A stretch of 64,000 nucleotides of DNA from Pycnococcus provasolii (Eukaryota; Chlorophyta; Pseudoscourfieldiophyceae; Pseudoscourfieldiales; Pycnococcaceae). The DNA lies in contig OW568864.1 in assembly GCA_938743325.2 (NCBI GenBank), forward strand, positions 124,001 to 188,000, given 5' to 3'. The notes below the pieces were generated by a model that saw only the letters and a program-made list of their open reading frames with translations, was not told the origin of the DNA and made no database searches. The position numbers and the translations under genes were made by a program. Shown here in pieces: positions 1 to 64,000 of the stretch. Position 1 is the stretch's first letter, and every line of letters starts with the position of its first letter.

Positions 1-3000
1 GAGGACTTCGTCTTCATGAGCTGTTTCCTCAAGCGGCATGACAACCCGCAGGCGCGTGAGGCGTACTCGCGCGACGAGTGGACGCCGTGGACGGGTGGCA
101 TCGTCGAGCGTGGGGGCGACAGCGGATCGTCACCACCGCCGCCGTCGTCATCGCCTGCGCCTACGCCGAGCACAGGTTCTTCTGCCTCTGGCGGCTTTAG
201 TCTCGAAGCCAATGCCAACTATGCTGGAAGGGTGCTTGTCGACGGTCGTCAGAATCTGAAATCGTCCGTCGAAGCGTGCGGCGAATCTTGCCTTGCCAAT
301 CCACAGTGCACCACGTTCTCGTACTGCCCGAAGCCGGAGGGATGCTACGAGGACTTCGTCTTCCAGAGCTGTTTCCTGAAAGTTCACGACAACCCGCAGG
401 CGCGTGAGGCGTACTCGCGCGACGAGTGGACGCCGTGGACGGGTGGCATCGTCGAGCGTGGGGGCGGCACCGCCGGAGGAGTATCAACGTACGCATCTGC
501 GCCATCATCGGCGCCTGCACCTGCGCCTGCGCCGAGCAGCCCAACTCTGTCATCCCAACTCGCAGAGGCAGGAATTGCCTCTGGCGGCTTCTCTCTCGAA
601 GCCAATGCCAACTATGCTGGAAGGGTGCTTGTCGACGGCCGTCAGAATCTGAAATCGTCCGTCGAAGAGTGCGGCGAATCTTGCCTTGCCAATCCACAGT
701 GCACCACATTCGCATACTGCCCGAAGCCGGAGGGATGCTACGAGGACTTCGTCTTCCAGAGCTGTTTCCTGAAAGTTCACGACAACCCGCAGGCGCGTGA
801 GGCGTACTCGCGCGACGAGTGGACGCCGTGGACGGGTGGCATTGTCGAGCGTGGGGGCGGCACCGCCGGAGGAGTATCACCGTACGCATCTGCGCCATCA
901 TCGTCGCCTGCGCCTGCACCTAAGCCGAGCACAGGTTCTTCTGCCTCTGGCGGCTTTAGTCTCGAGACGAATGCCAACTACGCGGGAGAGGTACTCGTCG
1001 ACGGTCGCCAGAATCTGAAATCGTCTGTCGAAGCGTGCGGTGAATCTTGCCTTGCCAATCCACAGTGCACCACATTCGCGTACTGCGGCAAGCCGGAGGG
1101 GTGCTTCCAGGACTTCGTCTTTCAGAGCTGTTTCCTCAAGCGTCACAGCTCTCCTGAATTGCGCGAAGCCTATTCACGAGACGAGTGGACGCCGTGGACA
1201 TCAGGTGTCGTCGAACGAAAAGGAACCTCGAGCAGTGTTGGTGTGAATCCGGCAACTGGGTCGGGTACATCACCGCCAGCTGTGCAGCAAGGAGGTGGAG
1301 CAGCATCCGTGTATAGCAATGTGCCGTATGTGCCACCTACCGCGGACATTCGGATGCAGGATGGGAAGCCTATCGGGTACCCGAATCCGCTTGAGCCACC
1401 ACGCGGAGTCTATCTTGGCGTGTCACCGCAGGAGGTGAATGGAACGGCAGATTTGCAAAGGTACCTGACAGCATTTGGAGGTTTCGTTCCCGTGAATTAC
1501 AACATCTTTGTGCACATTCCGATTCTGGACTATCAACTTCGTTATCTGGACCAGTTTCTAGCCCAGGTGGCTGGACTTGGCGGCGTCGCCACAGTCACCG
1601 TGGAACCCTTCGACGGGCTGGATCTTGTGACACCATCGACGATTGCGCCCATTGTGGAGAGGTGCGCATTCTTCGAGCGCATGCGCGCAAGCTGCATCAT
1701 TCGCTTCGCGCACGAAATGAATGGTGGCTGGTATCCTTGGAGTCGTCAGCCCACCAAGTACGTGGAGAAATTCCGACTCGTCAGTGATGCCGTGCGCAGG
1801 GGTACGAAGCGAGGCGCCGTCATGTGGAGCCCAAACAGCGCGGCAAGGGACTACCCATTCGCTGCCCCGTCTGATTTGGCGGGCAATCCAGAATTCGCTC
1901 GACTGGACACGAATCGTGATGGCATCGTCAACAATCGCGACGACCCGTTTGGACCCTACTGGCCCGGCGACTCGTACGTCGATTGGGTTGGACTCAGTGT
2001 CTACCACTTTGGCGTCGAATATCCCTTTGGTGAAGACAATGAGGCTGCACCACGTGACAGCTTTCTTCTGCGCGTTGCGCCGCGAACGCTCGGCGAAGCG
2101 GCGGCGGACATTCCGTTCGACTTCTACGAGACTTACGCTGTGGGCAAGAGCAAGCCGTTGGGAATCGGAGAGACGGGTGCGCTCTTCATGCCAAGCAAGC
2201 AAAGGTCTGGCACCCCGTCAGAGCTAGAGGTCAAACGAAGCTGGTGGCAACAATTCGTTAATGGTGGACCTGGTGGCACGCCGCTCTCGACGCTACTCCC
2301 TCAGCTGAAGCTCATAACGTGGTTTGACATCGTTAAGTTCGAGAGTGAAGTGAATTCCGTCGTCGACTGGCGCATCTCTGGATCGCCGCAGATCAGCGTT
2401 CCGTTCCAGAAAGAGATGCTCACCTCACCCGCGTCGCGTGGATTCATGTTGGACTTGAATGCATACCACGGTCTGTTTCCATCATCTTGCATCGATCTTG
2501 ACACACCCGTCGGCTTGGTGTCGTCGGACGCCGCGAACGCCGCCGTCACACCGTACCACTCAATGCCACTCAGTGGCGGGGTGCCATCGGCACTACCATC
2601 ATCCGTGCGTGCAGCGGCACCGATGTGCTCGATAGAGAGGAATTCTAACTACCGTGGCACGGTTGTTGTGAATGGCCACACGCACCGCACGGCAACCGCT
2701 GGTGACTGCTGCGCGAGCTGTTTCGGTGAGGTGCCCGGTGGTGGAGGTACATCCTACGCCGCGACCAGCGGTGCGACGATGACATCTAGCAGCCTCGCGA
2801 ACGTCTTTGTGTGGTGCGCGGATCCTAACGGTTGTTTCGGCGATTTCGCATTTGGCGAGTGCTGGTGCAAGTGGAGTGACACGCCGCAGCGTCGCGTCGC
2901 TTGGGCACGAGGTCCTGCCGTACCATGGGTGAGCGGCACACGCGCCGATGCACTCGATGCAGATCAGCGTGGAGTTCGCGATGACGTGACGACCTTCGAC

Positions 3001-5469
3001 GTGGATGGTTCGAATCCGATGTACTACTACGAGGGGGATGCATCACTCCTCGATGGGCAGACGGAGCCAGACTTCCTCTCGGGGCAAGAACCAGACTACC
3101 TCTCTGGGCAAGGCAACGGAGATCGCTGGACTGTCCCATATCCAACTGCCAGTGGCATAGGCGGTGGGACGCCACAGCTCGCGTGCCCGACTGTAACAAC
3201 GTCGGGGTCAGGTGGATACAGCGGTAGCGATGGTGGTGGTGGTAGCAGCTCTTCCACGTTCTCGACTATGAATGGTATAGCTGCCGCACTGCGTGATGCC
3301 TCGACATTCGAAGTGCGCCCAACAACGAATTTCCAGGAGTGGCACATTGCAATGAACGTCACAAACCCGCTCAGCGTTCCCGTGGACATCGGAGGGATGG
3401 GAATCAAGGTGGCGTACAGCCCGTGGCAGCAGCGCAGAGACGGTGCTTCGGCTGACTCGCAATTCGAGTGGTTTCCCGCAGACTTTGAGGACTTCCGAGT
3501 TGTGTGCACGTACGCTTTCGTCGTGAATACGAACGGGGAATTCACCGACCCTCGACGCGGGGCCTCGGCCGATCTCCAGCCTCTCAACGTTTGCCCAGTC
3601 ATGTACACAGTTTTTGACGAGCAGCTTGGACTGGGCGGGGCTGTCACCCCATCGACGCCGGAATCGCTGCGCGTGAGCAAGATGATTGGTGGTACCACCA
3701 CCAGCGTTGATTCCATGAATCCTCGCCGATTCTTTACACTCGTCCTTCCCTTTGGCGTAGTCTTGTGCCCAGGATGCAGTCTCATAGGCGACCCGGATGG
3801 CGTCACGTTTGTGCTGGCTGCATCGAATGGTGTGAATGGGCTCGACTTTACGCGGCCGCCAGCTGCCGTCGTGGACTTTCCTGATGACGCGTCGTCGGCG
3901 ATCCGTCAGCAGCAGCATGGAGGAATGGCATCCACCAATCGCAAGTCACAGGGGGCGCTGACGTGCCTGAAGATGACACCGGACTGGCGAACGGCACTAG
4001 AGGCCCAGTCATTGCAATCGCCAAGTCGTCAGATTCCCCCGAGCACTCCTCGTCAGCCCACGGCAGGAGGAGGTGGTGGTGGCGGTGGAATGATACCAAT
4101 GCTTCCTTCTTCTGGTGGAGGTGGATCGCCGCCGCCGCCTCAACAACAGAAGACGGACGATAGCACCCCGACTTCCTGCCAAGACTTCCTTGCATCCGCC
4201 TCTGCTCCCCTGCTTGTTCTCAGTCCACCTCGTCATACAAGCGATGGATCGATGTGGGTCTTTTCGGGCGACGTTCTGCGTGCACCTGGTCCGTCGGCGG
4301 GAAAGTCGCTCGATGTGTCTGACACGTCATTCGAGCTCGCGGTGTCGCCTTGGGTACAGCCTTCGACAGGCGGAGAGTACGAGCTCGCCTCACCGAATGA
4401 TCTCGTCTTTGAGTGCGTGAATCTTGAGCTTTCCGCGCAGCCTGGACGAAATATCTGCGACTCCATCTCGCTATCTGCGCGAGATCTCGAAGGTTCGGCT
4501 GCCATTGTGTTCCGCGTTGGGTTTCAGCAAGGCGCGGAGGCAATGCCGCTCTGCGATGTGCCCAACCAATGCTCACTCCGGGGCGCGGGGTCCATACCCG
4601 TCGACTCTGCACAAAACATCGCATTCGTGATCCGGCATCGTGACGCGCCACGAATGCGCCTCGACGCGAATGCTCCGGTGATTGACGAGGATGTCACTTG
4701 CAGTTCCGGGGGCGGCGTTACGACGTATGCAACCAGGGATCCACCGGCGTTGCCGCCAGCAGGAGCAGGGTTACCGTCGGGTATCTCGCCGAAGAGTCCC
4801 GCCCTCAATGCAGCTTGTGCACCGGGGACCATGCTGGCTTGCAATCCGGATGGCACACCTGGCGAAGGAATGCAGTACCTGGTGAATCTGCTCGAAACGC
4901 TTCCTCCGTCGAACACCTTGGCAATGGGATTTGGTGACGAGGCAGCATCAGGCGAGGCGATCTTCATCGGCGGGACCATTCTACGAATCGATGACCAGGA
5001 CATAGCGGCGGCACAGCAGCAGGATGGAGAAGTTACCGCAATGCAGGTGTCATCGCCACCAACGCAATCCTCTTCGTCGACCTTGCCACCCCTCTGCATG
5101 GCGGGATACACGGTGGCGTTCAACTTGCCAGGGCCGGTCGTGGCTGGTCTTCCAGCGCCCGTTAATGTGGGAGACTTCGAGTTCCGATGCGTGCACAGCA
5201 CGACGAGCAGCGTGGCGAAGAGCGCAGCCGGCAACACTCCGTGTACCGACAAGCTCGTGCTCTCCTCCTTCGAGAACCCAGAGAATCCGGATGCGCTTTT
5301 AGGGACGGCAACCTTCACGGCGAACATGGAGCTTCGCAACGGTGGATGGGTGGTGGGCGGACCAAACGGCGTTCTGCTTGCCATCAGGCACAAGGATGCG
5401 CAGTCACGCATACCCTACGAGCAGGTGATCATACAGCAGTACGGAATGTGCGTTCCATACGGACCTTGA
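1..5469 (+). CDS. Secreted GH26-type glycoside hydrolase with tandem apple-like repeats (5' partial)
   Basis: The frame is open from base 1 and the ATG at 16 lies inside a repeat unit (other copies have Gln there), so the true start is upstream of the window; at least 1,822 residues are present. Order: cysteine-rich PAN/apple-like units separated by Pro/Ser/Ala linkers, then a GH26-like barrel at about 1390-2380. The motif RFAHEMNGGWYPW has the expected acid/base Glu at codon 1714, and GIGETGA has the expected nucleophile Glu at codon 2170. GH26 enzymes are mostly beta-mannanases; the exact substrate here is not visible. A divergent apple-like unit follows (about 2625-2900), then three degenerate beta-rich repeats, each with a conserved Phe-x-Cys strand and Ser/Gly/Pro linkers. 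The protein is probably extracellular and acts on cell-wall or algal polysaccharide. The C-terminal repeats are unrecognised. Confidence 0.75.
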   Translation, partial: EDFVFMSCFLKRHDNPQAREAYSRDEWTPWTGGIVERGGDSGSSPPPPSSSPAPTPSTGSSASGGFSLEANANYAGRVLVDGRQNLKSSVEACGESCLANPQCTTFSYCPKPEGCYEDFVFQSCFLKVHDNPQAREAYSRDEWTPWTGGIVERGGGTAGGVSTYASAPSSAPAPAPAPSSPTLSSQLAEAGIASGGFSLEANANYAGRVLVDGRQNLKSSVEECGESCLANPQCTTFAYCPKPEGCYEDFVFQSCFLKVHDNPQAREAYSRDEWTPWTGGIVERGGGTAGGVSPYASAPSSSPAPAPKPSTGSSASGGFSLETNANYAGEVLVDGRQNLKSSVEACGESCLANPQCTTFAYCGKPEGCFQDFVFQSCFLKRHSSPELREAYSRDEWTPWTSGVVERKGTSSSVGVNPATGSGTSPPAVQQGGGAASVYSNVPYVPPTADIRMQDGKPIGYPNPLEPPRGVYLGVSPQEVNGTADLQRYLTAFGGFVPVNYNIFVHIPILDYQLRYLDQFLAQVAGLGGVATVTVEPFDGLDLVTPSTIAPIVERCAFFERMRASCIIRFAHEMNGGWYPWSRQPTKYVEKFRLVSDAVRRGTKRGAVMWSPNSAARDYPFAAPSDLAGNPEFARLDTNRDGIVNNRDDPFGPYWPGDSYVDWVGLSVYHFGVEYPFGEDNEAAPRDSFLLRVAPRTLGEAAADIPFDFYETYAVGKSKPLGIGETGALFMPSKQRSGTPSELEVKRSWWQQFVNGGPGGTPLSTLLPQLKLITWFDIVKFESEVNSVVDWRISGSPQISVPFQKEMLTSPASRGFMLDLNAYHGLFPSSCIDLDTPVGLVSSDAANAAVTPYHSMPLSGGVPSALPSSVRAAAPMCSIERNSNYRGTVVVNGHTHRTATAGDCCASCFGEVPGGGGTSYAATSGATMTSSSLANVFVWCADPNGCFGDFAFGECWCKWSDTPQRRVAWARGPAVPWVSGTRADALDADQRGVRDDVTTFDVDGSNPMYYYEGDASLLDGQTEPDFLSGQEPDYLSGQGNGDRWTVPYPTASGIGGGTPQLACPTVTTSGSGGYSGSDGGGGSSSSTFSTMNGIAAALRDASTFEVRPTTNFQEWHIAMNVTNPLSVPVDIGGMGIKVAYSPWQQRRDGASADSQFEWFPADFEDFRVVCTYAFVVNTNGEFTDPRRGASADLQPLNVCPVMYTVFDEQLGLGGAVTPSTPESLRVSKMIGGTTTSVDSMNPRRFFTLVLPFGVVLCPGCSLIGDPDGVTFVLAASNGVNGLDFTRPPAAVVDFPDDASSAIRQQQHGGMASTNRKSQGALTCLKMTPDWRTALEAQSLQSPSRQIPPSTPRQPTAGGGGGGGGMIPMLPSSGGGGSPPPPQQQKTDDSTPTSCQDFLASASAPLLVLSPPRHTSDGSMWVFSGDVLRAPGPSAGKSLDVSDTSFELAVSPWVQPSTGGEYELASPNDLVFECVNLELSAQPGRNICDSISLSARDLEGSAAIVFRVGFQQGAEAMPLCDVPNQCSLRGAGSIPVDSAQNIAFVIRHRDAPRMRLDANAPVIDEDVTCSSGGGVTTYATRDPPALPPAGAGLPSGISPKSPALNAACAPGTMLACNPDGTPGEGMQYLVNLLETLPPSNTLAMGFGDEAASGEAIFIGGTILRIDDQDIAAAQQQDGEVTAMQVSSPPTQSSSSTLPPLCMAGYTVAFNLPGPVVAGLPAPVNVGDFEFRCVHSTTSSVAKSAAGNTPCTDKLVLSSFENPENPDALLGTATFTANMELRNGGWVVGGPNGVLLAIRHKDAQSRIPYEQVIIQQYGMCVPYGP
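190..1224 (+). repeat. Tandem coding repeat: three apple-like units plus an upstream partial copy
   Basis: Units of about 276 bp occupy 190-465, 583-858 and 949-1224, with a partial fourth at 1-117. They share a conserved pattern of about six cysteines and the ending DEWTPWT. Units 1 and 2 are almost identical in DNA, which indicates recent duplication or conversion; unit 3 is more diverged. Linkers between units are Pro/Ala/Ser-rich and vary in length. Confidence 0.9.
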
Positions 5470-5927
5470 TTGAGCAGTTTTAAATCATGGATACCACTAA
5501 ATCTAAATAGAAGTGGGTGATGTTGCAGCATTTTTGGTGTTGGTGGTGGTGAAGAAGAAGGATAACGTGTTTGGTGGAAGACTGTTTTTGAAATATGTTG
5601 TAAACTTGGTGGATAAACTCAAAGCCTATGATGGTAGTTCCTTTCAAATAGCAGTAGCAATCAATTGTATCTTAACGAAGGCGTTATCACTCACTCTTCT
5701 TCATCGTAGGAGGGTAATCCGTAATTCACTAATTCTTCTCAAAGGATGCCATAAAATTTCGGTTGATGTGAGTTAAAATTTCACATCGGTTCGTAATCCA
5801 GATCCCCATATATAATGGGGATACACGCAGTTTTTTTTAAGGAGCCCCGGACGCGTCGCGTCTTCGGTTGGGGTAGGAACTGACGATCCCCCCTCTTTCA
5901 CTTCGATTTAATTACAGTGCAACACGC
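5470..5927. other. Intergenic, 458 bp
   Basis: No gene is seen; an 87-codon open frame (5513-5776) is low-complexity and unsupported. A TGTAA lies at 5598-5602, but about 130 nt past the stop, which is far for a poly(A) signal. An 8-bp inverted repeat (5802-5809 with 5815-5822, loop of 5) could form a small hairpin. The last 100 bp should hold the promoter of the kinase gene. Confidence 0.5.
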
Positions 5928-8216
5928 ATGGTAGTAGTAGTGTGCAAAACTCTTGCCATCCTTGCAAAACTCTTGTGGCGACGATTTAGGCGACCTGCTC
6001 ACCTGCTGTATCGCAGTCCGCAGATGGCGGCGGCGGCGCGAGCTCCGTTGTCATCTTCGCTACTGCTTCTTGCGACGGAAGATGTTCCGCTCGTGTCGCA
6101 CCTGCATGGTAGAATGCGTCGCGCCGAGCGCGGAATCGACCGCACGGAGCTCAAAAGAGCTGTCAAGTACGGGAAGCGAAGTCGCGCTAACCCTGGAAGA
6201 AATGGGCAGCCACGGTGGAAGTATGTGCACAACGACATCGTGTACATCACAGACGAGACAAGCAGGCACGAAATCACGTCGTGGCGAACAAGAGATGATG
6301 ACGCAGAGGAGGAAGATGAAGCGGGCGAATTGAATGACGACGTGACTGTGGGAGCAACGGGTACGCACGTCGTGATTATTGTCGATGATAGTGGTTCCAT
6401 GAGGACGAACGACATTCCTGGATACGAACACAGGAAGCAGGCTGTGTACAACTGCTTGAAGAAGGACTTCTTTTTACCGCAAGTCGCGACAGCAGGAGAC
6501 GCGAAGGTGAGCACGCATGGTGAGGTGTTCGCGTCACTCATTCGATTCAATGACGAAGCGACAGTCATTTTCGAACGCGTGCAAGCTGACAAAGAAGTGA
6601 GCAAGAAAGTCATGCTCAATAAGCTCGACAAAGAACGCAACAAGCGCGCTCGTAGCCATGGCAACTACCTTCCCGCTCTTCGAGCAGCAGATGAACTCCT
6701 CGCAAAGGACTCGCGCAGCTTTGCACGTTTGATGGTTCTTCTCCTCAGCGATGGTGCGCCGAGCGACCACCAGGAAATGGAGTGCAAGCATGGCACTATG
6801 GTGTGGCGTTCATTCGGTGAATCCTTGGGGAAAGTGAGTTTCATTGAGTGCCCGACTGGAGGCAGGCGTTGCCGTTGGCTTGTGAAGGATCGCGAACAAC
6901 GCGAATGTGTCGAATGGGCGAAGAAACTTGCTACTAAGTATGGTGAGGACCGCGTGGTGATCACCACCGTGGCATTTGGTGACCCCAAGCAGAACTTCTC
7001 CACCCTCGAGAAGATGGCGCAAGCGATTCCGCGCGGTTCCTTTCAAAAGCTGGGCCTAAGTGGCGTTGAGCTTCGCACGGCATTCTCGAGCCTCACGAGC
7101 ACGCTTACGACGCTGCGTACAGAGGGCGGCAGCATTCGGCGTACGCCGCGCGCGGGCATCGAGGTTCGATCGCGTCACGGTATGGAAGGTGACGAGCTCG
7201 AGATGATCAACCGCGACGACGGAGATTGGTGGATTTATGACGAAAACTCAACGATCCGCAAGTATGTGTGGAATGGTAGGAGGCTTGATCTGATCCGGCT
7301 TCACGACGGCGCTGTTGGCATGGCGTTCGAGAAACATCCTTTTGCTGAGGGAGTCGAACGATTCACATTCCGATGCGTCGAGATCACCCCTGAGCAAGAT
7401 TGTGGCGATGGCAAATTTCTTACTTGCGGAAACTCTCTCGTCGCTAAGGAGGCAAAGATTCACGAGAATCTGACGATGCAGTTCCAGAAGCGACTTTGCC
7501 GAGTCCAGTACGAGGCTTCTCAGCTGGCTGAGCAATTCAACCGCCGCTTAGCAAGCGGGATTGATGAGTGGTACGTGAGTTTCCTTGATGTATGCGTCTA
7601 CATGGTCGAGGACGAGAGCTACGAAAGCGGTGTCGCATGGATTCTTGCGGAAGATCACCTTGATGGACGATTCGAGAAATGGAACAACAATGCAGGCCAC
7701 GTCAAGAAGAAGAAAAATGTCACAGCGAAGAAGAATGAAACGCTCAATGACTGGTCCATCATGGAGACACTGTTACTAACACAACTCGATGCAATCGTCG
7801 AGGAGGAGGAGGATAACGAAAACGGAACTGGCTTCATATCCATCGAACATGAACGACGTGAGCTGCAAAAACAAATCGACAAGGACGATGTGCCTCAAGC
7901 ATTCTCCCACTTCACCTACGAGGCGACGGGAGGAACGAAACTCGTCTGCGATTTGCAAGGCGTATGGAATAGCACAGACGGATTCCGCTTCACTGACCCT
8001 GTGATTCACCAAGGAGAGGGGAAGGAGGAGGAGAACACAAGGAGCGACGGAACGCCGGATCGGAAGGTTCGTGCGAACGGTCCAACAGACAGAGGAGACA
8101 TTGGAATTGCAAATTTCTTTCAGTCGCATGAGTGCAACGAGATCTGTCGCCGTCTCGGGCTAAAGGATCAGCCATTGGAGCGCCATCATCAGCAGTGCGT
8201 ACCGTGCACGCCTTGA
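5928..8216 (+). CDS. von Willebrand A domain / alpha-kinase (VwkA-like atypical protein kinase)
   Basis: 762 residues from an ATG; a second Met at residue 33 is an alternative start. A vWA domain covers about 145-360, with the MIDAS motif DDSGS at 153-157 and a later LLSDGAPS strand. The C-terminal half (about 400-745) is an alpha-kinase (MHCK/eEF2K/TRPM7 family): VAKEA supplies the ATP-binding Lys507, followed by AFSHFTYEATGG and LVCDLQGV with the catalytic/metal Asp, and the zinc motif H734-x-C736-x3-C740 that closes this fold. Known relatives with this order are Dictyostelium VwkA-type kinases. An Asp/Glu-rich linker precedes the vWA domain. The kinase looks complete, so Ser/Thr kinase activity is expected; substrates are unknown. 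Confidence 0.85.
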   Translation: MVVVVCKTLAILAKLLWRRFRRPAHLLYRSPQMAAAARAPLSSSLLLLATEDVPLVSHLHGRMRRAERGIDRTELKRAVKYGKRSRANPGRNGQPRWKYVHNDIVYITDETSRHEITSWRTRDDDAEEEDEAGELNDDVTVGATGTHVVIIVDDSGSMRTNDIPGYEHRKQAVYNCLKKDFFLPQVATAGDAKVSTHGEVFASLIRFNDEATVIFERVQADKEVSKKVMLNKLDKERNKRARSHGNYLPALRAADELLAKDSRSFARLMVLLLSDGAPSDHQEMECKHGTMVWRSFGESLGKVSFIECPTGGRRCRWLVKDREQRECVEWAKKLATKYGEDRVVITTVAFGDPKQNFSTLEKMAQAIPRGSFQKLGLSGVELRTAFSSLTSTLTTLRTEGGSIRRTPRAGIEVRSRHGMEGDELEMINRDDGDWWIYDENSTIRKYVWNGRRLDLIRLHDGAVGMAFEKHPFAEGVERFTFRCVEITPEQDCGDGKFLTCGNSLVAKEAKIHENLTMQFQKRLCRVQYEASQLAEQFNRRLASGIDEWYVSFLDVCVYMVEDESYESGVAWILAEDHLDGRFEKWNNNAGHVKKKKNVTAKKNETLNDWSIMETLLLTQLDAIVEEEEDNENGTGFISIEHERRELQKQIDKDDVPQAFSHFTYEATGGTKLVCDLQGVWNSTDGFRFTDPVIHQGEGKEEENTRSDGTPDRKVRANGPTDRGDIGIANFFQSHECNEICRRLGLKDQPLERHHQQCVPCTP

Positions 8217-8351
8217 CTTACTTCGACGAGAAAGGAGTGTGTCTGTGTGTGGTGGTAGCGAAGGCGGGGATGGGAACAGTAACGCTGGTTTCAGCTTCAT
8301 CACACGAAATATTCACAAAGAAAAATAATCAATTAGCATAAGTTACAAAAA

Positions 8352-10592
8352 CTACACCTGTTGCAACGCCAGTCGAGAATCCGACGCTGCATGTTTGCAA
8401 GTTGTTGTGATATCGTGCCAGACACCCACTGATCCAAACATTCCCGGGAGCGTGCCATCATCATCGCGCAAGCCTTGCTTCAACCGCGAAATCGCCTCCA
8501 GTGTGGCGGCGCTGGTGTCGCGCCGCCACTCAGGATTTCGCATTTCACGGTGGAAGAACATGGTGCGCACCGACTTCAGCCGTCCATCGGGCACGAGCAG
8601 GCACAAGAAGTTGGCGATTGCAGCCTGTCGCCGAGCTGGTGTCATTATTGTCCCGACCACCGTGGGTTGGTATGCCACCCGGTAAAGGTGCTGCTCCCAT
8701 CGAAACGATGGGTAGCGGTACGTGTGAGCGACGCTCGGGGGCTTGGGTCGCGATTGGAAGTACTCGACAGACTCCTTGCCAAGGCCGGTGAAAGACGCAT
8801 TCACCATGGCAGTGTCCCAAAAGGCGCCGTGCGCCAGCGAGGGATTTCGCTTGCCAAGTCGTCGAGCGTCACGGCGTCTTCGCGCTGTTTGGATGGCACG
8901 CTCTACTCCTCGTCTGCCGAGCGATCGAAGAGCCGCGAGAAGGTCAACGGCGTACACTTCGGTCTCGGTGGCATTCGTGGCTGTCACCGACGGCGACACA
9001 TGGCCGATAATCTCCCACCAACCTGAGCCGGCCAAGGCAATGGGCGTGAACACGCCGTAGTTCATGCCCGCACCCGCAAACTCCATAGGCCAGCGCCAGG
9101 CATGCTCCGCGTCGAAGTACCCATTTGCAACCTTCGCGCCGCCGCGATACAGGCTATCGTGCGCGCATATTGCCACCGTCAAAAGGCACGCGGCTGCTGC
9201 CAGGGCGCCCGGGGCGCCAGCCATGGCGGATGCAAAGGCACTTCGCAGAATCGTCGCCGCCCTCGTGGCTAGTCCGCCGACGCTCGCATCGTCACCGCCA
9301 GGTGCGCCGACGCGCCCATCCTTTCCTGGCGGCGACCGCGACGTCGATGCTGCCTCTCTTCGCACGGATCTTCGCTTCATCAGCGAGTCTCTTGAATCGA
9401 GCGACAGGCCGATTCGCGCCAACGTCCTTCGCGCGCCGCGCCTAAGCGCCTTGCGCATCGTGCTGGTGGTGCGGTCCGCGGCATCCCAAAACTTCGTCGG
9501 CAGGAACGGCAGCGCGTACGCGAAACTCAGCCAGAAGAAGTGCGGAATGTTGATGAGCACGCCGATGGAAACGTGCATCGCAACGAGCAGCGCCACCGGA
9601 ACCGTGCGCAACCATCCCTTTGCGGGGAGCAGCACGATTAAGAGTCCCGCGCTCGCCTCCGTGACAGCCGCAAGCGCCGTGAGCGTCGTGCAAGGCGCGC
9701 CGGTGCCCGACTGAAAGCAGGTTTCCGCGAGCGAGTGCGCAAGCGGCCGTGCCATCCAGCGGTTGCCCATGGCGAAGTACACGAGGCGCAGCTTGCCTTC
9801 TGGAAACCACTGGCGCATGTGCGCGGGAACCATCAGGTACCGACGAGTCATCAGGCTGACGTACATGCCCGCGTACGCGACGTGGTACCCCGCCGCGGCC
9901 CACCCGCGGTCGAGCGGGCGCGGTGCGCGTGGCCTGACGTCCGCTGGCACAGCCTTTGCGAACGCGCCAGGCCTTGTCGCAGTGATTCCGCTTTCGACAT
10001 CCGCCGCCTCCGCCTCCGCGCCGCCTTTCCCCATCTGGCACGCGGACAAGACGACCGCCCAGAAGGAGAAGTTTCTCACCATGCGGTCGCTTCCGTCGAG
10101 CATGGGCGTCGATCGGCCGTGCAGTGTGACCTGCACGGCGTGCAAGGCTGCGAGGAACGCCGTTCTCCTCGCCGGTCCGTTTGCGAGCAGCACGGCGACG
10201 GCGAGCGCCGCCTGCACGTAGAGCATGACGCGTTCGTACGTTGGACTTCCTCTTTGGAAGCACCACGAAAGCATCGGCCACTTTTCGCTCGGCCATGGCC
10301 AGTCTCGCGCGTCGAATACGTGCGGATGTTCGTGCGTGGCTGGCCAGCCTTGCTCGTTCCCTCTGGCCGTGAGGAAGACGCCGCCGGGGTCGGCGAGTCG
10401 CAGCAGAACGTCTTGCATCGCCGCCGCGGCGACGACAACGAAGAGCAGCGTGATCCCTGCGCAGTCGAGCGCCAGCAAGGATCTGGGGTGCGTCGCGATG
10501 ACTGCGCGCGAGAGTGGTTCGCGCAGGGGAAAGCCGCTTGCGGACATGCCGCGCGCTGCAGCGGCGAAGATCCCCGCGCCGGCATCCACCAT
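8352..10592 (-). CDS. HTTM-domain multi-pass membrane protein
   Basis: 746 residues from the first ATG (10592); the open frame extends upstream only through a GTG. The hydrophobic segments and the motif DGSDRMVRNFSFW are typical of HTTM (horizontally transferred transmembrane) domains, the membrane part shared with vitamin-K gamma-carboxylase. Six or more helices lie in roughly the first 400 residues, including a segment ending INIPHFFW. The remainder is a soluble region after a basic stretch, with one more hydrophobic segment near LAAAACLLTVAICA. The carboxylase lysine motif was not identified, so enzymatic activity should not be assumed. TTACA (TGTAA on this strand) lies 5 nt past the stop. 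Head-to-head with the gene at 10874, 281 bp apart. Confidence 0.7.
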   Translation of the reverse strand: MVDAGAGIFAAAARGMSASGFPLREPLSRAVIATHPRSLLALDCAGITLLFVVVAAAAMQDVLLRLADPGGVFLTARGNEQGWPATHEHPHVFDARDWPWPSEKWPMLSWCFQRGSPTYERVMLYVQAALAVAVLLANGPARRTAFLAALHAVQVTLHGRSTPMLDGSDRMVRNFSFWAVVLSACQMGKGGAEAEAADVESGITATRPGAFAKAVPADVRPRAPRPLDRGWAAAGYHVAYAGMYVSLMTRRYLMVPAHMRQWFPEGKLRLVYFAMGNRWMARPLAHSLAETCFQSGTGAPCTTLTALAAVTEASAGLLIVLLPAKGWLRTVPVALLVAMHVSIGVLINIPHFFWLSFAYALPFLPTKFWDAADRTTSTMRKALRRGARRTLARIGLSLDSRDSLMKRRSVRREAASTSRSPPGKDGRVGAPGGDDASVGGLATRAATILRSAFASAMAGAPGALAAAACLLTVAICAHDSLYRGGAKVANGYFDAEHAWRWPMEFAGAGMNYGVFTPIALAGSGWWEIIGHVSPSVTATNATETEVYAVDLLAALRSLGRRGVERAIQTARRRRDARRLGKRNPSLAHGAFWDTAMVNASFTGLGKESVEYFQSRPKPPSVAHTYRYPSFRWEQHLYRVAYQPTVVGTIMTPARRQAAIANFLCLLVPDGRLKSVRTMFFHREMRNPEWRRDTSAATLEAISRLKQGLRDDDGTLPGMFGSVGVWHDITTTCKHAASDSRLALQQV

Positions 10593-10873
10593 GGCCACCC
10601 AGGTGGTGGTGGTGTGGCTGGCGCCGATCGCGAGCGAACGGAGGAGGGAAGGGGAGAGTCTGAGAAACGAAATCAAGTTGACCACGTGAATGAGCGTCGA
10701 AGTTCAGCGTGAAGTTCCGCCTTCGCGCCTCCTTGCATCATCGTTGCGCGGCATGGTCAACAACGCGTACGGTCGTCCAGGCATGGCGAAAGCCTTGTTT
10801 TCTTCGACGACACCTTTGAGAGTTTGAGTTTGAGCGAGCTGGCCGACTACCAAAATAAGAATAGTCAATAACA
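10593..10873. promoter_or_regulatory. Shared divergent promoter region
   Basis: 281 bp between two head-to-head start codons (minus at 10592, plus at 10874). It must contain both 5' leaders and core promoters. No clear TATA box was picked out. The plus start has a favourable context (ACAATGG). Confidence 0.5.
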
Positions 10874-12247
10874 ATGGACGCTGCGTCAGAGTCCTCGGAT
10901 GACGACGACGGCGTCGTCTTCCTCGACGACGACGCCGACGCCGACGGCCAGCACCAAGATCAAAGCCAAGGCGCTAACGAAAACGCAACCGAGAACGCAA
11001 CAAAACTAGGAAGCGACGCTGGCGCGGTCAACCAGTCGCCGCAACCCGTGTCGTCCGTGCCGGTGCGCGTCGCTGAGCTTGAGCGCGAACTTGCCGCCGC
11101 ACGCGCAGCGCAGCGAGCCCTAGCGGCTAAGCTCGTGCGTGGCGTGACAGACTCGTCGGAAAGCAGTGCTGTCAACTCCTCTTCCTCGCAGCCGACGACA
11201 GCAGACGCGCCTGCGGCGCCTGTGCCACAGCACGACCCGGAGGATCAAGCGTGGCAGCAGGCGCTGCTCGATGGAAACCGAAGACTCGAGGAGGAGCTTG
11301 GCGAGGCGCGAATGCGCATCGAAGCTTTAGACGCGGCAGCAGCACTCGCAAGGCGCGATGCCGAGGCGGCAGAGTCGAGGCGGCGGGCCGCGGCGACGGC
11401 GGCCGAGGCGGCGAGCGACGATAGCTCCGCCGCTGCTGCGGCCGCCGCCGCGGTGGCCGAGTCTGCGGAACGTGAGGCGGATTCGCTCCGCGAGACAATC
11501 CTAGACATGCAGTCGCGACACGCAATCAAGTTGAGCCGACACGACGAGATCGCCAAGGCGAGGGCGGCGGAACTCGAAGCGTCTCTTGCGGAGGCTGACG
11601 CGATGGCGCAGGCTGTGCGCGAAGAGGCTCAGGCTAAGGCGGCAGCCGCGGCGTCGGCCGCATCCGCAGCCTGGGAAGCGAAGCACTCCGAGTCTGCTCG
11701 TGAGCTCGCAAAGGCACGCGAGGAGATGAATGAGTTGCGCACGCGCGCAGGCCGACTCGAGGCGGGCGCTGCGACACTTGGCAATGCGCACTCCGACGTG
11801 CAGCGTCTAACCGCCGAGCTTGACACGCTCCGAGCAATGTCGCGCCGCGATCTCGAGGAGAAGGAGCGCACTATCGCACGGTTGACAGGAGATCTTGAGA
11901 TGGCGCTCGGTGGACCCCTCACAGATTCGCAGTCTCTCAGAGCAGCAACGTCGTCATCAACATCATCGGCATCCGGTGATGTGGGCTCCGCGATGGAGAC
12001 GACATTCACGTTCACGCGCCGGCCGGAGACACCAGTTCTCGCCTTCATGGCTCTGCTCCTGATCGCCGTGATCATTTTGATTGTCGAGTACGGCGGCGCG
12101 GCAATGTGTGCACTCGAGGCGATGGGCATATACCTCGGAGCGGGTTGCGGAAGCGGCTCGGCATTGGTGGCCTCAAAAGCATCTGCGATTGCGGATGCAA
12201 CGCAAGGTGATACCGCAGAGCGCGATCTCGGCGTCTTAGCCGGGTGA
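10874..12247 (+). CDS. Tail-anchored coiled-coil protein, acidic N-terminus
   Basis: 457 residues. The N-terminus is Asp/Glu-rich and low-complexity; residues about 65-345 are Ala/Glu/Arg heptad-rich and predicted to form a long coiled coil. A single hydrophobic segment lies near residues 386-405 (FMALLLIAVIILIVEY) with a short Gly/Ala tail after it. This layout matches tail-anchored tethers such as golgins, but no family motif is recognisable. It converges on the ARM-like gene, with 71 bp between the stops. Confidence 0.7.
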   Translation: MDAASESSDDDDGVVFLDDDADADGQHQDQSQGANENATENATKLGSDAGAVNQSPQPVSSVPVRVAELERELAAARAAQRALAAKLVRGVTDSSESSAVNSSSSQPTTADAPAAPVPQHDPEDQAWQQALLDGNRRLEEELGEARMRIEALDAAAALARRDAEAAESRRRAAATAAEAASDDSSAAAAAAAAVAESAEREADSLRETILDMQSRHAIKLSRHDEIAKARAAELEASLAEADAMAQAVREEAQAKAAAAASAASAAWEAKHSESARELAKAREEMNELRTRAGRLEAGAATLGNAHSDVQRLTAELDTLRAMSRRDLEEKERTIARLTGDLEMALGGPLTDSQSLRAATSSSTSSASGDVGSAMETTFTFTRRPETPVLAFMALLLIAVIILIVEYGGAAMCALEAMGIYLGAGCGSGSALVASKASAIADATQGDTAERDLGVLAG

Positions 12248-12318
12248 ACCAACTCTCACACAAACTATTATACACAAAAATGTATAACCCTCTCTGAGGT
12301 TAATTTTATTACAAGTTG

Positions 12319-13500
12319 CTATCCAGCCAACGCTTGCGCGATCGCGGTGTCGACGCCTGCGGCGGAAAGCTCACGCGCCACTTGGTTTCCACCGGCGAGA
12401 GACAGGACCTCCACAAGCCGGCTGACCTCTTTGGCCGTATCATCTCCACCCAACACCACCGCTCTACGGAGACTTTGTGCCAATCCGTCTTGCATGGCGG
12501 CATCTGCAGCCTCACGAGCAGCGTCACGACGAGTCGTATCTGAACCCGTGCTTGTGGCGGAGGCCAAAGCGCTCGCCAATGTCGCCACACACTCACGTCG
12601 CGACGTGGAGTCGCCGTGCTGGATCGCCTGCGTAATTCTTATCGCAGCAGTGCTTAGAACCTCGTCAGAGCATGCCGGCGACTCCGCCGCAAGAGCCTTC
12701 AGCGCTCTGGCGGCATGCGGACAAGGCAAACGTCTTAGAAGACGTGACGCAGCCTTCTCTTCAACCATTTTCTCAACGAATGATGGATCGCGTGAGAAGA
12801 TGCACACCGCCTCACACGCCGCTCGAATGAGCGTATCCTGCGCCACTTCAGCCTGCGCAGCGGCAAGAAGCTTTTCCAGGTCGTCGTCGTCGTCGTCGTC
12901 GTCGTCGTCTGACATCAAAAGCGCTGCACTGCCGTCCCACATTTCTCCCACATGCCGAGCGACGACTCCGCACACGTTCGTCGATAAGAGTTGTTGTCTC
13001 AGCTGTTGAAACTCACGCGCTCGCTCCTCACCTGCAGCAGCCGCGACGTCGTCGTCGTCAAACGCCATCGACGCCGCGGCGCGTATGCCCACCGCCCTAT
13101 CACCCGGCGGACTATTGGGTGATAGGACGACGGCAGATATCATTCCAAGGATGCCACTTCCAGCAATCGCACCTCGGACAATGGGAGACGTCGCACAGGC
13201 GGCCAGAGCGTCGATAGCCGCGAGAGTGTGTTCTGGAAGTTTACCCGCGATAGCACAAAGCAGTGTCCTTTCCAGCCCCAAGCCACCACCCTCCGCGTTT
13301 CCGTGCGCCGCTGTGATGAGCGCGTCGACGCACCCAGCCTCCGCGATTTGTTGTGTCGTGGCCATGGATGAGGACGACGACGCCGCATCTCGAATCGCCC
13401 GAGATGCCGCCGTCGCCTGCGAGGCTTCGGACGAGAGCACAGCCTCTGCGAGCTTCGCCAGCACCGCCGTCACCGCCGGGTTCGGAGAGCGCGCCGCCAT
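12319..13500 (-). CDS. ARM-like helical repeat protein
   Basis: 393 residues from an ATG. The protein is Ala/Leu-rich with repeating helical hairpins typical of armadillo/HEAT solenoids (for example IAEAGCVDALITAA, IRAACEAVCIF and LAGGNQVARELSAAG). A run of about ten Asp residues, encoded by a GTC repeat on the plus strand (12881-12910), splits two repeats and is probably a loop. No catalytic motif is seen; a scaffold or adaptor role is inferred. TTACA lies 6 nt past the stop. Confidence 0.65.
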   Translation of the reverse strand: MAARSPNPAVTAVLAKLAEAVLSSEASQATAASRAIRDAASSSSSMATTQQIAEAGCVDALITAAHGNAEGGGLGLERTLLCAIAGKLPEHTLAAIDALAACATSPIVRGAIAGSGILGMISAVVLSPNSPPGDRAVGIRAAASMAFDDDDVAAAAGEERAREFQQLRQQLLSTNVCGVVARHVGEMWDGSAALLMSDDDDDDDDDDLEKLLAAAQAEVAQDTLIRAACEAVCIFSRDPSFVEKMVEEKAASRLLRRLPCPHAARALKALAAESPACSDEVLSTAAIRITQAIQHGDSTSRRECVATLASALASATSTGSDTTRRDAAREAADAAMQDGLAQSLRRAVVLGGDDTAKEVSRLVEVLSLAGGNQVARELSAAGVDTAIAQALAG

Positions 13501-13568
13501 GATGACAAAAGTGCACGTACTGGCCCTGGGGGGATTTTGCCCGCGAATACCAAATAGTTCTCAGGGAC

Positions 13569-13590
13569 AGGGTTAGGGTTAGGGTTACGG
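13569..13590 (+). repeat. Interstitial telomere-like repeat (TTAGGG)n
   Basis: Three TTAGGG-type units start about 70 bp upstream of the ARM-like gene's ATG. Too short for a telomere. It is either an interstitial relic or a telo-box-like promoter element. Confidence 0.7.
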
Positions 13591-13713
13591 GGTGCTACGT
13601 AAGCTTAATCCGTCGTGACACACACACGTAGTACTTAAGATATGTTAACCTTAGTAATGAAAAAAAAGAATGGTTCCAATATCAGTTTGACTTACTTGAT
13701 GATGAGTTGTTTA

Positions 13714-14664
13714 TTACTGCAGAAGCGTCGCCATGCGTCCTCTCATACGACGCGCCCTCGCGTCGTCTCCAGCGAGGTGCGTGCTCTCCATCTTGTCGAT
13801 CGCCGCCTCAACCGCCTCCAGAGTGCTGCGCGCACTGGCCAGCAGATCTTCCGACGACGTTGTAGGTATTGTCAGCTCAAGGTCATCAGCCGCCTCATCC
13901 GCACCCACCATCGTCAAAAGCTCCTCCGCGCTCTCCACGACGCGGTCCATCGAATCCTGAAACGTCTCAGACTTCGCACCGGCAACAGTATTCGCGGTCA
14001 CAACAGAAGGAGCTGGTGGAGGTTCCATGCGCATCGCAGCGAACACCGCCCTCTTCTCGGCAAGGCTGGCCGCCGCACGTGCCATCTGCTCTTTGTGCTC
14101 CTCCTCGCTCATGCCTGCGGCAAAGGCTGCGGCAGACGCCGCGGCGCGGCGGCGCACGTCTTTGAGCCGAGGAGTTTGTGTCTGGAGAAGGCGACCAACG
14201 CTAATACCGTGCTTAGGAGTTTTTTTCGCCGCATCTGCCCTCACTTCTGTGGAGTACGCGCGCGACACGTCCACGTACGCCCACTCGTGTTCGGCGGCGT
14301 CTGCACTCATAGGCAAGTCGTGAACTGGTCCATCCGCGAGAACAGCCTGCACAGGCTCGTCATCTTCAAACTGGACGTAGGCATAGGTGGTTGATTTCCT
14401 CGAGCGTGGGTCGCGCTCGATCTCGACATAGCTGACGCTTCCAAACTGCTCGAAGTGCATCTTCACCGTGCTCGTCTGCATAAAGACGGGAAGGTTATGA
14501 ATGGCCAGTCGGCCTGGCTGCACGACGCGTTTTCCACCCGACTGTATGATATCCCTGACTAACTTCGGCCTGGGCGCTTTCGAGAGAACGGCCGTTGTGC
14601 GAACGTTCGTTCGACCGGAGCAGCTCACGCCTCGCGGTCCACGGGTGAGCAGACACACCTGCAT
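13714..14664 (-). CDS. RRM RNA-binding protein, probable organelle leader
   Basis: 316 residues from the only upstream in-frame ATG (14664); 50 further codons open upstream from a GTG and are probably 5' UTR. The first 45 residues are rich in Arg/Ser/Thr and lack acidic residues, as in plastid or mitochondrial transit peptides (inference). One RRM lies at about residues 50-125: RNP2 is LAIHNL and RNP1 is TYAYVQFED. The rest is Ala/Glu-rich and helical, with a C-terminal coiled coil. Single-RRM organelle proteins act in transcript processing or translation; no specific target is visible. Confidence 0.7.
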   Translation of the reverse strand: MQVCLLTRGPRGVSCSGRTNVRTTAVLSKAPRPKLVRDIIQSGGKRVVQPGRLAIHNLPVFMQTSTVKMHFEQFGSVSYVEIERDPRSRKSTTYAYVQFEDDEPVQAVLADGPVHDLPMSADAAEHEWAYVDVSRAYSTEVRADAAKKTPKHGISVGRLLQTQTPRLKDVRRRAAASAAAFAAGMSEEEHKEQMARAAASLAEKRAVFAAMRMEPPPAPSVVTANTVAGAKSETFQDSMDRVVESAEELLTMVGADEAADDLELTIPTTSSEDLLASARSTLEAVEAAIDKMESTHLAGDDARARRMRGRMATLLQ

Positions 14665-15335
14665 CTGCTTTCGTCTGGATAAAAGTGCGCGTTCTATTTT
14701 ATGTTTGGGTAGTACGAGTGAGTCAACGAGTTCAAGGGAACCAGCAAGAGATTGACAATATAAAAGGCACGAAGGACAAGGGCCACTGGAGCAAGCAAGA
14801 AGCACAAGAAACACACCTTAACACTGAAAACCGAAGGAAAGAAGCACAAGAAGCACAAGAGAAGCACAAGAAGCACACGAGAATGATGCAACAATGGCGG
14901 AAGGACAAGGGCTGAGGGGGACAAGGACGTGCGAGGACAACTGGACAGGGGACGACAAAGCAGTCACAAACAGACAGCTGGGGGAAAACGGACAAGGTGG
15001 CCAAAAAAGGTCCGGCATCCGGCCCCAAACGTCAAATCTCCGCGCATTTCTCCACCTCCCCGTCTGCCCGCGCGTTGTTAAAAAAAGGGCACGTTGTCCA
15101 GGGCGTTCTCGAGGTGCGTATCTTCACTTCTCGGGCGATGTGCGCCTTGCAATTTCTGCTGGTAAATGACGGGACCCTTTGGGTTTCTTCTTGTCCATGC
15201 TGGGAAAGGGGGGGCGGGGGAAGATATGGAACGCTTTTTCTTGGCTCTCCTCCCATCGTTCCTCACGGCCTCTCCCCCTCCCCCATCATCCCGCGGCGAG
15301 CCCGGGGATCCCCTCACCCCAACCCTGGGGTGAGC
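14665..15335. other. Intergenic, about 670 bp, purine-rich repeats
   Basis: No supported gene. An AAGCACAAG-type purine-rich tandem repeat lies at about 14796-14880, then GC-rich low-complexity sequence. The open frames here begin at non-ATG codons or come from the repeat. Confidence 0.5.
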
Positions 15336-16007
15336 TCAGAAGGGACAAGGGACACGTGGCAACCCTCTTCTCTTCTCTTCTCTTCTGCTCTTCGCTTTGA
15401 CACATGCGTTAAGCCGAGAATGGTGTAACCCTGTTTTGCTATCGAATTTGATTGTCTTTGTCGAATTCGGCGTCGGTAATGGCAACCTGCAGCACTCAGA
15501 TTTAGGCGAGTCGATGATGGTGTTGTTGCCCGACTCATTGTTATTGCTTGCGCAAATGTTCATTTCCATGGCATGTTCGGAAATATCTGTCGTCTGCACG
15601 TGCACGTCCGGCTGCCCGAAAGCTTTGCCGCAGCCGTCTCTTGCGAGGAGCTCATCGAGTGCGCTGCTGCTTCCGTGCACCTTAGATTCGCACTCATTCC
15701 TTTGATGATTGCCCCTTTTCCTGCTGCGGAAATGATCCACGTCCACCCGCGCCGATGAAGGCTGGGTGGCGCTGGCATCAGTGACAGACGACGAGAACTC
15801 TGGCTCCAAAGTCATATCCCCGTCATTGTCGCCGTCGCCTATTTTGTTGTCGTCGTCGTCGTTGTCGTGGTCAAAGGAAGAGTAGGTGGAGAACTCGCTC
15901 GAACGCGATTCGGAGGATAACCGCGGCAATTGCGGCACACCTTTCACGAGCTCGTTGGTGGTTGAGTGCCTTCTTCGCCTATGGCGAAACAGACGGCCAT
16001 CGTCCAT
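15336..16007 (-). CDS. Hypothetical low-complexity protein
   Basis: 223 codons from an ATG with no recognisable domain. It has a basic N-terminus (RHRRRRH), an Asp/Asn-rich stretch, Ser-rich segments and a basic RSRKRGNHQRN patch. The composition fits a disordered nuclear protein, but also chance. It lies in the repeat-rich island and faces the orphan zinc ribbon on the other strand. Confidence 0.35.
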   Translation of the reverse strand: MDDGRLFRHRRRRHSTTNELVKGVPQLPRLSSESRSSEFSTYSSFDHDNDDDDNKIGDGDNDGDMTLEPEFSSSVTDASATQPSSARVDVDHFRSRKRGNHQRNECESKVHGSSSALDELLARDGCGKAFGQPDVHVQTTDISEHAMEMNICASNNNESGNNTIIDSPKSECCRLPLPTPNSTKTIKFDSKTGLHHSRLNACVKAKSRREEKRRGLPRVPCPF

Positions 16008-16056
16008 TTGCCTAAAAAAAACGGCACGACCGTTCCTTTTTTTTGCCGCCGGGAGC

Positions 16057-16188
16057 GGCCATCGCTGTCCGCGCTGCGGTTCTTTTGGCGTCTCCGTACT
16101 TGAGGGCGTGAGCGTTCGCCGCGCGGATGAGGGAGAGGACCGCGTGATGTCCTGCGCCGTGTGTGGGATGCAGCGTGTTATGGGTTAA
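16057..16188 (+). pseudogene. Orphan TFIIS/RPA12-type zinc-ribbon exon
   Basis: The frame reads CPRCG, 13 residues, RRADEG, six residues, then CAVCG and a stop. This spacing matches the C-terminal zinc ribbon of TFIIS, RPB9, RPA12 and RPC11, including the acidic Asp-Glu pair of the RSADE hairpin that stimulates RNA cleavage by the polymerase. There is no in-frame ATG upstream, and a pyrimidine tract ending GGGAG just before the ribbon could be a splice acceptor. It is therefore either the last exon of a spliced gene whose other exons I cannot find or a stranded gene end. The aromatic residue usual after the last CG is missing. Confidence 0.45.
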
Positions 16189-16218
16189 ATTCCGGGAAAC
16201 GCGCGCGTGTTACACACA

Positions 16219-17709
16219 CTAACTGCGTTCGCGTTTCGTGCTCGGTCCCGCCGCGTCTGCGCCATCCGCCGACGGACCGACCTCGTGCGCGCGCTTTTTG
16301 TTTTCGCGCTCCTCCATCATCGCGCGCTCCGTGCGTCGAACCACGGACTTGAGGTACGCCGCGAACGCGGGGTCCTCGCACGCGAGCGGGCGCTCCGCCG
16401 TCTCCGCGTCCGCGTCGAAGCAGAAGTACTCGATCGCCTCAAGGTCGCCCGACCGGTCCGTCGCGGCGGACGCGCCAATGTCGCGGAGGCGGCGGAGCAG
16501 GACGCGCTCGCGCTCGCGCTTGTCCAGCTCCTGCGGAACCTCGTCGATCGTAAAATCGTTCGGGTTATAACGAAGCCACGTAATCTTCACGCCATCCACG
16601 CCGCCGAACCCGAGGCTTCCGAGCGCGAGCGCCTCGTGCACGCGCCCGATGCGCTTGACGTCGCACGCAACCCCACCAAAGTAAAATCTGTGTTGATGCT
16701 CGTCGATTTCCATGAAGATGAGGACGTTCGGCGAACCGCCGATGGGACAAATCACGAAATCGATCCGGGCGTACGCCGCGGTACTCCCATCCTGGAGGCA
16801 CCGGAACTCGATCCGGAACTCGCGGCGAAAATGACCAGGGACGGGTGCCGAATCGTCGTTCGCGGCGTCCATCACGTACCCGTCGCTGAGCAGCGCCTTC
16901 GTCCAGCGCTCTTCCTCCTTCTTCTTCTTCTGAATGCCTTCGGGCGTGTGATAACCTTTGACGTGCTTCTTGAGCTCGACGGTCGTCACGAAGCGCATGC
17001 CGCACGCCGGCTCGGTACACGCATGGGGGCGCTCGTTCGTATGTCGGAACATGGCGTGCGTTTTTAGATTTAGCTTTCGCGTCGCCGCGTACGTACATCC
17101 TGCGAACTGACATTTGAACGGTTTTTCGCCCGTGTGCGTTCGCTCGTGCTTTATCAGATTTGCCTTGTCCGCCGTTTCATACGTGCATCCTGGGAACGAG
17201 CACTTGAACGGTTTTTCGCCCGTGTGCGCTCGCTCGTGCCTTATCAGATTTGCCTTTTGCGTCGCCGCGTACGTACATCCTGGGAACGAGCATTTAAAAG
17301 GTTTTTCGCCCGTGTGCGTTTGTTCGTGCATTATCAGATTTGCCTTTTTCGTCGCCGCGTACGTGCATCCTGGGAACTGACATTTGAACGGCTTTTCGCC
17401 CGTGTGTGTTCGCTCGTGCTCTTTCAGAGTTCCCTTTTGCGTCGCCGCGTACGTACATCCTGGGAATTGACATTTGAACGGCTTTTCGCCCGTGTGCGTT
17501 TGTTCGTGCACTTTCAGATTTACCTTGTGCGTCGCCGCGTACGTGCATCCTGGGAATTGACATTTGAACGGCTTTTCGCCCGTGTGCGTTCGTTCGTGCA
17601 TTATCAGATTTGCCTTTTTCGTCGCCGCGTACGTACAATTCGGGAACGAGCACTTGAACAGTTGTTTCGATGTCGTCGTCTTCCTCTTCGATGTCGTCGT
17701 CGTCACGTT

Positions 17710-17743
<34 letters not shown>

Positions 17744-17808
17744 TCGTCGCCGTCGTGTGCGACACAAGCATCCTCGTCGTCGTCGCCGTCGTCATCTAGA
17801 GACGTCAT
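16219..17808 (-). CDS. C2H2 zinc-finger array fused to a nuclease-like domain
   Basis: 529 residues from the first ATG (17808); the frame opens further upstream only into a transposon end. An Asp-rich tract (about 4-33) is followed by eight C2H2 fingers: seven nearly identical (C-x4-C-x12-H, TGEKP linkers; residues 51-261) and a degenerate eighth (262-291). A basic linker leads to a domain at about 325-480 with RIDF (Asp350), MEIDEHQH (Glu367, Asp369, His371/His373) and a WLRYNPNDF strand. I know this D...ExDExQH...RYNPD pattern from uncharacterised restriction-endonuclease-fold domains of protists and giant viruses. Together they form a natural zinc-finger nuclease layout; cleavage is inferred. 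It could instead be a regulator with a dead nuclease fold. The C-terminus is basic. Confidence 0.8.
16935..17660 (-). repeat. 90-bp coding repeats of the zinc-finger array
   Basis: Seven near-identical 90-bp units plus one diverged unit, each encoding one finger and linker. Base differences fall mostly in the recognition-helix codons, while the flanking sequence is nearly invariant. This suggests unit duplication or conversion with diversification at the contact positions. Confidence 0.85.
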
Positions 17809-17851
17809 GACAACAATCTGCCAGAGAATGAAGAAAAAAGGGAGAAGAAAG

Positions 17852-17861
17852 GGCGAAAAAG
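17852..17861 (+). repeat. Target-site duplication, left copy
   Basis: GGCGAAAAAG lies directly outside the left MULE end and is repeated exactly at 20312-20321 outside the right end. Nine to ten base pairs is the usual Mutator duplication length. Confidence 0.9.
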
Positions 17862-17957
17862 GAGAAAAAGACAAAGTATAGGTGTTTTTTCGGAATTTTG
17901 GACAAAGTATAGGTGTTAGGGTTACTGCTAGGGTTATGGTTAGGGTTTCGTTTTACT
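17862..17957 (+). repeat. MULE left terminal inverted repeat (outer block)
   Basis: 96 bp identical to the reverse complement of 20216-20311. It contains two copies of ACAAAGTATAGGTGT and several TTAGGG-like hexamers. Confidence 0.93.
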
Positions 17958-18034
17958 TGGATCTTAATCCACCTCACCGACGCGTCGTCAAACCAGTACT
18001 GTACCCTTCGTTCCTTCCCTTCCCTACCCATCAG

Positions 18035-20035
18035 CTAGCGCAACTGCGAGTTCGTCTGCGTCTGCGTCTGCGTCATCTCAACTGAGCTCTTGTGGCGTTT
18101 TTTGAGGCTCTTCCTTCCTTTTTTCTTCTTTCGTGGTGGTGCCACGATGGGTTCCATATTCGGCGGCGCAGTCATGAGGTGCAGCTCGATCGGTAGCGTC
18201 GGTAGGCTCACTACCGTCGCGTTCAACGCGGCAGACACGCACGAACGCTTGTGGAAATCGGCGACGAAGTTCTCCACGAAAGTGGAATACGTGTAGCCTT
18301 TGTCATGCGCAGCTTTCCACGAGTGCGGACAACCACATGCATGCTCCAAGGTGAGCTTGCAAGCACACGAGATGCCTTCAGGCAAGAACTTCACGATGTA
18401 CGGAGCCGAACCTGCGAATACCGTCGCGATGTTCTGCGCCGTCCACTCCACGCGCATGGGTGCTGCAGATTGGATATGCCCGGCAAGCATGGCGTTTGCA
18501 CGGTCCGTCAAGAACAAGGAACTGTTCGCGATGCGCTCGCGAAGCAATGCCAGCCGCGTGTGCGCGCGACGCAAGCAACTGTCAAAGAAGAACGTCGGCG
18601 GGAGAAACCTTGCACTGGTTCTTGTTTTCGACGCCGCCGCATTCTCGCTCTCCGCAAATTGAGAAGTGAGTCTACCGTGCAACCCGAAGCCAGCCTCGTG
18701 CGCGCCCATCACGGTCCACTTCGCAGGGTCAAGATTCTTGAGGTACGCGTGTGCGGTGTTGTTCTCTTCCTGAAGTGTGGCCATGTTCACATCAAAATTG
18801 AACTTAGTCCAAGATTTCGCAACAGTCCAGAATAGCGCGCCACGGTGGCCTAAGACGAAGTCCTTCGTCGATCCGCACGCTTTGTAAACGTTCTGTAACA
18901 CGTGCCATAGGCACATGAAGTGGTACGCCGTGATCGTCGTCAATGCCGTCAGCAACCCTTTGTCACGATCGCTTATCACAACTTTATTCTCCTTCAAGAA
19001 GACATCCAAACCTGCTTCGCGAAGAACTTGTACAAACCAAGTCCACGATGCTTCCGACTCGCTTTTCACGCATGCCCACGCCACAAGCAACGTCGTCCCC
19101 TCACTTGTCAATAACGTAAACGTGAGGTATATCCCGTCGTACCAACGATGACGACTGTGTGTGCCATCCATCGCCGATATAGGGAGGCAAGCTTTCTCAA
19201 GCGTCGCTACAGGAAGCGCGAACGCCGCGGCGTTGAACTGCTTTTCTCCAGAGGGAAGCGTGACCGTGTTGAACTTGAAGATCGCGCCGGGATTCGCTGC
19301 CACCGCTGCTTCGCCCCACAGCTTCATCACCGTGAAGGATTCGTTGTATTTGATGTCGAGCATGTCCAGCACCAAATTGCGCGCTCGGTTCAGCATCCTC
19401 GTCGACGGCGGTACCGCGTGCGGGTACTTTTGCCTCGCAAGCGTGCCAATGTCTTCCGCGCTAATGCCCCTGTTCGAGGCGACGTTCTCGTAGACGACGT
19501 CTGCGATTTGTTCGGCACTCAAGGTGAGCTGCCCGCCGCAGTTGATGTGTGGTTGCACCTTGGCGATCCGCCACTTTCCTGTGTTTGTATTCACGCCATC
19601 CTTCTCCTTCGTAGCACCACGCTCTTGCACGCGGCGTACGACTGCGCTCCCGGTACAGGCATTTGCTTTCAGAACTTGCTTTTTGGACGCCGCGCCTGTC
19701 ATGCCTTTTCGCGCTTCCGCCGTCGCCGAGAGGTCAACAGCATCCGCGCAAATGAAGTACACGGCGTCGGAGTTTGAGCAGGACGTTTTTTGTATGAGCT
19801 TCTTGCCGGTTGCGCACGAGTGTGCCTTGACAGCATCAATGGCCTCTTGCTTGGAAGAGTACACACAGCCGACGCACAACGAATGGAGTTTGGATGTCGG
19901 AGCAAGTTGCGGCAGTCGACCCCCGGCCCCAGCCCCTGCCTCTTCGTGCTCATGTTGTTCATCAGAGGACTCGTCGTCGTCACTTCCTGACGACCAGTTC
20001 CAGTTCAGGAGCTCGACGCTTTCGTTCATGTCCAT
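18035..20035 (-). CDS. MULE transposase
   Basis: 666 residues from the first ATG (20035); upstream codons lie within the right terminal repeat. An acidic N-terminus is followed by a Cys/His-bearing region (about 54-170) like the N-terminal DNA-binding part of MULE/FAR1 proteins. The DDE core is visible: Asp290 in SAMDGTH, Asp356 in VISDRDKG with the downstream C...H motif CLWHV, and Glu462 in QFAESEN. A SWIM zinc finger (C557-x-C559...C569-x-H571) follows, then a lysine-rich nuclear-localisation-like tail (PPRKKKKGRK). All expected parts are present in one frame, so the enzyme may be functional. Confidence 0.92.
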   Translation of the reverse strand: MDMNESVELLNWNWSSGSDDDESSDEQHEHEEAGAGAGGRLPQLAPTSKLHSLCVGCVYSSKQEAIDAVKAHSCATGKKLIQKTSCSNSDAVYFICADAVDLSATAEARKGMTGAASKKQVLKANACTGSAVVRRVQERGATKEKDGVNTNTGKWRIAKVQPHINCGGQLTLSAEQIADVVYENVASNRGISAEDIGTLARQKYPHAVPPSTRMLNRARNLVLDMLDIKYNESFTVMKLWGEAAVAANPGAIFKFNTVTLPSGEKQFNAAAFALPVATLEKACLPISAMDGTHSRHRWYDGIYLTFTLLTSEGTTLLVAWACVKSESEASWTWFVQVLREAGLDVFLKENKVVISDRDKGLLTALTTITAYHFMCLWHVLQNVYKACGSTKDFVLGHRGALFWTVAKSWTKFNFDVNMATLQEENNTAHAYLKNLDPAKWTVMGAHEAGFGLHGRLTSQFAESENAAASKTRTSARFLPPTFFFDSCLRRAHTRLALLRERIANSSLFLTDRANAMLAGHIQSAAPMRVEWTAQNIATVFAGSAPYIVKFLPEGISCACKLTLEHACGCPHSWKAAHDKGYTYSTFVENFVADFHKRSCVSAALNATVVSLPTLPIELHLMTAPPNMEPIVAPPRKKKKGRKSLKKRHKSSVEMTQTQTQTNSQLR

Positions 20036-20215
20036 GACATCACACGCAGACGCGGGGAATGGAAGGGAAGGGAGGGGAGGGGGGGCGGGAAGGGGCGAGA
20101 AAGGGTGGGAAGGAACGAAGGGTACAGTACTGGTCGACGACGCGTCGGTGAGGTGACTGGCCGACTGGGAACCTACAGATGCATGGCGGCGCCTTGCTCC
20201 CCATGGTATTCGGCC

Positions 20216-20311
20216 AGTAAAACGAAACCCTAACCATAACCCTAGCAGTAACCCTAACACCTATACTTTGTCCAAAATTCCGAAAAAACACCTATACTTT
20301 GTCTTTTTCTC
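20216..20311 (-). repeat. MULE right terminal inverted repeat (outer block)
   Basis: Exact inverted copy of 17862-17957, including the TTAGGG-like hexamers, here read as CCCTAA. Confidence 0.93.
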
Positions 20312-20321
20312 GGCGAAAAAG
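20312..20321 (+). repeat. Target-site duplication, right copy
   Basis: GGCGAAAAAG, identical to 17852-17861. Sequence beyond it is probably the original upstream region of the zinc-finger/nuclease gene. Confidence 0.9.
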
Positions 20322-20370
20322 GGAGAACAAAGGGCGCTGCCTGCACTGCAGGAGGCCACCTGGTGGACTA

Positions 20371-20426
20371 GGAGAGAGGGAGAGAGGGAGAGAGGGAGAG
20401 AGGGAGAGAGGAGAAAGGGAGAGAGG
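20371..20426 (+). repeat. GAGAGAGG microsatellite
   Basis: Purine-only tandem repeat about 60 bp right of the MULE. If the MULE is subtracted, it falls roughly 110 bp upstream of the zinc-finger gene's ATG. Confidence 0.85.
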
Positions 20427-20479
20427 AGCCTACGCCACTCTGACACTTTTGCTTCAATCCTGTGGGGGTTATCTGAAGA

Positions 20480-20610
20480 TAACCCCCAATCTCAAACCCC
20501 TAATCCCCTTCAAAATGGTCCAGCCCGACCAAAATGGTCGGTGAGTCTAACCCCCAATCGCAAACCCCTAACCCCGTTCAAAATGGTCCAGCCCGACCAA
20601 AATGGTCGGT
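20480..20610 (+). repeat. Two direct 63-bp repeats
   Basis: Copies at 20480-20542 and 20548-20610, differing at a few bases. Each holds AACCCCCAATC, CAAACCCCTAA and two AAAATGGTC motifs that form a short inverted repeat with CCGACC. Related motifs recur at 22590-22710. Confidence 0.85.
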
Positions 20611-20649
20611 AGAGTATTTTAGAGTATTCGGTAGACCCTCTAGGGTCTA

Positions 20650-21690
20650 TGGTTACCGGGACGAAAATCGCTGGTCGGGCCTACAGGTCGGCCGACCAAA
20701 TAAGTCGGAGGGACCCTATACAAGCACACAAGTCTGCCTTCGCCTACAGCGAGGCAGATATTAGCGGATACACCGGCGTCGACGGGCCATGTACTATCGA
20801 CGTGCACACGGATAAGCCGACGATACAGCGACCCCGGATGGGTGTTTTCACTTTGATCCTGATTTAGAAACTCATATATACACCGACTTTAGCACACGCG
20901 GCATTGCTGCAGTGCTCGCGCAAGTTGGTCCAGACAAAAGGGAGCGGCTCGTGGCATGCATATCTCGATCGCTCAGTGAGTCTGAGTCCCGCTACCCATC
21001 CTTCTACGGCGAATTGCTCGCAGTTACATGGGCGCTCAGGCATTTTCACTGCTACATCTGGGGTGCCCCTATCAAGCTCATCACTGATCATAGTGGCATA
21101 ATGGATGCATTTGCAGGTACGGGTAGTATTGTGTCAACGTTGGTTGGACGAGGTCTGAAGGTGGTCAGCAATGATGCAAATCCGGAGCATGGAGCTCAAT
21201 TCGCTGAGGATGCGGGTCAGGTATGGTTCTGGAGAAAGTTGGTTCAGAGAGTGGGATCTAAGCCAGGAGTGGTTACCAGCCCTTGGTTTGAATTGTTGGA
21301 TTTGGTCATTCCCCTTATGGTAAGGGAGCGGCCTGAGGTGGTTTGCATTCACGTCCCTTATGGGTATGTTACCGCCGCGCCTGAGGCACGACACAAGTAT
21401 TTGAGGGGTCTGGCAGAAGATGGAAGGTTGTTCTTACTTGCTGGGCTGGAGCGGTATGCTACGCTGCGTTCGTGTGCGTGGTTGTGTGTGTTCAAGGATT
21501 GGCAAACGCGTGACATGATGGTGCGCGTCGACATGGAGTCTGAGGTAGGTTGGTTTAGGTTATCGCACCGGCTGCAACCTATTGTCGCTGATCATGCAGC
21601 AGGTGTTGCAGGAGCTGGAGCTGGTGCAGAAGCTGGAGGTGGTGCAGAAGTTGGAGGTGGTACAGGAGTCGCAGCAGAGCCTACTGCATG
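20650..21690 (+). mobile_element. Fossil retroelement fragment (Ty3/gypsy- or DIRS-like pol with methyltransferase-like domain)
   Basis: A broken, partial pol region. Parts recognisable are the start of a reverse transcriptase (TDKP..Q..R), an RNase H of the Ty3/gypsy kind (ACISRSLS, ELLAVTWALRHF, LITDHSG), and in the same frame a methyltransferase-like domain (FAGTGSIV, later SPWFELLD), ending in a Gly/Ala/Val-rich repeat tail. RNase H followed by a methyltransferase is the order of DIRS-type elements, but the RNase H reads as gypsy-like, so the family is open. No whole element is present; it is at least moderately old. Confidence 0.65.
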
Positions 21691-21705
21691 AACAGCGAGG
21701 AGGGG

Positions 21706-22079
21706 ATTGCAAATAACTGCAGCCTCTGAGGTCTGTGTTGCCTGACAGCTGTCGGGGTTTGGTATGGTGTCGGGGTTTAAGGGTGTGGGGGAGTTTGGAG
21801 AGGTGGGTTAGGGTTAGGGTTACAGGAGGTGATGGGTCCCCACGGACGAACCTGATCCAAATGGATCTAAGGACAGATGGTTTTCCCCGGCCCTTTGGCA
21901 CTTGCCTCACCTTCCCTGGTTGTCCCCTTCCCGGGTGTCACGGTGGTGGTCTTTTCACTACGGTTTTTCTTGTTTACGTCGTCTTAAGACACGTAGTTAA
22001 CAAGTTAGTAACAAGGTTGAATTCTAAGGTTTATTTATTGCAAATAACTGCAGCCTCTGAGGTCTGTGTTGCCTGACAG
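21706..22079 (+). repeat. 43-bp direct repeats 331 bp apart
   Basis: 21706-21748 and 22037-22079 are identical for 43 bp. They lie just downstream of the retroelement fragment and may be remains of its terminal repeats (LTR or split direct repeat). Three TTAGGG-like units lie between them near 21808-21824. Confidence 0.7.
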
Positions 22080-22589
22080 ACACGACGGCGACGGCATCTC
22101 GGACAGCCAGACAACGACGATCAGTGATGGAGTACCTACTAGTTTGGTCGGCGCTACAAGTCCAGGTGGAAAATGGTCGTGAGAAATGGTCCATGCTCCA
22201 TCTGCGTTGCCCCGCCTGAGTCTAAAAGGGGTCCCCAAACACAGTCCAGAACATGGTCGGCGCTACAAGTCGGGAGAGAGCATACTAAAAGGTAGTATTT
22301 TGCCATCTATACAGGGATCCCAGGGTCTACCGAACCCACGCGACCGCAAGGGCGCCAACCTATTACTTAGTAATACTTAGTAATACTCAAAATACTCAAT
22401 ACTCTAGGTATAGTATAAGTATTGAGTATAAGTACTGGGTAGCCCTGCTGTGATCTCGGGGAGGGAGGGGGAAGTCTTCCTAAGGGGGGTCGGTCCCCCG
22501 AACCCTAAATTTTGCTCACTTTCCGGTGGGTGGGGGGGAACGCGTGATTGCCGTTGATTCTTTTTTTACATTGCTAAAGCACCAGCGCC
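22080..22589. other. Repeat-rich intergenic DNA
   Basis: No gene seen. The 16-mer GTCGGCGCTACAAGTC occurs twice (about 22148 and 22257), AAATGGTC motifs recur, and a run of ACTTAGTAATACT/TACTCAAT variants lies around 22365-22440. Confidence 0.5.
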
Positions 22590-22710
22590 GGGTTATACTT
22601 AGGGTTAAAGATTGGGGGTTTGTGATTGGGGGTTTGTGATTGGGGGTTCCAAGGTTAGGGTTTTTTGAGTAGGGTTAGGGTTATACTTAGGGTTAAAGAT
22701 TGGGGGTTTG
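22590..22710 (+). repeat. Direct repeat with GATTGGGGGTTTGT minisatellite
   Basis: A 33-bp block (22590-22622) is repeated exactly at 22678-22710. Between them the 14-mer GATTGGGGGTTTGT is tandemly repeated, followed by TTAGGG-like units. The G-rich strand could form quadruplexes (inference). Confidence 0.8.
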
Positions 22711-22809
22711 TACGAAAAGGTATATAAAGTACTATGTAGTTAAGTGAAAAGAATGAAAAATAGAATACAAGAAACAACGCAAGTGTATGTGATCTGGAGA
22801 TCGTCGTCA

Positions 22810-25737
22810 TCAGCGTCCCACCTCACGACCGCGGGCAATCAGGCCGACGCTGTGCTCGAGCCGTGGGCGATTACCAAGAACCACATCCTTGCCCTCATCG
22901 TTTGCAGTGAGGCGGTCGTACACGTCCACGGCAGCCACCTCGCGGCACTCCTTGGCATTGCCATCCTGGCACTGCACGTTGTACCACTGCAGCTCGAGAA
23001 GAAAGCTGCGGCACTGGTGCGCGTACACGCTCTTCAAGCGCTTCGTCACCAGCTCGCCTCCATTGAACAGGCGAGGCAAATTTGTCGCCGCGCCGCCGCG
23101 GTTGAACGCGCTGGGCTCGAGATAAACGACATGAACGTCGCGAAGCGGCGGGAGAAGGCTTGAGCCGTCCGCGTTCGTGTAGCCGACGCTATCTCGCCTC
23201 TGATCGAGTTCGCGGTCTAGCACCGCCAAGTCCAACTCATCCGTGCCAACGTGGATCACCTCAGTCGTTGCGTTCCCGTCTTCATGGAATCGGCCGTGAT
23301 CATTTGCCAAGAAAGCCTGCAAGTCCACCTCGTATGCCACCGCCGCCTCGGAACCTTGGTGGCAAAGACATCCCGTCACGAGCTCGCAGTGCGTGCTGCC
23401 CTCTGCCCTCGTCTCAGACTCGTGCAAGTCAAGCGTGGCGTGGCGGCTTGAGGTACCGTCTCGGCCAGCCGCGTGGTGGTCGCAACCCACGACGACCGGC
23501 TGACGCAGCTCGTCCGCGTTGCCGGGCACTTTCTCCATCTCCGGAGCCGAGAATGCAACCGGCCAATGAGCGCGCGGCGCGAGGCCGTGCCTTGCGCACG
23601 AGACGCCAGTCTTCAGCTTGGCGTCCGCGCCACTCACGGCGCCGAAGTCGAGCATTTTGTCTGCTCCCATGCGCGCGACGTCCGCACCCTCGCCATCTCG
23701 CACACGGTCGCCGACGAATCCTTCGCACGGCACGCGTGGAAGCACGGCAACGCGCCCGAGTGCTGTGGCCATCGCGATCAGCTTTCGCGCATCCATCAGG
23801 TACTCCTTGAAACTCGGTCTGCGCGTGGCGCGACTCCACTCGCCACGTAGGGCCAGGAACTTCGTCTCGCGGTACACCGAGGCGCCTGGGACAAAAGTGC
23901 GCGAGCCCCGAAATCCTGCAACTTTCGAGGCGAGGCGGCGTGCGCAGAGGTGGTGCCCGATCTTCTCGTCCAGGTCGCCCCACTGCAACGCTAACGCCGC
24001 CTCGTTGCCGCCCGCCTGCGCGAGGAACGCGCGTGGCGCAAGCATAACTCGGTTGTTCTCCTGCGTCTCCTGCAAACCCTCGTTTTCGTTGTCTTCTGTA
24101 TTTTCGTCGCTCGACGTGCAGTGCCCAAGCTTTGCAGCGTACGTAGATTTGCCCGCATCGCGCGCGAGCGAGGAGACCGCTGGCGCAGCCATCATCGCGC
24201 CACGCCATCCAAAAGCCGCACGTGGGCTGCGCTGCAGTGCATCCCGCATCTGCTTTGCCGACGCTTCAGCCTCCTGCGGTGAGCCAAGTGCCTCTGTGGC
24301 ATTTCTGAGCGCCTCAGAGGCCGTGCACCTCTTTTCGCGAACGCTCCACAAACCTTTCGCCTTGCCCCCTCCTTCATCCGGCCCGTGCATGTGCCGCTCG
24401 TTCTGCGTACGGCACAACGCGAGGTGTCCTGAAATTGCACTCTGCACGAGATCGGCCACGATCGTCGATGGCTCAATCTCAGTGCGTGCGTGCAGCTGCG
24501 GTCCCAGGTCCTCGTAGAGCGGATGCGCGCTCTCGTACGACGTCAGCTCGCTGTTCGGGCGTAGAAATCGCAGCAGGGCTCCTCGCAGCTCGTTGAGCAC
24601 GGCGTCGCCAGCGCCTCCGACGCATCCTGCGACCACGAAAGCTCCAGGCGTGGTTCCATCGCGATGCAGTGTTTCAGCCTCAGCGACGAGTGCGACATCT
24701 CTCTTCGCAACGATCGCGGAGTTCAGGAATGGGTACGGATTGACGGCGAGCGTGACATCGTCGTCTAGGAAGAGAACGCGAGCTCCCACGCGTCTCAGTA
24801 TGCGTGCGAGCATGTACCGCTTCGCCTTGGCGCAGAGTGGCTGCACGCTGGCAATCTCGCAGACATGCACGGAAGGAGTGGCCATGTCCGTGAGCGGGAG
24901 CGCGCTATCGTTGGGCATGTAGGCGCAGCTCAGCACGCTCCCGGGCGGTAGGAGATCCAGGCTGATCTCCTTGATGGCCTCCTCGAGGCGCGCGCACGCC
25001 TTTTCGTTCACGACGCTGACGACGTAGTGGTCAAAGTGCAGCATTCTAAGATTTTCGAGCATAGCGAGGAAGTCCTCGACGACGAAGCGCGGCGGCGGCG
25101 TGTCGTCAAAGTCGTCCTTCCAGTGGGCGAGGAGTACGATGACATCGTCTTGGAACGCACGCGCCTCCATGAGTGCCTTGGCCGCGCCTAGGTCGTCCAC
25201 GGCACCCTTGAACGGCTTAAGGCATCCGTAGCTCTGCCTGAGGTTCTGTGCCGTGCGCTTGAGCGTTTCGGGTCCGTTTTCGCTATATCCGCACAGGTCG
25301 TCCGACTTGCCTTTCGACTGCCACTTCGCGTCCTCGTGGTGTGCGTCTCTTTCGTCAGCGAACGGCACGGTTTTGAACTGGTCGAGCGCGTGCTCAATCA
25401 GAGGTACCGTTTCGTTCGTGGTTGCATTTCTCAGCGACTCTTTCTCTTTTTCGCGCCGCAAGGGTTCCTGCGCGGCGTATTGATCTCGCAACGCCTTTCC
25501 GTGCAGTAGTACAGGCGGCGGTCGTGTCGAAGTCGCTGATGAAGACGTATTCCCCCAGTCGATATCTCCCTGTTTGAACGTTTTCACAGGCGGCGGAACC
25601 TCTGGCTGCTGTTTGTGGAACGAGGGCCGGCCAGAGGAAGGGAGAGGAAGACAAAGCAACAGCATGACGAGCAGACACAACTTGCAACGATGATGAGTAG
25701 GAGTGTGATTGCGAGCGATCGCCATCACCATCACCAT
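22810..25737 (-). CDS. Golgi-type type II membrane glycosyltransferase (GT77-like)
   Basis: 975 residues from the first ATG (the ATG at 25725 is an alternative). A short cytosolic N-terminus, one hydrophobic anchor (LCLLVMLLLCLPL) and a Pro/Ser stem are typical of Golgi transferases. The catalytic region has LFLDDDVTLAVNPYPF with Asp325-327, matching the DxD plus NPxPF pattern of nucleotide-sugar transferases of the GT77/DUF271 group, which in plants add arabinose or xylose to wall polymers and glycoproteins. There are several N-glycosylation sequons (NATTNET, NDS, NAT). The C-terminal 300 residues are Cys-rich and unassigned. Donor and acceptor are not determinable. Head-to-head with the gene at 25928, about 190 bp apart. 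Confidence 0.7.
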   Translation of the reverse strand: MVMVMAIARNHTPTHHRCKLCLLVMLLLCLPLPSSGRPSFHKQQPEVPPPVKTFKQGDIDWGNTSSSATSTRPPPVLLHGKALRDQYAAQEPLRREKEKESLRNATTNETVPLIEHALDQFKTVPFADERDAHHEDAKWQSKGKSDDLCGYSENGPETLKRTAQNLRQSYGCLKPFKGAVDDLGAAKALMEARAFQDDVIVLLAHWKDDFDDTPPPRFVVEDFLAMLENLRMLHFDHYVVSVVNEKACARLEEAIKEISLDLLPPGSVLSCAYMPNDSALPLTDMATPSVHVCEIASVQPLCAKAKRYMLARILRRVGARVLFLDDDVTLAVNPYPFLNSAIVAKRDVALVAEAETLHRDGTTPGAFVVAGCVGGAGDAVLNELRGALLRFLRPNSELTSYESAHPLYEDLGPQLHARTEIEPSTIVADLVQSAISGHLALCRTQNERHMHGPDEGGGKAKGLWSVREKRCTASEALRNATEALGSPQEAEASAKQMRDALQRSPRAAFGWRGAMMAAPAVSSLARDAGKSTYAAKLGHCTSSDENTEDNENEGLQETQENNRVMLAPRAFLAQAGGNEAALALQWGDLDEKIGHHLCARRLASKVAGFRGSRTFVPGASVYRETKFLALRGEWSRATRRPSFKEYLMDARKLIAMATALGRVAVLPRVPCEGFVGDRVRDGEGADVARMGADKMLDFGAVSGADAKLKTGVSCARHGLAPRAHWPVAFSAPEMEKVPGNADELRQPVVVGCDHHAAGRDGTSSRHATLDLHESETRAEGSTHCELVTGCLCHQGSEAAVAYEVDLQAFLANDHGRFHEDGNATTEVIHVGTDELDLAVLDRELDQRRDSVGYTNADGSSLLPPLRDVHVVYLEPSAFNRGGAATNLPRLFNGGELVTKRLKSVYAHQCRSFLLELQWYNVQCQDGNAKECREVAAVDVYDRLTANDEGKDVVLGNRPRLEHSVGLIARGREVGR

Positions 25738-25927
25738 CACGCGAGACTAGAAGAAGGGGGAGAGAAGATCACATCACAGGAAGGGCTCAAGGGCAGAAGG
25801 GGGGAACCTTGAAACGATACCTTGCAACGATCCCCGAATTTCCCCGAATTTCCATCCCCGAATAATCTCCTCCCCCTTCTGTCCTTGGAGGATCCGTCTG
25901 TCAATTCCTCCTCCGCCGTTTCCCGGA
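25738..25927. promoter_or_regulatory. Shared divergent promoter region
   Basis: 190 bp between head-to-head starts. It contains a CCCCGAAT-type short repeat near 25833-25863. No TATA box was identified. Confidence 0.5.
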
Positions 25928-27466
25928 ATGGCGGCGGAGTTGACGTCCTCTCATCAAGACCTGCTTCTGCAGAGCTACGTGCTCGACGCCGCGGCGCAGA
26001 AAAGACGCGCCGAGCGTGCGCACCTCCAGAACAGCGACTCGGGACCGCTCGCGCTCAGCCCGTTCGTGCCGTGCTGCGCACCGCGCATACCCGTGTTCGT
26101 CGCCGCGACGCGCATTCAACCCGGAGACTGCATCTGGGACGTCGGGTGCGGGGACGGAAGAGTCGTCATCGAAGCTGCGAGGAGGCACCGATACGCACGA
26201 TTCGTCGGGGTTGACATTGACGCAGAGGCTGTGGAGAAAGCAAGAAGGGACGCAAAGTGTGCGGGCGTTGAGGACGTGTGCACTTTTCTGGTCGGCGACG
26301 CTGTCCAGCTCTTCAAGCTGGGTTTGCGCGTCGCGTGTGCAAGGCCGAGCGAGTTTGTGATTGAAGAGCAATTTGCGAGCAATTTGCCTCGACCTGACGC
26401 TCTGATGCTATTCGTCACTGGACACATGCTCACCACGCTCTCTCCACTGCTGCACGCAGAATGGAGGATGGGAGGCATGCGCATAGTAACCTGCGTTGAG
26501 TCCTTGGACGCGTGCGTCGACTACCGCGTCGACCTATTCGACGATTCCAACAGTCAACTTGAGTGGCCTGTGTCCCGTGCATCATGGCACGCGAGCAAAC
26601 AACACGAAGTGTACGTCGTGCCTCCGGCTGGTGTCACCGTCGAAGCGTGGGAAGCTGCGCGTTTCGCAGGTGGCCACGTTGATTCCACAATAAACTTGGA
26701 CATAGGCATCCAACCGTCTCCGCACATAGAAATCTGGCCTCAGACTGTACAAGACAGCTACTCGGCGGCACATTTCGAACGCTCGGACGACGACGCCATG
26801 GCAAGGCGAAAGGAAGCTGACAATGCGCCAGTTGTGAGAATTCAACATCTCCTGACCTCGGAGGACATTGCAAAGATCGAAACTTTCGTGCAAGAGCGAG
26901 CTGAAGTGCAACGTGGCATTGCTGATCACACAGATGCTGCCGTATCAGCGGCACTCTTCGACAACAACGCCGAGTGTGCTTGCTCGCTGGTCGAAGATGC
27001 ATTTCACGGATCGTCTGATGCTACCCACGCCGTTCTGCACCTCCAACGAGGCGGTGCACCTGCGCTCGAAAGATTCGACGAAGCATGCCCTGGAATTCGC
27101 GCAAAGCTCATGGCAGCATTATATGGCGCGGACGTATGGCGTGCCTGCTTCTGTCGCGCGACGGACTTGCGCAGTTTCGAGTATCACCACTACACGCCCG
27201 GTGGATCTGTTGCCGACAATCAGCACCGCGATGATGGGTCATGTTTAACGATTTCCTGCCTTCTCCAAGCGGCAAGTTGTGGTGGGGAGCTCCACACCTT
27301 TCACAGCGATGCATGGCGATGTCATGATGATTTGAAGGCTGGCGACGCAGTCGTGTTCTTATCTGACAAAAGACACAATGTTTCTTGTGTGGAGGCTGGC
27401 GAGCGGCATTCCATCGTCATGGAAGTGTGGGAAAACGAAGCGAATGAATGGAATCGCCACAAGTAG
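25928..27466 (+). CDS. Fusion of SAM methyltransferase and 2OG-Fe(II) oxygenase
   Basis: 512 residues from an ATG in good context. The N-terminal half is a class I methyltransferase with motif I DVGCGDGR (71-78) and the acidic GVDID strand, like UbiE/DOT1-type folds. The C-terminal half is a prolyl-4-hydroxylase-like dioxygenase: iron ligands H433-x-D435 (QHRDDG) and distal His483, with Arg493 as the expected 2-oxoglutarate anchor (ERHSIV). Both catalytic sets look complete. The two activities may modify the same substrate in sequence; what it is cannot be read. TGTAA lies 12 nt past the stop. Stop-to-stop distance to the RCC1 gene is 53 bp. Confidence 0.85.
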   Translation: MAAELTSSHQDLLLQSYVLDAAAQKRRAERAHLQNSDSGPLALSPFVPCCAPRIPVFVAATRIQPGDCIWDVGCGDGRVVIEAARRHRYARFVGVDIDAEAVEKARRDAKCAGVEDVCTFLVGDAVQLFKLGLRVACARPSEFVIEEQFASNLPRPDALMLFVTGHMLTTLSPLLHAEWRMGGMRIVTCVESLDACVDYRVDLFDDSNSQLEWPVSRASWHASKQHEVYVVPPAGVTVEAWEAARFAGGHVDSTINLDIGIQPSPHIEIWPQTVQDSYSAAHFERSDDDAMARRKEADNAPVVRIQHLLTSEDIAKIETFVQERAEVQRGIADHTDAAVSAALFDNNAECACSLVEDAFHGSSDATHAVLHLQRGGAPALERFDEACPGIRAKLMAALYGADVWRACFCRATDLRSFEYHHYTPGGSVADNQHRDDGSCLTISCLLQAASCGGELHTFHSDAWRCHDDLKAGDAVVFLSDKRHNVSCVEAGERHSIVMEVWENEANEWNRHK

Positions 27467-27519
27467 CGCAGGACCCTTGTAAAGTAGATCTTTTCAACAT
27501 TTTGTATTATACAGTGAAT

Positions 27520-30500
27520 TTATCGCCGAATACCCGCCTCACGTTCACGTCGGGCGCGCTCCTTATCTCTCATCTTCTGTAGCATCGCTTTTTTCCTCGC
27601 CTTTTCCTTCTCATAAGCCTTCTTTTCGCGGTGTATCTTGAGCACCATCTGCTTTCGCGCCTCCAAGTGAAGGCGACCTGCATACATCCCTTCGTCGAAC
27701 TTCTCGAGCTCCGCCTGGCGCGCAGCCTCCACCTGGGCTTGCGCCACCTTAGGATCCTCTAGCGATGGCCTCGGCATGACGCCCGTCGGAGGCGGCACGG
27801 ACGGGTCCGGCGATGCCCACCTCGCCGCTTGCGTGCTCCTTTCGAAAGGATCCGTAGGCTGAGTTAGGCTTCGTAGGCACTTCGCGCCCCCACCGTACCC
27901 GTTCTGTACGAACGCCATGGAACCCATGGTGGCATGCCACGCGCGCGACTTCTCGGCGGTGGCAAGAAAGTCGACGAGCGGATCGTCGAACGTCGGATTG
28001 TGCACCTTCTTTGGCGCTTTCTTGCGCGTCGAGGTGGAGGGTGTGCTCAGTCCCGAGCGGCCAGCACGCATACCCGTCGTCGGTGTAGCAGACCGCGCCC
28101 CACCGCGGGATGGTGTGCGCATTCCCGCAGCACCGCCCAGCGGAGGCAAGCCTAGGTTGGCGCGCTCCTTCGGCTTCAGGTGCACCACGGGCTCGTAGTG
28201 CGCAGTTGATGTCGCCACACGGCGCCTCGCAGCCTCCGACGGCCCATCGAGAGGTCGCGCGATGGCTGCCGTTTCCGCATTGTATCGCTTGTGCAGCACA
28301 CGCTCGAGAGCGATGGCAACGGCACGAACGCGTGGGTGTGCTTCGCCGAGATGAGCGGTGAGATCTTCAAGCGCAATGCGTAGCTCCTGCACCGCCACCT
28401 TGGCCTCACCAACGACGTCGCAAATGAATGCAAGATTCGCACGTGCCGTGGCCGCCTCCACGCCGTGCGGCCCTGGCTCGATGGACTCAAGCCCAACGAG
28501 GTGGTATACGCAGCTTACAAAGGCGCGCTCGTATCGCTTTAGGTGCAGGCACGTGCGGCCGTAGCAGCCGTACGCGAGAAGGGCGTCAGGACTCGAGGGA
28601 CTCAGAAGAACGCAAAGGTCCTGGATTGCCGACATGTACAGCTCCGCCGCCTCGTCGTGATTTCCCTTGCCTTCGTGGATCAGCCCGCGCAGCGAGAGAA
28701 TGAACAGCCGTCCCTGCGGCGAAATGTACCCATCTGCAGTCAAACCGCGGTCGTGTACCTCATCGGCCCACTTCTGCTCCACCGCATCGATAATGGAGCT
28801 TGAATCATCGAACATACCACGCGCGAGGTAGGTCTGCGCAAGTTCCACACTCGACGATAGAGCTGGGGGTAGATCATGCGGTGCCCGAAGCGTCTCACGA
28901 ATCATCGGCACTGGCATGGTCTTCGAATTTGCGTAGTACCAGATATTTGATCCTTTCGCATCGGCGAATCCGCGCACAGCCGGGAGAATGCGCCACCAGT
29001 GAGCGTACGGGTCTTCCGTCTCGCTCTTCTCTTCCTCAACCTCCACCACCACCATTTTCTTAGGCGGATGGCACCCAAGCCAATCGAGCAATTTTTCGAA
29101 GCGATCAGCAGCCGTCTGGCAGTCTGTGCTGTCAGCGAAGGCCATCTGCGACACAATACCAAGCGCGCCGACGAATTCAATCAGTGTTAGATCGTGCCAG
29201 TTTTCGTCTGTGTTCGTCGTTGTTAGCCCGCTCGCCATGCGGTCCCCCTCGTCAACCTCGCCCCCCTCGACGTTGGGTTCACTGCCCTCCTGCTTACTGC
29301 CACTGTCGTCGCCAACGCTGGTAGTTCCGAAATTAGCTCGCCTGAACGCCATCTCGAGCTCCCGACGTGATAAAAGGTCGGGCACAACTTTCTTGTCCAT
29401 GCAGAGTTCACGAAGCTCTTTGAATGATACCGTGTTGTTTGCATTCTGGAGGAGCTCCCATTGCGTCTCCGCGGCGCTGTAGCCAAGGCTCCCGTCGAGC
29501 TTTGCGTATGTGGTGAAAAGCAGCTTGATCGATTCCTGTCGTGACTTCACGAGAGCGTTGACTCCCACATCGTCGAGCTGTCCAACGTAGCGATCGTACC
29601 GGTCGAGCACATCTTTCACCGCGGGGACGAGATGAAGCTCAACGAGCCATCGGAACGATTCCTCCGCTGATATGGGAATGCCAATGCCCATGACACGCGT
29701 GGCGAGATGCATCTCATCCTCGAGCATTTCTTGCTCGCGCTCCTCCTCGGAACCCTCAAAATGATTCTCATGCAACGACTGTTCTATTGACGCTTTGTCC
29801 ACATGCTCGCCCCGTCGCTGTGCCTTCTGAAATTTCAGCGGAACTGGCGGATATTTCAGCGTGCTCATCGCAAGGATAGCGCCTCGAAACTGATCTTTGT
29901 CGAGCGCCGCCTTGACAACACCGCGACCAACATCTTTCGCCTTCACACCAGTGGATTCCACATCCTCCTGGTGTTTCTTCACGAGCTTCTCCGCATCCTT
30001 CGATACCTCGACCGTGCCTTGCACCATCGCCGTTGCGGCACGCGCCTTCTCGAGGCGTTCCTGTTCTTCTGCCTTCGCCTTGGCCTCCTCGTCCCACGAT
30101 TCGTTGAGGCGCCCCACGCGTCCCGCAAGTTCTGCTGCAACCTTCGAATTGACAGAAGAGCTCACCGCACCGTGGGCGGCAAGCCCGACACGCTCTCGGG
30201 AAATTTCGTTGAAAACATTGTCAAGCTTGATCGAATCCACGTTGATGCCGTCAATCACCTTTATGTCTCTGGTGAAGCGACGCCACCTCGCCTGGTCGAC
30301 ATCAACTCGATGAGTCGACTCGCCCAAACCGCAGTATACGGAAAATGCTCTCTGAACTTCCTTGTTCAGATCCTCGACAGACTTGAGCATGGAGGCTGCA
30401 GCCTTTGTAGGATCTACCAACTTGTTGCGCCACGACAAGAGTCGATTGATGACATGCTTAATGCGCTGCAGCGGCACCGTTGGCGAACCGTCCACGTCTA

Positions 30501-33500
30501 TGGAGTCCGCGTACGCCTCCTCGGGTGGTATGGGACGCAGCTTGTGTCTTGACGCTTCCTCTGCTGCGTAATACGTCGTGTTCTCCTCACTTTTTCTCAT
30601 GTAAAGGTTATCCCTAATATCGAGCACGTAACCACCCGTCTTGGGATTCCGGTACCAACGCTCGCTGCGAGATGCCTGCGTCGCGCTCGAAAACATGTTC
30701 GAAAGTCTCATCGTCTTACGGGTGATTGCAATGCGCCGCACCGCAACTTCGTGAGCGTGGTAGTCGTCAGACTGCAAGGACTCTTTCCAGTTGGCAGTTG
30801 AGAGCGACCTTCCGTCGCCGCTCGTGCCTGGCCTGCTGAACGACTCCCAGTCATCGTCAGAAGAGTCATTGTCGTCTGCACCGCCATCTTCACTTTCTGC
30901 ACCGCCATCTGTCATAACTGACGAGACGGGACCCAGCATTCCTATACCCGGCGCAAACGATGGCTTCGATGGCGAACTGCTGTCAATCTTGCGCAGTGGC
31001 CACATGAGTGCACAATGCACAATCATCTCCGAGAACTCGACGAATGTCACCATGCGATCAGCCTCACCATCGCGAGGGAAGCGGTAGCCGCGTGTGGGAT
31101 ACTTGCCCATGGTTGGTATCCTCAAAGTCCTGTGCGCATTTCGTTCCTTTTGACTTCTCAGCGCCACCTGTCGATCGATTGACGCAAACCCCTCCGATTT
31201 GCGTGTGCCAAACACCTTCTTCGGTATGAGCTCCGCCTCGCGCATGAGCGCTAGGATAGTTTTGTAGCTTGGCCCCTTTTCTCTGCCAGGGTCGACGCCT
31301 GCGGCATGATGGTGCTCACCGCCGTGCTGTTCATGAAGATGCTCATGCTTCACATTCATTTTCAGATCATAGACGGACATGCCTAAATAGTCGACAGCGC
31401 TGTTCACCCTCACTCCTCCGGTGGTGGCACGAAGGCGCATGTACGTTCTCGGAGTCATCTCATCCGCGATACTGCTCTCCTGCAGATACATCCATACCTG
31501 CAGCAGTAGCTCGTGCGTTTCGTGCTCCTCCATGAACCGGCGAATATCTTCATGATATGCACATCGCGTCAAAGGACTGAATTCATTTTCGTACGAAATT
31601 CTAAGCTCAAGTGTCGGCACGATAGCCTTTGACATGAGAATGCGAATTGGCCACTCCGAAGCAGGTGGTGCCCTGTCCACAGTATCGAACGACAATACTG
31701 GATCGTCCCCCAGAATCTGCCTTTCTTCTTTCGTTAACTCAAATTCATCCGGATTGCTCTGATACCGTGCGAGTGAAAGCGAGTACTTCGCATGCTTAAG
31801 CCACGATTCTTCGTGCATACTTTTGATGGAAGTAACCCTCTCGATGACGTGTGGCGGCGAGCCACCACTAGCCTGCAACTGCGCCTCGTCCTCGTCCTTG
31901 TCCTCGCGCACAGTTTGGTTCGACTTTTCAGAATTACGACCTATAACCGCCGAAGAGGGACGCGCGACGATGCCGGTAGTACCTTTCTTGGGATCCTTGC
32001 CATCCAGCATGGCAAGAACAGCAGGCATTGTGCCACCGAGTTCCGTCTGCCTAGCCCAACGTTCTACCTTAGACATCGGCTCCTTCGTCTTGGCGAATTC
32101 ATCTTCGTTTGGTAAGAATCCCTTTTCTGCCTTAGACCGTACCATAATCGAAGGAAGTCGCTTTAGTTTGCCAAGCTTCGATGCCACGCCACCCTTTTCA
32201 TTTCTCGCATTCTTCGAATCGCTCTTACCCATCTTCTTGGAAGAGCTTTCATCGCTGGACGTGCTCGCGGGTGCAGATTTTTCCTGCGGAAAGAACCAGC
32301 TCGAGGTATCTCGCTCCAGATCAGGTGCATTGAGCCTTGCGGCAAGCTGGAAGAGGGCCAACTCGAGGCCTTCTCCCACATCCAGGCTTCGCTTCGGATC
32401 AGGGTCGAGCTTCACTGAGGAGTGAAAATTTGCCTGCTGACGCTTAAGCTCCTCACGCCTCACGGCACGATTCTGCTTCCTCTCCTCGTAACCCTGCAGG
32501 ATTGCCTTTGGTGCCTGGTCATGATACTGCGTTTCAATTTCGCGCCATTCCTCCGTATCTTCGTAGTCCATCAAAGCGAGCTCGTCGTCAAATGCCCGAA
32601 GCGTCTCCTTGTACTTTCTTCTCGCCGACTCTATCCTTTTCGTTTCGCAGTAGAGAATGGCAGAGTCGTAGATGGCAACGCCATCGTGGGTAGTGAAGTT
32701 ATTCGACAGAACGCCAATTTCACGGAGCATCATCATCCACTGCTGAAGGTCAAACGGAACGACGAACTCCGCCTCGCTCTTTGAAGGATCAAGCCACACG
32801 TTGTCGTCACGCTTCTTGCCATCTCTCGAACCTGCGTTGATCTTGGCCATATAGGCAATGACGAAGCGCACGCACAGCAGGAATTCTTTCGTACCGCAGA
32901 CGTACGACTCTTCCATGCCGATGGATGCGCTGCTGTACTTGCCCGCACTCACCGCCCGCATCTTGCGATACTCGAGGCCAACTCCCTTTGGGTTTGAATA
33001 CTGCACGTGGAAAGATGGCGCGTGCGAGTCTCCCGGCACTAGTCGCCGAATGACGCCGTCGTCTTCCTCGCCCACACCAAATCTGCCCTGTATCGCGTTG
33101 CCCCAACAGAGGGGCTTCTGCGTAGAGGCGTGTAGAGCTACGGCGTGCGTTTCGGCAAGCGCCACACTGGTGACGGGGTCGTCTGCGAGCCACGTGATCA
33201 TGCCAACGTCTCTCGACGCCGTGACTCCAGGGGGCACCATGTTGTACGGCTGCGAAGACACCTCGAAGCGCGGCTTTTCGTCGGGAGCATTCACCGCAAT
33301 CCTGGCAGGCACCTCCGCGCCGCACATGTACACCATACCATGTTCGTCAACGAATGCCGTGACACGAGTTCCCGCCGACGCGTTCACGACGCGAAGGTCT
33401 TGGCCTTTGGTGTGTGCGCGCTTTGCTAATGCGCCGGAGGCTAGGAATTCCTTGACGACCGTCGGAACGGGCACAACGTCCGTCGCATCTGCAACGGCGC

Positions 33501-34434
33501 ACTGCGCGTGTGTATTCCCGCCCCAGCAGTACGCGCGGCCGTTCGCACCCACGGCAACGGTGTGGTCGTACCCGCATGACACGACGACGGCAGCACTGAC
33601 GATTCCCTTCACCTGAGCTGGCGTGCCTTGCGTCTGCTTTGTCATGCGTCCGAGCTGCGCGCTGGATCCGCAGCCCCACGTCCAGCAGTTCCCCTCGTGG
33701 TCGATTGCAGCGGAATGCCTGTGCCCCGCAGCCAGCTGGACAAGCACCGCCCTCTCGAGCTTCGTGCCGGCGACAGGCTCGGGCTTGCGTCGACTCGTCG
33801 TGTCGTCGAAGCCGAGCTGGCCGTTGCCGTTCACACCCCAGCTGAGCAGTCCAGGAAAATCGCGCAGCACGACGAGCGTGAAGTTGTGCCCACAGGCTAC
33901 GCAACGCACGCGGCGCGTGGGCGCGTCGAAGTACGGGTGCAGAAATGGCAAGCGCTGCTGGCCACGCGGCTGCCTTCGCTCCATCATTAATCTTCCGTTG
34001 ACGAATGACACAAGCCTCGGGGCTGGTCGCGCGAGGTGCGCCGACGCCGACGTTGACGTCGATGCGGCTCTGTCCCTACGCTTGGACGGCGTCTTGCCGC
34101 TGCCCACGCTGGACACTTCGTTGTCAGGCCAGTCTCCCCCTTCGTCGAACGTGAGTCCGAGTTGTCCAGCGTCGTCGGCGCCCCACGCCACGAGCCTTCC
34201 ATCGTCGTCGACAGCGACGCCGTGGTCCATGCCAATGCTCACGCTGTTGATTTGGAAGCCTGCGACAATGGCCCGCGCCCGCGCCCCCACCGCCGGCTGT
34301 CCGTCAAGCTCCGCAGACGCGGCTGACGCCGCGACCTGTTCGTTGGGTCCCCACACGTACAGTATATTCTGCGTGAGTCGTCCTGCGAGCGCGTCGAGCG
34401 CGGAGGCGCCGCGGACGTGCGCTTCGGTCGCCAT
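27520..34434 (-). CDS. Giant RCC1-propeller / TPR protein, possibly cilium-associated
   Basis: 2,304 residues from ATG 34434; the frame upstream opens only at TTG through a low-complexity leader. RCC1-type blades occupy about residues 50-520 (AWGADDAGQLGL, SWGVNGNGQLGF, TWGCGSSAQLGR, CWGGNTHAQC). The middle is charged, with basic and acidic linkers (KKMGKSDSKNARNEKGG). TPR-like helices lie near 1,850-2,050 (ALLAYGCYGRTCLHLKRYERA and the following helices). The C-terminus is a strongly basic coiled coil. No kinase, GEF or ubiquitin-ligase motif was found beyond the propeller. A cilium or scaffold role is inferred from the architecture and is weak. Confidence 0.75.
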   Translation of the reverse strand: MATEAHVRGASALDALAGRLTQNILYVWGPNEQVAASAASAELDGQPAVGARARAIVAGFQINSVSIGMDHGVAVDDDGRLVAWGADDAGQLGLTFDEGGDWPDNEVSSVGSGKTPSKRRDRAASTSTSASAHLARPAPRLVSFVNGRLMMERRQPRGQQRLPFLHPYFDAPTRRVRCVACGHNFTLVVLRDFPGLLSWGVNGNGQLGFDDTTSRRKPEPVAGTKLERAVLVQLAAGHRHSAAIDHEGNCWTWGCGSSAQLGRMTKQTQGTPAQVKGIVSAAVVVSCGYDHTVAVGANGRAYCWGGNTHAQCAVADATDVVPVPTVVKEFLASGALAKRAHTKGQDLRVVNASAGTRVTAFVDEHGMVYMCGAEVPARIAVNAPDEKPRFEVSSQPYNMVPPGVTASRDVGMITWLADDPVTSVALAETHAVALHASTQKPLCWGNAIQGRFGVGEEDDGVIRRLVPGDSHAPSFHVQYSNPKGVGLEYRKMRAVSAGKYSSASIGMEESYVCGTKEFLLCVRFVIAYMAKINAGSRDGKKRDDNVWLDPSKSEAEFVVPFDLQQWMMMLREIGVLSNNFTTHDGVAIYDSAILYCETKRIESARRKYKETLRAFDDELALMDYEDTEEWREIETQYHDQAPKAILQGYEERKQNRAVRREELKRQQANFHSSVKLDPDPKRSLDVGEGLELALFQLAARLNAPDLERDTSSWFFPQEKSAPASTSSDESSSKKMGKSDSKNARNEKGGVASKLGKLKRLPSIMVRSKAEKGFLPNEDEFAKTKEPMSKVERWARQTELGGTMPAVLAMLDGKDPKKGTTGIVARPSSAVIGRNSEKSNQTVREDKDEDEAQLQASGGSPPHVIERVTSIKSMHEESWLKHAKYSLSLARYQSNPDEFELTKEERQILGDDPVLSFDTVDRAPPASEWPIRILMSKAIVPTLELRISYENEFSPLTRCAYHEDIRRFMEEHETHELLLQVWMYLQESSIADEMTPRTYMRLRATTGGVRVNSAVDYLGMSVYDLKMNVKHEHLHEQHGGEHHHAAGVDPGREKGPSYKTILALMREAELIPKKVFGTRKSEGFASIDRQVALRSQKERNAHRTLRIPTMGKYPTRGYRFPRDGEADRMVTFVEFSEMIVHCALMWPLRKIDSSSPSKPSFAPGIGMLGPVSSVMTDGGAESEDGGADDNDSSDDDWESFSRPGTSGDGRSLSTANWKESLQSDDYHAHEVAVRRIAITRKTMRLSNMFSSATQASRSERWYRNPKTGGYVLDIRDNLYMRKSEENTTYYAAEEASRHKLRPIPPEEAYADSIDVDGSPTVPLQRIKHVINRLLSWRNKLVDPTKAAASMLKSVEDLNKEVQRAFSVYCGLGESTHRVDVDQARWRRFTRDIKVIDGINVDSIKLDNVFNEISRERVGLAAHGAVSSSVNSKVAAELAGRVGRLNESWDEEAKAKAEEQERLEKARAATAMVQGTVEVSKDAEKLVKKHQEDVESTGVKAKDVGRGVVKAALDKDQFRGAILAMSTLKYPPVPLKFQKAQRRGEHVDKASIEQSLHENHFEGSEEEREQEMLEDEMHLATRVMGIGIPISAEESFRWLVELHLVPAVKDVLDRYDRYVGQLDDVGVNALVKSRQESIKLLFTTYAKLDGSLGYSAAETQWELLQNANNTVSFKELRELCMDKKVVPDLLSRRELEMAFRRANFGTTSVGDDSGSKQEGSEPNVEGGEVDEGDRMASGLTTTNTDENWHDLTLIEFVGALGIVSQMAFADSTDCQTAADRFEKLLDWLGCHPPKKMVVVEVEEEKSETEDPYAHWWRILPAVRGFADAKGSNIWYYANSKTMPVPMIRETLRAPHDLPPALSSSVELAQTYLARGMFDDSSSIIDAVEQKWADEVHDRGLTADGYISPQGRLFILSLRGLIHEGKGNHDEAAELYMSAIQDLCVLLSPSSPDALLAYGCYGRTCLHLKRYERAFVSCVYHLVGLESIEPGPHGVEAATARANLAFICDVVGEAKVAVQELRIALEDLTAHLGEAHPRVRAVAIALERVLHKRYNAETAAIARPLDGPSEAARRRVATSTAHYEPVVHLKPKERANLGLPPLGGAAGMRTPSRGGARSATPTTGMRAGRSGLSTPSTSTRKKAPKKVHNPTFDDPLVDFLATAEKSRAWHATMGSMAFVQNGYGGGAKCLRSLTQPTDPFERSTQAARWASPDPSVPPPTGVMPRPSLEDPKVAQAQVEAARQAELEKFDEGMYAGRLHLEARKQMVLKIHREKKAYEKEKARKKAMLQKMRDKERARREREAGIRR

Positions 34435-35120
34435 TCCCACTACAAAGACCACTACAAAGACCAAGACCAACCAACGTGCGCCTTTATGGGGAGAGCTGGG
34501 AATTGGGATGGGCCGAAGACCCGCCGACTAATGGCTACCGTGTCTGACCGGTAGTGCTCGGACCACTTATGAGAGCACACGCACGCACACACACACACAC
34601 ACACACGCACACGCAAATGCAACTTGCAAGGCGTTCCGCAAGTCCGCAACTTGATTGATGCCCCACCATGGACGTTGATTGCAGTGCACCCTGATGAGCA
34701 ACTGATGAGCAACTGATGGCAATATTAAAAAAAATGTGATGGGCATTGATGATCGCATTGATGATCGCATTGATCGATTGATTTCTATGTATTGATGGAT
34801 GGATCGATCAGCACACATCAAGGAGGAACTGCTCAAGCACAGTGGAAAGGACCTGTAAAATACTCGTCGTACATACTAAAGTTTGCCACGACAAGACAAG
34901 AATAACTTTAACGTGCACCAAGGCTGCAAGGACTGATCAGTGATCACGCTCGTCGTGTGTCTCGAGAGTGTGCCTTACATAGACTATGTAAACTTTACTC
35001 CGAACTGTTTCTTTGAGGCATTGCCGCATTGACATCCCATTGATTCCCGCTCCCGTGCAGAGAGGTAGGTGGTTAACCTCGCCATACTTTTTACTGGTCT
35101 GGCCTTTTCACACTTGTTGT
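34435..35120. other. Intergenic, about 690 bp
   Basis: This region lies between head-to-head genes. It holds a CA-repeat microsatellite (34576-34614) and a TGATGATCGCAT-type tandem repeat (about 34747-34811). No further gene was recognised. Confidence 0.55.
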
Positions 35121-36635
35121 ATGGTGAAGAGCCGATCGGGTGCAATGTCGGCGGGTGATCACGACGTGCACGCCGGAGAGGCGCAGGCGCTCCTGCACGA
35201 GCAAACTTCGACGTCGCCTTCGTCGACGGCGATCCACGCACCAGTCACGGAGGAAGGTGGCACGACGTCGGCCGCCGCAACGGGGAGTGTCGCCGTGAAC
35301 TTCGGTGGCAGCATGGAGCAGGAGCAAGGGGCAGACAGCAGCCACAGTCAGCAGCCCAGGCGACTCGGCGCACTACAGCTTGCTTTCGTCACATTCTTCG
35401 CCGTCAGCGGTGGGCCATACGGCTTCGAAGCTGTTCTCGCAAGCGCTGGCCTGTACAGGACGTTGGCGGGACTACTCGTCGCCCCCGTCGTTTGGTCCGT
35501 GCCTCTGGCGCTGATGACGGCGGAGCTCAGTGCAACCATACCAGAGAGCGGAGGGCACGTCGTGTGGGTTACACAGGCGCTAGGTCCGTTCTGCGGAGTC
35601 ATCAACGGCACGCTCTCCATAATGTGCAACTTCTTCGACAATGCGCTTTACCCCGTGCTGTTCTGTGATTACGTAGAAGGCATGGCGGACCACGTGTTTC
35701 TATCCTCGCCGCCAATCAAGTGGGTGATGAAGTTTCTGCTTGTGGTGGGCGTAACCTACCTGAACTTGCGCGGAATCGACGTTGTGGGCGATGCTACAAT
35801 CCTGTTCGGCGCGCTGGTCCTCGCGCCGTTCGTGGTGATGTGCTTGATGGGTATTCCCAAGGCGTTCGGCACGGACGTGGCATTCACGCACGCCAATGCC
35901 GACAAAGTGCACGTTCACTGGAGAACGTTCCTGACGCTTCTGCTGTGGAACACGAGCGGTTTTGACAGCGCGGGATCCATCGCCGCGGAGGTGGCGCAGC
36001 CATCGCGCACTTATCCTCGCGCTCTATCGGCTTGCGTTGTGCTCACATCAATAACGTACGCGCTTCCCACATTTGTGGGCTACGCTTTCATGCCAGATCG
36101 CGACGAGTGGCACGACGGCACTTTTGTGGACGTCGCCGAGGAGGTGGGAGGGGCGTGGCTGAAAATGTGGCTCGGAGCAGCCGGCACCGTGAGCGCCGTC
36201 GGTTTGTTCTGCACACTGCTTTGCACATCCAGCCGCCTGCTCTACGCCATGGCACGCGAGGGATTTGTCCCGCCCATCTTCGCGAAGGTCCACGCGAAGC
36301 ACAGGACACCTCACATTTCCATCATCACCAATGCCTTCGTGACGCTCTTGCTGAGCGCATTCTCCTTCGAGTCTCTTGCCGAGGCGGACATGCTTTTCTA
36401 CTGCCTTTCCACCGTGCTCAAGTTCGCCGCGCTCTACTCCCTGCGCCGAAATCAGCCCGATCGACGACGGCCCTATCGCATTCCACTCGACGATTCGTCG
36501 CTCCTTGTCATGTGCCTCGTGCCATCCACGCTATGTATTATTACCGCATCGCTGTGCTCATGGCCTGCGATCTTGTCTGGTGTGCTGTTAGTCTGCCTCG
36601 CTTCTGCCTCCTATCTCTTCAAGAAGATATTCTGA
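35121..36635 (+). CDS. APC-family polyamine/amino-acid transporter (PUT type), copy 1
   Basis: 504 residues from ATG 35121 (ATG 35145 is an alternative); the frame upstream starts only at TTG. The motifs VSGGPYGFEAVL, LMTAELSATIPESGGHVVWV and DNALYPVLFCDYVEG match plant PUT/LAT polyamine and L-amino-acid uptake transporters of the PHS branch. About twelve transmembrane helices are expected. The first 75 residues are hydrophilic and cytosolic. The substrate is probably a polyamine or cationic amino acid (family inference). TGTAA lies 51 nt past the stop. It faces a paralogue tail-to-tail, 149 bp apart. Confidence 0.88.
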   Translation: MVKSRSGAMSAGDHDVHAGEAQALLHEQTSTSPSSTAIHAPVTEEGGTTSAAATGSVAVNFGGSMEQEQGADSSHSQQPRRLGALQLAFVTFFAVSGGPYGFEAVLASAGLYRTLAGLLVAPVVWSVPLALMTAELSATIPESGGHVVWVTQALGPFCGVINGTLSIMCNFFDNALYPVLFCDYVEGMADHVFLSSPPIKWVMKFLLVVGVTYLNLRGIDVVGDATILFGALVLAPFVVMCLMGIPKAFGTDVAFTHANADKVHVHWRTFLTLLLWNTSGFDSAGSIAAEVAQPSRTYPRALSACVVLTSITYALPTFVGYAFMPDRDEWHDGTFVDVAEEVGGAWLKMWLGAAGTVSAVGLFCTLLCTSSRLLYAMAREGFVPPIFAKVHAKHRTPHISIITNAFVTLLLSAFSFESLAEADMLFYCLSTVLKFAALYSLRRNQPDRRRPYRIPLDDSSLLVMCLVPSTLCIITASLCSWPAILSGVLLVCLASASYLFKKIF

Positions 36636-36784
36636 GGTGGACGACGACAGATAGATATTGCGCGCTCAAACTTGTGTAGTGTAGCTGTAAAATTAACTTT
36701 ATTTGATGCGATGTTTTGTTATTTGCTTTACAAAGACAATGACAACACACTTACAATACTCGACAACAGAAAAAACAATCAACA

Positions 36785-38218
36785 TCAATCGATCAACTCA
36801 ACCGCGACGGGAAGCTTGCGATTGCGCGCGGGCACTGAAAGGTACGCAATGACCGCAAGCGCGCTCACGGCTACGCCGATGAGCTGCGTGCGCTTGCGTG
36901 CAAGTACCATCAGCCCGAGGCACAGGGAAATGGGGATCGTGACGAAGATTGCCACAGCAACGTTCGATTGCAAGGGCACCTTGAACGGACGGTCCATGTT
37001 CTTTTCCTTAAGGCGGAGCACGTAGAAGGCGCCGAACTTGAGGACCGTGCTCGCGCAGTAGAGGAACATCTCGAGCTCCGCTATTTCGCTGAAGTCGAGC
37101 ATCACGGAGAGACTAATGATCGTGGCATTGGCCGTCAGCGCGATCCAAGGTGTCTCGTACTTCGGGTGCAGCTTGGCAAATATGCTCGGCACAGTCCCAA
37201 CCTTGGCCATCGCGCAGAGGAACCAGCTCGTCGTACATAGCATCGAGCAGAGCAATCCGAGAGTGCTTATGGCAGCCCCGACGAGAAAGGCCGACTGCAG
37301 CGCCTTACCGCCCACCTTCAGTCCAACGAGGACGAAATGGCCATCCGCCCATTCTTCGTGGTCAGTTGCCACGCTCACGCCAACCGCGACTGCGAGCGTG
37401 TCCACGACGATCGTTCCCAAGCACGAGACTGCAAGCGCTCGAGGAATTGTGCGCGTTGGATCCTTCACCTCGCCACTGATTGCGCCAATGAAGTCGTAGC
37501 CAGACGTATTCCACAGCAGGATCGTGACAAAGTTGCGCCAATCCACCTTATCGAGCGGCAGGGCACGCGTGAGGTGGTCTGTGTGGATGGAGGGCGCGCC
37601 GAAAACGATCATGGCGAGGAACGGCATAAGTCCGATGACGCTGATTGCTACGGAGATGTCACCTACGCCACCCGCGCCACCGCGTATATTCACGACAAGG
37701 AACATCAGCACCGCGGTCAGGCATAGCATGAATCGCTCGTGCGGGGCGAACTCCTTCTGGTACAGCGCGAGGCCCAGATAGTCGACGAACATGGCTGGAT
37801 ATACAGCGCACTCGAACGTGTTGCAGAAAAACGTCCAGAAGCTGTTTTGAAAGCTCCAGAAGCTGCCGAGAGCACGGTCAATCCAGATGATGTGTCCTCC
37901 GTTTTCTGTTCAGGTGAAGGTTAAGCGTAGAGTTAGTGGTTGTTTTTGTTTACGCACCCACGGGGACTGGTTCAACGTAAGCTTACCCGCGATGGCTGTT
38001 GACAGCTCTCCAGTCACGAGCGCGATGGGTGCGCTCCAAATGAACGGCACGACCAGCAGGCCGAGGAGCGTTAGTGCTGCCCCCCCTGATCCGATGCACT
38101 CCTCAAATCCGTACGGTCCTGCGCTGGTACCAGCCATAAGCATGGCGACGACGCGGAGGAGCGTCAGGTTGCGCTGAGGCAGTGTGGACACTGCCCCTCC
38201 GTTCTCTTCGTCTGCCAT
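36785..38218 (-). CDS. APC-family polyamine/amino-acid transporter (PUT type), copy 2, spliced
   Basis: Two exons, 37987-38218 and 36785-37905, joined across an 81-nt GT-AG intron (37906-37986, donor GTAAGC, acceptor AACAG) give 450 residues. The join restores STAIAENGGHIIW, the conserved PUT-family helix sequence, which confirms the splice. SAGPYGFEE and LLWNTSGYDFIGAISGEV are further family motifs. It is shorter at the N-terminus than copy 1. TTACA lies 30 nt past the stop. Copy 1 is intronless, so the pair differ in gene structure as well as sequence. Confidence 0.88.
37906..37986 (-). other. Spliceosomal intron in transporter copy 2
   Basis: 81 nt, GTAAGC donor and CAG acceptor on the minus strand, phase 1. 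It was identified because the flanking reading frames join into an unbroken PUT-family motif. Confidence 0.9.
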
Positions 38219-38655
38219 ATTTCTAGGTGGGTCGTAGCTAGAGGAGCGGGCCGGCCATCTTGCGCGTCACAGATGACATCGTCCAGTGCATTGGCGTCGT
38301 GAAGAAAAAGAGATGTTCCAGTCGAGAGAAGGCAGCGGTGCAACCTAAGGTAAGCCTTCTGTCTGTGCAAGACCATGCAAGACGGTCGAAGGAATGACCA
38401 GATCACATTGATCACGAGAAACGAAACGAGTGAGTTCACTGCGGAGACCTCATTTTACTGCGGTCTGCGGAGAACAGCTTCGAAGGAACAGTGATCTGAC
38501 AGCCTATGTACCTAAAATTTACCACCCTCTGTTTCTTTAACATTTGTCCCCCCCCCTCCCCCCCATCCTACCACCCAATGCACCGGAGGGTCTCGACTTA
38601 ATTTATGGGTAATTCCCTTGTCTTACATCGGCAAGTTATAACCAGAGTGCCATGA
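38219..38655. other. Intergenic, about 440 bp
   Basis: Promoter side of transporter copy 2, then a C-rich run (about 38549-38567). I searched for upstream exons of the lyase fragment here and found none. Confidence 0.5.
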
Positions 38656-39096
38656 GCGAGCAAGAAGTGGGAGGAGGATTTGAGTAATCATGCGTTCAAG
38701 GCGGACATGAAGGCGGCAATTTCCGAAATCCTTGCCGACCCGAAGTTGAACAAGGGAGGCACGGCGCAAATGTACGGAATGGTGGCAAGCGTTCCTGACG
38801 CGAGTCTTGTGGAGGATTTCATCGTCGCGTACCTGAGCGACACATATACGTTGAAGAGTAAGTAGACTACTTTACAGATGAGAGAGGTCTACAGAGTGAG
38901 TCGCAGAGTGAAAGAGGTTTTATCATTATTACAGATTTATTTTTAAGAAAAGAATGAGATGGGATTAGTGTTTCTTGCAGAAGCCGCCAAAAAGCCGACT
39001 TTTGGTGAATGGGCGACTGTTCAGTCGGACAAAATAAAGTACACTCCATCACCTAGAAAAACGCCTTGCCGCTCTGGTTCTCGATGTACAGCATGA
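38656..39096 (+). pseudogene. Orphan 3' end of a sphingosine-1-phosphate lyase gene
   Basis: Two exons, 38656-38857 and 38981-39096, with a 123-nt GT-AG intron (GTAAGT donor, TTGCAG acceptor), encode about 105 residues. MKAAISEIL, then DPK..KGGTAQMYGM, DASLVEDFIVAYLSDTY and a Lys-rich tail match the C-terminus of PLP-dependent S1P lyase (SGPL1/DPL1). The other 450 residues, including the PLP-lysine region, are absent upstream, where the transporter gene runs the other way. No ATG precedes the frame. It keeps an intron, so it is not a processed copy; a truncated segmental duplicate is likeliest. The last 44 bases overlap the ELIP gene antisense. Confidence 0.65.
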
Positions 39097-39550
39097 GCGA
39101 GAGACCAAGCATGGCAAGGCGACCGTTTACCAACTCCGCCTTGCTGTTGAACGGCCCCATCGGTTCGTCAATGGCTCCCTTCATGATGGGGATGAGCGAG
39201 GCGGCGGCAAAAAGCATAGCAGTTCCGATGACGGGAACGGTCGCGTCACCGAATTGCTGAGAAACCGTCTCGTGCGTGCTCACCTCCGCGCCAAACGCCG
39301 CGACGAACGCCACCATAGCGAGTCGTCCGTTGATTTTCTCCGGTCCCGCACCGGCGAATCCCATGGCTTCCGCGAACGTCACCTTTTTCAGCTCGACGGG
39401 CGGCTTGACGTACGGCGACGCGGACGCATTCTTAGACGAAGGATCAGAAGCGACGGCTGATGGCGGTGTAAGACGACGGGCAGCACGAGTAACACGAGCG
39501 CCACGAGCAAGAATAGTAGGGCGAGTATTGCAAAGAGACATGGAAGGCAT
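39053..39550 (-). CDS. ELIP / LHC-like three-helix thylakoid protein
   Basis: 165 residues from ATG 39550; a longer open frame upstream lacks any ATG and is low-complexity leader. The first 45 residues form a plastid transit-like leader (Arg/Ala/Thr-rich). Helix 1 (EKINGRLAMVAF) and helix 3 (ELVNGRLAMLGL) carry the E-x2-NGR chlorophyll-binding motif, with a middle helix around PVIGTAMLFAAASLIPI. Early light-induced proteins of this form bind pigments and protect photosystems under high light or during assembly. Light or stress induction is expected from the family, not visible here. Confidence 0.9.
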   Translation of the reverse strand: MPSMSLCNTRPTILARGARVTRAARRLTPPSAVASDPSSKNASASPYVKPPVELKKVTFAEAMGFAGAGPEKINGRLAMVAFVAAFGAEVSTHETVSQQFGDATVPVIGTAMLFAAASLIPIMKGAIDEPMGPFNSKAELVNGRLAMLGLSLMLYIENQSGKAFF

Positions 39551-40112
39551 CGTGGCACGTGGTGAAGTTAAGAATGAAGAGTGAGGACTTGAAAAGGGAG
39601 TGATGAGAAGGTTCTTTCTGACGCGTCGAGTAAAAATACAGGGACGTGGTTGGTTTTTGTGGTTCTGTTTGAGGTTCGGAAGAGGTATCCCCTTCCCCTT
39701 CCCCCAGAAAAACGGAGAACAACTGGTGGTTGTGGTCACTCGGTGTTGATATTCGCGTTGTTCCCTTTTCACTCCCCCTTCCGTCACCAACCAACCAACC
39801 AACCTACAGTACCTCTCAGGCACCTCTCAGGTTGGTACGGTAGTAAGTTAGGGGTTGGTTTCGTGGGAGCATGTTCCCCGGACGGGTTAGGGTTTTAACT
39901 TCCGAATGGGTTAGGGTTAGGGTTAGGGTTAGGGTTAGTGGGATCCCAATATTGGGGGGGTGTTGGGAGTTTGAGTTTTACCGGGTCCCGGGGGTGGATT
40001 TCTGACCAGTCGACGACTATCTTATTCTTACCCACATTGGGAGAGAGAGGTCGTAAAACGGAGAAGTTCGTCGATCTGCCCCATCACAGCCCATCACCTC
40101 ATTTCACTCGTC
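39551..40112. promoter_or_regulatory. Divergent promoter region between ELIP and PsbP-like genes
   Basis: 562 bp between two head-to-head thylakoid-protein genes; shared light regulation is possible (inference). It contains the longest TTAGGG array in the window at 39908-39938 and an ACCAACCAACC repeat near 39788. Confidence 0.5.
39908..39938 (+). repeat. Interstitial TTAGGG array
   Basis: Four to five perfect TTAGGG units, with another single unit 20-25 bp upstream. It lies about 175 bp upstream of the PsbP-like start codon. Confidence 0.85.
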
Positions 40113-40934
40113 ATGCTCGTCTGCAACAAGTCGTCCGTGTCGGTTCAGGCTACCCCTCAGAAGTCGGCTCGCCTTAGCTTGTTGTCAACGTCTTGCTGCA
40201 GGAGCAGCAGGAGGAGGAGCAACACGGTACTTGTCACGTCGTGTCGGTCACAGCCTCTGTTGCAGTCGGAGTCGCGACGCGATTTCTTATTTCAGATCCC
40301 TGCCGCTTTTACTGCCGCTGCCTTTGGGACGGCACTTGCTCCACCCCAACCCGCTCTCGCGGCGTACGGACAGAAGGCGAACGTGTTCGGGGAGAGGACA
40401 AACTCCACCGAGTACTACAACCTCAACGGGGATGGATTCGACGTGAACATTCCGGCAAAGTACGTGCCAACACGCGAGCGCGAATTCGGACGCGAAACGC
40501 TCGCCATGTACACCGATTCGTTCGACATCATCACGACACTCAGCATATCGCGATTCGACAGATTTGGTAAGAAGAAGTCTGTGAAGGATTTTGGTTCGAT
40601 GGAGGCGATGATTGACAAAATTGCGTTCGTCCTCGGTACGCAGTCTTATCAAGGAAACACGTCGTCGGAGGGTGGTTTCGCCACGAACAGTGTTCTGCAA
40701 GCAACGCTAGTGGACAGTTCGGAGGAGGAGCGCAACGGAAAAACCTACTACTTCTACAACTTCCTCAGCAGAACAGCGGATGGCGATGAGGGTGGCAAGC
40801 ACCAGCTCGTCGCGCTTGCCGTGGGCGGCGACGGCTATCTCTACTGCTACAAAATTAGCGTCGGCGAGAAGCGATGGATCAAGGGAGGATCAACGCTAAC
40901 AATCGGCTCGTGGAAGTCATTTAACGTTGCGTAA
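40113..40934 (+). CDS. PsbP-domain thylakoid lumen protein
   Basis: 273 residues. A bipartite leader: a Ser/Arg-rich plastid transit region (1-50), then a twin-arginine signal (SRRDFLF, Arg55-56), a hydrophobic stretch and an ALA-A cleavage site after residue 83, so export is by the Tat pathway to the thylakoid lumen. The mature part has the PsbP beta-sandwich pattern (YYNLNGDGFDVNIPAKY...; ...GKTYYFYNF...; KISVGEKRW). PsbP-domain proteins assist photosystem II or I or NDH assembly. I cannot assign a specific PPD subfamily. The mTERF gene follows tail-to-tail with 56 bp between. Confidence 0.88.
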   Translation: MLVCNKSSVSVQATPQKSARLSLLSTSCCRSSRRRSNTVLVTSCRSQPLLQSESRRDFLFQIPAAFTAAAFGTALAPPQPALAAYGQKANVFGERTNSTEYYNLNGDGFDVNIPAKYVPTREREFGRETLAMYTDSFDIITTLSISRFDRFGKKKSVKDFGSMEAMIDKIAFVLGTQSYQGNTSSEGGFATNSVLQATLVDSSEEERNGKTYYFYNFLSRTADGDEGGKHQLVALAVGGDGYLYCYKISVGEKRWIKGGSTLTIGSWKSFNVA

Positions 40935-40990
40935 GAAAACAAAGTAATAGTTTACAAGCGCTTTGTTTTTTTTTTCTCTCTGTAGGTTAT

Positions 40991-42916
40991 TCAAACCTTC
41001 AAATCTGAGTCCACTTTCCTCTTCTTTGCCCGAATCTCCTCGTCCGTGACATCCAACTCCATATCAGTGAACTTGTCGCCAAAGTCTTTCATACTCATCG
41101 ACGCGATGTACCGCGGCGAATAGCGCCAGAGAAGGTCGAGCCTTTCCAGCAGCTCAGAACGAGGCCTGATTCGATTCTCGAACGAATGTTTCGCCGCGGC
41201 GATCGCCTGAGCGACGGTTGCGTTCGGGTATAGCCTGAGAATATAGCTCACCGTCGGACGCAGCTTCTTCTCCAGGCTGTAGCCAAAGACGTGAGGGTGA
41301 TTTGCAAGCACTTCCGCCACCGCCTCGCGCTTCATGCCAAGGTCCTCCTCGAGATACTCGAATGTCTTCACGAGGTTGTCCTCAATAGAGTATCCGAGCA
41401 TCGCAGGGTAATTGCTCAGCGCCTTGGTGAACGTCTCGTCACTCCAGCCGAGAAAGTCCTTGAGGAATTTCGCCTTGTACCGCAGCGTGTCCTCGGCGTA
41501 CGCTAGTGGTATGACGGCAATGCGCTTGGCAATCACCTCGTAGCTCAGGCCAAACTCCTCGTGATAGAACTTCACCTTTTCCTTGAGCACCCCCAGGCTT
41601 GGCATGAGCGTCTGCGGCTTGTACAGGATGAGAAGGCGAAACGCTCGTGTATTCACGCCAAGCTCATCCCTGAAGAATCTTCGCTTCGCCTCGAGATTGT
41701 CTTTGGCATTCAAGTTCACGAGCATCGGCTGCAGCGTCAGCATGGATGCAAGCTCCGGGGGAAGGACTTCGCACTTTGCGAAAAAGTCGATGCTCTCCTG
41801 GATGCGCTCCGTGCGTAGTCCAAGCATGTATGGGTTGCTCAGGATCGCCTTGCGCATCTGCTTGTCGTTGAACTTCACTGTCTTGCGAAGATATTCCACC
41901 TTCGGGCGCAGGTTCGTGTCGACGTCGAGAGAAACGAGCGTGGAGAAGATGCACAAAAGTTTCTTGAACTCCTTCTCGCTCATGCCCACCTCCTCGATGA
42001 AGAAGTGCTTCACGGGCAAAACCTTCTCCGCCATACGCTCGTGGTTCACCAGCATGTAGCCCTGCCTGCGGAACGTCTCCTTCACCTGCTCGTCAGACAG
42101 GCCGTAGCTTTCAGTGAGCGCCTCCGCGGCGGGCACGAGCTTTTCTGCGACGTCGTACGTGAGGCACCTGGGATTTTTCATCGCGAGTTTACGAAACTCG
42201 GCAGACGTCAGGTCAGCCATCTTTCTGAGGTATGCGACTGTCTCGCGTAGCTTGTCAAGTTTGTCGCCGGCGCCAAGCAGGTGCGGGTACTTGGCGAAGA
42301 TGACGTGCAAGTTTTCTTCGGAAAACCCGAGTTCGTCGCGAAGGTACGTCAGCACCATCGTGACTTGTGCTGGTTCGTACAGTGCGAGCCTTGGGTATGC
42401 GTCGAGCAGGCTATCGGCAAAGTCGACGCCGAGGTGGTCTTCCACCGCTTTTTTGATTTCGTTTCTTGACTTTGTGCACCTGATGGTGCGCACCTTGAGT
42501 GGCTGCTGCTTGGGTAGTTTTGTTCTCTGCGAATCTTTGACAGTCTTTTGAGAGGAGGATGACTTGGGAGGCGACGCTCCTGCTGCTGCTGCTGTTACTG
42601 CGTCTGCGTGCCTAGGACTTGTTGTGTCTTCGTCGTCGTCGTGGTTCATTTGACGTTGCTTTCGCCTTGTTTGTTTTTCCTTTGGGTGTGGCTGTGGCTC
42701 AACAGCCCTGGCGCACTGCACGATGACCGTCTTCCGAGGCATCGAAGCACGAGGCACCCACCCCATTTCTGGGACACCACCACCCATGAACCAGCAATCC
42801 CTAACCCTACTACCCACAGGCACATGGAATGAACGCGAAGAATGAGCACGAGAAGACGAACGTGAGTGTCCTTGAAGTGACGAGGACGAGAATGAGAACG
42901 AGGATAACGACGCCAT
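40991..42916 (-). CDS. mTERF-family organelle protein
   Basis: 641 residues. The Ser/Arg/His-rich N-terminus (about 45 residues) looks like a plastid transit peptide. A poorly conserved basic region up to about 150 is followed by at least eight mTERF motifs, each a Leu/Pro-rich helix pair (for example LLDAYPRLALY, VIFAKYPHLLG, ALSNYPAMLGY, VLANHPHVFGY). mTERF proteins bind organellar DNA or RNA and act in transcription termination, splicing or ribosome assembly. TTACA lies 34 nt past the stop. Confidence 0.9.
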   Translation of the reverse strand: MASLSSFSFSSSSLQGHSRSSSRAHSSRSFHVPVGSRVRDCWFMGGGVPEMGWVPRASMPRKTVIVQCARAVEPQPHPKEKQTRRKQRQMNHDDDEDTTSPRHADAVTAAAAGASPPKSSSSQKTVKDSQRTKLPKQQPLKVRTIRCTKSRNEIKKAVEDHLGVDFADSLLDAYPRLALYEPAQVTMVLTYLRDELGFSEENLHVIFAKYPHLLGAGDKLDKLRETVAYLRKMADLTSAEFRKLAMKNPRCLTYDVAEKLVPAAEALTESYGLSDEQVKETFRRQGYMLVNHERMAEKVLPVKHFFIEEVGMSEKEFKKLLCIFSTLVSLDVDTNLRPKVEYLRKTVKFNDKQMRKAILSNPYMLGLRTERIQESIDFFAKCEVLPPELASMLTLQPMLVNLNAKDNLEAKRRFFRDELGVNTRAFRLLILYKPQTLMPSLGVLKEKVKFYHEEFGLSYEVIAKRIAVIPLAYAEDTLRYKAKFLKDFLGWSDETFTKALSNYPAMLGYSIEDNLVKTFEYLEEDLGMKREAVAEVLANHPHVFGYSLEKKLRPTVSYILRLYPNATVAQAIAAAKHSFENRIRPRSELLERLDLLWRYSPRYIASMSMKDFGDKFTDMELDVTDEEIRAKKRKVDSDLKV

Positions 42917-43378
42917 GCTAAAGGTTTAACCAAAAGCTTTTAAAAGGGGGAAGAGCAACCCTAAGCGGAGCAGGTACCAACAATAATGACGCCACTGGCC
43001 TACAAAGACTGGGAATGAGAATGAGAGGGGAAAAAACCCAGAAAACAGGGAGGGCAACACGGGGGACGGGGGGAAGGGAAGGGTGTTTCTTTCTGCGACC
43101 CTCCCTCGAGAAGGCGTCCTTTCCCGAGGGCTTCTTGCCCGGCCCCTCGCTGCTCGGCCCTTCTCCGCCTCACACCAATTGGAGAGGATAGGAGGAGAAT
43201 AGGCGTGTTATCCGCAGTAATAACCCTAGCCCTAACTGGAAACCCTAACCCTGAGGGGTTACAGGTGTGCCTTGCCTCTGGCCTCTGGCCTCTTGCCTGG
43301 CCTTCGCCGGCCGCAAAGAAACGAACCGGCCGGCTGGGCTGTGGCAAGAAGACAACTTGGCAAGTCTTTTACGGCGAC
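42917..43378. other. Intergenic, about 460 bp, divergent
   Basis: Head-to-head spacer. It has CCTCCC-rich sequence and CCCTAA-type telomere-like units at about 43220-43256. A reading frame continues from 43205, but it opens at GTG and has no ATG before 43379. Confidence 0.5.
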
Positions 43379-45277
43379 ATGGTGACCAGAATGGTGTCGT
43401 CGTCGTATGGTGCGTCTTCCATATTGCACAATATATTGTTTCTCGCAGTCATTTTATCTCTTCTTCTTCTCTGCTTGACGTTGACTTCAGCCAACCACGA
43501 CGGACCGCGTTTTCCCGCAGACAACTACTACCTCCAAACACTCGGACTCGAGTGCCACACCGGAAACGCGTACAACCCCGTGTACGGAGGGGAGGCGCAC
43601 AACAACTTTCGAATCAAAGATACCGTCTTAAGCGAAGACCAGAAGGCAATCAAAGTCACCGCGGACCTCAGGACGACGGGAAGGGCCGCCGTCACGGGAG
43701 AGTGGACGACAGTCCTGTCGAAGGACCTCAGAGCCTATCGAGGAGCGAAGTGCTACATGGACGTCATGGCCGAGGGAGGGGAGGCGCTCGCGGCTGGACC
43801 GTGCGAGCTGAACACGGACGCGAACGGCGGCGCGGAGTTCGTGCTAAACCTCGAGGAACCACTGCCACACGTCATCGGAGGACCGAGCTTCACCAACTAC
43901 CACGTCGCCGTCGAATTCGCAGTCAACGCCGACGATGTGGGCATCTGCGTCGCAGAACTCAGCGACCACTTCCACATCCCCAACCAGAGACGCGTCGCCG
44001 CACAGGCAAGGCTTGTCACCAAGGTGTCTGCCAAGAGCCCCGCTGGAGACGCGGCGCAATCCGTCCCGGCACCCGCGGGGCTCGTCGCTAAGTATGAAAG
44101 CATACAGGCGGTGCGTGCGGACGTGAACGCGAACACGGGTGCATTCAAGGCTGCCGCGCGTCTCGATCGCACCACCACCATCCCTGGTGCGAACGCCGCG
44201 TCGCCGTGTGATGCCGCAATTACGGCGGACGTGTCCGTGACAACCATCGACGGAAAGCCCGTCGACGCGCTGGACATTCCCGTGGCGCTGAGCTCGGCGC
44301 CGACGGAACGCAGCACTTGCATGCGTATCGATGTCACGTTCCGCGGCCCTGGTGCTTCGGGCGGCGGGCTCACGTCGGCGTCGGAGAGTGCCGGCGCAAG
44401 GTGGAAGGCGGACCCGTACCTTCTTTTCCGCGAGGCGACGCGCAGCAACGGCGCCGTTCGATCGGACTACCCGTCGTTGCATCGCCTGTGGCTTTGGGAT
44501 GCTGAAACCATCGACACGGCAATCGCACCGAATAGCTACCTCGCGGAATTGATGCCCGAGTTATGCAGCATGGAAGGGGTTTACGATGGAAATGCGGAGG
44601 CCAACAACGAGGGCCCGCTCACGGGGCGAAAGTTCTCGGCGCTCTACCGCGCATTCAACGGTGGGTGGAAGCTCGTAACCGCGGTGGCACCGGGCGGCGA
44701 GACAGATGACACTGCAAGCTTGGCGTTTCCGTTCTGGATGCAGGGTGGCTGTGGGACGCCTGGAAAGGTGAGCAACGACACATCGTGTGGAGCCGGCCAA
44801 GGTGACGTTCCCTTGCTCATGGAGGAAATCATGGCCTCTGAGAGCCGATCGTGCGCCCTTGGAACGACGTGGTGCGCCAAGGATGTTGCCGCGGAACCAG
44901 GATGCAGCTCAAATTCCGTCTCGGTGCAGTCGAAGGGCAGTACTGCATCGACGTCGACGTCGTCGACGACCACGACCACGACGTCAACATCAGCATCAGC
45001 AGGAGGAGAGGCCACCACCACCACCACCACCACCACCGAAGCAACAGGAACAACATCATCAACCACCGCCGCATCGTCGCCGTCGCCTGTGAGCGTGCCA
45101 ATCAACGTGTTCAATCCGTCGCCTTCTAGTGCGCCGACGACATATACCCCTGCACCAGCCGCGGAGGTCACAACCACCGCCGGATCTTTTTCGAAATCTT
45201 CGGCGCGTGCGACGTCGCGAGCGCTCGCGCTCGTCATGGCAGGCATGGCTGGTGTTTATCTAAGATTGCTCATTTAG
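43379..45277 (+). CDS. Secreted, mucin-like, probably GPI-anchored cell-surface protein
   Basis: 632 residues from ATG 43379. A strong signal peptide (ILFLAVILSLLLLCLTLTSA) is followed by a cysteine-containing ectodomain of about 500 residues with no family I recognise. Then comes a Thr/Ser-rich stretch with a (Thr)n tract encoded by an ACC repeat (about 45013-45041), a likely O-glycosylated stalk. The C-terminus is a short hydrophobic segment (ALALVMAGMAGVYLRLLI) with a Ser/Ala small-residue site before it, the pattern of a GPI-attachment signal. Function unknown; cell wall or surface coat is inferred. Confidence 0.7.
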   Translation: MVTRMVSSSYGASSILHNILFLAVILSLLLLCLTLTSANHDGPRFPADNYYLQTLGLECHTGNAYNPVYGGEAHNNFRIKDTVLSEDQKAIKVTADLRTTGRAAVTGEWTTVLSKDLRAYRGAKCYMDVMAEGGEALAAGPCELNTDANGGAEFVLNLEEPLPHVIGGPSFTNYHVAVEFAVNADDVGICVAELSDHFHIPNQRRVAAQARLVTKVSAKSPAGDAAQSVPAPAGLVAKYESIQAVRADVNANTGAFKAAARLDRTTTIPGANAASPCDAAITADVSVTTIDGKPVDALDIPVALSSAPTERSTCMRIDVTFRGPGASGGGLTSASESAGARWKADPYLLFREATRSNGAVRSDYPSLHRLWLWDAETIDTAIAPNSYLAELMPELCSMEGVYDGNAEANNEGPLTGRKFSALYRAFNGGWKLVTAVAPGGETDDTASLAFPFWMQGGCGTPGKVSNDTSCGAGQGDVPLLMEEIMASESRSCALGTTWCAKDVAAEPGCSSNSVSVQSKGSTASTSTSSTTTTTTSTSASAGGEATTTTTTTTEATGTTSSTTAASSPSPVSVPINVFNPSPSSAPTTYTPAPAAEVTTTAGSFSKSSARATSRALALVMAGMAGVYLRLLI

Positions 45278-46070
45278 TAATTTACTTTACAGTACTTTAC
45301 TTTGTCCAAGATAGCTAACAATCGCTACCAGACGATGTGACCCCCATCGAAAAAGTCCGTGCCCGCAAGCATCCAAGGCACGCGCTCGCGCATGCGACGG
45401 ACGTTCTCGCACTGCACCTCCGCGGGGACGATCTCCGCGTGCGTCAGCCAGAATGCGCTTAACGTAGGACGCGCGCCGATCTGAGCCTGCGCCCAAACAC
45501 TGTCGATGCATCCGGCTGTCTTCATACAGATATGTAGACTAAGGTTAAAAAATGAACCAGGGGTTCTAAACCCCAACCCCAACCACCTACCTTCCTACCC
45601 AAACCACGGTCGCTGAACCCGTTCGCCAAATCACAGGTCCCTGGACTGGAACAGGTCAGGCATCAGGCATCGGCCAACGCAACACAACCAACAGTTAATC
45701 GATTCCGTGATGCCTACTCACTTTGAAGTTGACCATCCATCCTCACCTTGACCATCCTTGATCCCGTTCCCTCCTGGTCCCTGGAGGTGTTGTCGATCGC
45801 ATTGATCGTGTTGTTGTTGCTCACAAGACCACAAGGCAAAAGGGCGTTCCCGACGTGGTTGCTTGTGGTCGGCATCCCAGTACTGTACCTGTACGGGTAG
45901 TTCTACAGTGGTGTTCCTCTTCGCCTGTTCTCAGGTGTTCGTGTTCGTGTTCGTTCTCAGGCAGTCAGTCAGGTGTCTCATCAGGTGTCTCAGGGGCCAG
46001 CCACTGAGCCACCTCGTCCTCGGGTCGGCTTCTCAAGGTTGCAACAAACACTTGCAAACACTTGCTCTGT
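45278..46070. other. Intergenic, about 790 bp
   Basis: It contains the possible minus-strand exon listed next. The rest is low-complexity, with a GTTCGTGTTC-type repeat at 45935-45955 and TCAGGTGTCTCA repeats at 45967-45992. No tRNA or other gene recognised. Confidence 0.45.
45325..45545 (-). other. Possible terminal coding exon, unassigned
   Basis: The open frame ends in a stop at 45325 and has the composition of a real protein end (WAQAQIGARPTLSAFW, VRRMRERVPWMLAG, FFDGGHIVW). The upstream side offers AG acceptors near 45528-45536 and a GTAGGTGG donor-like site near 45590, but no convincing upstream exon. I recognise no family. Confidence 0.3.
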
Positions 46071-47903
46071 ATGCGCTCTTTCCGGTCTAACTCCTCGTGC
46101 TTAGGTGCGGCTCTGGGTGCCTCTGCGGTCCATTCCTCACGTCGTACCTTTACTGGCTATAAGTGTATGCTAAAAACAGGCTCGCGTATACGGTTATTCA
46201 CCCACGCTACGTCCGTGTCGTCGCGACTCTCGCCTTTTGTGTCGTGTTTGTCTCAACGCATCTACAACGCCTCTACTCTCAGGACTCCTTCACAGACAAC
46301 TACAACTACAACACAGCCTCCCAGCGTTCGAACGATGGCGGCAGCATCCAACCTCAACGACGGCGACCGAACCACCACAGACCGCAAGCGCGCGTTCGTC
46401 AAGTACCTCGAAGAAACGGGCGCCATGGCTGCGCTCGTGGGATCGCTCGAAAAACTCTACGAGGAAGGAAAGGAACCGCTGGCGGCTATCAGCTACCTCA
46501 AAGAAAGCATCGTGCCGCCGCCAGCCATTCTCAAGGTGACTGGGCGGCAAATCTTCGACAGCCGAGGAAACCCGACGGTGGAGTGCGACGTCACGACGCA
46601 CAAGGGAACCTTCCGCGCCGCGGTGCCGAGCGGAGCGTCGACGGGAATCTACGAGGCGGTGGAGCTGCGGGATAATGACACGGCACCCGACGACTACTTG
46701 GGCAAGGGTGTTCTACAGGCGGTCTCGCACGTGAATGGGGAAATTGCCACCCTGCTCGTTGGAAAGGACCCGACCGACCAGAAGGCTATCGACGACGCGA
46801 TGATCGCGCTCGACGGCACGGAAAACAAGGGTCGACTCGGCGCGAACGCCATCCTTGCCGCTAGCATCGCCGTGTGCAAAGCCGGTGCCGCGGAGTCGGG
46901 CGTCCCGCTTTGGCGCCACATCGGAAAGCTTGCGAACAACGACACGTTCGTGCTCCCCGTGCCTGCGTTCAACATCATCAACGGAGGTAGCCACGCGGGG
47001 AACCGCCTGGCGTTCCAGGAGTACATGATCCTTCCCACTGGAGCGTCGTCTTTCACGGAGGCTATGAAGATGGGAAGCGAGGTGTACCACAAGCTCAAGG
47101 GCATCATCAAGGCAAAGTACGGGCAAGACAGCGTGAATGTGGGCGACGAGGGCGGCTTTGCGCCGAGCTTGGAGAACAACGAGGAAGGCCTGAAGCTGAT
47201 TGTGGAGGCGATTGAAGTGGCGGGCTACACTGGCAAGGTGAAAATTGGCATGGACGTCGCCGCATCCGAGTTCCTCGTGCCTGCGGCGGAGGGCGAGGAT
47301 CCGCCCACATATAAGTACGACCTCGACTTCAAGGCGCCGGAGGGCGCAGCGAAGGACGAGAAGCTCGCTGCGATGCCGGGCGACGAGCTGCGCGCTCTCT
47401 ACGCGTCGTTTGTGCAGAACTACCCCGTCATCTCCATCGAGGATCCGTTCGATCAGGACGACGCGGAAAATACTACCGCTCTGACGGCGGACGGCCTCTG
47501 CCAGATCGTCGGCGACGACCTGCTCGTGACCAACCCGAAGCGCGTGCAGCGCGCGATTGACGGGAAGTGGTGCAACGCGCTGCTGCTGAAGGTGAACCAG
47601 ATCGGATCCGTTTCGGAGGCGATCGAGGCGGTGGGCATGTCAAAAAACGCGGGATGGGGCGTGATGACGAGCCACCGCTCAGGGGAGACGGAGGACAGCT
47701 TCATCGCGGATCTCGCCGTCGGTCTCGCGACAGGTCAGATCAAGACGGGCGCGCCGTGCCGCAGCGAGCGCCTTTCGAAGTACAACCAGCTTCTGCGCAT
47801 CGAGGAGGAGATGGGTAAGGAGGCTGTTTACGCGGGCGAGTCGCAGTACCGTCACATATCGTGGACGCCTTACGGCACGAACGCGACGAAGAAAACCTTG
47901 TAA
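46071..47903 (+). CDS. ENO: Enolase with long N-terminal extension
   Basis: 610 residues from ATG 46071; a second ATG at 46335 would remove 88 residues. The core has all enolase hallmarks: [30 protein letters not shown], the magnesium ligands in [14 protein letters not shown] and GDDLLVTNP, and the catalytic Lys507 in LLLKVNQIG. It converts 2-phosphoglycerate to phosphoenolpyruvate. The first 88 residues are Ser/Arg/Thr-rich and free of acidic residues, like an organelle transit peptide. Residues about 105-150 ([24 protein letters not shown]) resemble the helical dimerisation unit of AMY-1/DPY30 proteins, found at the N-terminus of some protist enolases. Two start sites could give plastid/mitochondrial and cytosolic (or ciliary) forms. 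Confidence 0.93.
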
Positions 47904-47947
47904 AAATCCAAAAATTGCCCAACTTATTGGTAAAAGTCCGCAACTTC

Positions 47948-48154
47948 TTATAGCGCATCCTTTTGGTCCAAAGCCACCATGGCGGCAATGCTGCGCCATG
48001 GCTTCCACGCGCAAGTCTTCTCGTCAAGCTTCGCGCACACCGCGCGCTCGCCCTCCGCCTTTTTGATGTCGTATTGTTTCGCGAAGTCGTCGCCGAGCAC
48101 GAACTTACGCAGAATACTGTCCGTGTATGTTGGCTGACGCGCGGTACGCGAGAC
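47948..48154 (-). pseudogene. Orphan 3' coding end, HhH-GPD DNA-glycosylase-like
   Basis: The frame has no ATG and ends at a stop on 47948-47950. It reads TDSILRKFVLGDDF, then KKAEGERAVCAKLDEK and WKPWRSIAAMVAL. The last part resembles WRPYRSVAA near the end of AlkA-type HhH-GPD glycosylases; the match is short and the assignment tentative. AG acceptors lie just upstream (near 48132), but no partner exon was found before the gene on the other strand begins. Confidence 0.35.
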
Positions 48155-48331
48155 TTACAAGTTGATGGGAACGTGCGGGGGAACAGGTGGCAGTTTTGCA
48201 TTACTATCGTAGACTATCGTAAGATTCTCTGGATTCGGGGTCACAAACAAAGGAAAGGACCTCTCCCGTCCCCTAATAACTTAACCAACCAACTGGACCC
48301 CTTTTTCCCATTTCTCATAGACTATCGATCC

Positions 48332-49312
48332 ATGGAGCCAGAAGAAGAAGACTTGTTTGAGGAGGATGCGTCGTCGTCGTCGTCGGCGGCGGCGTCTCCG
48401 TCGGCAGCCTCTGCTCGTCAGCGGCGACCGTGGGGTCCGAAGTGGGACGGCACGCAGTCAGTCGGCGTGGAGCAGGCTGCCGTGGCAACTGCTGCGGTGA
48501 GATGGTTCGTCGTCTGGCTCGCGTTGACGGTCGTGCTCACCTATGTGTTTGAGAAAGTCTTGGGTCGTGGCGCAAGAAAGGCGTCGTCGCCGTGGCTCAC
48601 CGTACGTTCACTTCATAAGGCCAGACTTGCAGCCGCCGTCGCCTTCACCGCGAGCGCCGTGTACGCGCTGACAACAAGCGTCGTGCCAAGCGATGGCTCA
48701 CGCACCACCACCAACGCCTTGAGCACTTTGCACGCCACGTGTGCAGACGCTTGGTCGTCTCGATACGCATCGCCTCGTGCCCAAGGACCGCCACCATCTG
48801 CGTTGCATGCATACGGCTTGGACGAATCTGCTGCTGCCGCCCTGTCGCTGTGGCTCGGATACTTGCAAGCTGAGCTGACCGTCGCCTTCGTGCTCGACGA
48901 GGGCGTCACTGCTTTCCAAAATATGCGCGACTTCGCGACGCTCCTTACACTCTGCTTCACAACGCTCACAGGTCGTGCAGGCGCCTTAGCTATTTATACG
49001 TGTATTTGCCGCGCCTTGCTGCGACCTCTCGAGGATGGCGCAAGACACGCGCACTTTGCTTTTCGACTCTCGACCGGCGCCGCAAATGCACTTCAGAAAA
49101 TCGCGCACGTCGCGGTGGGAATACGCGGGTCGATCTTCGTCGCGCTGCTTGTGCAGTGGATGATAGCTTACACCAGCGGGCGTGCCGGCAAGCCAGCGCC
49201 AAATACTGCGCCGAAGAGCGAGGCGTCGCACATACCGGAGCTAAGTCTTGCGGTGCTCACGGTGTCCGACCTCGTTCAGACGGCAGTGGACATGCTGTCG
49301 CTTAAGCTCTAA
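48332..49312 (+). CDS. Multi-pass membrane protein of unknown function
   Basis: 326 residues from ATG 48332; the frame upstream opens only at TTG and lacks support. An acidic, poly-Ser/Ala N-terminus (about 40 residues) is followed by four or five hydrophobic helices (VRWFVVWLALTVVLTYVF, AAAVAFTASAVYALTT, LSLWLGYLQAELTVAFVL, LLTLCFTTLTGRAGALAIY, IFVALLVQWMIAYTSG). The helix spacing recalls TLC-type membrane proteins, but their His motif is not evident, so I do not assign it. TGTAA lies 5 nt past the stop. Confidence 0.65.
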   Translation: MEPEEEDLFEEDASSSSSAAASPSAASARQRRPWGPKWDGTQSVGVEQAAVATAAVRWFVVWLALTVVLTYVFEKVLGRGARKASSPWLTVRSLHKARLAAAVAFTASAVYALTTSVVPSDGSRTTTNALSTLHATCADAWSSRYASPRAQGPPPSALHAYGLDESAAAALSLWLGYLQAELTVAFVLDEGVTAFQNMRDFATLLTLCFTTLTGRAGALAIYTCICRALLRPLEDGARHAHFAFRLSTGAANALQKIAHVAVGIRGSIFVALLVQWMIAYTSGRAGKPAPNTAPKSEASHIPELSLAVLTVSDLVQTAVDMLSLKL

Positions 49313-49389
49313 GGTTTGTAATTTTTAGCCAGTGTAAGTCAAATTAATTATTTCTGTTGCTACATAAATATACTAAATTATTCAAAAAT

Positions 49390-52300
49390 TTAAGCCACCA
49401 AGCGAATCGCCTGCGTGGCTTGCCGAACAGCCTCGCTAAGCTTGACATCCTGCGCCGGCTCCTGCAGAAGCGACTTCGAGTCGCGCGCGGTCTGCCGGAT
49501 GCTATCAACTTGCTGCTGCACAAGCTTCGACGGGTACACGGTGCTATCGCCGTCGTTGCCCATCACCATCGAAACTGTCTCCTTCTTCTTCTCCGCAACC
49601 TGGGCACTATTCTGACGACGTTCACGCTCCTTGTCGCGGAACAGCGACTCCGCCTTCGACATGGACTTCTCCTTTCGCTCGCGCGTCTTTTCGACGCGTT
49701 GTATGAATTCCTTCGCCGCCTGTGTCGCACCGGTATCCGTAGCCAACCGAAGATTCGCAGCTTTCGCGCGCATCGCGTCCATCGCCTTCGATCCCATCGC
49801 CTTGTTTGCGTCCACCTTCTTCGACGTCTGCGCTGACGCACGGCCTGTCGCGGTGGCTGCGCGCAATCGACTTTCCATCTCTGCCGTTGCCACGCTCTCC
49901 ACCATCACACCTAGGCTCTCCGCCTCCTCGCGAAGCGTCTCAAGAGGATTGTTCGTGTCGGAGGGAGAGGAGTCGCTCTCGGCTTCAGAATCATCGGACA
50001 CGTCAGTCGGCATCTTGGCCGACGCCACCGTTGCAGACGTCGTCATCGCCCAGGCGGGTGCAAATCGGTCAATCGCCTTACGGAAGTACGTCAGCAGGTA
50101 CTTTCGGGTCTTCAGAAAGCGCCACCCGCCGATGTAGTCGAGGTCCACCTCACGAACGAGGATCGCCGCAACCTTTTCCCATGGCATCGCGCGAAGCCTG
50201 CGCACAATCTCACCCTCCTCGCTCCACTCGTACGTCGCTCGAATCTTTGTCAGCTGGCCCTCCACAACGCGATCAATCATACTTTCAAGAGACGACACGC
50301 TCGGCTCAACCTTTTTGATCGAAAGACTGGGGAATGTCAACTGCGGAAGATGTGGCACCTGGCGCAGGTCGAACGCCACGATCCGAATGCCCTGGTCCGG
50401 CGACGTCGCGCCGAGACATGAGTACTTGGATGCCGCCTTGGCCTGCGCGTTGGTGGAGTTAGAGGAAGTATCTGCTGGCGATCCACTGCCCTTGTGCGAG
50501 CTCTTCTTGTGTCGACTCGCCTTCTCCGTCGGTTGGTCCTTGCCAGCAAGCATGTCCTTCGTGCAGCGACCAATGTAGAACTTTGAATAGGCGACGTACA
50601 GCGTGTTTCCTACTTGAAGCAGCGTTGGGTAGTGGATGCGTACGCCCATCTCAATTTCCGACTCAAGAGAGGCAACAACGCGCCAAGTTTCGCCATTATC
50701 GGGGGATAGCGCAAGGCTCATGTATGTGCGGCAGCCGCGGCAAGTGGGAGCGCGGCGGTGGTTGTTGAATGCCATGGCGAGCATTCCACCGCCAAACTCA
50801 GTCGCACCCTCGAGCCGAAGAATGTGAGATTTCGTATTTGGATTCACGATTTTCGTCGCGTACGCGGCACCCCATGTCTGCCCACCGTCCGTCGAGTCTG
50901 CTCGAAATAGGCAGCTTGTTCCCGACCGCATCCAGAGCGATATCTTCCCTGCATCGGCGTAGTGGTCGGTCTTCATGCCGATGGGCACGTGGGACGGATT
51001 CATGTCCGTCAACGACCCCTCGATGAGCGTGGCGCGCGGATCCGTAACCGAACCTCGCGCCTCCCACGTCTTGCCGCCGTCGCGGGACACAGCCACGCCG
51101 CTGCTCGTGTACTCGCGCGGCGACATGTATGCCTGCGCGGTTGTGGCAGCGACAGACCCGGTATCGCTCGCGTCGAGGCCACCGGCGGCGTCGGCGTCCG
51201 CGAACACCTTCGGAACGAAGTCATCCTCTGACTCGGCGGGTGCGGCATTCGCCGCCATCGTCGCGTTCAGCGCGCAATTCGAGTTGATGCCCACGCTCTG
51301 CTCGCGCCAAAAGGGCAGTACCCACTCTTTGGTGCGCTTTGAGACGATCAGGCGATTTGCGATCACCTTTGGGATATCCACACCCTCCGACTGCGCGAGC
51401 ACAACGTCTGGTGCGCTCCACACGTTGTGCTTACAGCCGGCTTGTCGCGTCGGAGTTGTAACCGCCTGGCAGCGGATCGCCTTCAGGTCGCCACCTGGCT
51501 CCCACGTCGGCGGCACCGTGTTTCTCACGCACTTCGTCGACTCGGCGAAGAAGAGCCACAGCTTGCCCGTGTTCGCATCGAAGTGCAGTACTGGCGCCCA
51601 CACAGGCCCTGTGTTGCGTGTTGGCACGGTCAGCGCCTTTGACCACGTGGATCCGCCGTCGTGCGACATGCTCCACATGATGCTCTGCTCAGCCAGACCC
51701 TCGACGGCGAATTTTGGCTCCTCTTTCTCGTCAACGGGCGCAGATGGCGCCGCCTGCCACGCGGCAACAATCACAGTGCCGGTGCCATTCTCACCAGCCA
51801 TCTTCTCGAGCATGGACATGTGCGAGTACTTCACCTTGTCGTCGAAGCTAAAGAGGCGCGTCGAGACTGTGCTGTTGAGAAGCACTGGCTTCGTGAACGT
51901 TCCGGCAATCGGGTCCATCATTTCCCTGCTCATGAGCATGTGGCACTCTCCCACCGGCTCCCGCGGCTTGCTGTTGCCGCCGGTAGAGGCTGACGTGGTG
52001 GAGGACGCCGCGGGCGGCGACGGTGGCGAAGCAGTCTTTCGCGACGGCGGATGTAATCTCGGCGGCGGTGACGGCGGCCTTGCCCTGGGTGTTGGCGGCG
52101 GTGCGAGAAGCTTCTCCTCTGTGGTTGCCATCGTGCTTTGCAACGGAAAGTCGCCGAGAGGCGGGGCACGAAGGGGTGGTGGCGACGACGCCTTGCGCGG
52201 CGACGGCCTGCTTTTCGCGGGCTGCGCACTGCTGCCGATGTTCGTCGCTGCGGCGACAGGCTCTCTGAGTATGCGCTCGCGCGCTCGCGGCACCGTCACG

Positions 52301-52545
52301 GCTGACGAGGCGAAGTGCCCGTCCTCCTCCTCCGAGTCCAACCCGCCGTCCTCCTCAATCTTCCACCTGTCCGCCATGGAGGATGGCCTTGACGCCCATA
52401 CAACGAGCACGGTGGCGAGCACGACGAGCACGCTCCTCCAGAAGTTGATGGAGCGCGTGCGCATCCATCCTTGCACGCCCCGCTGTGCGATGGGAAGCGG
52501 CAAGGGAGTTGGGCCCACAGGGGGCGGGCGCAGCGGGCTGCGCAT
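49390..52545 (-). CDS. Type II membrane sialidase-like (Asp-box) protein
   Basis: 1,051 residues. One hydrophobic anchor near residues 35-50 (FWRSVLVVLATVLVVWA), then about 150 residues of Pro/Ser-rich stem. The catalytic-type region (about 200-700) has four Asp-box motifs: SHDGGSTW, SRDGGKTW, STDGGQTW and SPDNGETW, each on a beta-propeller turn, as in the BNR sialidase superfamily. YPTLLQVGNTLYVAYSKF is the usual late strand. Sialidase-superfamily folds also hydrolyse or bind other sugars, so sialic acid specificity is not implied. The last 250 residues are a charged, Lys/Arg/Glu-rich coiled coil, unusual for this family. Several N-glycosylation sequons support a lumenal location. Confidence 0.75.
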   Translation of the reverse strand: MRSPLRPPPVGPTPLPLPIAQRGVQGWMRTRSINFWRSVLVVLATVLVVWASRPSSMADRWKIEEDGGLDSEEEDGHFASSAVTVPRARERILREPVAAATNIGSSAQPAKSRPSPRKASSPPPLRAPPLGDFPLQSTMATTEEKLLAPPPTPRARPPSPPPRLHPPSRKTASPPSPPAASSTTSASTGGNSKPREPVGECHMLMSREMMDPIAGTFTKPVLLNSTVSTRLFSFDDKVKYSHMSMLEKMAGENGTGTVIVAAWQAAPSAPVDEKEEPKFAVEGLAEQSIMWSMSHDGGSTWSKALTVPTRNTGPVWAPVLHFDANTGKLWLFFAESTKCVRNTVPPTWEPGGDLKAIRCQAVTTPTRQAGCKHNVWSAPDVVLAQSEGVDIPKVIANRLIVSKRTKEWVLPFWREQSVGINSNCALNATMAANAAPAESEDDFVPKVFADADAAGGLDASDTGSVAATTAQAYMSPREYTSSGVAVSRDGGKTWEARGSVTDPRATLIEGSLTDMNPSHVPIGMKTDHYADAGKISLWMRSGTSCLFRADSTDGGQTWGAAYATKIVNPNTKSHILRLEGATEFGGGMLAMAFNNHRRAPTCRGCRTYMSLALSPDNGETWRVVASLESEIEMGVRIHYPTLLQVGNTLYVAYSKFYIGRCTKDMLAGKDQPTEKASRHKKSSHKGSGSPADTSSNSTNAQAKAASKYSCLGATSPDQGIRIVAFDLRQVPHLPQLTFPSLSIKKVEPSVSSLESMIDRVVEGQLTKIRATYEWSEEGEIVRRLRAMPWEKVAAILVREVDLDYIGGWRFLKTRKYLLTYFRKAIDRFAPAWAMTTSATVASAKMPTDVSDDSEAESDSSPSDTNNPLETLREEAESLGVMVESVATAEMESRLRAATATGRASAQTSKKVDANKAMGSKAMDAMRAKAANLRLATDTGATQAAKEFIQRVEKTRERKEKSMSKAESLFRDKERERRQNSAQVAEKKKETVSMVMGNDGDSTVYPSKLVQQQVDSIRQTARDSKSLLQEPAQDVKLSEAVRQATQAIRLVA

Positions 52546-53656
52546 ATAAGTTGACTACTACTTTATCCCCTATGATAGGCGGCCGCACCACACCAACCAC
52601 ACCACTATTAAAAACGGCAACAAGCACCACAGTAAGCACAAGCACAGCACACCAACTCTTTTTTAAAACACGGGATGAAGTTTAAAAGAGGAATTGGGAA
52701 ATACAAATATTTAATGTCCGTCTTCCCGAGGTCAATGCAACACCTTGCCCCTTGCTTGGGAACCCCAATCCAAGGCTTGGGACACTTGAAAAGAAGGCCA
52801 CGTGGGGATCGCGATAACATAACACACAACACACAACACACAACACACAACACACAACACACACAACACACAGTACCCGTACGGTAGTAATTTTTAAGTT
52901 TAGGACGAGCTCCATAATCCATGCGTGAAGAAACAGCGTGAACTTGAACTTGAACGTGTTCCACCAACGTTGCCAACGGATCTCTCTGACATCTGAGTGG
53001 GTCCTTCCTAGAGGACGTCATCGATCCCGCTTCAGCCTCACTATTGATCACGTCTTCGATCACGTCGTCGATGTCTTTTTCACGAATTCTTTTGACGGTT
53101 TGGCTTTCCTTCTTGGTTTTGGTTTGGGGCGGGAACTCTGCGGCAACTGGCAGACTGTACCACCTCTTTCATTATTCACCCAACGGGCAACGGCTTCCAG
53201 CGACTTTCCTTGATTCCTTCGTCGACTTCCAACGGCTTTCACTCATTCATCCTGAGGGTGGTATGATAGTACTTCCTAGGAGTGTGTGGTAGGCTTGTTG
53301 GCACGGTTTCGGTTTACGGCTGACGTGTCCAGACTTCAGCTGACAAGTCTCTCCTATGAGTACCGCCGCATTAATAATATCTGGCGTGTGCACGTGTCGA
53401 GTGCAAGCCACTGCCCGGCGGACCGATACCCGATACCGATATCGACGGCGCGGCTGCGCGGCTGCTCGCGGCGGCTGCGCTCGCGGCAGCCGCGCGGCCG
53501 GCAAGCCGCGCGGTGCACCGTTGCAACGGCAGGGCGCGTCGGTTCGCGGTGCAACGCTTGCGACAACACGGGAGTGCCGGTGGACGTGGATGGTGCCGCC
53601 CGAGCCTGAGATCATTATAAAATTCTGTTACACGATACAGCTACGCCTTTTGTGCC
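52546..53656. other. Intergenic, about 1.1 kb
   Basis: It has an ACACA microsatellite (52821-52872) and a GCGGCTGCG-rich stretch (53440-53520). A minus-strand frame at about 52905-53195 (KRIREKDIDDVIEDV...) has protein-like composition but a stop separates it from the only upstream ATG, so it may be an exon or chance. Confidence 0.4.
52821..52872 (+). repeat. ACACA microsatellite
   Basis: Tandem CACAA/ACACA units with minor length changes, in a non-coding stretch. Confidence 0.9.
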
Positions 53657-54577
53657 TCAAGAGCTAGGCTCAAGGCGCGTAGTACACGGCACCTTTTGGT
53701 CGAGAACGACAGTCTTGGTGGCACCCCACGATTCGCCGTGTGTCGGCTGGGCGACTATGGCGTCCATCACGTCCAGCGACGCCTGGTCAGCAACCTCACC
53801 AAACTGCACGAACGCGTGGTTCCACTCAGGGTGGTCGGAAACGCACAGCATGAAGTCGGGACCACCGTTGATAGCTGCTACGCTCCCACGCTTCAGCGGT
53901 GGAATGGGACAGCCGCTCACAGAAGCCTCCACCTTGCCCGCTCGCAGTGTGCCCAGACGACCTTGCACAAGCCCGTACGGCGGACCTGGGCCACCGTAGT
54001 TGTCAATAGCACCCGGAAGCGGCTTGGGTTCTGCGCGGTAAATTTCGCACGTCGGAGGACCTCGAGCTGCGCCGTCCCACAAGCTTGCGACGGCAGCGGG
54101 CGCGACACCGGGGTACAGTCGTATGCGAATTTCACGTGCATCGCCATTCAAACGCACGCCGATGGTGAGCTCGCCCGAACCCTTGCCGTCGAAGCGGCAC
54201 GACGTGCCCTTCGTCGCCCCTGCTTGCGCGCTGTTGGGGCCACAAGCCCTGCACGACAGCGCGCACGACGAAAGCATGAAACCTGGGTTGTTCTCGCACT
54301 CACCGCCGCGCGCCCACGATGCGCAGTTCTGGTCGCGATCCAAGCACGGGCCTTCGGACGACGCTGCGGGGCTCGCACTTGCCCGACTTGTCGTTGCGGA
54401 GCCTGCGCCTGCACGCTCCGCGTAGCCCACGAACGCGTCGCTGCGGTCCACGCCTTCCAGGGACCGACCTGCGGACGCCGACGCACGGGCATTAGCGAAG
54501 TGGCAGGAGACATCCGAGAGCGCCACCACTATGAACCACCCCAACCACACGGCGACACGCGACACGCGACACGGCAT
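53657..54577 (-). CDS. Secreted ShKT-domain / cyclophilin-like protein
   Basis: 306 residues. A signal peptide or N-terminal anchor (VAVWLGWFIVVALSDVSC) is followed by a Ser/Ala linker and a ShKT domain at 78-112 with six cysteines (C78, C85, C94, C105, C109, C112) in the expected spacing. Residues about 135-295 have the cyclophilin-type prolyl isomerase pattern (ELTIGVRL, GPDFMLCVSDHPEWNHAFVQFGEV), but the PPIase active-site FHR motif is not seen, so catalysis is doubtful. ShKT modules occur beside prolyl hydroxylases and peptidases in secreted algal proteins. A folding or matrix role in the secretory pathway is inferred. Confidence 0.72.
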   Translation of the reverse strand: MPCRVSRVAVWLGWFIVVALSDVSCHFANARASASAGRSLEGVDRSDAFVGYAERAGAGSATTSRASASPAASSEGPCLDRDQNCASWARGGECENNPGFMLSSCALSCRACGPNSAQAGATKGTSCRFDGKGSGELTIGVRLNGDAREIRIRLYPGVAPAAVASLWDGAARGPPTCEIYRAEPKPLPGAIDNYGGPGPPYGLVQGRLGTLRAGKVEASVSGCPIPPLKRGSVAAINGGPDFMLCVSDHPEWNHAFVQFGEVADQASLDVMDAIVAQPTHGESWGATKTVVLDQKVPCTTRLEPSS

Positions 54578-55110
54578 GGCGAAGAGAATGCCAGCAGCTT
54601 GAGCACCTTCAGTTCGGTGGTTCCAAGCTTCAGAGCTTTCAAGGGGAACGAAAGCTTACAGGAGACGAACTGACCATCCTAAAGAACGGAAAGTTAAGTC
54701 GAACATCGCCCATCGGCCATCGCCCGCCATCGGTTTGTGAATTTGTCGATGGCCATTCCTCTTCTGCCCATCTACAGTAGGTGCTCATACTGTACCATCT
54801 CGAAAATCCTACTTCCTAGTCCTGGTGCGGCGCACCCGCCGCGCCGCGTGCGCCGCCCACCAGCCGGCCAGGCCAGCAGCGCACGGTTCACGGCGCGTGC
54901 GGCGCGACGACGCCTTTTAGGTGTGTAAGGTTATTACGCCAACGAAAGCGCCCTGATCGAGCAATACAACCTTCAAAATCACCTGCGCCATGAACAAAAA
55001 CGCGCAGTGAATGCCACCGGTGAATGGGCTGAATGGTGAAAGTGAGTGGTCTGAATGGACGGCCGTTGGACAAATAAAGTGCAACTTTATTACTGAATGA
55101 GGGATCTCAG
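54578..55110. other. Intergenic, about 530 bp
   Basis: A GC-rich, GCGCC/GGCGC-dense stretch lies at 54826-54912. No gene was recognised. Confidence 0.5.
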
Positions 55111-55703
55111 TCAAGGTGTGGGCACCCACACCTTCTCGAGCAGCCGGAAGGCTGGACCGTACTGTAGGCCAGCTTGGTACATGCCCTCGTACAGCGCCAC
55201 CGCGTCGCGAGGATACCTGTGGCGGTGTGTTTCGTTGTGTGTTGGATTGCGTAGTGGAGAGCAAGGGAGCGATCAGCAAAGCTGTGTCTTGGAGGAACCA
55301 CCCACGTCGAGTTTCAAACGCAAAGTATAGAACGTACCGTGCGGACGCCCTTTGGCAGTCAATGCCGCGTTCGCCGTATTCACGCGCGCGCTGGTCCTCC
55401 ATCTTTTTCACCATCTTCAAGGTTTCCTGAAAGGCATCCATGTCGTCGCCAAGAAGAACTTTCGCAAGCTCCGGGTCCTGATATGAACAAGGTGGGGATT
55501 AGAGGTGTGCAGGGATGGATGTTCGTAAGTCGACGTGAAGTTCCAGCGAACAACGTCGGAGAAGTCAAACTCACCTGCTCAATCATCTGCAGTTTCTCCG
55601 CATCGCGCTTTAGCGCATCCTGGAACGCCTTTGGGTCCTTCGCTGTGCCATCCTTATTGCGCGCAAACGGCCCGTTTGCGCTTTCCTCTTCGTCACCGAA
55701 CAT
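55111..55703 (-). CDS. Three-exon gene for a small acidic helical protein, unassigned
   Basis: Exons 55575-55703, 55338-55477 and 55111-55216 join across GT-AG introns of 97 and 121 nt into 124 residues; the frame is maintained at both joins and ends in a stop at 55111. The start ATG at 55703 (MFGDEEES) is favoured; a frame extension to 55784 would add a basic leader. Features: charged helices DPKAFQDALKRDAEK and FQETLKMVKKMEDQ, then ALYEGMYQAGLQYGPAFRLLEKVW. The YGPAFRLL stretch resembles a dehydratase (hot-dog) motif of polyketide synthases but is too short to assign. Confidence 0.65.
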
Positions 55704-56262
55704 ATGTGTTTGTGTCGAATTCAAAAGTTTTTGAACAAAAGTACAACTTAACGTGCGTGCCGACTGACAGAAGGGCTTAAGCAAGAGGCTGAGGCCGAGG
55801 CGCTCCTTAAGTGCTAGTGCTTTGTAAGCTAAGGCTAAGGTGCAGAGCCGCAGTCAGTTACGAAAACGACTAACAAAGCCACGAAGCCACAAGGCGGGAC
55901 CTTCGAAGCCTCTTGGGGAGAGGAAGATGAACGGAGGGTTAGAATAACGCTCACACATATGGCCTACAGTACTCTCTACCAACCCTCGGACTGATTGAAA
56001 TAAAAATAAAAAGAAAACGCCCCCCCCCCCAAACCCCGAACTCGGTCGGTCTAAGAGTATACACAGAGTATACACGAGGTATACACGACCTGTATACACG
56101 AGGTATACACGAGTTTCCGTCGAGTTTTTCCCGTCGTAGAAGTGGTTGTAGGGGATAGAAGTGGTCCCCCATCACCTTAAGGTTAGGTTGGTACAGTAGA
56201 CTGCAGCCCAGACTCTCTGCAGCCCCCTGGCTGCCTGGGGGGTTGTGTGGATAATATACATA
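55704..56262. other. Intergenic, repeat-rich
   Basis: This upstream side of the three-exon gene has a C run (56020-56030) and four or five GTATACACGA-type direct repeats (56057-56113). No gene seen. Confidence 0.5.
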
Positions 56263-56531
56263 TTGCAAACTTCAACCGACCATGTCCTGGGGAAGGTTTT
56301 TCTCCAAAATTCTCCCCAAGATCTCTCAAATAGCGAAAAATTCTCTCCGAATTCCCCTCCAATTTCTTGCTTCTAGGGTCCCTGCAGGCCTGCCGCGTTC
56401 CAAACAGTCCCCCTGAATTCTCCCCGAAAACTCTCACTTTCAGAAAAATTCTCTCTGATTCGTGACAGAAGTCTCCCCGAAAAGGTTTCCCGAAAAACCT
56501 TCCCCAGGACATGGTCGGTTGAAGTTTGCAA
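56263..56531. mobile_element. MITE with TA target duplication (Tc1/mariner, Stowaway-like)
   Basis: 269-bp element with perfect 39-bp terminal inverted repeats (56263-56301 and 56493-56531), starting TTGCAAACTTCAACC and flanked by TA on both sides (56261-56262, 56532-56533). No coding capacity. The interior has repeated TCTCCCCGAAAA-type motifs. TA duplication and small size fit a non-autonomous Tc1/mariner-type element, mobilised in trans. Confidence 0.85.
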
Positions 56532-56533
56532 TA

Positions 56534-57120
56534 GTACTTACGGGTTTTTCGCGCCTGGTATTATGTAAAACATTGTACAGGTACCACTAAGAATACCGCC
56601 AACAACCGCAGATGAACAGCCTACGATAAGTACTATCGTACTGACTGCCTGAGTGATGAGCCCAGATGGAGTCATGGAGATGAAAAGGGAAGAACGAACT
56701 CGAGAAGAGAAGAACCGCGATAATTAACCGGCTGATAAAACCGGCTTTTAGCGCTGCATCAGTGCATCTTGCATCCCACAGAAAGCCTTTAGGCTGATAG
56801 GGAACGGTGCATCAATCCCGAGTACATACTGATTTCTCACTGATGATCGCCTCTCAAGTCTCAAGGGATTATTAATTGATGCGCCTTCGGACTTCGGAGC
56901 ACGCACCGATAACTTTAAAGTTAAAATTTGGGCTGAAACCTTTACAGGGACACCTTTAAAGCTCCCTCTCGTCGTCGCAGACACCTTAAGTGGCATACCT
57001 CCTTGGCATGTCGTAAACCGCCTTGCGCCACTGTCGCTACTACTGTACCTTAGGTTTGGCGAGTACTGTACTGTACCCGAATTTGATTCAAGCTTTAACA
57101 TACGAAACAGCACAGCTCAT
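56534..57120. other. Intergenic, about 590 bp
   Basis: This upstream region of the TTLL gene has no recognised gene or tRNA. Several TACTGTAC/GTACAGT short palindromes lie near the TTLL start (57040-57075). Confidence 0.5.
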
Positions 57121-59619
57121 ATGACTGTCCACGCGCCGCGACACAAGCCAGCCGTGCGCGCAGTCAAAGTCTCGTCCGATGGTTTCCTCGCCTTCACAGA
57201 AAAGTCCGCGGCGGCGGCGGCCGCACCACGGACACCAGCTATCAACAACAACACGAACGCCTACACTAAGGACTACTTTCCACCGCGAAAACTATCGGAC
57301 TTTGCGACGACGCCGCGTGGACCTGGCGCGCGCAAAGCCGTCGAGCTTCTGCGCGCAACCGCGCCAGAATCTTGGCGGGAAAAAGTTCTAGCTTACGAAC
57401 ACGGCGTCAAGTCACTGGCAAGGGCACGGCTTAACGCCGACAGGCCAGTCACCTCGCCAACGCCGTCGCCGAGAAAGGCTTACGCAGACGGATCTGATGC
57501 CATGGCGAACCCAGCGCGGACGACGCTTGTCAGCAAAGCGACGCTGCACCTGCCTAAACCAACGGGGGAGAGGAAACCGGTCGTCGTGTCGGCGCCAACT
57601 CCGACTCCTGCACGTTTCGCGACGACACCAACGGTGGGTGTGCGGCTGCCGTCGACGCCAACGACTTCGCAGACGCCACCTGGTGCACCGGCAAGACCGT
57701 CCAACCCCTGGGACATCGCAAGTATGCCGCCATACGCGCGCATATGCGGCGAGTACCGCGCCTGGAGACTGCGAAAGAAAGTTCCACCATCCAGCCCCGT
57801 GTTCTCGTTCGTTGGGCGGAATGCCGACGACCTGCGCGCTGCGCTCTTCCGCCGAGGATGGGTCGAGAACACAGACGGGCCGGCGAGCACGAACTTCGAC
57901 CTCAAGTGGGCGGTGAAGGCGCGCGATGTCACGCGGGCGCACTTTTCGCCTGGGCAGAAGGTGAACCACTTCCCATGCAGCGGTGAGGTGACGACGAAGC
58001 TTGGGCTCGTGCGCAATTTGCGCGACAACTGCATCTTTGCACAGACTTGCGATACGTCTCCCGTCGACAGCGGAGCAAGCTCTGGGGCGAGGTCCTCACG
58101 CACTTCCAGTCAGCAGCCATCGCTGAAGATTGTGCCCATCGATAAGCCGGACACATTCTTCCCACGGTCGTACGATCTAGGCGAGCCAGGAGAGCGCGAG
58201 GCGTTTCGCCTCGACTTCATTCGCTGTGCCGCGCTCTGCGTCCTGAGGCGCGTGAATGTAGATCGCGCGTTTCACGTGCAAGGTGCCTCGCGTGACAATT
58301 TTCTCGCGGCGTGCCACATCATCGAGCAGTGGGATGCATCGGAGGGATATCTGACGGAGAACGACGCGCTCGACGTCGTGGAGCGGACTAATCACTTTTC
58401 GCCGGAATCCATCATGCGCGCGGCCACTTCTCTCGCCTCCTTTCCGGGCCCGTACGTCAGGTCAGATGGAGCATGTGCTGCTACACCTCCAAGTGCCACG
58501 CAGATCGACGCGAAGGACGAGACGCGCCTCCGAGCTTGTCTGTCCATGGGTGAGAAGCGCGAGCGCCAGTCGTCGGTCGGTTGCCTGAACAACTGCTGGA
58601 TCATGAAGCCGGGGGGAAAATCTCGCGGACGTGGCGTTTCAGTCATCCGCACGCTCGGACGTCTGCAGCAGATCGAGCGCGACTCCCTTCAGGCAACGGG
58701 TGGTGAGCAGACAACGCGTTGGGTGGTGCAGAAGTACATCGAGAAACCACTACTCGTGCATGATCGGAAGTTCGACCTGCGTCAGTGGATTCTCGTCACG
58801 TCGTGGTCGCCGTTGACAATATGGTGGTTTGACGAGTGCTACGTTCGCTTCTGCGCCGAGGACTACGACGGCACCGACACGGAGAACAAGTTCAAGCACC
58901 TGTCCAACAACTCCATCGCAAAGCACAGCACGAATTTTAACGCGCGGTGCATCGGCGAAGGAAACATGTGGGATCAGGAGACATTTGCGTGCCACCTGAG
59001 GCTGGTGGGTGGCGATGCGTCATCCAATGATGGGTGGACGGACGACCCGTGGTCCGACGCCGTGCTTCCAAAGATGCAGCGCGCGGCTGTGAATGCTCTG
59101 CGTTCTGCGGAGGGTTCCATTCCCAACACACAGCACGGGTGTTTCGCGCTGTACGGCCTGGACTATGCGCTTTCGGCATCTGGTCCTGATCCTTGGCTGC
59201 TCGAAGTGAACTCATCTCCATGCCTTGAGCACTCAACGCCGGTGACTGCTAGGTTAGTTCCTCGCATGATGGAGAGCCTTGCACGCGTGGTGGTGGATGG
59301 CTCCGATCGGCACGCCGCCGGCGACTACGGCGGATTTTCTCTTCTCTACCGCGGTCCAGCGAAGGCTGTCCACATCCCATCGTACAGCTTGAATGCCGGT
59401 GCGCTCGAGGTGGTGGGACACGGGCTGATATCCACTGGAGACGGTTCGGTAGACCGTCCGCCGTCCAGACCAAAGACGACGGCGGCGGGTGGGTTGATGG
59501 GCGTGCTTCCGGCTGTCATGTCGGTGAAGAGAAGACACCATTCTGTTTCACCACGTAAAAGGCCTAGCACAACATCTGGCGCTGCAACGATACCTCGGGT
59601 TGTGCCCGTTGCTTCGTAA
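57121..59619 (+). CDS. Tubulin tyrosine ligase-like protein, TTLL3/8 glycylase type
   Basis: 832 residues. The N-terminal 200 are Pro/Thr/Ala-rich and disordered. The ATP-grasp TTL domain runs from about 330 to 720: WIMKPGGKSRGRGVSVI (nucleotide-binding loop), then YIEKPLLVHDRKFDLRQWILVTSWSPLTIWWFDECYVRF in pieces, and LLEVNSSPCLEHSTPV (metal-binding Glu/Asn). The KFDLRQW and PLTIWWFDE.YVRF pattern is that of monoglycylases TTLL3/TTLL8. These add glycine to tubulin tails on ciliary axonemes, so a flagellate stage is implied. TGTAA lies 18 nt past the stop. Confidence 0.85.
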   Translation: MTVHAPRHKPAVRAVKVSSDGFLAFTEKSAAAAAAPRTPAINNNTNAYTKDYFPPRKLSDFATTPRGPGARKAVELLRATAPESWREKVLAYEHGVKSLARARLNADRPVTSPTPSPRKAYADGSDAMANPARTTLVSKATLHLPKPTGERKPVVVSAPTPTPARFATTPTVGVRLPSTPTTSQTPPGAPARPSNPWDIASMPPYARICGEYRAWRLRKKVPPSSPVFSFVGRNADDLRAALFRRGWVENTDGPASTNFDLKWAVKARDVTRAHFSPGQKVNHFPCSGEVTTKLGLVRNLRDNCIFAQTCDTSPVDSGASSGARSSRTSSQQPSLKIVPIDKPDTFFPRSYDLGEPGEREAFRLDFIRCAALCVLRRVNVDRAFHVQGASRDNFLAACHIIEQWDASEGYLTENDALDVVERTNHFSPESIMRAATSLASFPGPYVRSDGACAATPPSATQIDAKDETRLRACLSMGEKRERQSSVGCLNNCWIMKPGGKSRGRGVSVIRTLGRLQQIERDSLQATGGEQTTRWVVQKYIEKPLLVHDRKFDLRQWILVTSWSPLTIWWFDECYVRFCAEDYDGTDTENKFKHLSNNSIAKHSTNFNARCIGEGNMWDQETFACHLRLVGGDASSNDGWTDDPWSDAVLPKMQRAAVNALRSAEGSIPNTQHGCFALYGLDYALSASGPDPWLLEVNSSPCLEHSTPVTARLVPRMMESLARVVVDGSDRHAAGDYGGFSLLYRGPAKAVHIPSYSLNAGALEVVGHGLISTGDGSVDRPPSRPKTTAAGGLMGVLPAVMSVKRRHHSVSPRKRPSTTSGAATIPRVVPVAS

Positions 59620-59849
59620 TTGGACTTGACCCTGTATGTAAATAGAGAAGACCTTCTTTCTTTATACCCTTCTTGAATCCGCCCTCCTTAACGTGAGCTT
59701 AGGCTTAGCGGGCGTTTCTACCGTTGTGAGGAAAGAATTTGAGTGAAAGGTGTGTTACATAACACATACTGATTAGAATCTCACCAGTTGCCTTCGCACA
59801 CAACCATGTAACCTCTTCCCTGGGTCAGACTTGGGCAAACACGGGGTAT

Positions 59850-60750
59850 TCATGCCTGCGCCTGTCCGTAGTTCAACGTGCGTCGGTAAAGCATGATGTG
59901 AGGTTCCGGGCGGTGAATAGCTGTTTTCAATTTTGGTTGAGTTGTTAGTTCGTCACGTGGATTATTTATTGTGTCCAAAGTAGGGGTCGTTTGTCTTTGC
60001 TTACCATAGTGAACCCAACCGCGTGATTGCTGAACTCCAAGTCCACGCCACTCAGCCTCCGTCAAGAGACGGTTCTTTGGGAGCAGCTTTGCCATGTCAG
60101 GGGGAAGCACGACGTGGCTGTCGATGCGTTGTTGTTGTTTTGGTTGTGTGTGTGTTGAGGGACGAGTCAGAAGTTTGATTTTTGTTAGGTATTTTTTGTT
60201 GTGTTGTCAAGTGGCGGCGGTGATCCGTTGTTGTGGCTGAGCCAGGAACATGTATGCGTACGACCGCGGCTGACCCCGTTTTGCTGATATGAAAACAACA
60301 CGAGTGTGTGAGATCCTGCTCCCCAAACGCAGCCTGCGCTCGCCGAACCGAACCGCGCGCGTTTTACCTGTTCCTGCCAAAGCACGCTCGCACGCATGCG
60401 TCGTGCGTGCGTGCATACCCACCCACCCACCCACTGTGTGTGTACGACACATCGTTCTCATACGTCGCACGTACACGCACGCACACACACACACACGCAC
60501 ACACGTCCCGCACTATTGCCATGAATCCCTCCCTCCCTCCCTCCCGCAATGGCCTGTTACGAAGCCCCCGACAAGCAGACGAGGATGAATGACAAGCACC
60601 ACAAAAGCCAAGACACCAGCAAGCACCACCAAAGCCAACCACACCAAAGCCAAGACCTAGACTAACTAAGCAAACAAAGACGCACCGGTATTCGTAGGTA
60701 TCGTCGAAGTACTTCTCGGAGTACTGCGGCATCTGCTTGTCGGACGGCAT
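59850..60750 (-). CDS. CKS1: Cyclin-dependent kinase regulatory subunit CKS1, three exons
   Basis: Exons 60686-60750, 60005-60117 and 59850-59920 give 82 residues, the normal CKS length. [36 protein letters not shown] and [14 protein letters not shown] are the CKS signature, including the phosphate-binding Arg and Trp residues and the hinge HxPEPH. CKS1 docks cyclin-CDKs onto phosphorylated substrates. Introns are 568 nt (60118-60685) and 84 nt (59921-60004), GT-AG. The large intron carries CACA and CCCA repeats. Both joins preserve the family sequence exactly, which fixes the structure. Confidence 0.95.
60118..60685 (-). other. Long repeat-rich intron of CKS1
   Basis: 568 nt, by far the longest intron seen here (others 81-123 nt). 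It contains CACA dinucleotide repeats (60475-60503) and ACCC repeats (about 60417-60432). Confidence 0.85.
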
Positions 60751-60988
60751 GATTGTTCTCAAGAAGAATAGAATAAGTGGGAGAATGAAATGAAGAGGCT
60801 CCCCGGAATGGAAAAGTCAGTCGCACAATGTGGCACAAAAGGGGGCTGGAAATGGCTGGGGCTGGGAGGGGGGAAAACCCGGGCGCGAAACCTCGAATAA
60901 AGGCGACCCGACGTAATTTCCCGAGTGACCGTTGGGTCCCGAGGGGCCGGCGCCTCCCCTCTCCCTCCCGGGATCCCGGGCAGCCGTG

Positions 60989-61045
60989 GTAGTAACCCTA
61001 CGACCTAATCCTCCTTCCTTTGAAGTTAGGTCGTAGGGTTACTAC
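60989..61045. repeat. Perfect 20-bp inverted repeat (hairpin)
   Basis: 60989-61008 is the exact reverse complement of 61026-61045 with a 17-nt loop. The arms contain GTAACCCTA/TAGGGTTAC, telomere-like in part. No flanking duplication was found. Confidence 0.9.
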
Positions 61046-61127
61046 GGACAGGTTTCTCTTGTAATAACCCTAAGATGTGAGTTCTCAAAACTAACAATAT
61101 GTATCGGGAACTGGTTGGTTTTCGTCC

Positions 61128-61268
61128 ATCTTTTTTTTCTCTTTTTTTCCTACTGTTTTTCTCTCTTTTTTCACACTTTTTTTTCCCCCTTTTTTATCCC
61201 CTTTTTTTCCCCTTTTTTTCTCTTCCTTTTCTCCCCTTTTCTCTCCCTTTTTTCTCCCTTTTTTCCCG
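61128..61268 (+). repeat. Long pyrimidine tract (T/C)
   Basis: About 140 bp almost entirely T and C with T4-T9 runs. Sequences like this can form triplex or promote slippage. The sharp strand bias is unlike the neighbouring DNA. Confidence 0.85.
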
Positions 61269-61707
61269 TGCAGTAGGGATTGGCCGTGGTCAAAAGGGGC
61301 GACCCAGTTCCTCCGACCACGACCACGACCCAGTTTGTCCGTCTGTCATTTTTTTCCAAGTGGAGGGGGCAGGGGGCAGCGTGTGCCTTTTTTTCCCCAT
61401 TTTATTAAAAAAAATTCTCCAGGAGCACCCACGGCCGGGGGGGTCGGTTTTTGTTTGTTGGGGACCTTATTTTTACACAAATAAAACTCACCTGTTTGTT
61501 TCCATTTCAAACTAACAACCATGAACCAACCCTTTCTTGAAGGGGGGTTCCCAAGCCTGGTTTTTCGGGGTTTGCTTTTGCTTTCATGCCACTTGGGTTT
61601 CGGGGTTTCCCTTAGGGGTAGATTTCCTCTTGCCGATGGGTTGGTTCCTCATCGGTCCCCATCACCACTCCATCACTCCCCTTATTATATTGGTACCATC
61701 CCGGGCA

Positions 61708-63021
61708 ATGTCGACGTCACCGCAACACCACCACCACAGTAGGAGTGATAGTAGGAGTGCTACTACTCTTAGAAGCAGCCTTACAGATTTGGCAATCTCC
61801 AGATTCAAACGGGCGCGACAACTTGCCATGACAGACTACCACGCCAAAAGACAGGAGTACTACGTGCCGCTGCCCGTATGGATCACAAACAAGTTCGTCA
61901 AACCAATGCTCGCGCACGAAAAAGATACCGCGCTTGTACACGCGCTCGCGAACGTCGCGATCTTTGCACCCACCGCGGCATGCCTGCTGCTAGCCGCACG
62001 CCCGTCGCACGTACTGGGAGCTCTGTACGTCGCCGCTCTCTACGCACTGTTCCTGCAGAGGTTTATGCTTGCCATGCACTACGCCGCGCACAGACCGCCG
62101 CTGCAGGCACCCGCCAACGCGTCAAACACGACCAAACTTGTAGTGGCGGCGTTCAACGAAGCACCCACAACCTTGCTGTGCGCCTTCTTCGGACTACCTC
62201 CGTGCTGCTACCGCATGCACCACGTCGCTATGCAACACGGAGGGGCCAACTCGCCCGCGCCGTGGCGTGACCTCTCGTCCACAGCCACCTTGCCCAGGAG
62301 AGGCGCGCGCGGCGCCGCCGCGTTCGTCTGGTACTGGCTGCGCAGCTTTGCAGCACTCGCCGCAAGCCTGCCGCTGTGGGCATTGCGAAGACGTGGCATC
62401 GCCGACACAGTCAAGACAGTCTGTGGCATAGTCGCATACTTCGGAACGTACTTCGCGCTGCGCAACGTGAACGCCGTTGCCGCCAACTACCTCATCCCCG
62501 TGCCATTCCTCATCAGCAGTCTCGCTCTCGCATTTGGCAACTGGTCGCAGCACGTGCTTCTGCACCTCGCAGATGATGGCACGGCTCGCACCGAACCTCA
62601 CGCCGTCGCGTACGACTGCCTCGTTTGCGCGGATAATGCGCGCACGTTCAACGATGGCTACCACGCCGTGCACCACGAGGAGCCGACGTGCCATTGGAGC
62701 GAGATGCCACTGCGATATGCACAGAGATGTGAGGCTTGGATTGCACATCTCGAGTACGTCCGCGATCATGGAAGTGCAGACGGCGCGCCCCCGCCGCCGC
62801 ACTCGCGCCGCGAGCCATGTGCACGCCTGGCATTCGAGGGTCTCGGCTTCTTCGACATCGGCGTGCTGTGCCTTCTAGGGGAGTATGGAGAGCGCACAAT
62901 GGCGAAGCACTTCGTCGACGCGTGCGATCCGAGTGAACGTGAGCACGACAGCGCGTGGTGCGCGACGGAGCTACGTCGGCGCCTACGCCCGGCTGTGACA
63001 AAGACTGCAATGCGACATTAA
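61708..63021 (+). CDS. Membrane fatty-acid-desaturase-family protein
   Basis: 437 residues from ATG 61708; ATG 61828 is a possible start without the Ser/Arg-rich leader. Three histidine boxes fit the di-iron desaturase/hydroxylase superfamily: H124-x3-H128 (HYAAH), H172-x3-H176 (HHVAMQH) and H319-x2-H322-H323 (HAVHH). Helices lie between them. Box spacing resembles membrane desaturases or alkane/sterol hydroxylases more than plastid acyl-ACP types. The substrate is not assigned. TGTAA lies 12 nt past the stop. Converges on the ALDH12 gene. Confidence 0.8.
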   Translation: MSTSPQHHHHSRSDSRSATTLRSSLTDLAISRFKRARQLAMTDYHAKRQEYYVPLPVWITNKFVKPMLAHEKDTALVHALANVAIFAPTAACLLLAARPSHVLGALYVAALYALFLQRFMLAMHYAAHRPPLQAPANASNTTKLVVAAFNEAPTTLLCAFFGLPPCCYRMHHVAMQHGGANSPAPWRDLSSTATLPRRGARGAAAFVWYWLRSFAALAASLPLWALRRRGIADTVKTVCGIVAYFGTYFALRNVNAVAANYLIPVPFLISSLALAFGNWSQHVLLHLADDGTARTEPHAVAYDCLVCADNARTFNDGYHAVHHEEPTCHWSEMPLRYAQRCEAWIAHLEYVRDHGSADGAPPPPHSRREPCARLAFEGLGFFDIGVLCLLGEYGERTMAKHFVDACDPSEREHDSAWCATELRRRLRPAVTKTAMRH

Positions 63022-63126
63022 ATCAATTTTACTTGTAAATGGACACACTTTTTTTTATCTTTTTACTCTTTTTATTTCCGCAACTGCACAGCTGAGCGCC
63101 TTGTTGAGACGAGGGACACTGCTGAA

Positions 63127-64000
63127 CTACGAAATCGGTGGAGGCTGGTCATTCTCGGAGAGCAGCGCATCGTGGATAATTTCGCGATGGCACGACCACG
63201 TCGACAAGATGGCACCTGGCGATCCGATGCCCGCCGCACGTGGATCACCTGCAGGTCCGAACCAGTGATTCTGAGGTGCACCCGTAGTTCGAGCTCGCAA
63301 GCCCGCGTATGTCGTGCCATTTTCCGTCTGACTCAGCACGTCATGCAAAAAGTGCGGGTCACTTGACACCACGGCGGCTGTCAACTTCGCATCCATCGAT
63401 GCGAGGAGCGTGAGCACGTCATTCAGCTCGCCGTCTTTGAAGCTCGTGACCACCTGCATCGGGCCAAAAATTTCCTTCGTACAAAGTCTCGTCGCATCGG
63501 CACTGGATAGAATCGACTGCAGCGGTACGAACACCGCGGTGGGTTCAATCGCGCCGTAGCATGCTGGTACGTTGTGCGTGTTGGGGTCCAACTCCTTTCC
63601 CCCGAAGAGTAGATGAGAGCCTGGCAGCTTGAGCAGCTTCGTCACATGCTCAAGGAGATTTTCCGTCGTGTGGGACAGAACTGGACCTACGGTGAGATCG
63701 TCCAGGGAGCGCTGTGCGGCACGGCTCTTCATCATCTCAAGCAAGTCCGTTTCCAGCCAATTGACGTGCGCAATGAGTATGCTCTGGGCACTGCACTTCT
63801 GACCCGAGCACGCATATGCATCCTGATCGCACACGCCTGCCACGTACGCCACAGAGCCATCAGTGGTGGGAACGTCAGGTCCAAGCACCTTCCAGTCGAA
63901 TCCAGCATCTTCCACGCGAATGCGACCTTCGAGCGTCTTGGTAAGCAACTCTGCGACGCCGCTACTACCGGTAAATTGGGTCATCTTCGGCTGAGCGCGT
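63127..64000 (-). CDS. ALDH12: Delta-1-pyrroline-5-carboxylate dehydrogenase, plant type (5' partial)
   Basis: The frame is open through base 64000, so the gene begins outside the window; the visible ATG at 63984 is internal, since PKMT.FTGSS upstream of it matches the family. ACSGQKCSAQ carries the catalytic Cys region, TKEIFGP is the conserved aldehyde-dehydrogenase turn, and GAPQNHWFGPAGDPR is the ALDH12 signature near the end. The enzyme oxidises glutamate semialdehyde/P5C to glutamate with NAD, the last step of proline breakdown, in the mitochondrion. About 290 C-terminal residues are present. Confidence 0.93.
   Translation of the reverse strand, partial: RAQPKMTQFTGSSGVAELLTKTLEGRIRVEDAGFDWKVLGPDVPTTDGSVAYVAGVCDQDAYACSGQKCSAQSILIAHVNWLETDLLEMMKSRAAQRSLDDLTVGPVLSHTTENLLEHVTKLLKLPGSHLLFGGKELDPNTHNVPACYGAIEPTAVFVPLQSILSSADATRLCTKEIFGPMQVVTSFKDGELNDVLTLLASMDAKLTAAVVSSDPHFLHDVLSQTENGTTYAGLRARTTGAPQNHWFGPAGDPRAAGIGSPGAILSTWSCHREIIHDALLSENDQPPPIS

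Follow-up and report, generated by a model that had tools for sequence, protein, structure and literature searches.

In the green alga Pycnococcus provasolii, a gene was found that joins an array of C2H2 zinc fingers, over a linker of constant length, to a conserved C-terminal domain which looks like a remote Vsr-like PD-(D/E)xK nuclease, and that belongs to a family in which the base-contacting residues of the fingers are replaced on an almost unchanged C-terminal domain. The gene occupies positions 16219 to 17808, on the minus strand, of a 64,000-nucleotide stretch of genomic DNA, which is called the window below. The explanation that we consider probable is a natural sequence-addressed endonuclease, composed of fingers, a fixed linker and a Vsr-like cutter, which is re-addressed in the course of a genetic conflict. 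The tandem C2H2 fingers would bind a long DNA site and the 11-residue linker behind the junction finger would hold the Vsr-like PD-(D/E)xK domain at a set distance from it, from where this domain would cut beside the bound site by means of D350, E367 and D369, as metal ligands, together with Q372 and H373. Purifying constraint acts on the nuclease half, and the finger half is repeatedly re-addressed as contact residues are replaced and modules of 30 residues, one finger each, are gained, lost or exchanged. Such an enzyme would most likely cut the DNA of invading viruses or mobile elements and, as the product of a viral gene, that of rivals or of the host.

Zinc-finger nucleases are known as a product of engineering, in which a C2H2 array is coupled to the FokI cleavage domain. 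The algal family resembles them in having a modular C2H2 array as address and a nuclease domain, here putative, located C-terminal to the fingers, but it is natural, it possesses a Vsr/DUF559-like domain instead of FokI, and it reaches up to 11 fingers with a fixed linker length. Among titles and opening parts of abstracts in the open-licence literature, neither an experimental study nor a description of a natural family of C2H2 and Vsr-like nuclease proteins was found, which is weak evidence of absence; as far as seen, the parts are known and their combination and re-addressing are apparently undescribed. If the family is indeed large and natural, evolution would have arrived at the design of the zinc-finger nucleases by way of another, compact nuclease domain and a linker of fixed length. 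This would supply many ready-made pairs of chassis and address, as well as a testable mechanism for the conflict between viruses and algae in the ocean.

Gene frame, finger array and homologues

One uninterrupted frame of 529 codons fills 16219-17808, from an ATG at 17808 to a TAG at 16219-16221, and a chance open reading frame was rejected as its explanation. The complete frame with a finger array that had been claimed in the original prediction was confirmed by this open frame, by Pfam, with matches far above chance to zf-C2H2 (7.1e-18, seven stretches) and zf-H2C2_2 (2.5e-39), and by the intact paralogues L002 and L003 described below. The encoded protein consists of eight C2H2 fingers, starting at residues 53, 83, 113, 143, 173, 203, 233 and 264, followed by a short basic linker and a C-terminal domain of about 200 residues. 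Fingers 1 to 7 (residues 53-256; 17041-17652, on the minus strand like all parts of the gene) have a near-identical framework that varies at helix positions -1, 2, 3 and 6, in line with the seven near-identical fingers noted before. The eighth (residues 264-287; 16948-17019), which forms the junction with the nuclease-like domain, had been described as degenerate; it is divergent but not broken, the spacing C-x4-C-x12-H-x4-H being intact. Its four ligands are retained across homologues, with C264 present in 167/168, C269 in 168/171, H282 in 173/174 and H287 in 173/175 sequences. Behind it lies the basic linker of 11 residues (288-298; 16915-16947), and the protein ends with a basic tail, KKRAHEV...TKRERS by eye (16222-16308), a possible nuclear signal.

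Fingers and C-terminal domain co-occur throughout the family. At least one finger is found upstream of the domain in 163 of 180 proteins, and at least two are present in 126 of the 128 proteins that begin with M and have more than 100 residues upstream. The distance from the final His of the last finger to the first conserved Glu amounts to 11 residues in all 172 alignable homologues (172 of 180 possess both anchor residues required for this count; the window copy was excluded), and the number of fingers rises to a family maximum of 11. A cutter positioned by its fingers would need just this, a constant spacing next to an array that varies. Homologues had also been expected in prasinophytes and large viruses, and they were found in one prasinophyte and in two coccolithoviruses; among the best 120 of 227 matches, which constitute the homologue listing, at least two coccolithoviruses, EhV-84 and EhV-99B1, have the gene (members P0060 and P0047).

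One relative, P0001, is 97% identical over the domain and is listed at NCBI as 'general transcription factor IIIA [Pycnococcus provasolii]', the single named entry among four matches. The TFIIIA_zf-C2H2 profile reaches the window protein at E 0.004 with 17.6 bits (cut-off 27), and an ordinary TFIIIA is considered an improbable identity of the gene. Some algal genes that are counted as C2H2 transcription factors may be nucleases, the copy labeled TFIIIA being the named case in this alga. In Bathycoccus, an expansion of the C2H2 proteins, treated there as a transcription factor family, was discussed in 2024 in relation to cold adaptation (PMC11409870).

The C-terminal domain and its candidate active site

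Within the nuclease-like domain (residues 290-500; 16309-16941), the stretches RIDF, MEIDEHQH and WLRYNPNDF are all present as originally described. Pfam gave no match C-terminal to the fingers of the window copy at E up to 1, nor to its nuclease part at E up to 10. A profile of the domain from 118 sequences was aligned by hhalign with DUF559/YcjD at 77.3% (P 2e-5) and a 32-sequence profile at 83.2%, against at most 2.4% for one reversed and eight shuffled profiles and at most 2.8% for 40 further shuffles, 49 controls in all. These values support the predicted PD-(D/E)xK-like domain in the form of a remote Vsr-like match that is better than its controls. DUF559 itself leads to solved structures, namely 3hrl (1.4e-36), 3r3p (1.6e-5), a protein of a mobile intron which we take to be I-Bth0305I, and weakly PvuRts1I (0.1) and Vsr (0.16), and by hhalign it scores 88% with PvuRts1I. 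Direct alignment of the family profile yields 6.2% with PvuRts1I (40 shuffles at most 3.1%) and 0.6% with E. coli Vsr.

Searches with 32 nuclease-only relatives gave matches to NERD for 7 of them (best 5.5e-4), to YraN for 5 (best 1.9e-3) and to a phage homing endonuclease family for 2 (best 4e-4), and MTES_1575, DUF2726 and UPF0102 were each matched by single members. These library matches are suggestive only, because unrelated families such as BrxA (0.0013) and SDR (0.0022) reach a similar strength with the domain; PADLOC likewise returned weak matches only, BrxA at 0.0013 being the best. In sequence searches of the PDB, the window domain gave a single meaningless match (E 4.1), the nuclease-only profile gave nothing up to E 10, and a profile that included the fingers gave 344 matches, of which the 60 listed are all zinc-finger entries. 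NERD and DUF2726 profiles had no match in the alga's own genome, where one of the two scans was silent in control genomes too and is uninformative.

Of 180 homologues, 177 retain the whole candidate catalytic set of D350, E367, D369, Q372 and H373, the departures being P0027, P0178 and P0180, and the Asp/Glu cluster, whose loss across homologues had been named as an argument against a nuclease, thus survives. Residue by residue, the candidate metal ligand D350 of RIDF (codon at 16759-16761) is found in 178/179, and in the motif E367-I-D-E-H-Q-H373 (16690-16710) E367, D369 and E370 are each found in 179/180, Q372 in 178/180 and H373 in 180/180. In the paralogue L003, the Q at 372 is replaced by E, and the activity of this copy may differ accordingly. 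An initial motif count, made on 119 of 121 proteins, was partly circular because a motif and length filter had chosen the rows, with removal of P0027 (G at 372) and P0085 (an apparently frame-broken tail); the numbers given here are from a recount of 180 of 181 proteins with no motif filter, P0181 being left out as it has no domain. Further downstream, C382-D-x-K-R386 (16651-16665) forms a predicted helix after the motif, whose D and R are invariant in the DUF559 alignment too, and R413-Y-N-P416 (16561-16572) is nearly invariant.

By eye, DUF559/YcjD and other Vsr-like proteins have the same elements in the same order, namely an F-R-x-Q/E-H strand, a DF strand, an E-[VI]-D-x-x-Q-H strand, a D..R helix and an [LV]-R-[FY]-x-N strand. 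DUF559 differs by a G at the position of E370, and the algal family by insertions, by additional conserved C-terminal parts (Y461, F/Y464, D465) and by the finger array. The hhalign alignment to DUF559 places a gap over the RIDF strand and sets the DF of DUF559 on an earlier F-x-C strand; because of this gap, the equivalence of D350 with the Asp of DUF559 rests on reading by eye. In the alignment with PvuRts1I, D350 falls on D57, and E367-D-E-x-x-H on E68-D-E-x-x-H. According to a study of PvuRts1I (PMC4157451), D57, E68, D70, E71 and H74 are among its absolutely conserved residues, several mutants of conserved residues are inactive, with the exception of D70A that keeps some activity, and the nuclease domain resembles Vsr.

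PvuRts1I and AbaSI share with the algal family the pattern of a D and E-[IV]-D-E-x-x-H and the coupling of a Vsr-like nuclease domain to a separate DNA-reading domain. They differ in reading 5-hydroxymethylcytosine with an SRA-like C-terminal domain, and their direct profile score is low; membership of this group was rejected, as the algal fingers precede the domain and Pfam finds nothing behind them in the window copy. A second likeness is to the EDxHD homing endonuclease I-Bth0305I, presumably the structure 3r3p that is reached by the DUF559 profile, in which a catalytic domain is tethered to an extended, multi-part DNA-binding region (PMC3943268). The EDxHD enzymes differ as genes of phage introns with NUMOD modules, and no intron was found in the window with Rfam.

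Turnover of the predicted specificity and copies of the gene

As judged from the aligned sequences, specificity turns over faster than the nuclease domain, which is the main new point of this analysis. Pairs of homologues were compared by their contact sets, i.e. helix positions -1, 2, 3 and 6 of each finger, with at least three fingers on either side. In 51 pairs, the identity of the nuclease domains is 90% or more. Of these, 39 have no contact set in common and 45 share under half of them; the remaining six share half or more, and one of these shares all. Contact positions have a higher entropy than the framework in every one of the 15 clusters with three or more members, in an analysis that used 175 of the 180 domains and compared positions within the family; such variability is partly expected in any C2H2 array. 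Within the alga, 17 finger units of the form C-x4-C/H-x3-H (6 of the 8 in the window, 4 of L002, 4 of L003 and 3 of L004) gave N 0.81 and S 0.00 for contact codons against N 0.18 and S 0.21 for other codons, with a permutation p of 0.0015 that is optimistic because the units are related by duplication and are not independent. Over the nuclease domain, comparison of the three intact copies gave pN 0.005-0.011 and pS 0.011-0.043. In PRDM9 and the KRAB zinc-finger proteins, base-contacting residues likewise change fast next to a stable effector domain, the effector being a methyltransferase or a repressor module and not a nuclease.

The genome search covered the assembly of 32.3 Mb in 46 contigs. 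Besides the window copy, it holds two intact copies, L002 on contig C35 and L003 on C16. Identity to the nuclease domain of the window is 98.6% for L002 and 97.1% for L003. L004 and L005 are finger pieces, L006 and a short match on contig C39 comprise the leader only, and relics on C12, C4 (at 884567) and C13 have 34-54% identity over short stretches, those on C12 and C4 being closest, as read by eye, to the P0105 group.

The intact copies are parts of a duplicated unit with flanks of its own. In the window, the 3' flank lies at 15981-16218 (minus strand), with 92 bp in common with C35, 173 bp with C16 and the last 170 bp (16150-15981) with contig C33; the 5' flank, displaced from the gene by insertions, lies at 22448-22589 (minus strand), with 115 bp in common with C16, 84 bp with C35 and 79 bp with C33. 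Over the whole genome, both flanks occur together at four places, the three intact copies and C33, and the other flank matches listed are of 26-33 bp at query edges. The place on C33 (L048 4082-4971) is an end-only remnant, in which 648 bp of mostly repetitive DNA, instead of a gene, separate the 79-bp 5' flank from the 170-bp 3' flank. The 5' flank is parted from the gene by other DNA both in the window and at C35. Beyond the flanks, the four places have no long DNA in common, except that 27 bp of the end of the gene neighboring the C35 copy are present at the window copy, because of which the C35 locus is the probable ancestor of the latter. By eye, neither terminal inverted repeats nor target duplications were recognized at the ends of the unit. 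In the C35 copy (L011 4918-7014), the shared block starts and ends at CCCTCATGA, and DNA starting with CAGGG, hAT-like by eye, comes after the 5' flank. In the window, the DNA on the left side of the displaced 5' flank (22590-22750) is rich in CCCTAA-like words, and arrays on C36 (1246-1770) and C7 contain a 31-bp piece of this DNA.

The N-terminus of the window copy has another origin than the rest of the gene. Residues 1-51, an acidic leader with a KRK stretch (17656-17808), are missing in L002 and L003, both of which open the array with an extra CPHC finger instead. The DNA of this leader is about 99% identical to a hAT-like element on contig C44, and together with the DNA upstream it matches that element at 99-100%. 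In the C44 element, candidate inverted ends of 17 bp are present, together with a fragment that resembles the dimerisation domain of hAT transposases (E 4e-4; 20.5 bits, cut-off 21.4). By these matches, the window copy is a chimera in which a leader of transposon origin stands in place of the start and first CPHC finger of L002 and L003. At L015 4322-5529 lies a short hAT-like element with candidate 17-bp inverted ends and the acidic leader in common with the zinc-finger gene.

In the window, one part of the hAT-like element lies at 20312-20628 (minus strand), its continuation at 17660-17870 supplies the N-terminus of the gene, and its outer end at 22361-22447 abuts the displaced 5' flank at 22447/22448. 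It is interrupted twice, by a MULE transposon at 17862-20311 and by other DNA at about 20629-22360, the latter having a frame at 20912-21691 with a retroelement RNase H (Pfam RT_RNaseH 6.6e-16) that runs into other sequence. The MULE (minus strand) possesses perfect terminal inverted repeats of 96 bp, a 741-aa transposase frame at 18035-20260 and a 10-bp target-site duplication, GGCGAAAAAG, at 17852-17861 on the side of the gene and at 20312-20321 on the other; it starts 53 bp upstream of the ATG and looks like a recent insertion. Transport of the gene as cargo was rejected for both transposons, the MULE being wholly upstream without enclosing the gene, and the hAT-like element having a 5' part that adjoins the gene and no 3' part on its other side.

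Competing explanations and distribution of the family

Because the address changes fast on a constant cutter, we read the family as one engaged in genetic conflict, and a setting for this is provided by the members in coccolithoviruses (among the best 120 of 227 matches) and, in the alga's own genome, by the relics of other subfamilies. The spread of copies would also fit a selfish, homing-type gene or unit, whose nuclease makes or exploits breaks, which repair then fills with a copy of the unit, and whose fingers change at the new sites. A 5' flank of 79-115 bp and a 3' flank of 92-238 bp accompany the gene as a unit, and both occur at four places; relics of other subfamilies coexist with it as they would in a cycle of invasion and decay, phage homing-endonuclease families are weakly matched and viruses carry the gene. 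Plain segmental duplication would yield four copies too, however, the ends of the unit have no recognized terminal inverted repeats or target duplications (by eye), and Rfam at gathering thresholds found no self-splicing intron in the window. Moreover, homing enzymes usually retain their site specificity among close relatives, against which stand the 39 of 51 close pairs that have no contact set in common. As site retention is the tendency of homing enzymes, we favor defence or interference and hold a selfish origin to be rather unlikely, although the decaying relics and the four locations of the unit, including the one that has no gene, place a selfish life cycle close behind defence.

Far smaller is the probability of the two explanations that dispense with cleavage. 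Many C2H2 proteins are transcription factors, and the NCBI label of P0001 would suit an ordinary member of that class in which a nuclease-derived domain has become inactive. The retention of the candidate catalytic residues in 177/180 would be unexpected for a dead enzyme, and the instability of specificity between close relatives is unlike a conserved regulator, which makes this very improbable. We assign an equally low chance to a domain that is no nuclease at all, but another alpha/beta fold, possibly with a metal or zinc site formed by C337, C382 and H373, to which the profile match would be due to chance. The nuclease assignment depends on remote profiles, the direct scores with Vsr and PvuRts1I are poor and the nuclease-only profile retrieved nothing from the PDB; against this, the DUF559 match lies far above 49 randomized controls, several libraries converge, be it weakly, on PD-(D/E)xK families, and the motif agrees with that of PvuRts1I. 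A wider proposal can be made tentatively, to which we give somewhat less than even chances: algae and their large DNA viruses might use a natural, protein-programmed nuclease, with interchangeable finger modules on a near-constant chassis, whose address changes fast enough to follow changing targets in the way of CRISPR spacers.

With regard to distribution, three pattern scans of the viral contigs of IMG/VR gave 36, 15 and 83 matches, of which 0 were confirmed; IMG/VR probably holds no viruses of the coccolithovirus type, because the patterns with 15 and 83 matches would catch coccolithovirus proteins. A tblastn search of phage records with part of P0011 gave no match. Contigs of prokaryote genomes gave 0 matches in a first scan and one in a second, on a contig filed as an Opitutaceae MAG (62-70% G+C), of which six other frames were checked and had no Pfam match; we infer that this is a mis-binned contig of a eukaryote or virus.

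Some single members deviate in their surroundings or build. A gene that adjoins one homologue (L047 6248-7105) has a WNIGHRI stretch which, by eye, recalls HNH-type nucleases, and Pfam found nothing in it up to E 0.1. In P0178, a stretch listed with Pfam PF03420, presumably a prohead protease, precedes the C-terminal portion of the nuclease-like domain, and the contig is probably chimeric. P0176 has another cysteine-rich N-terminus in place of the C2H2 array, which suggests that the nuclease chassis may accept other readers.
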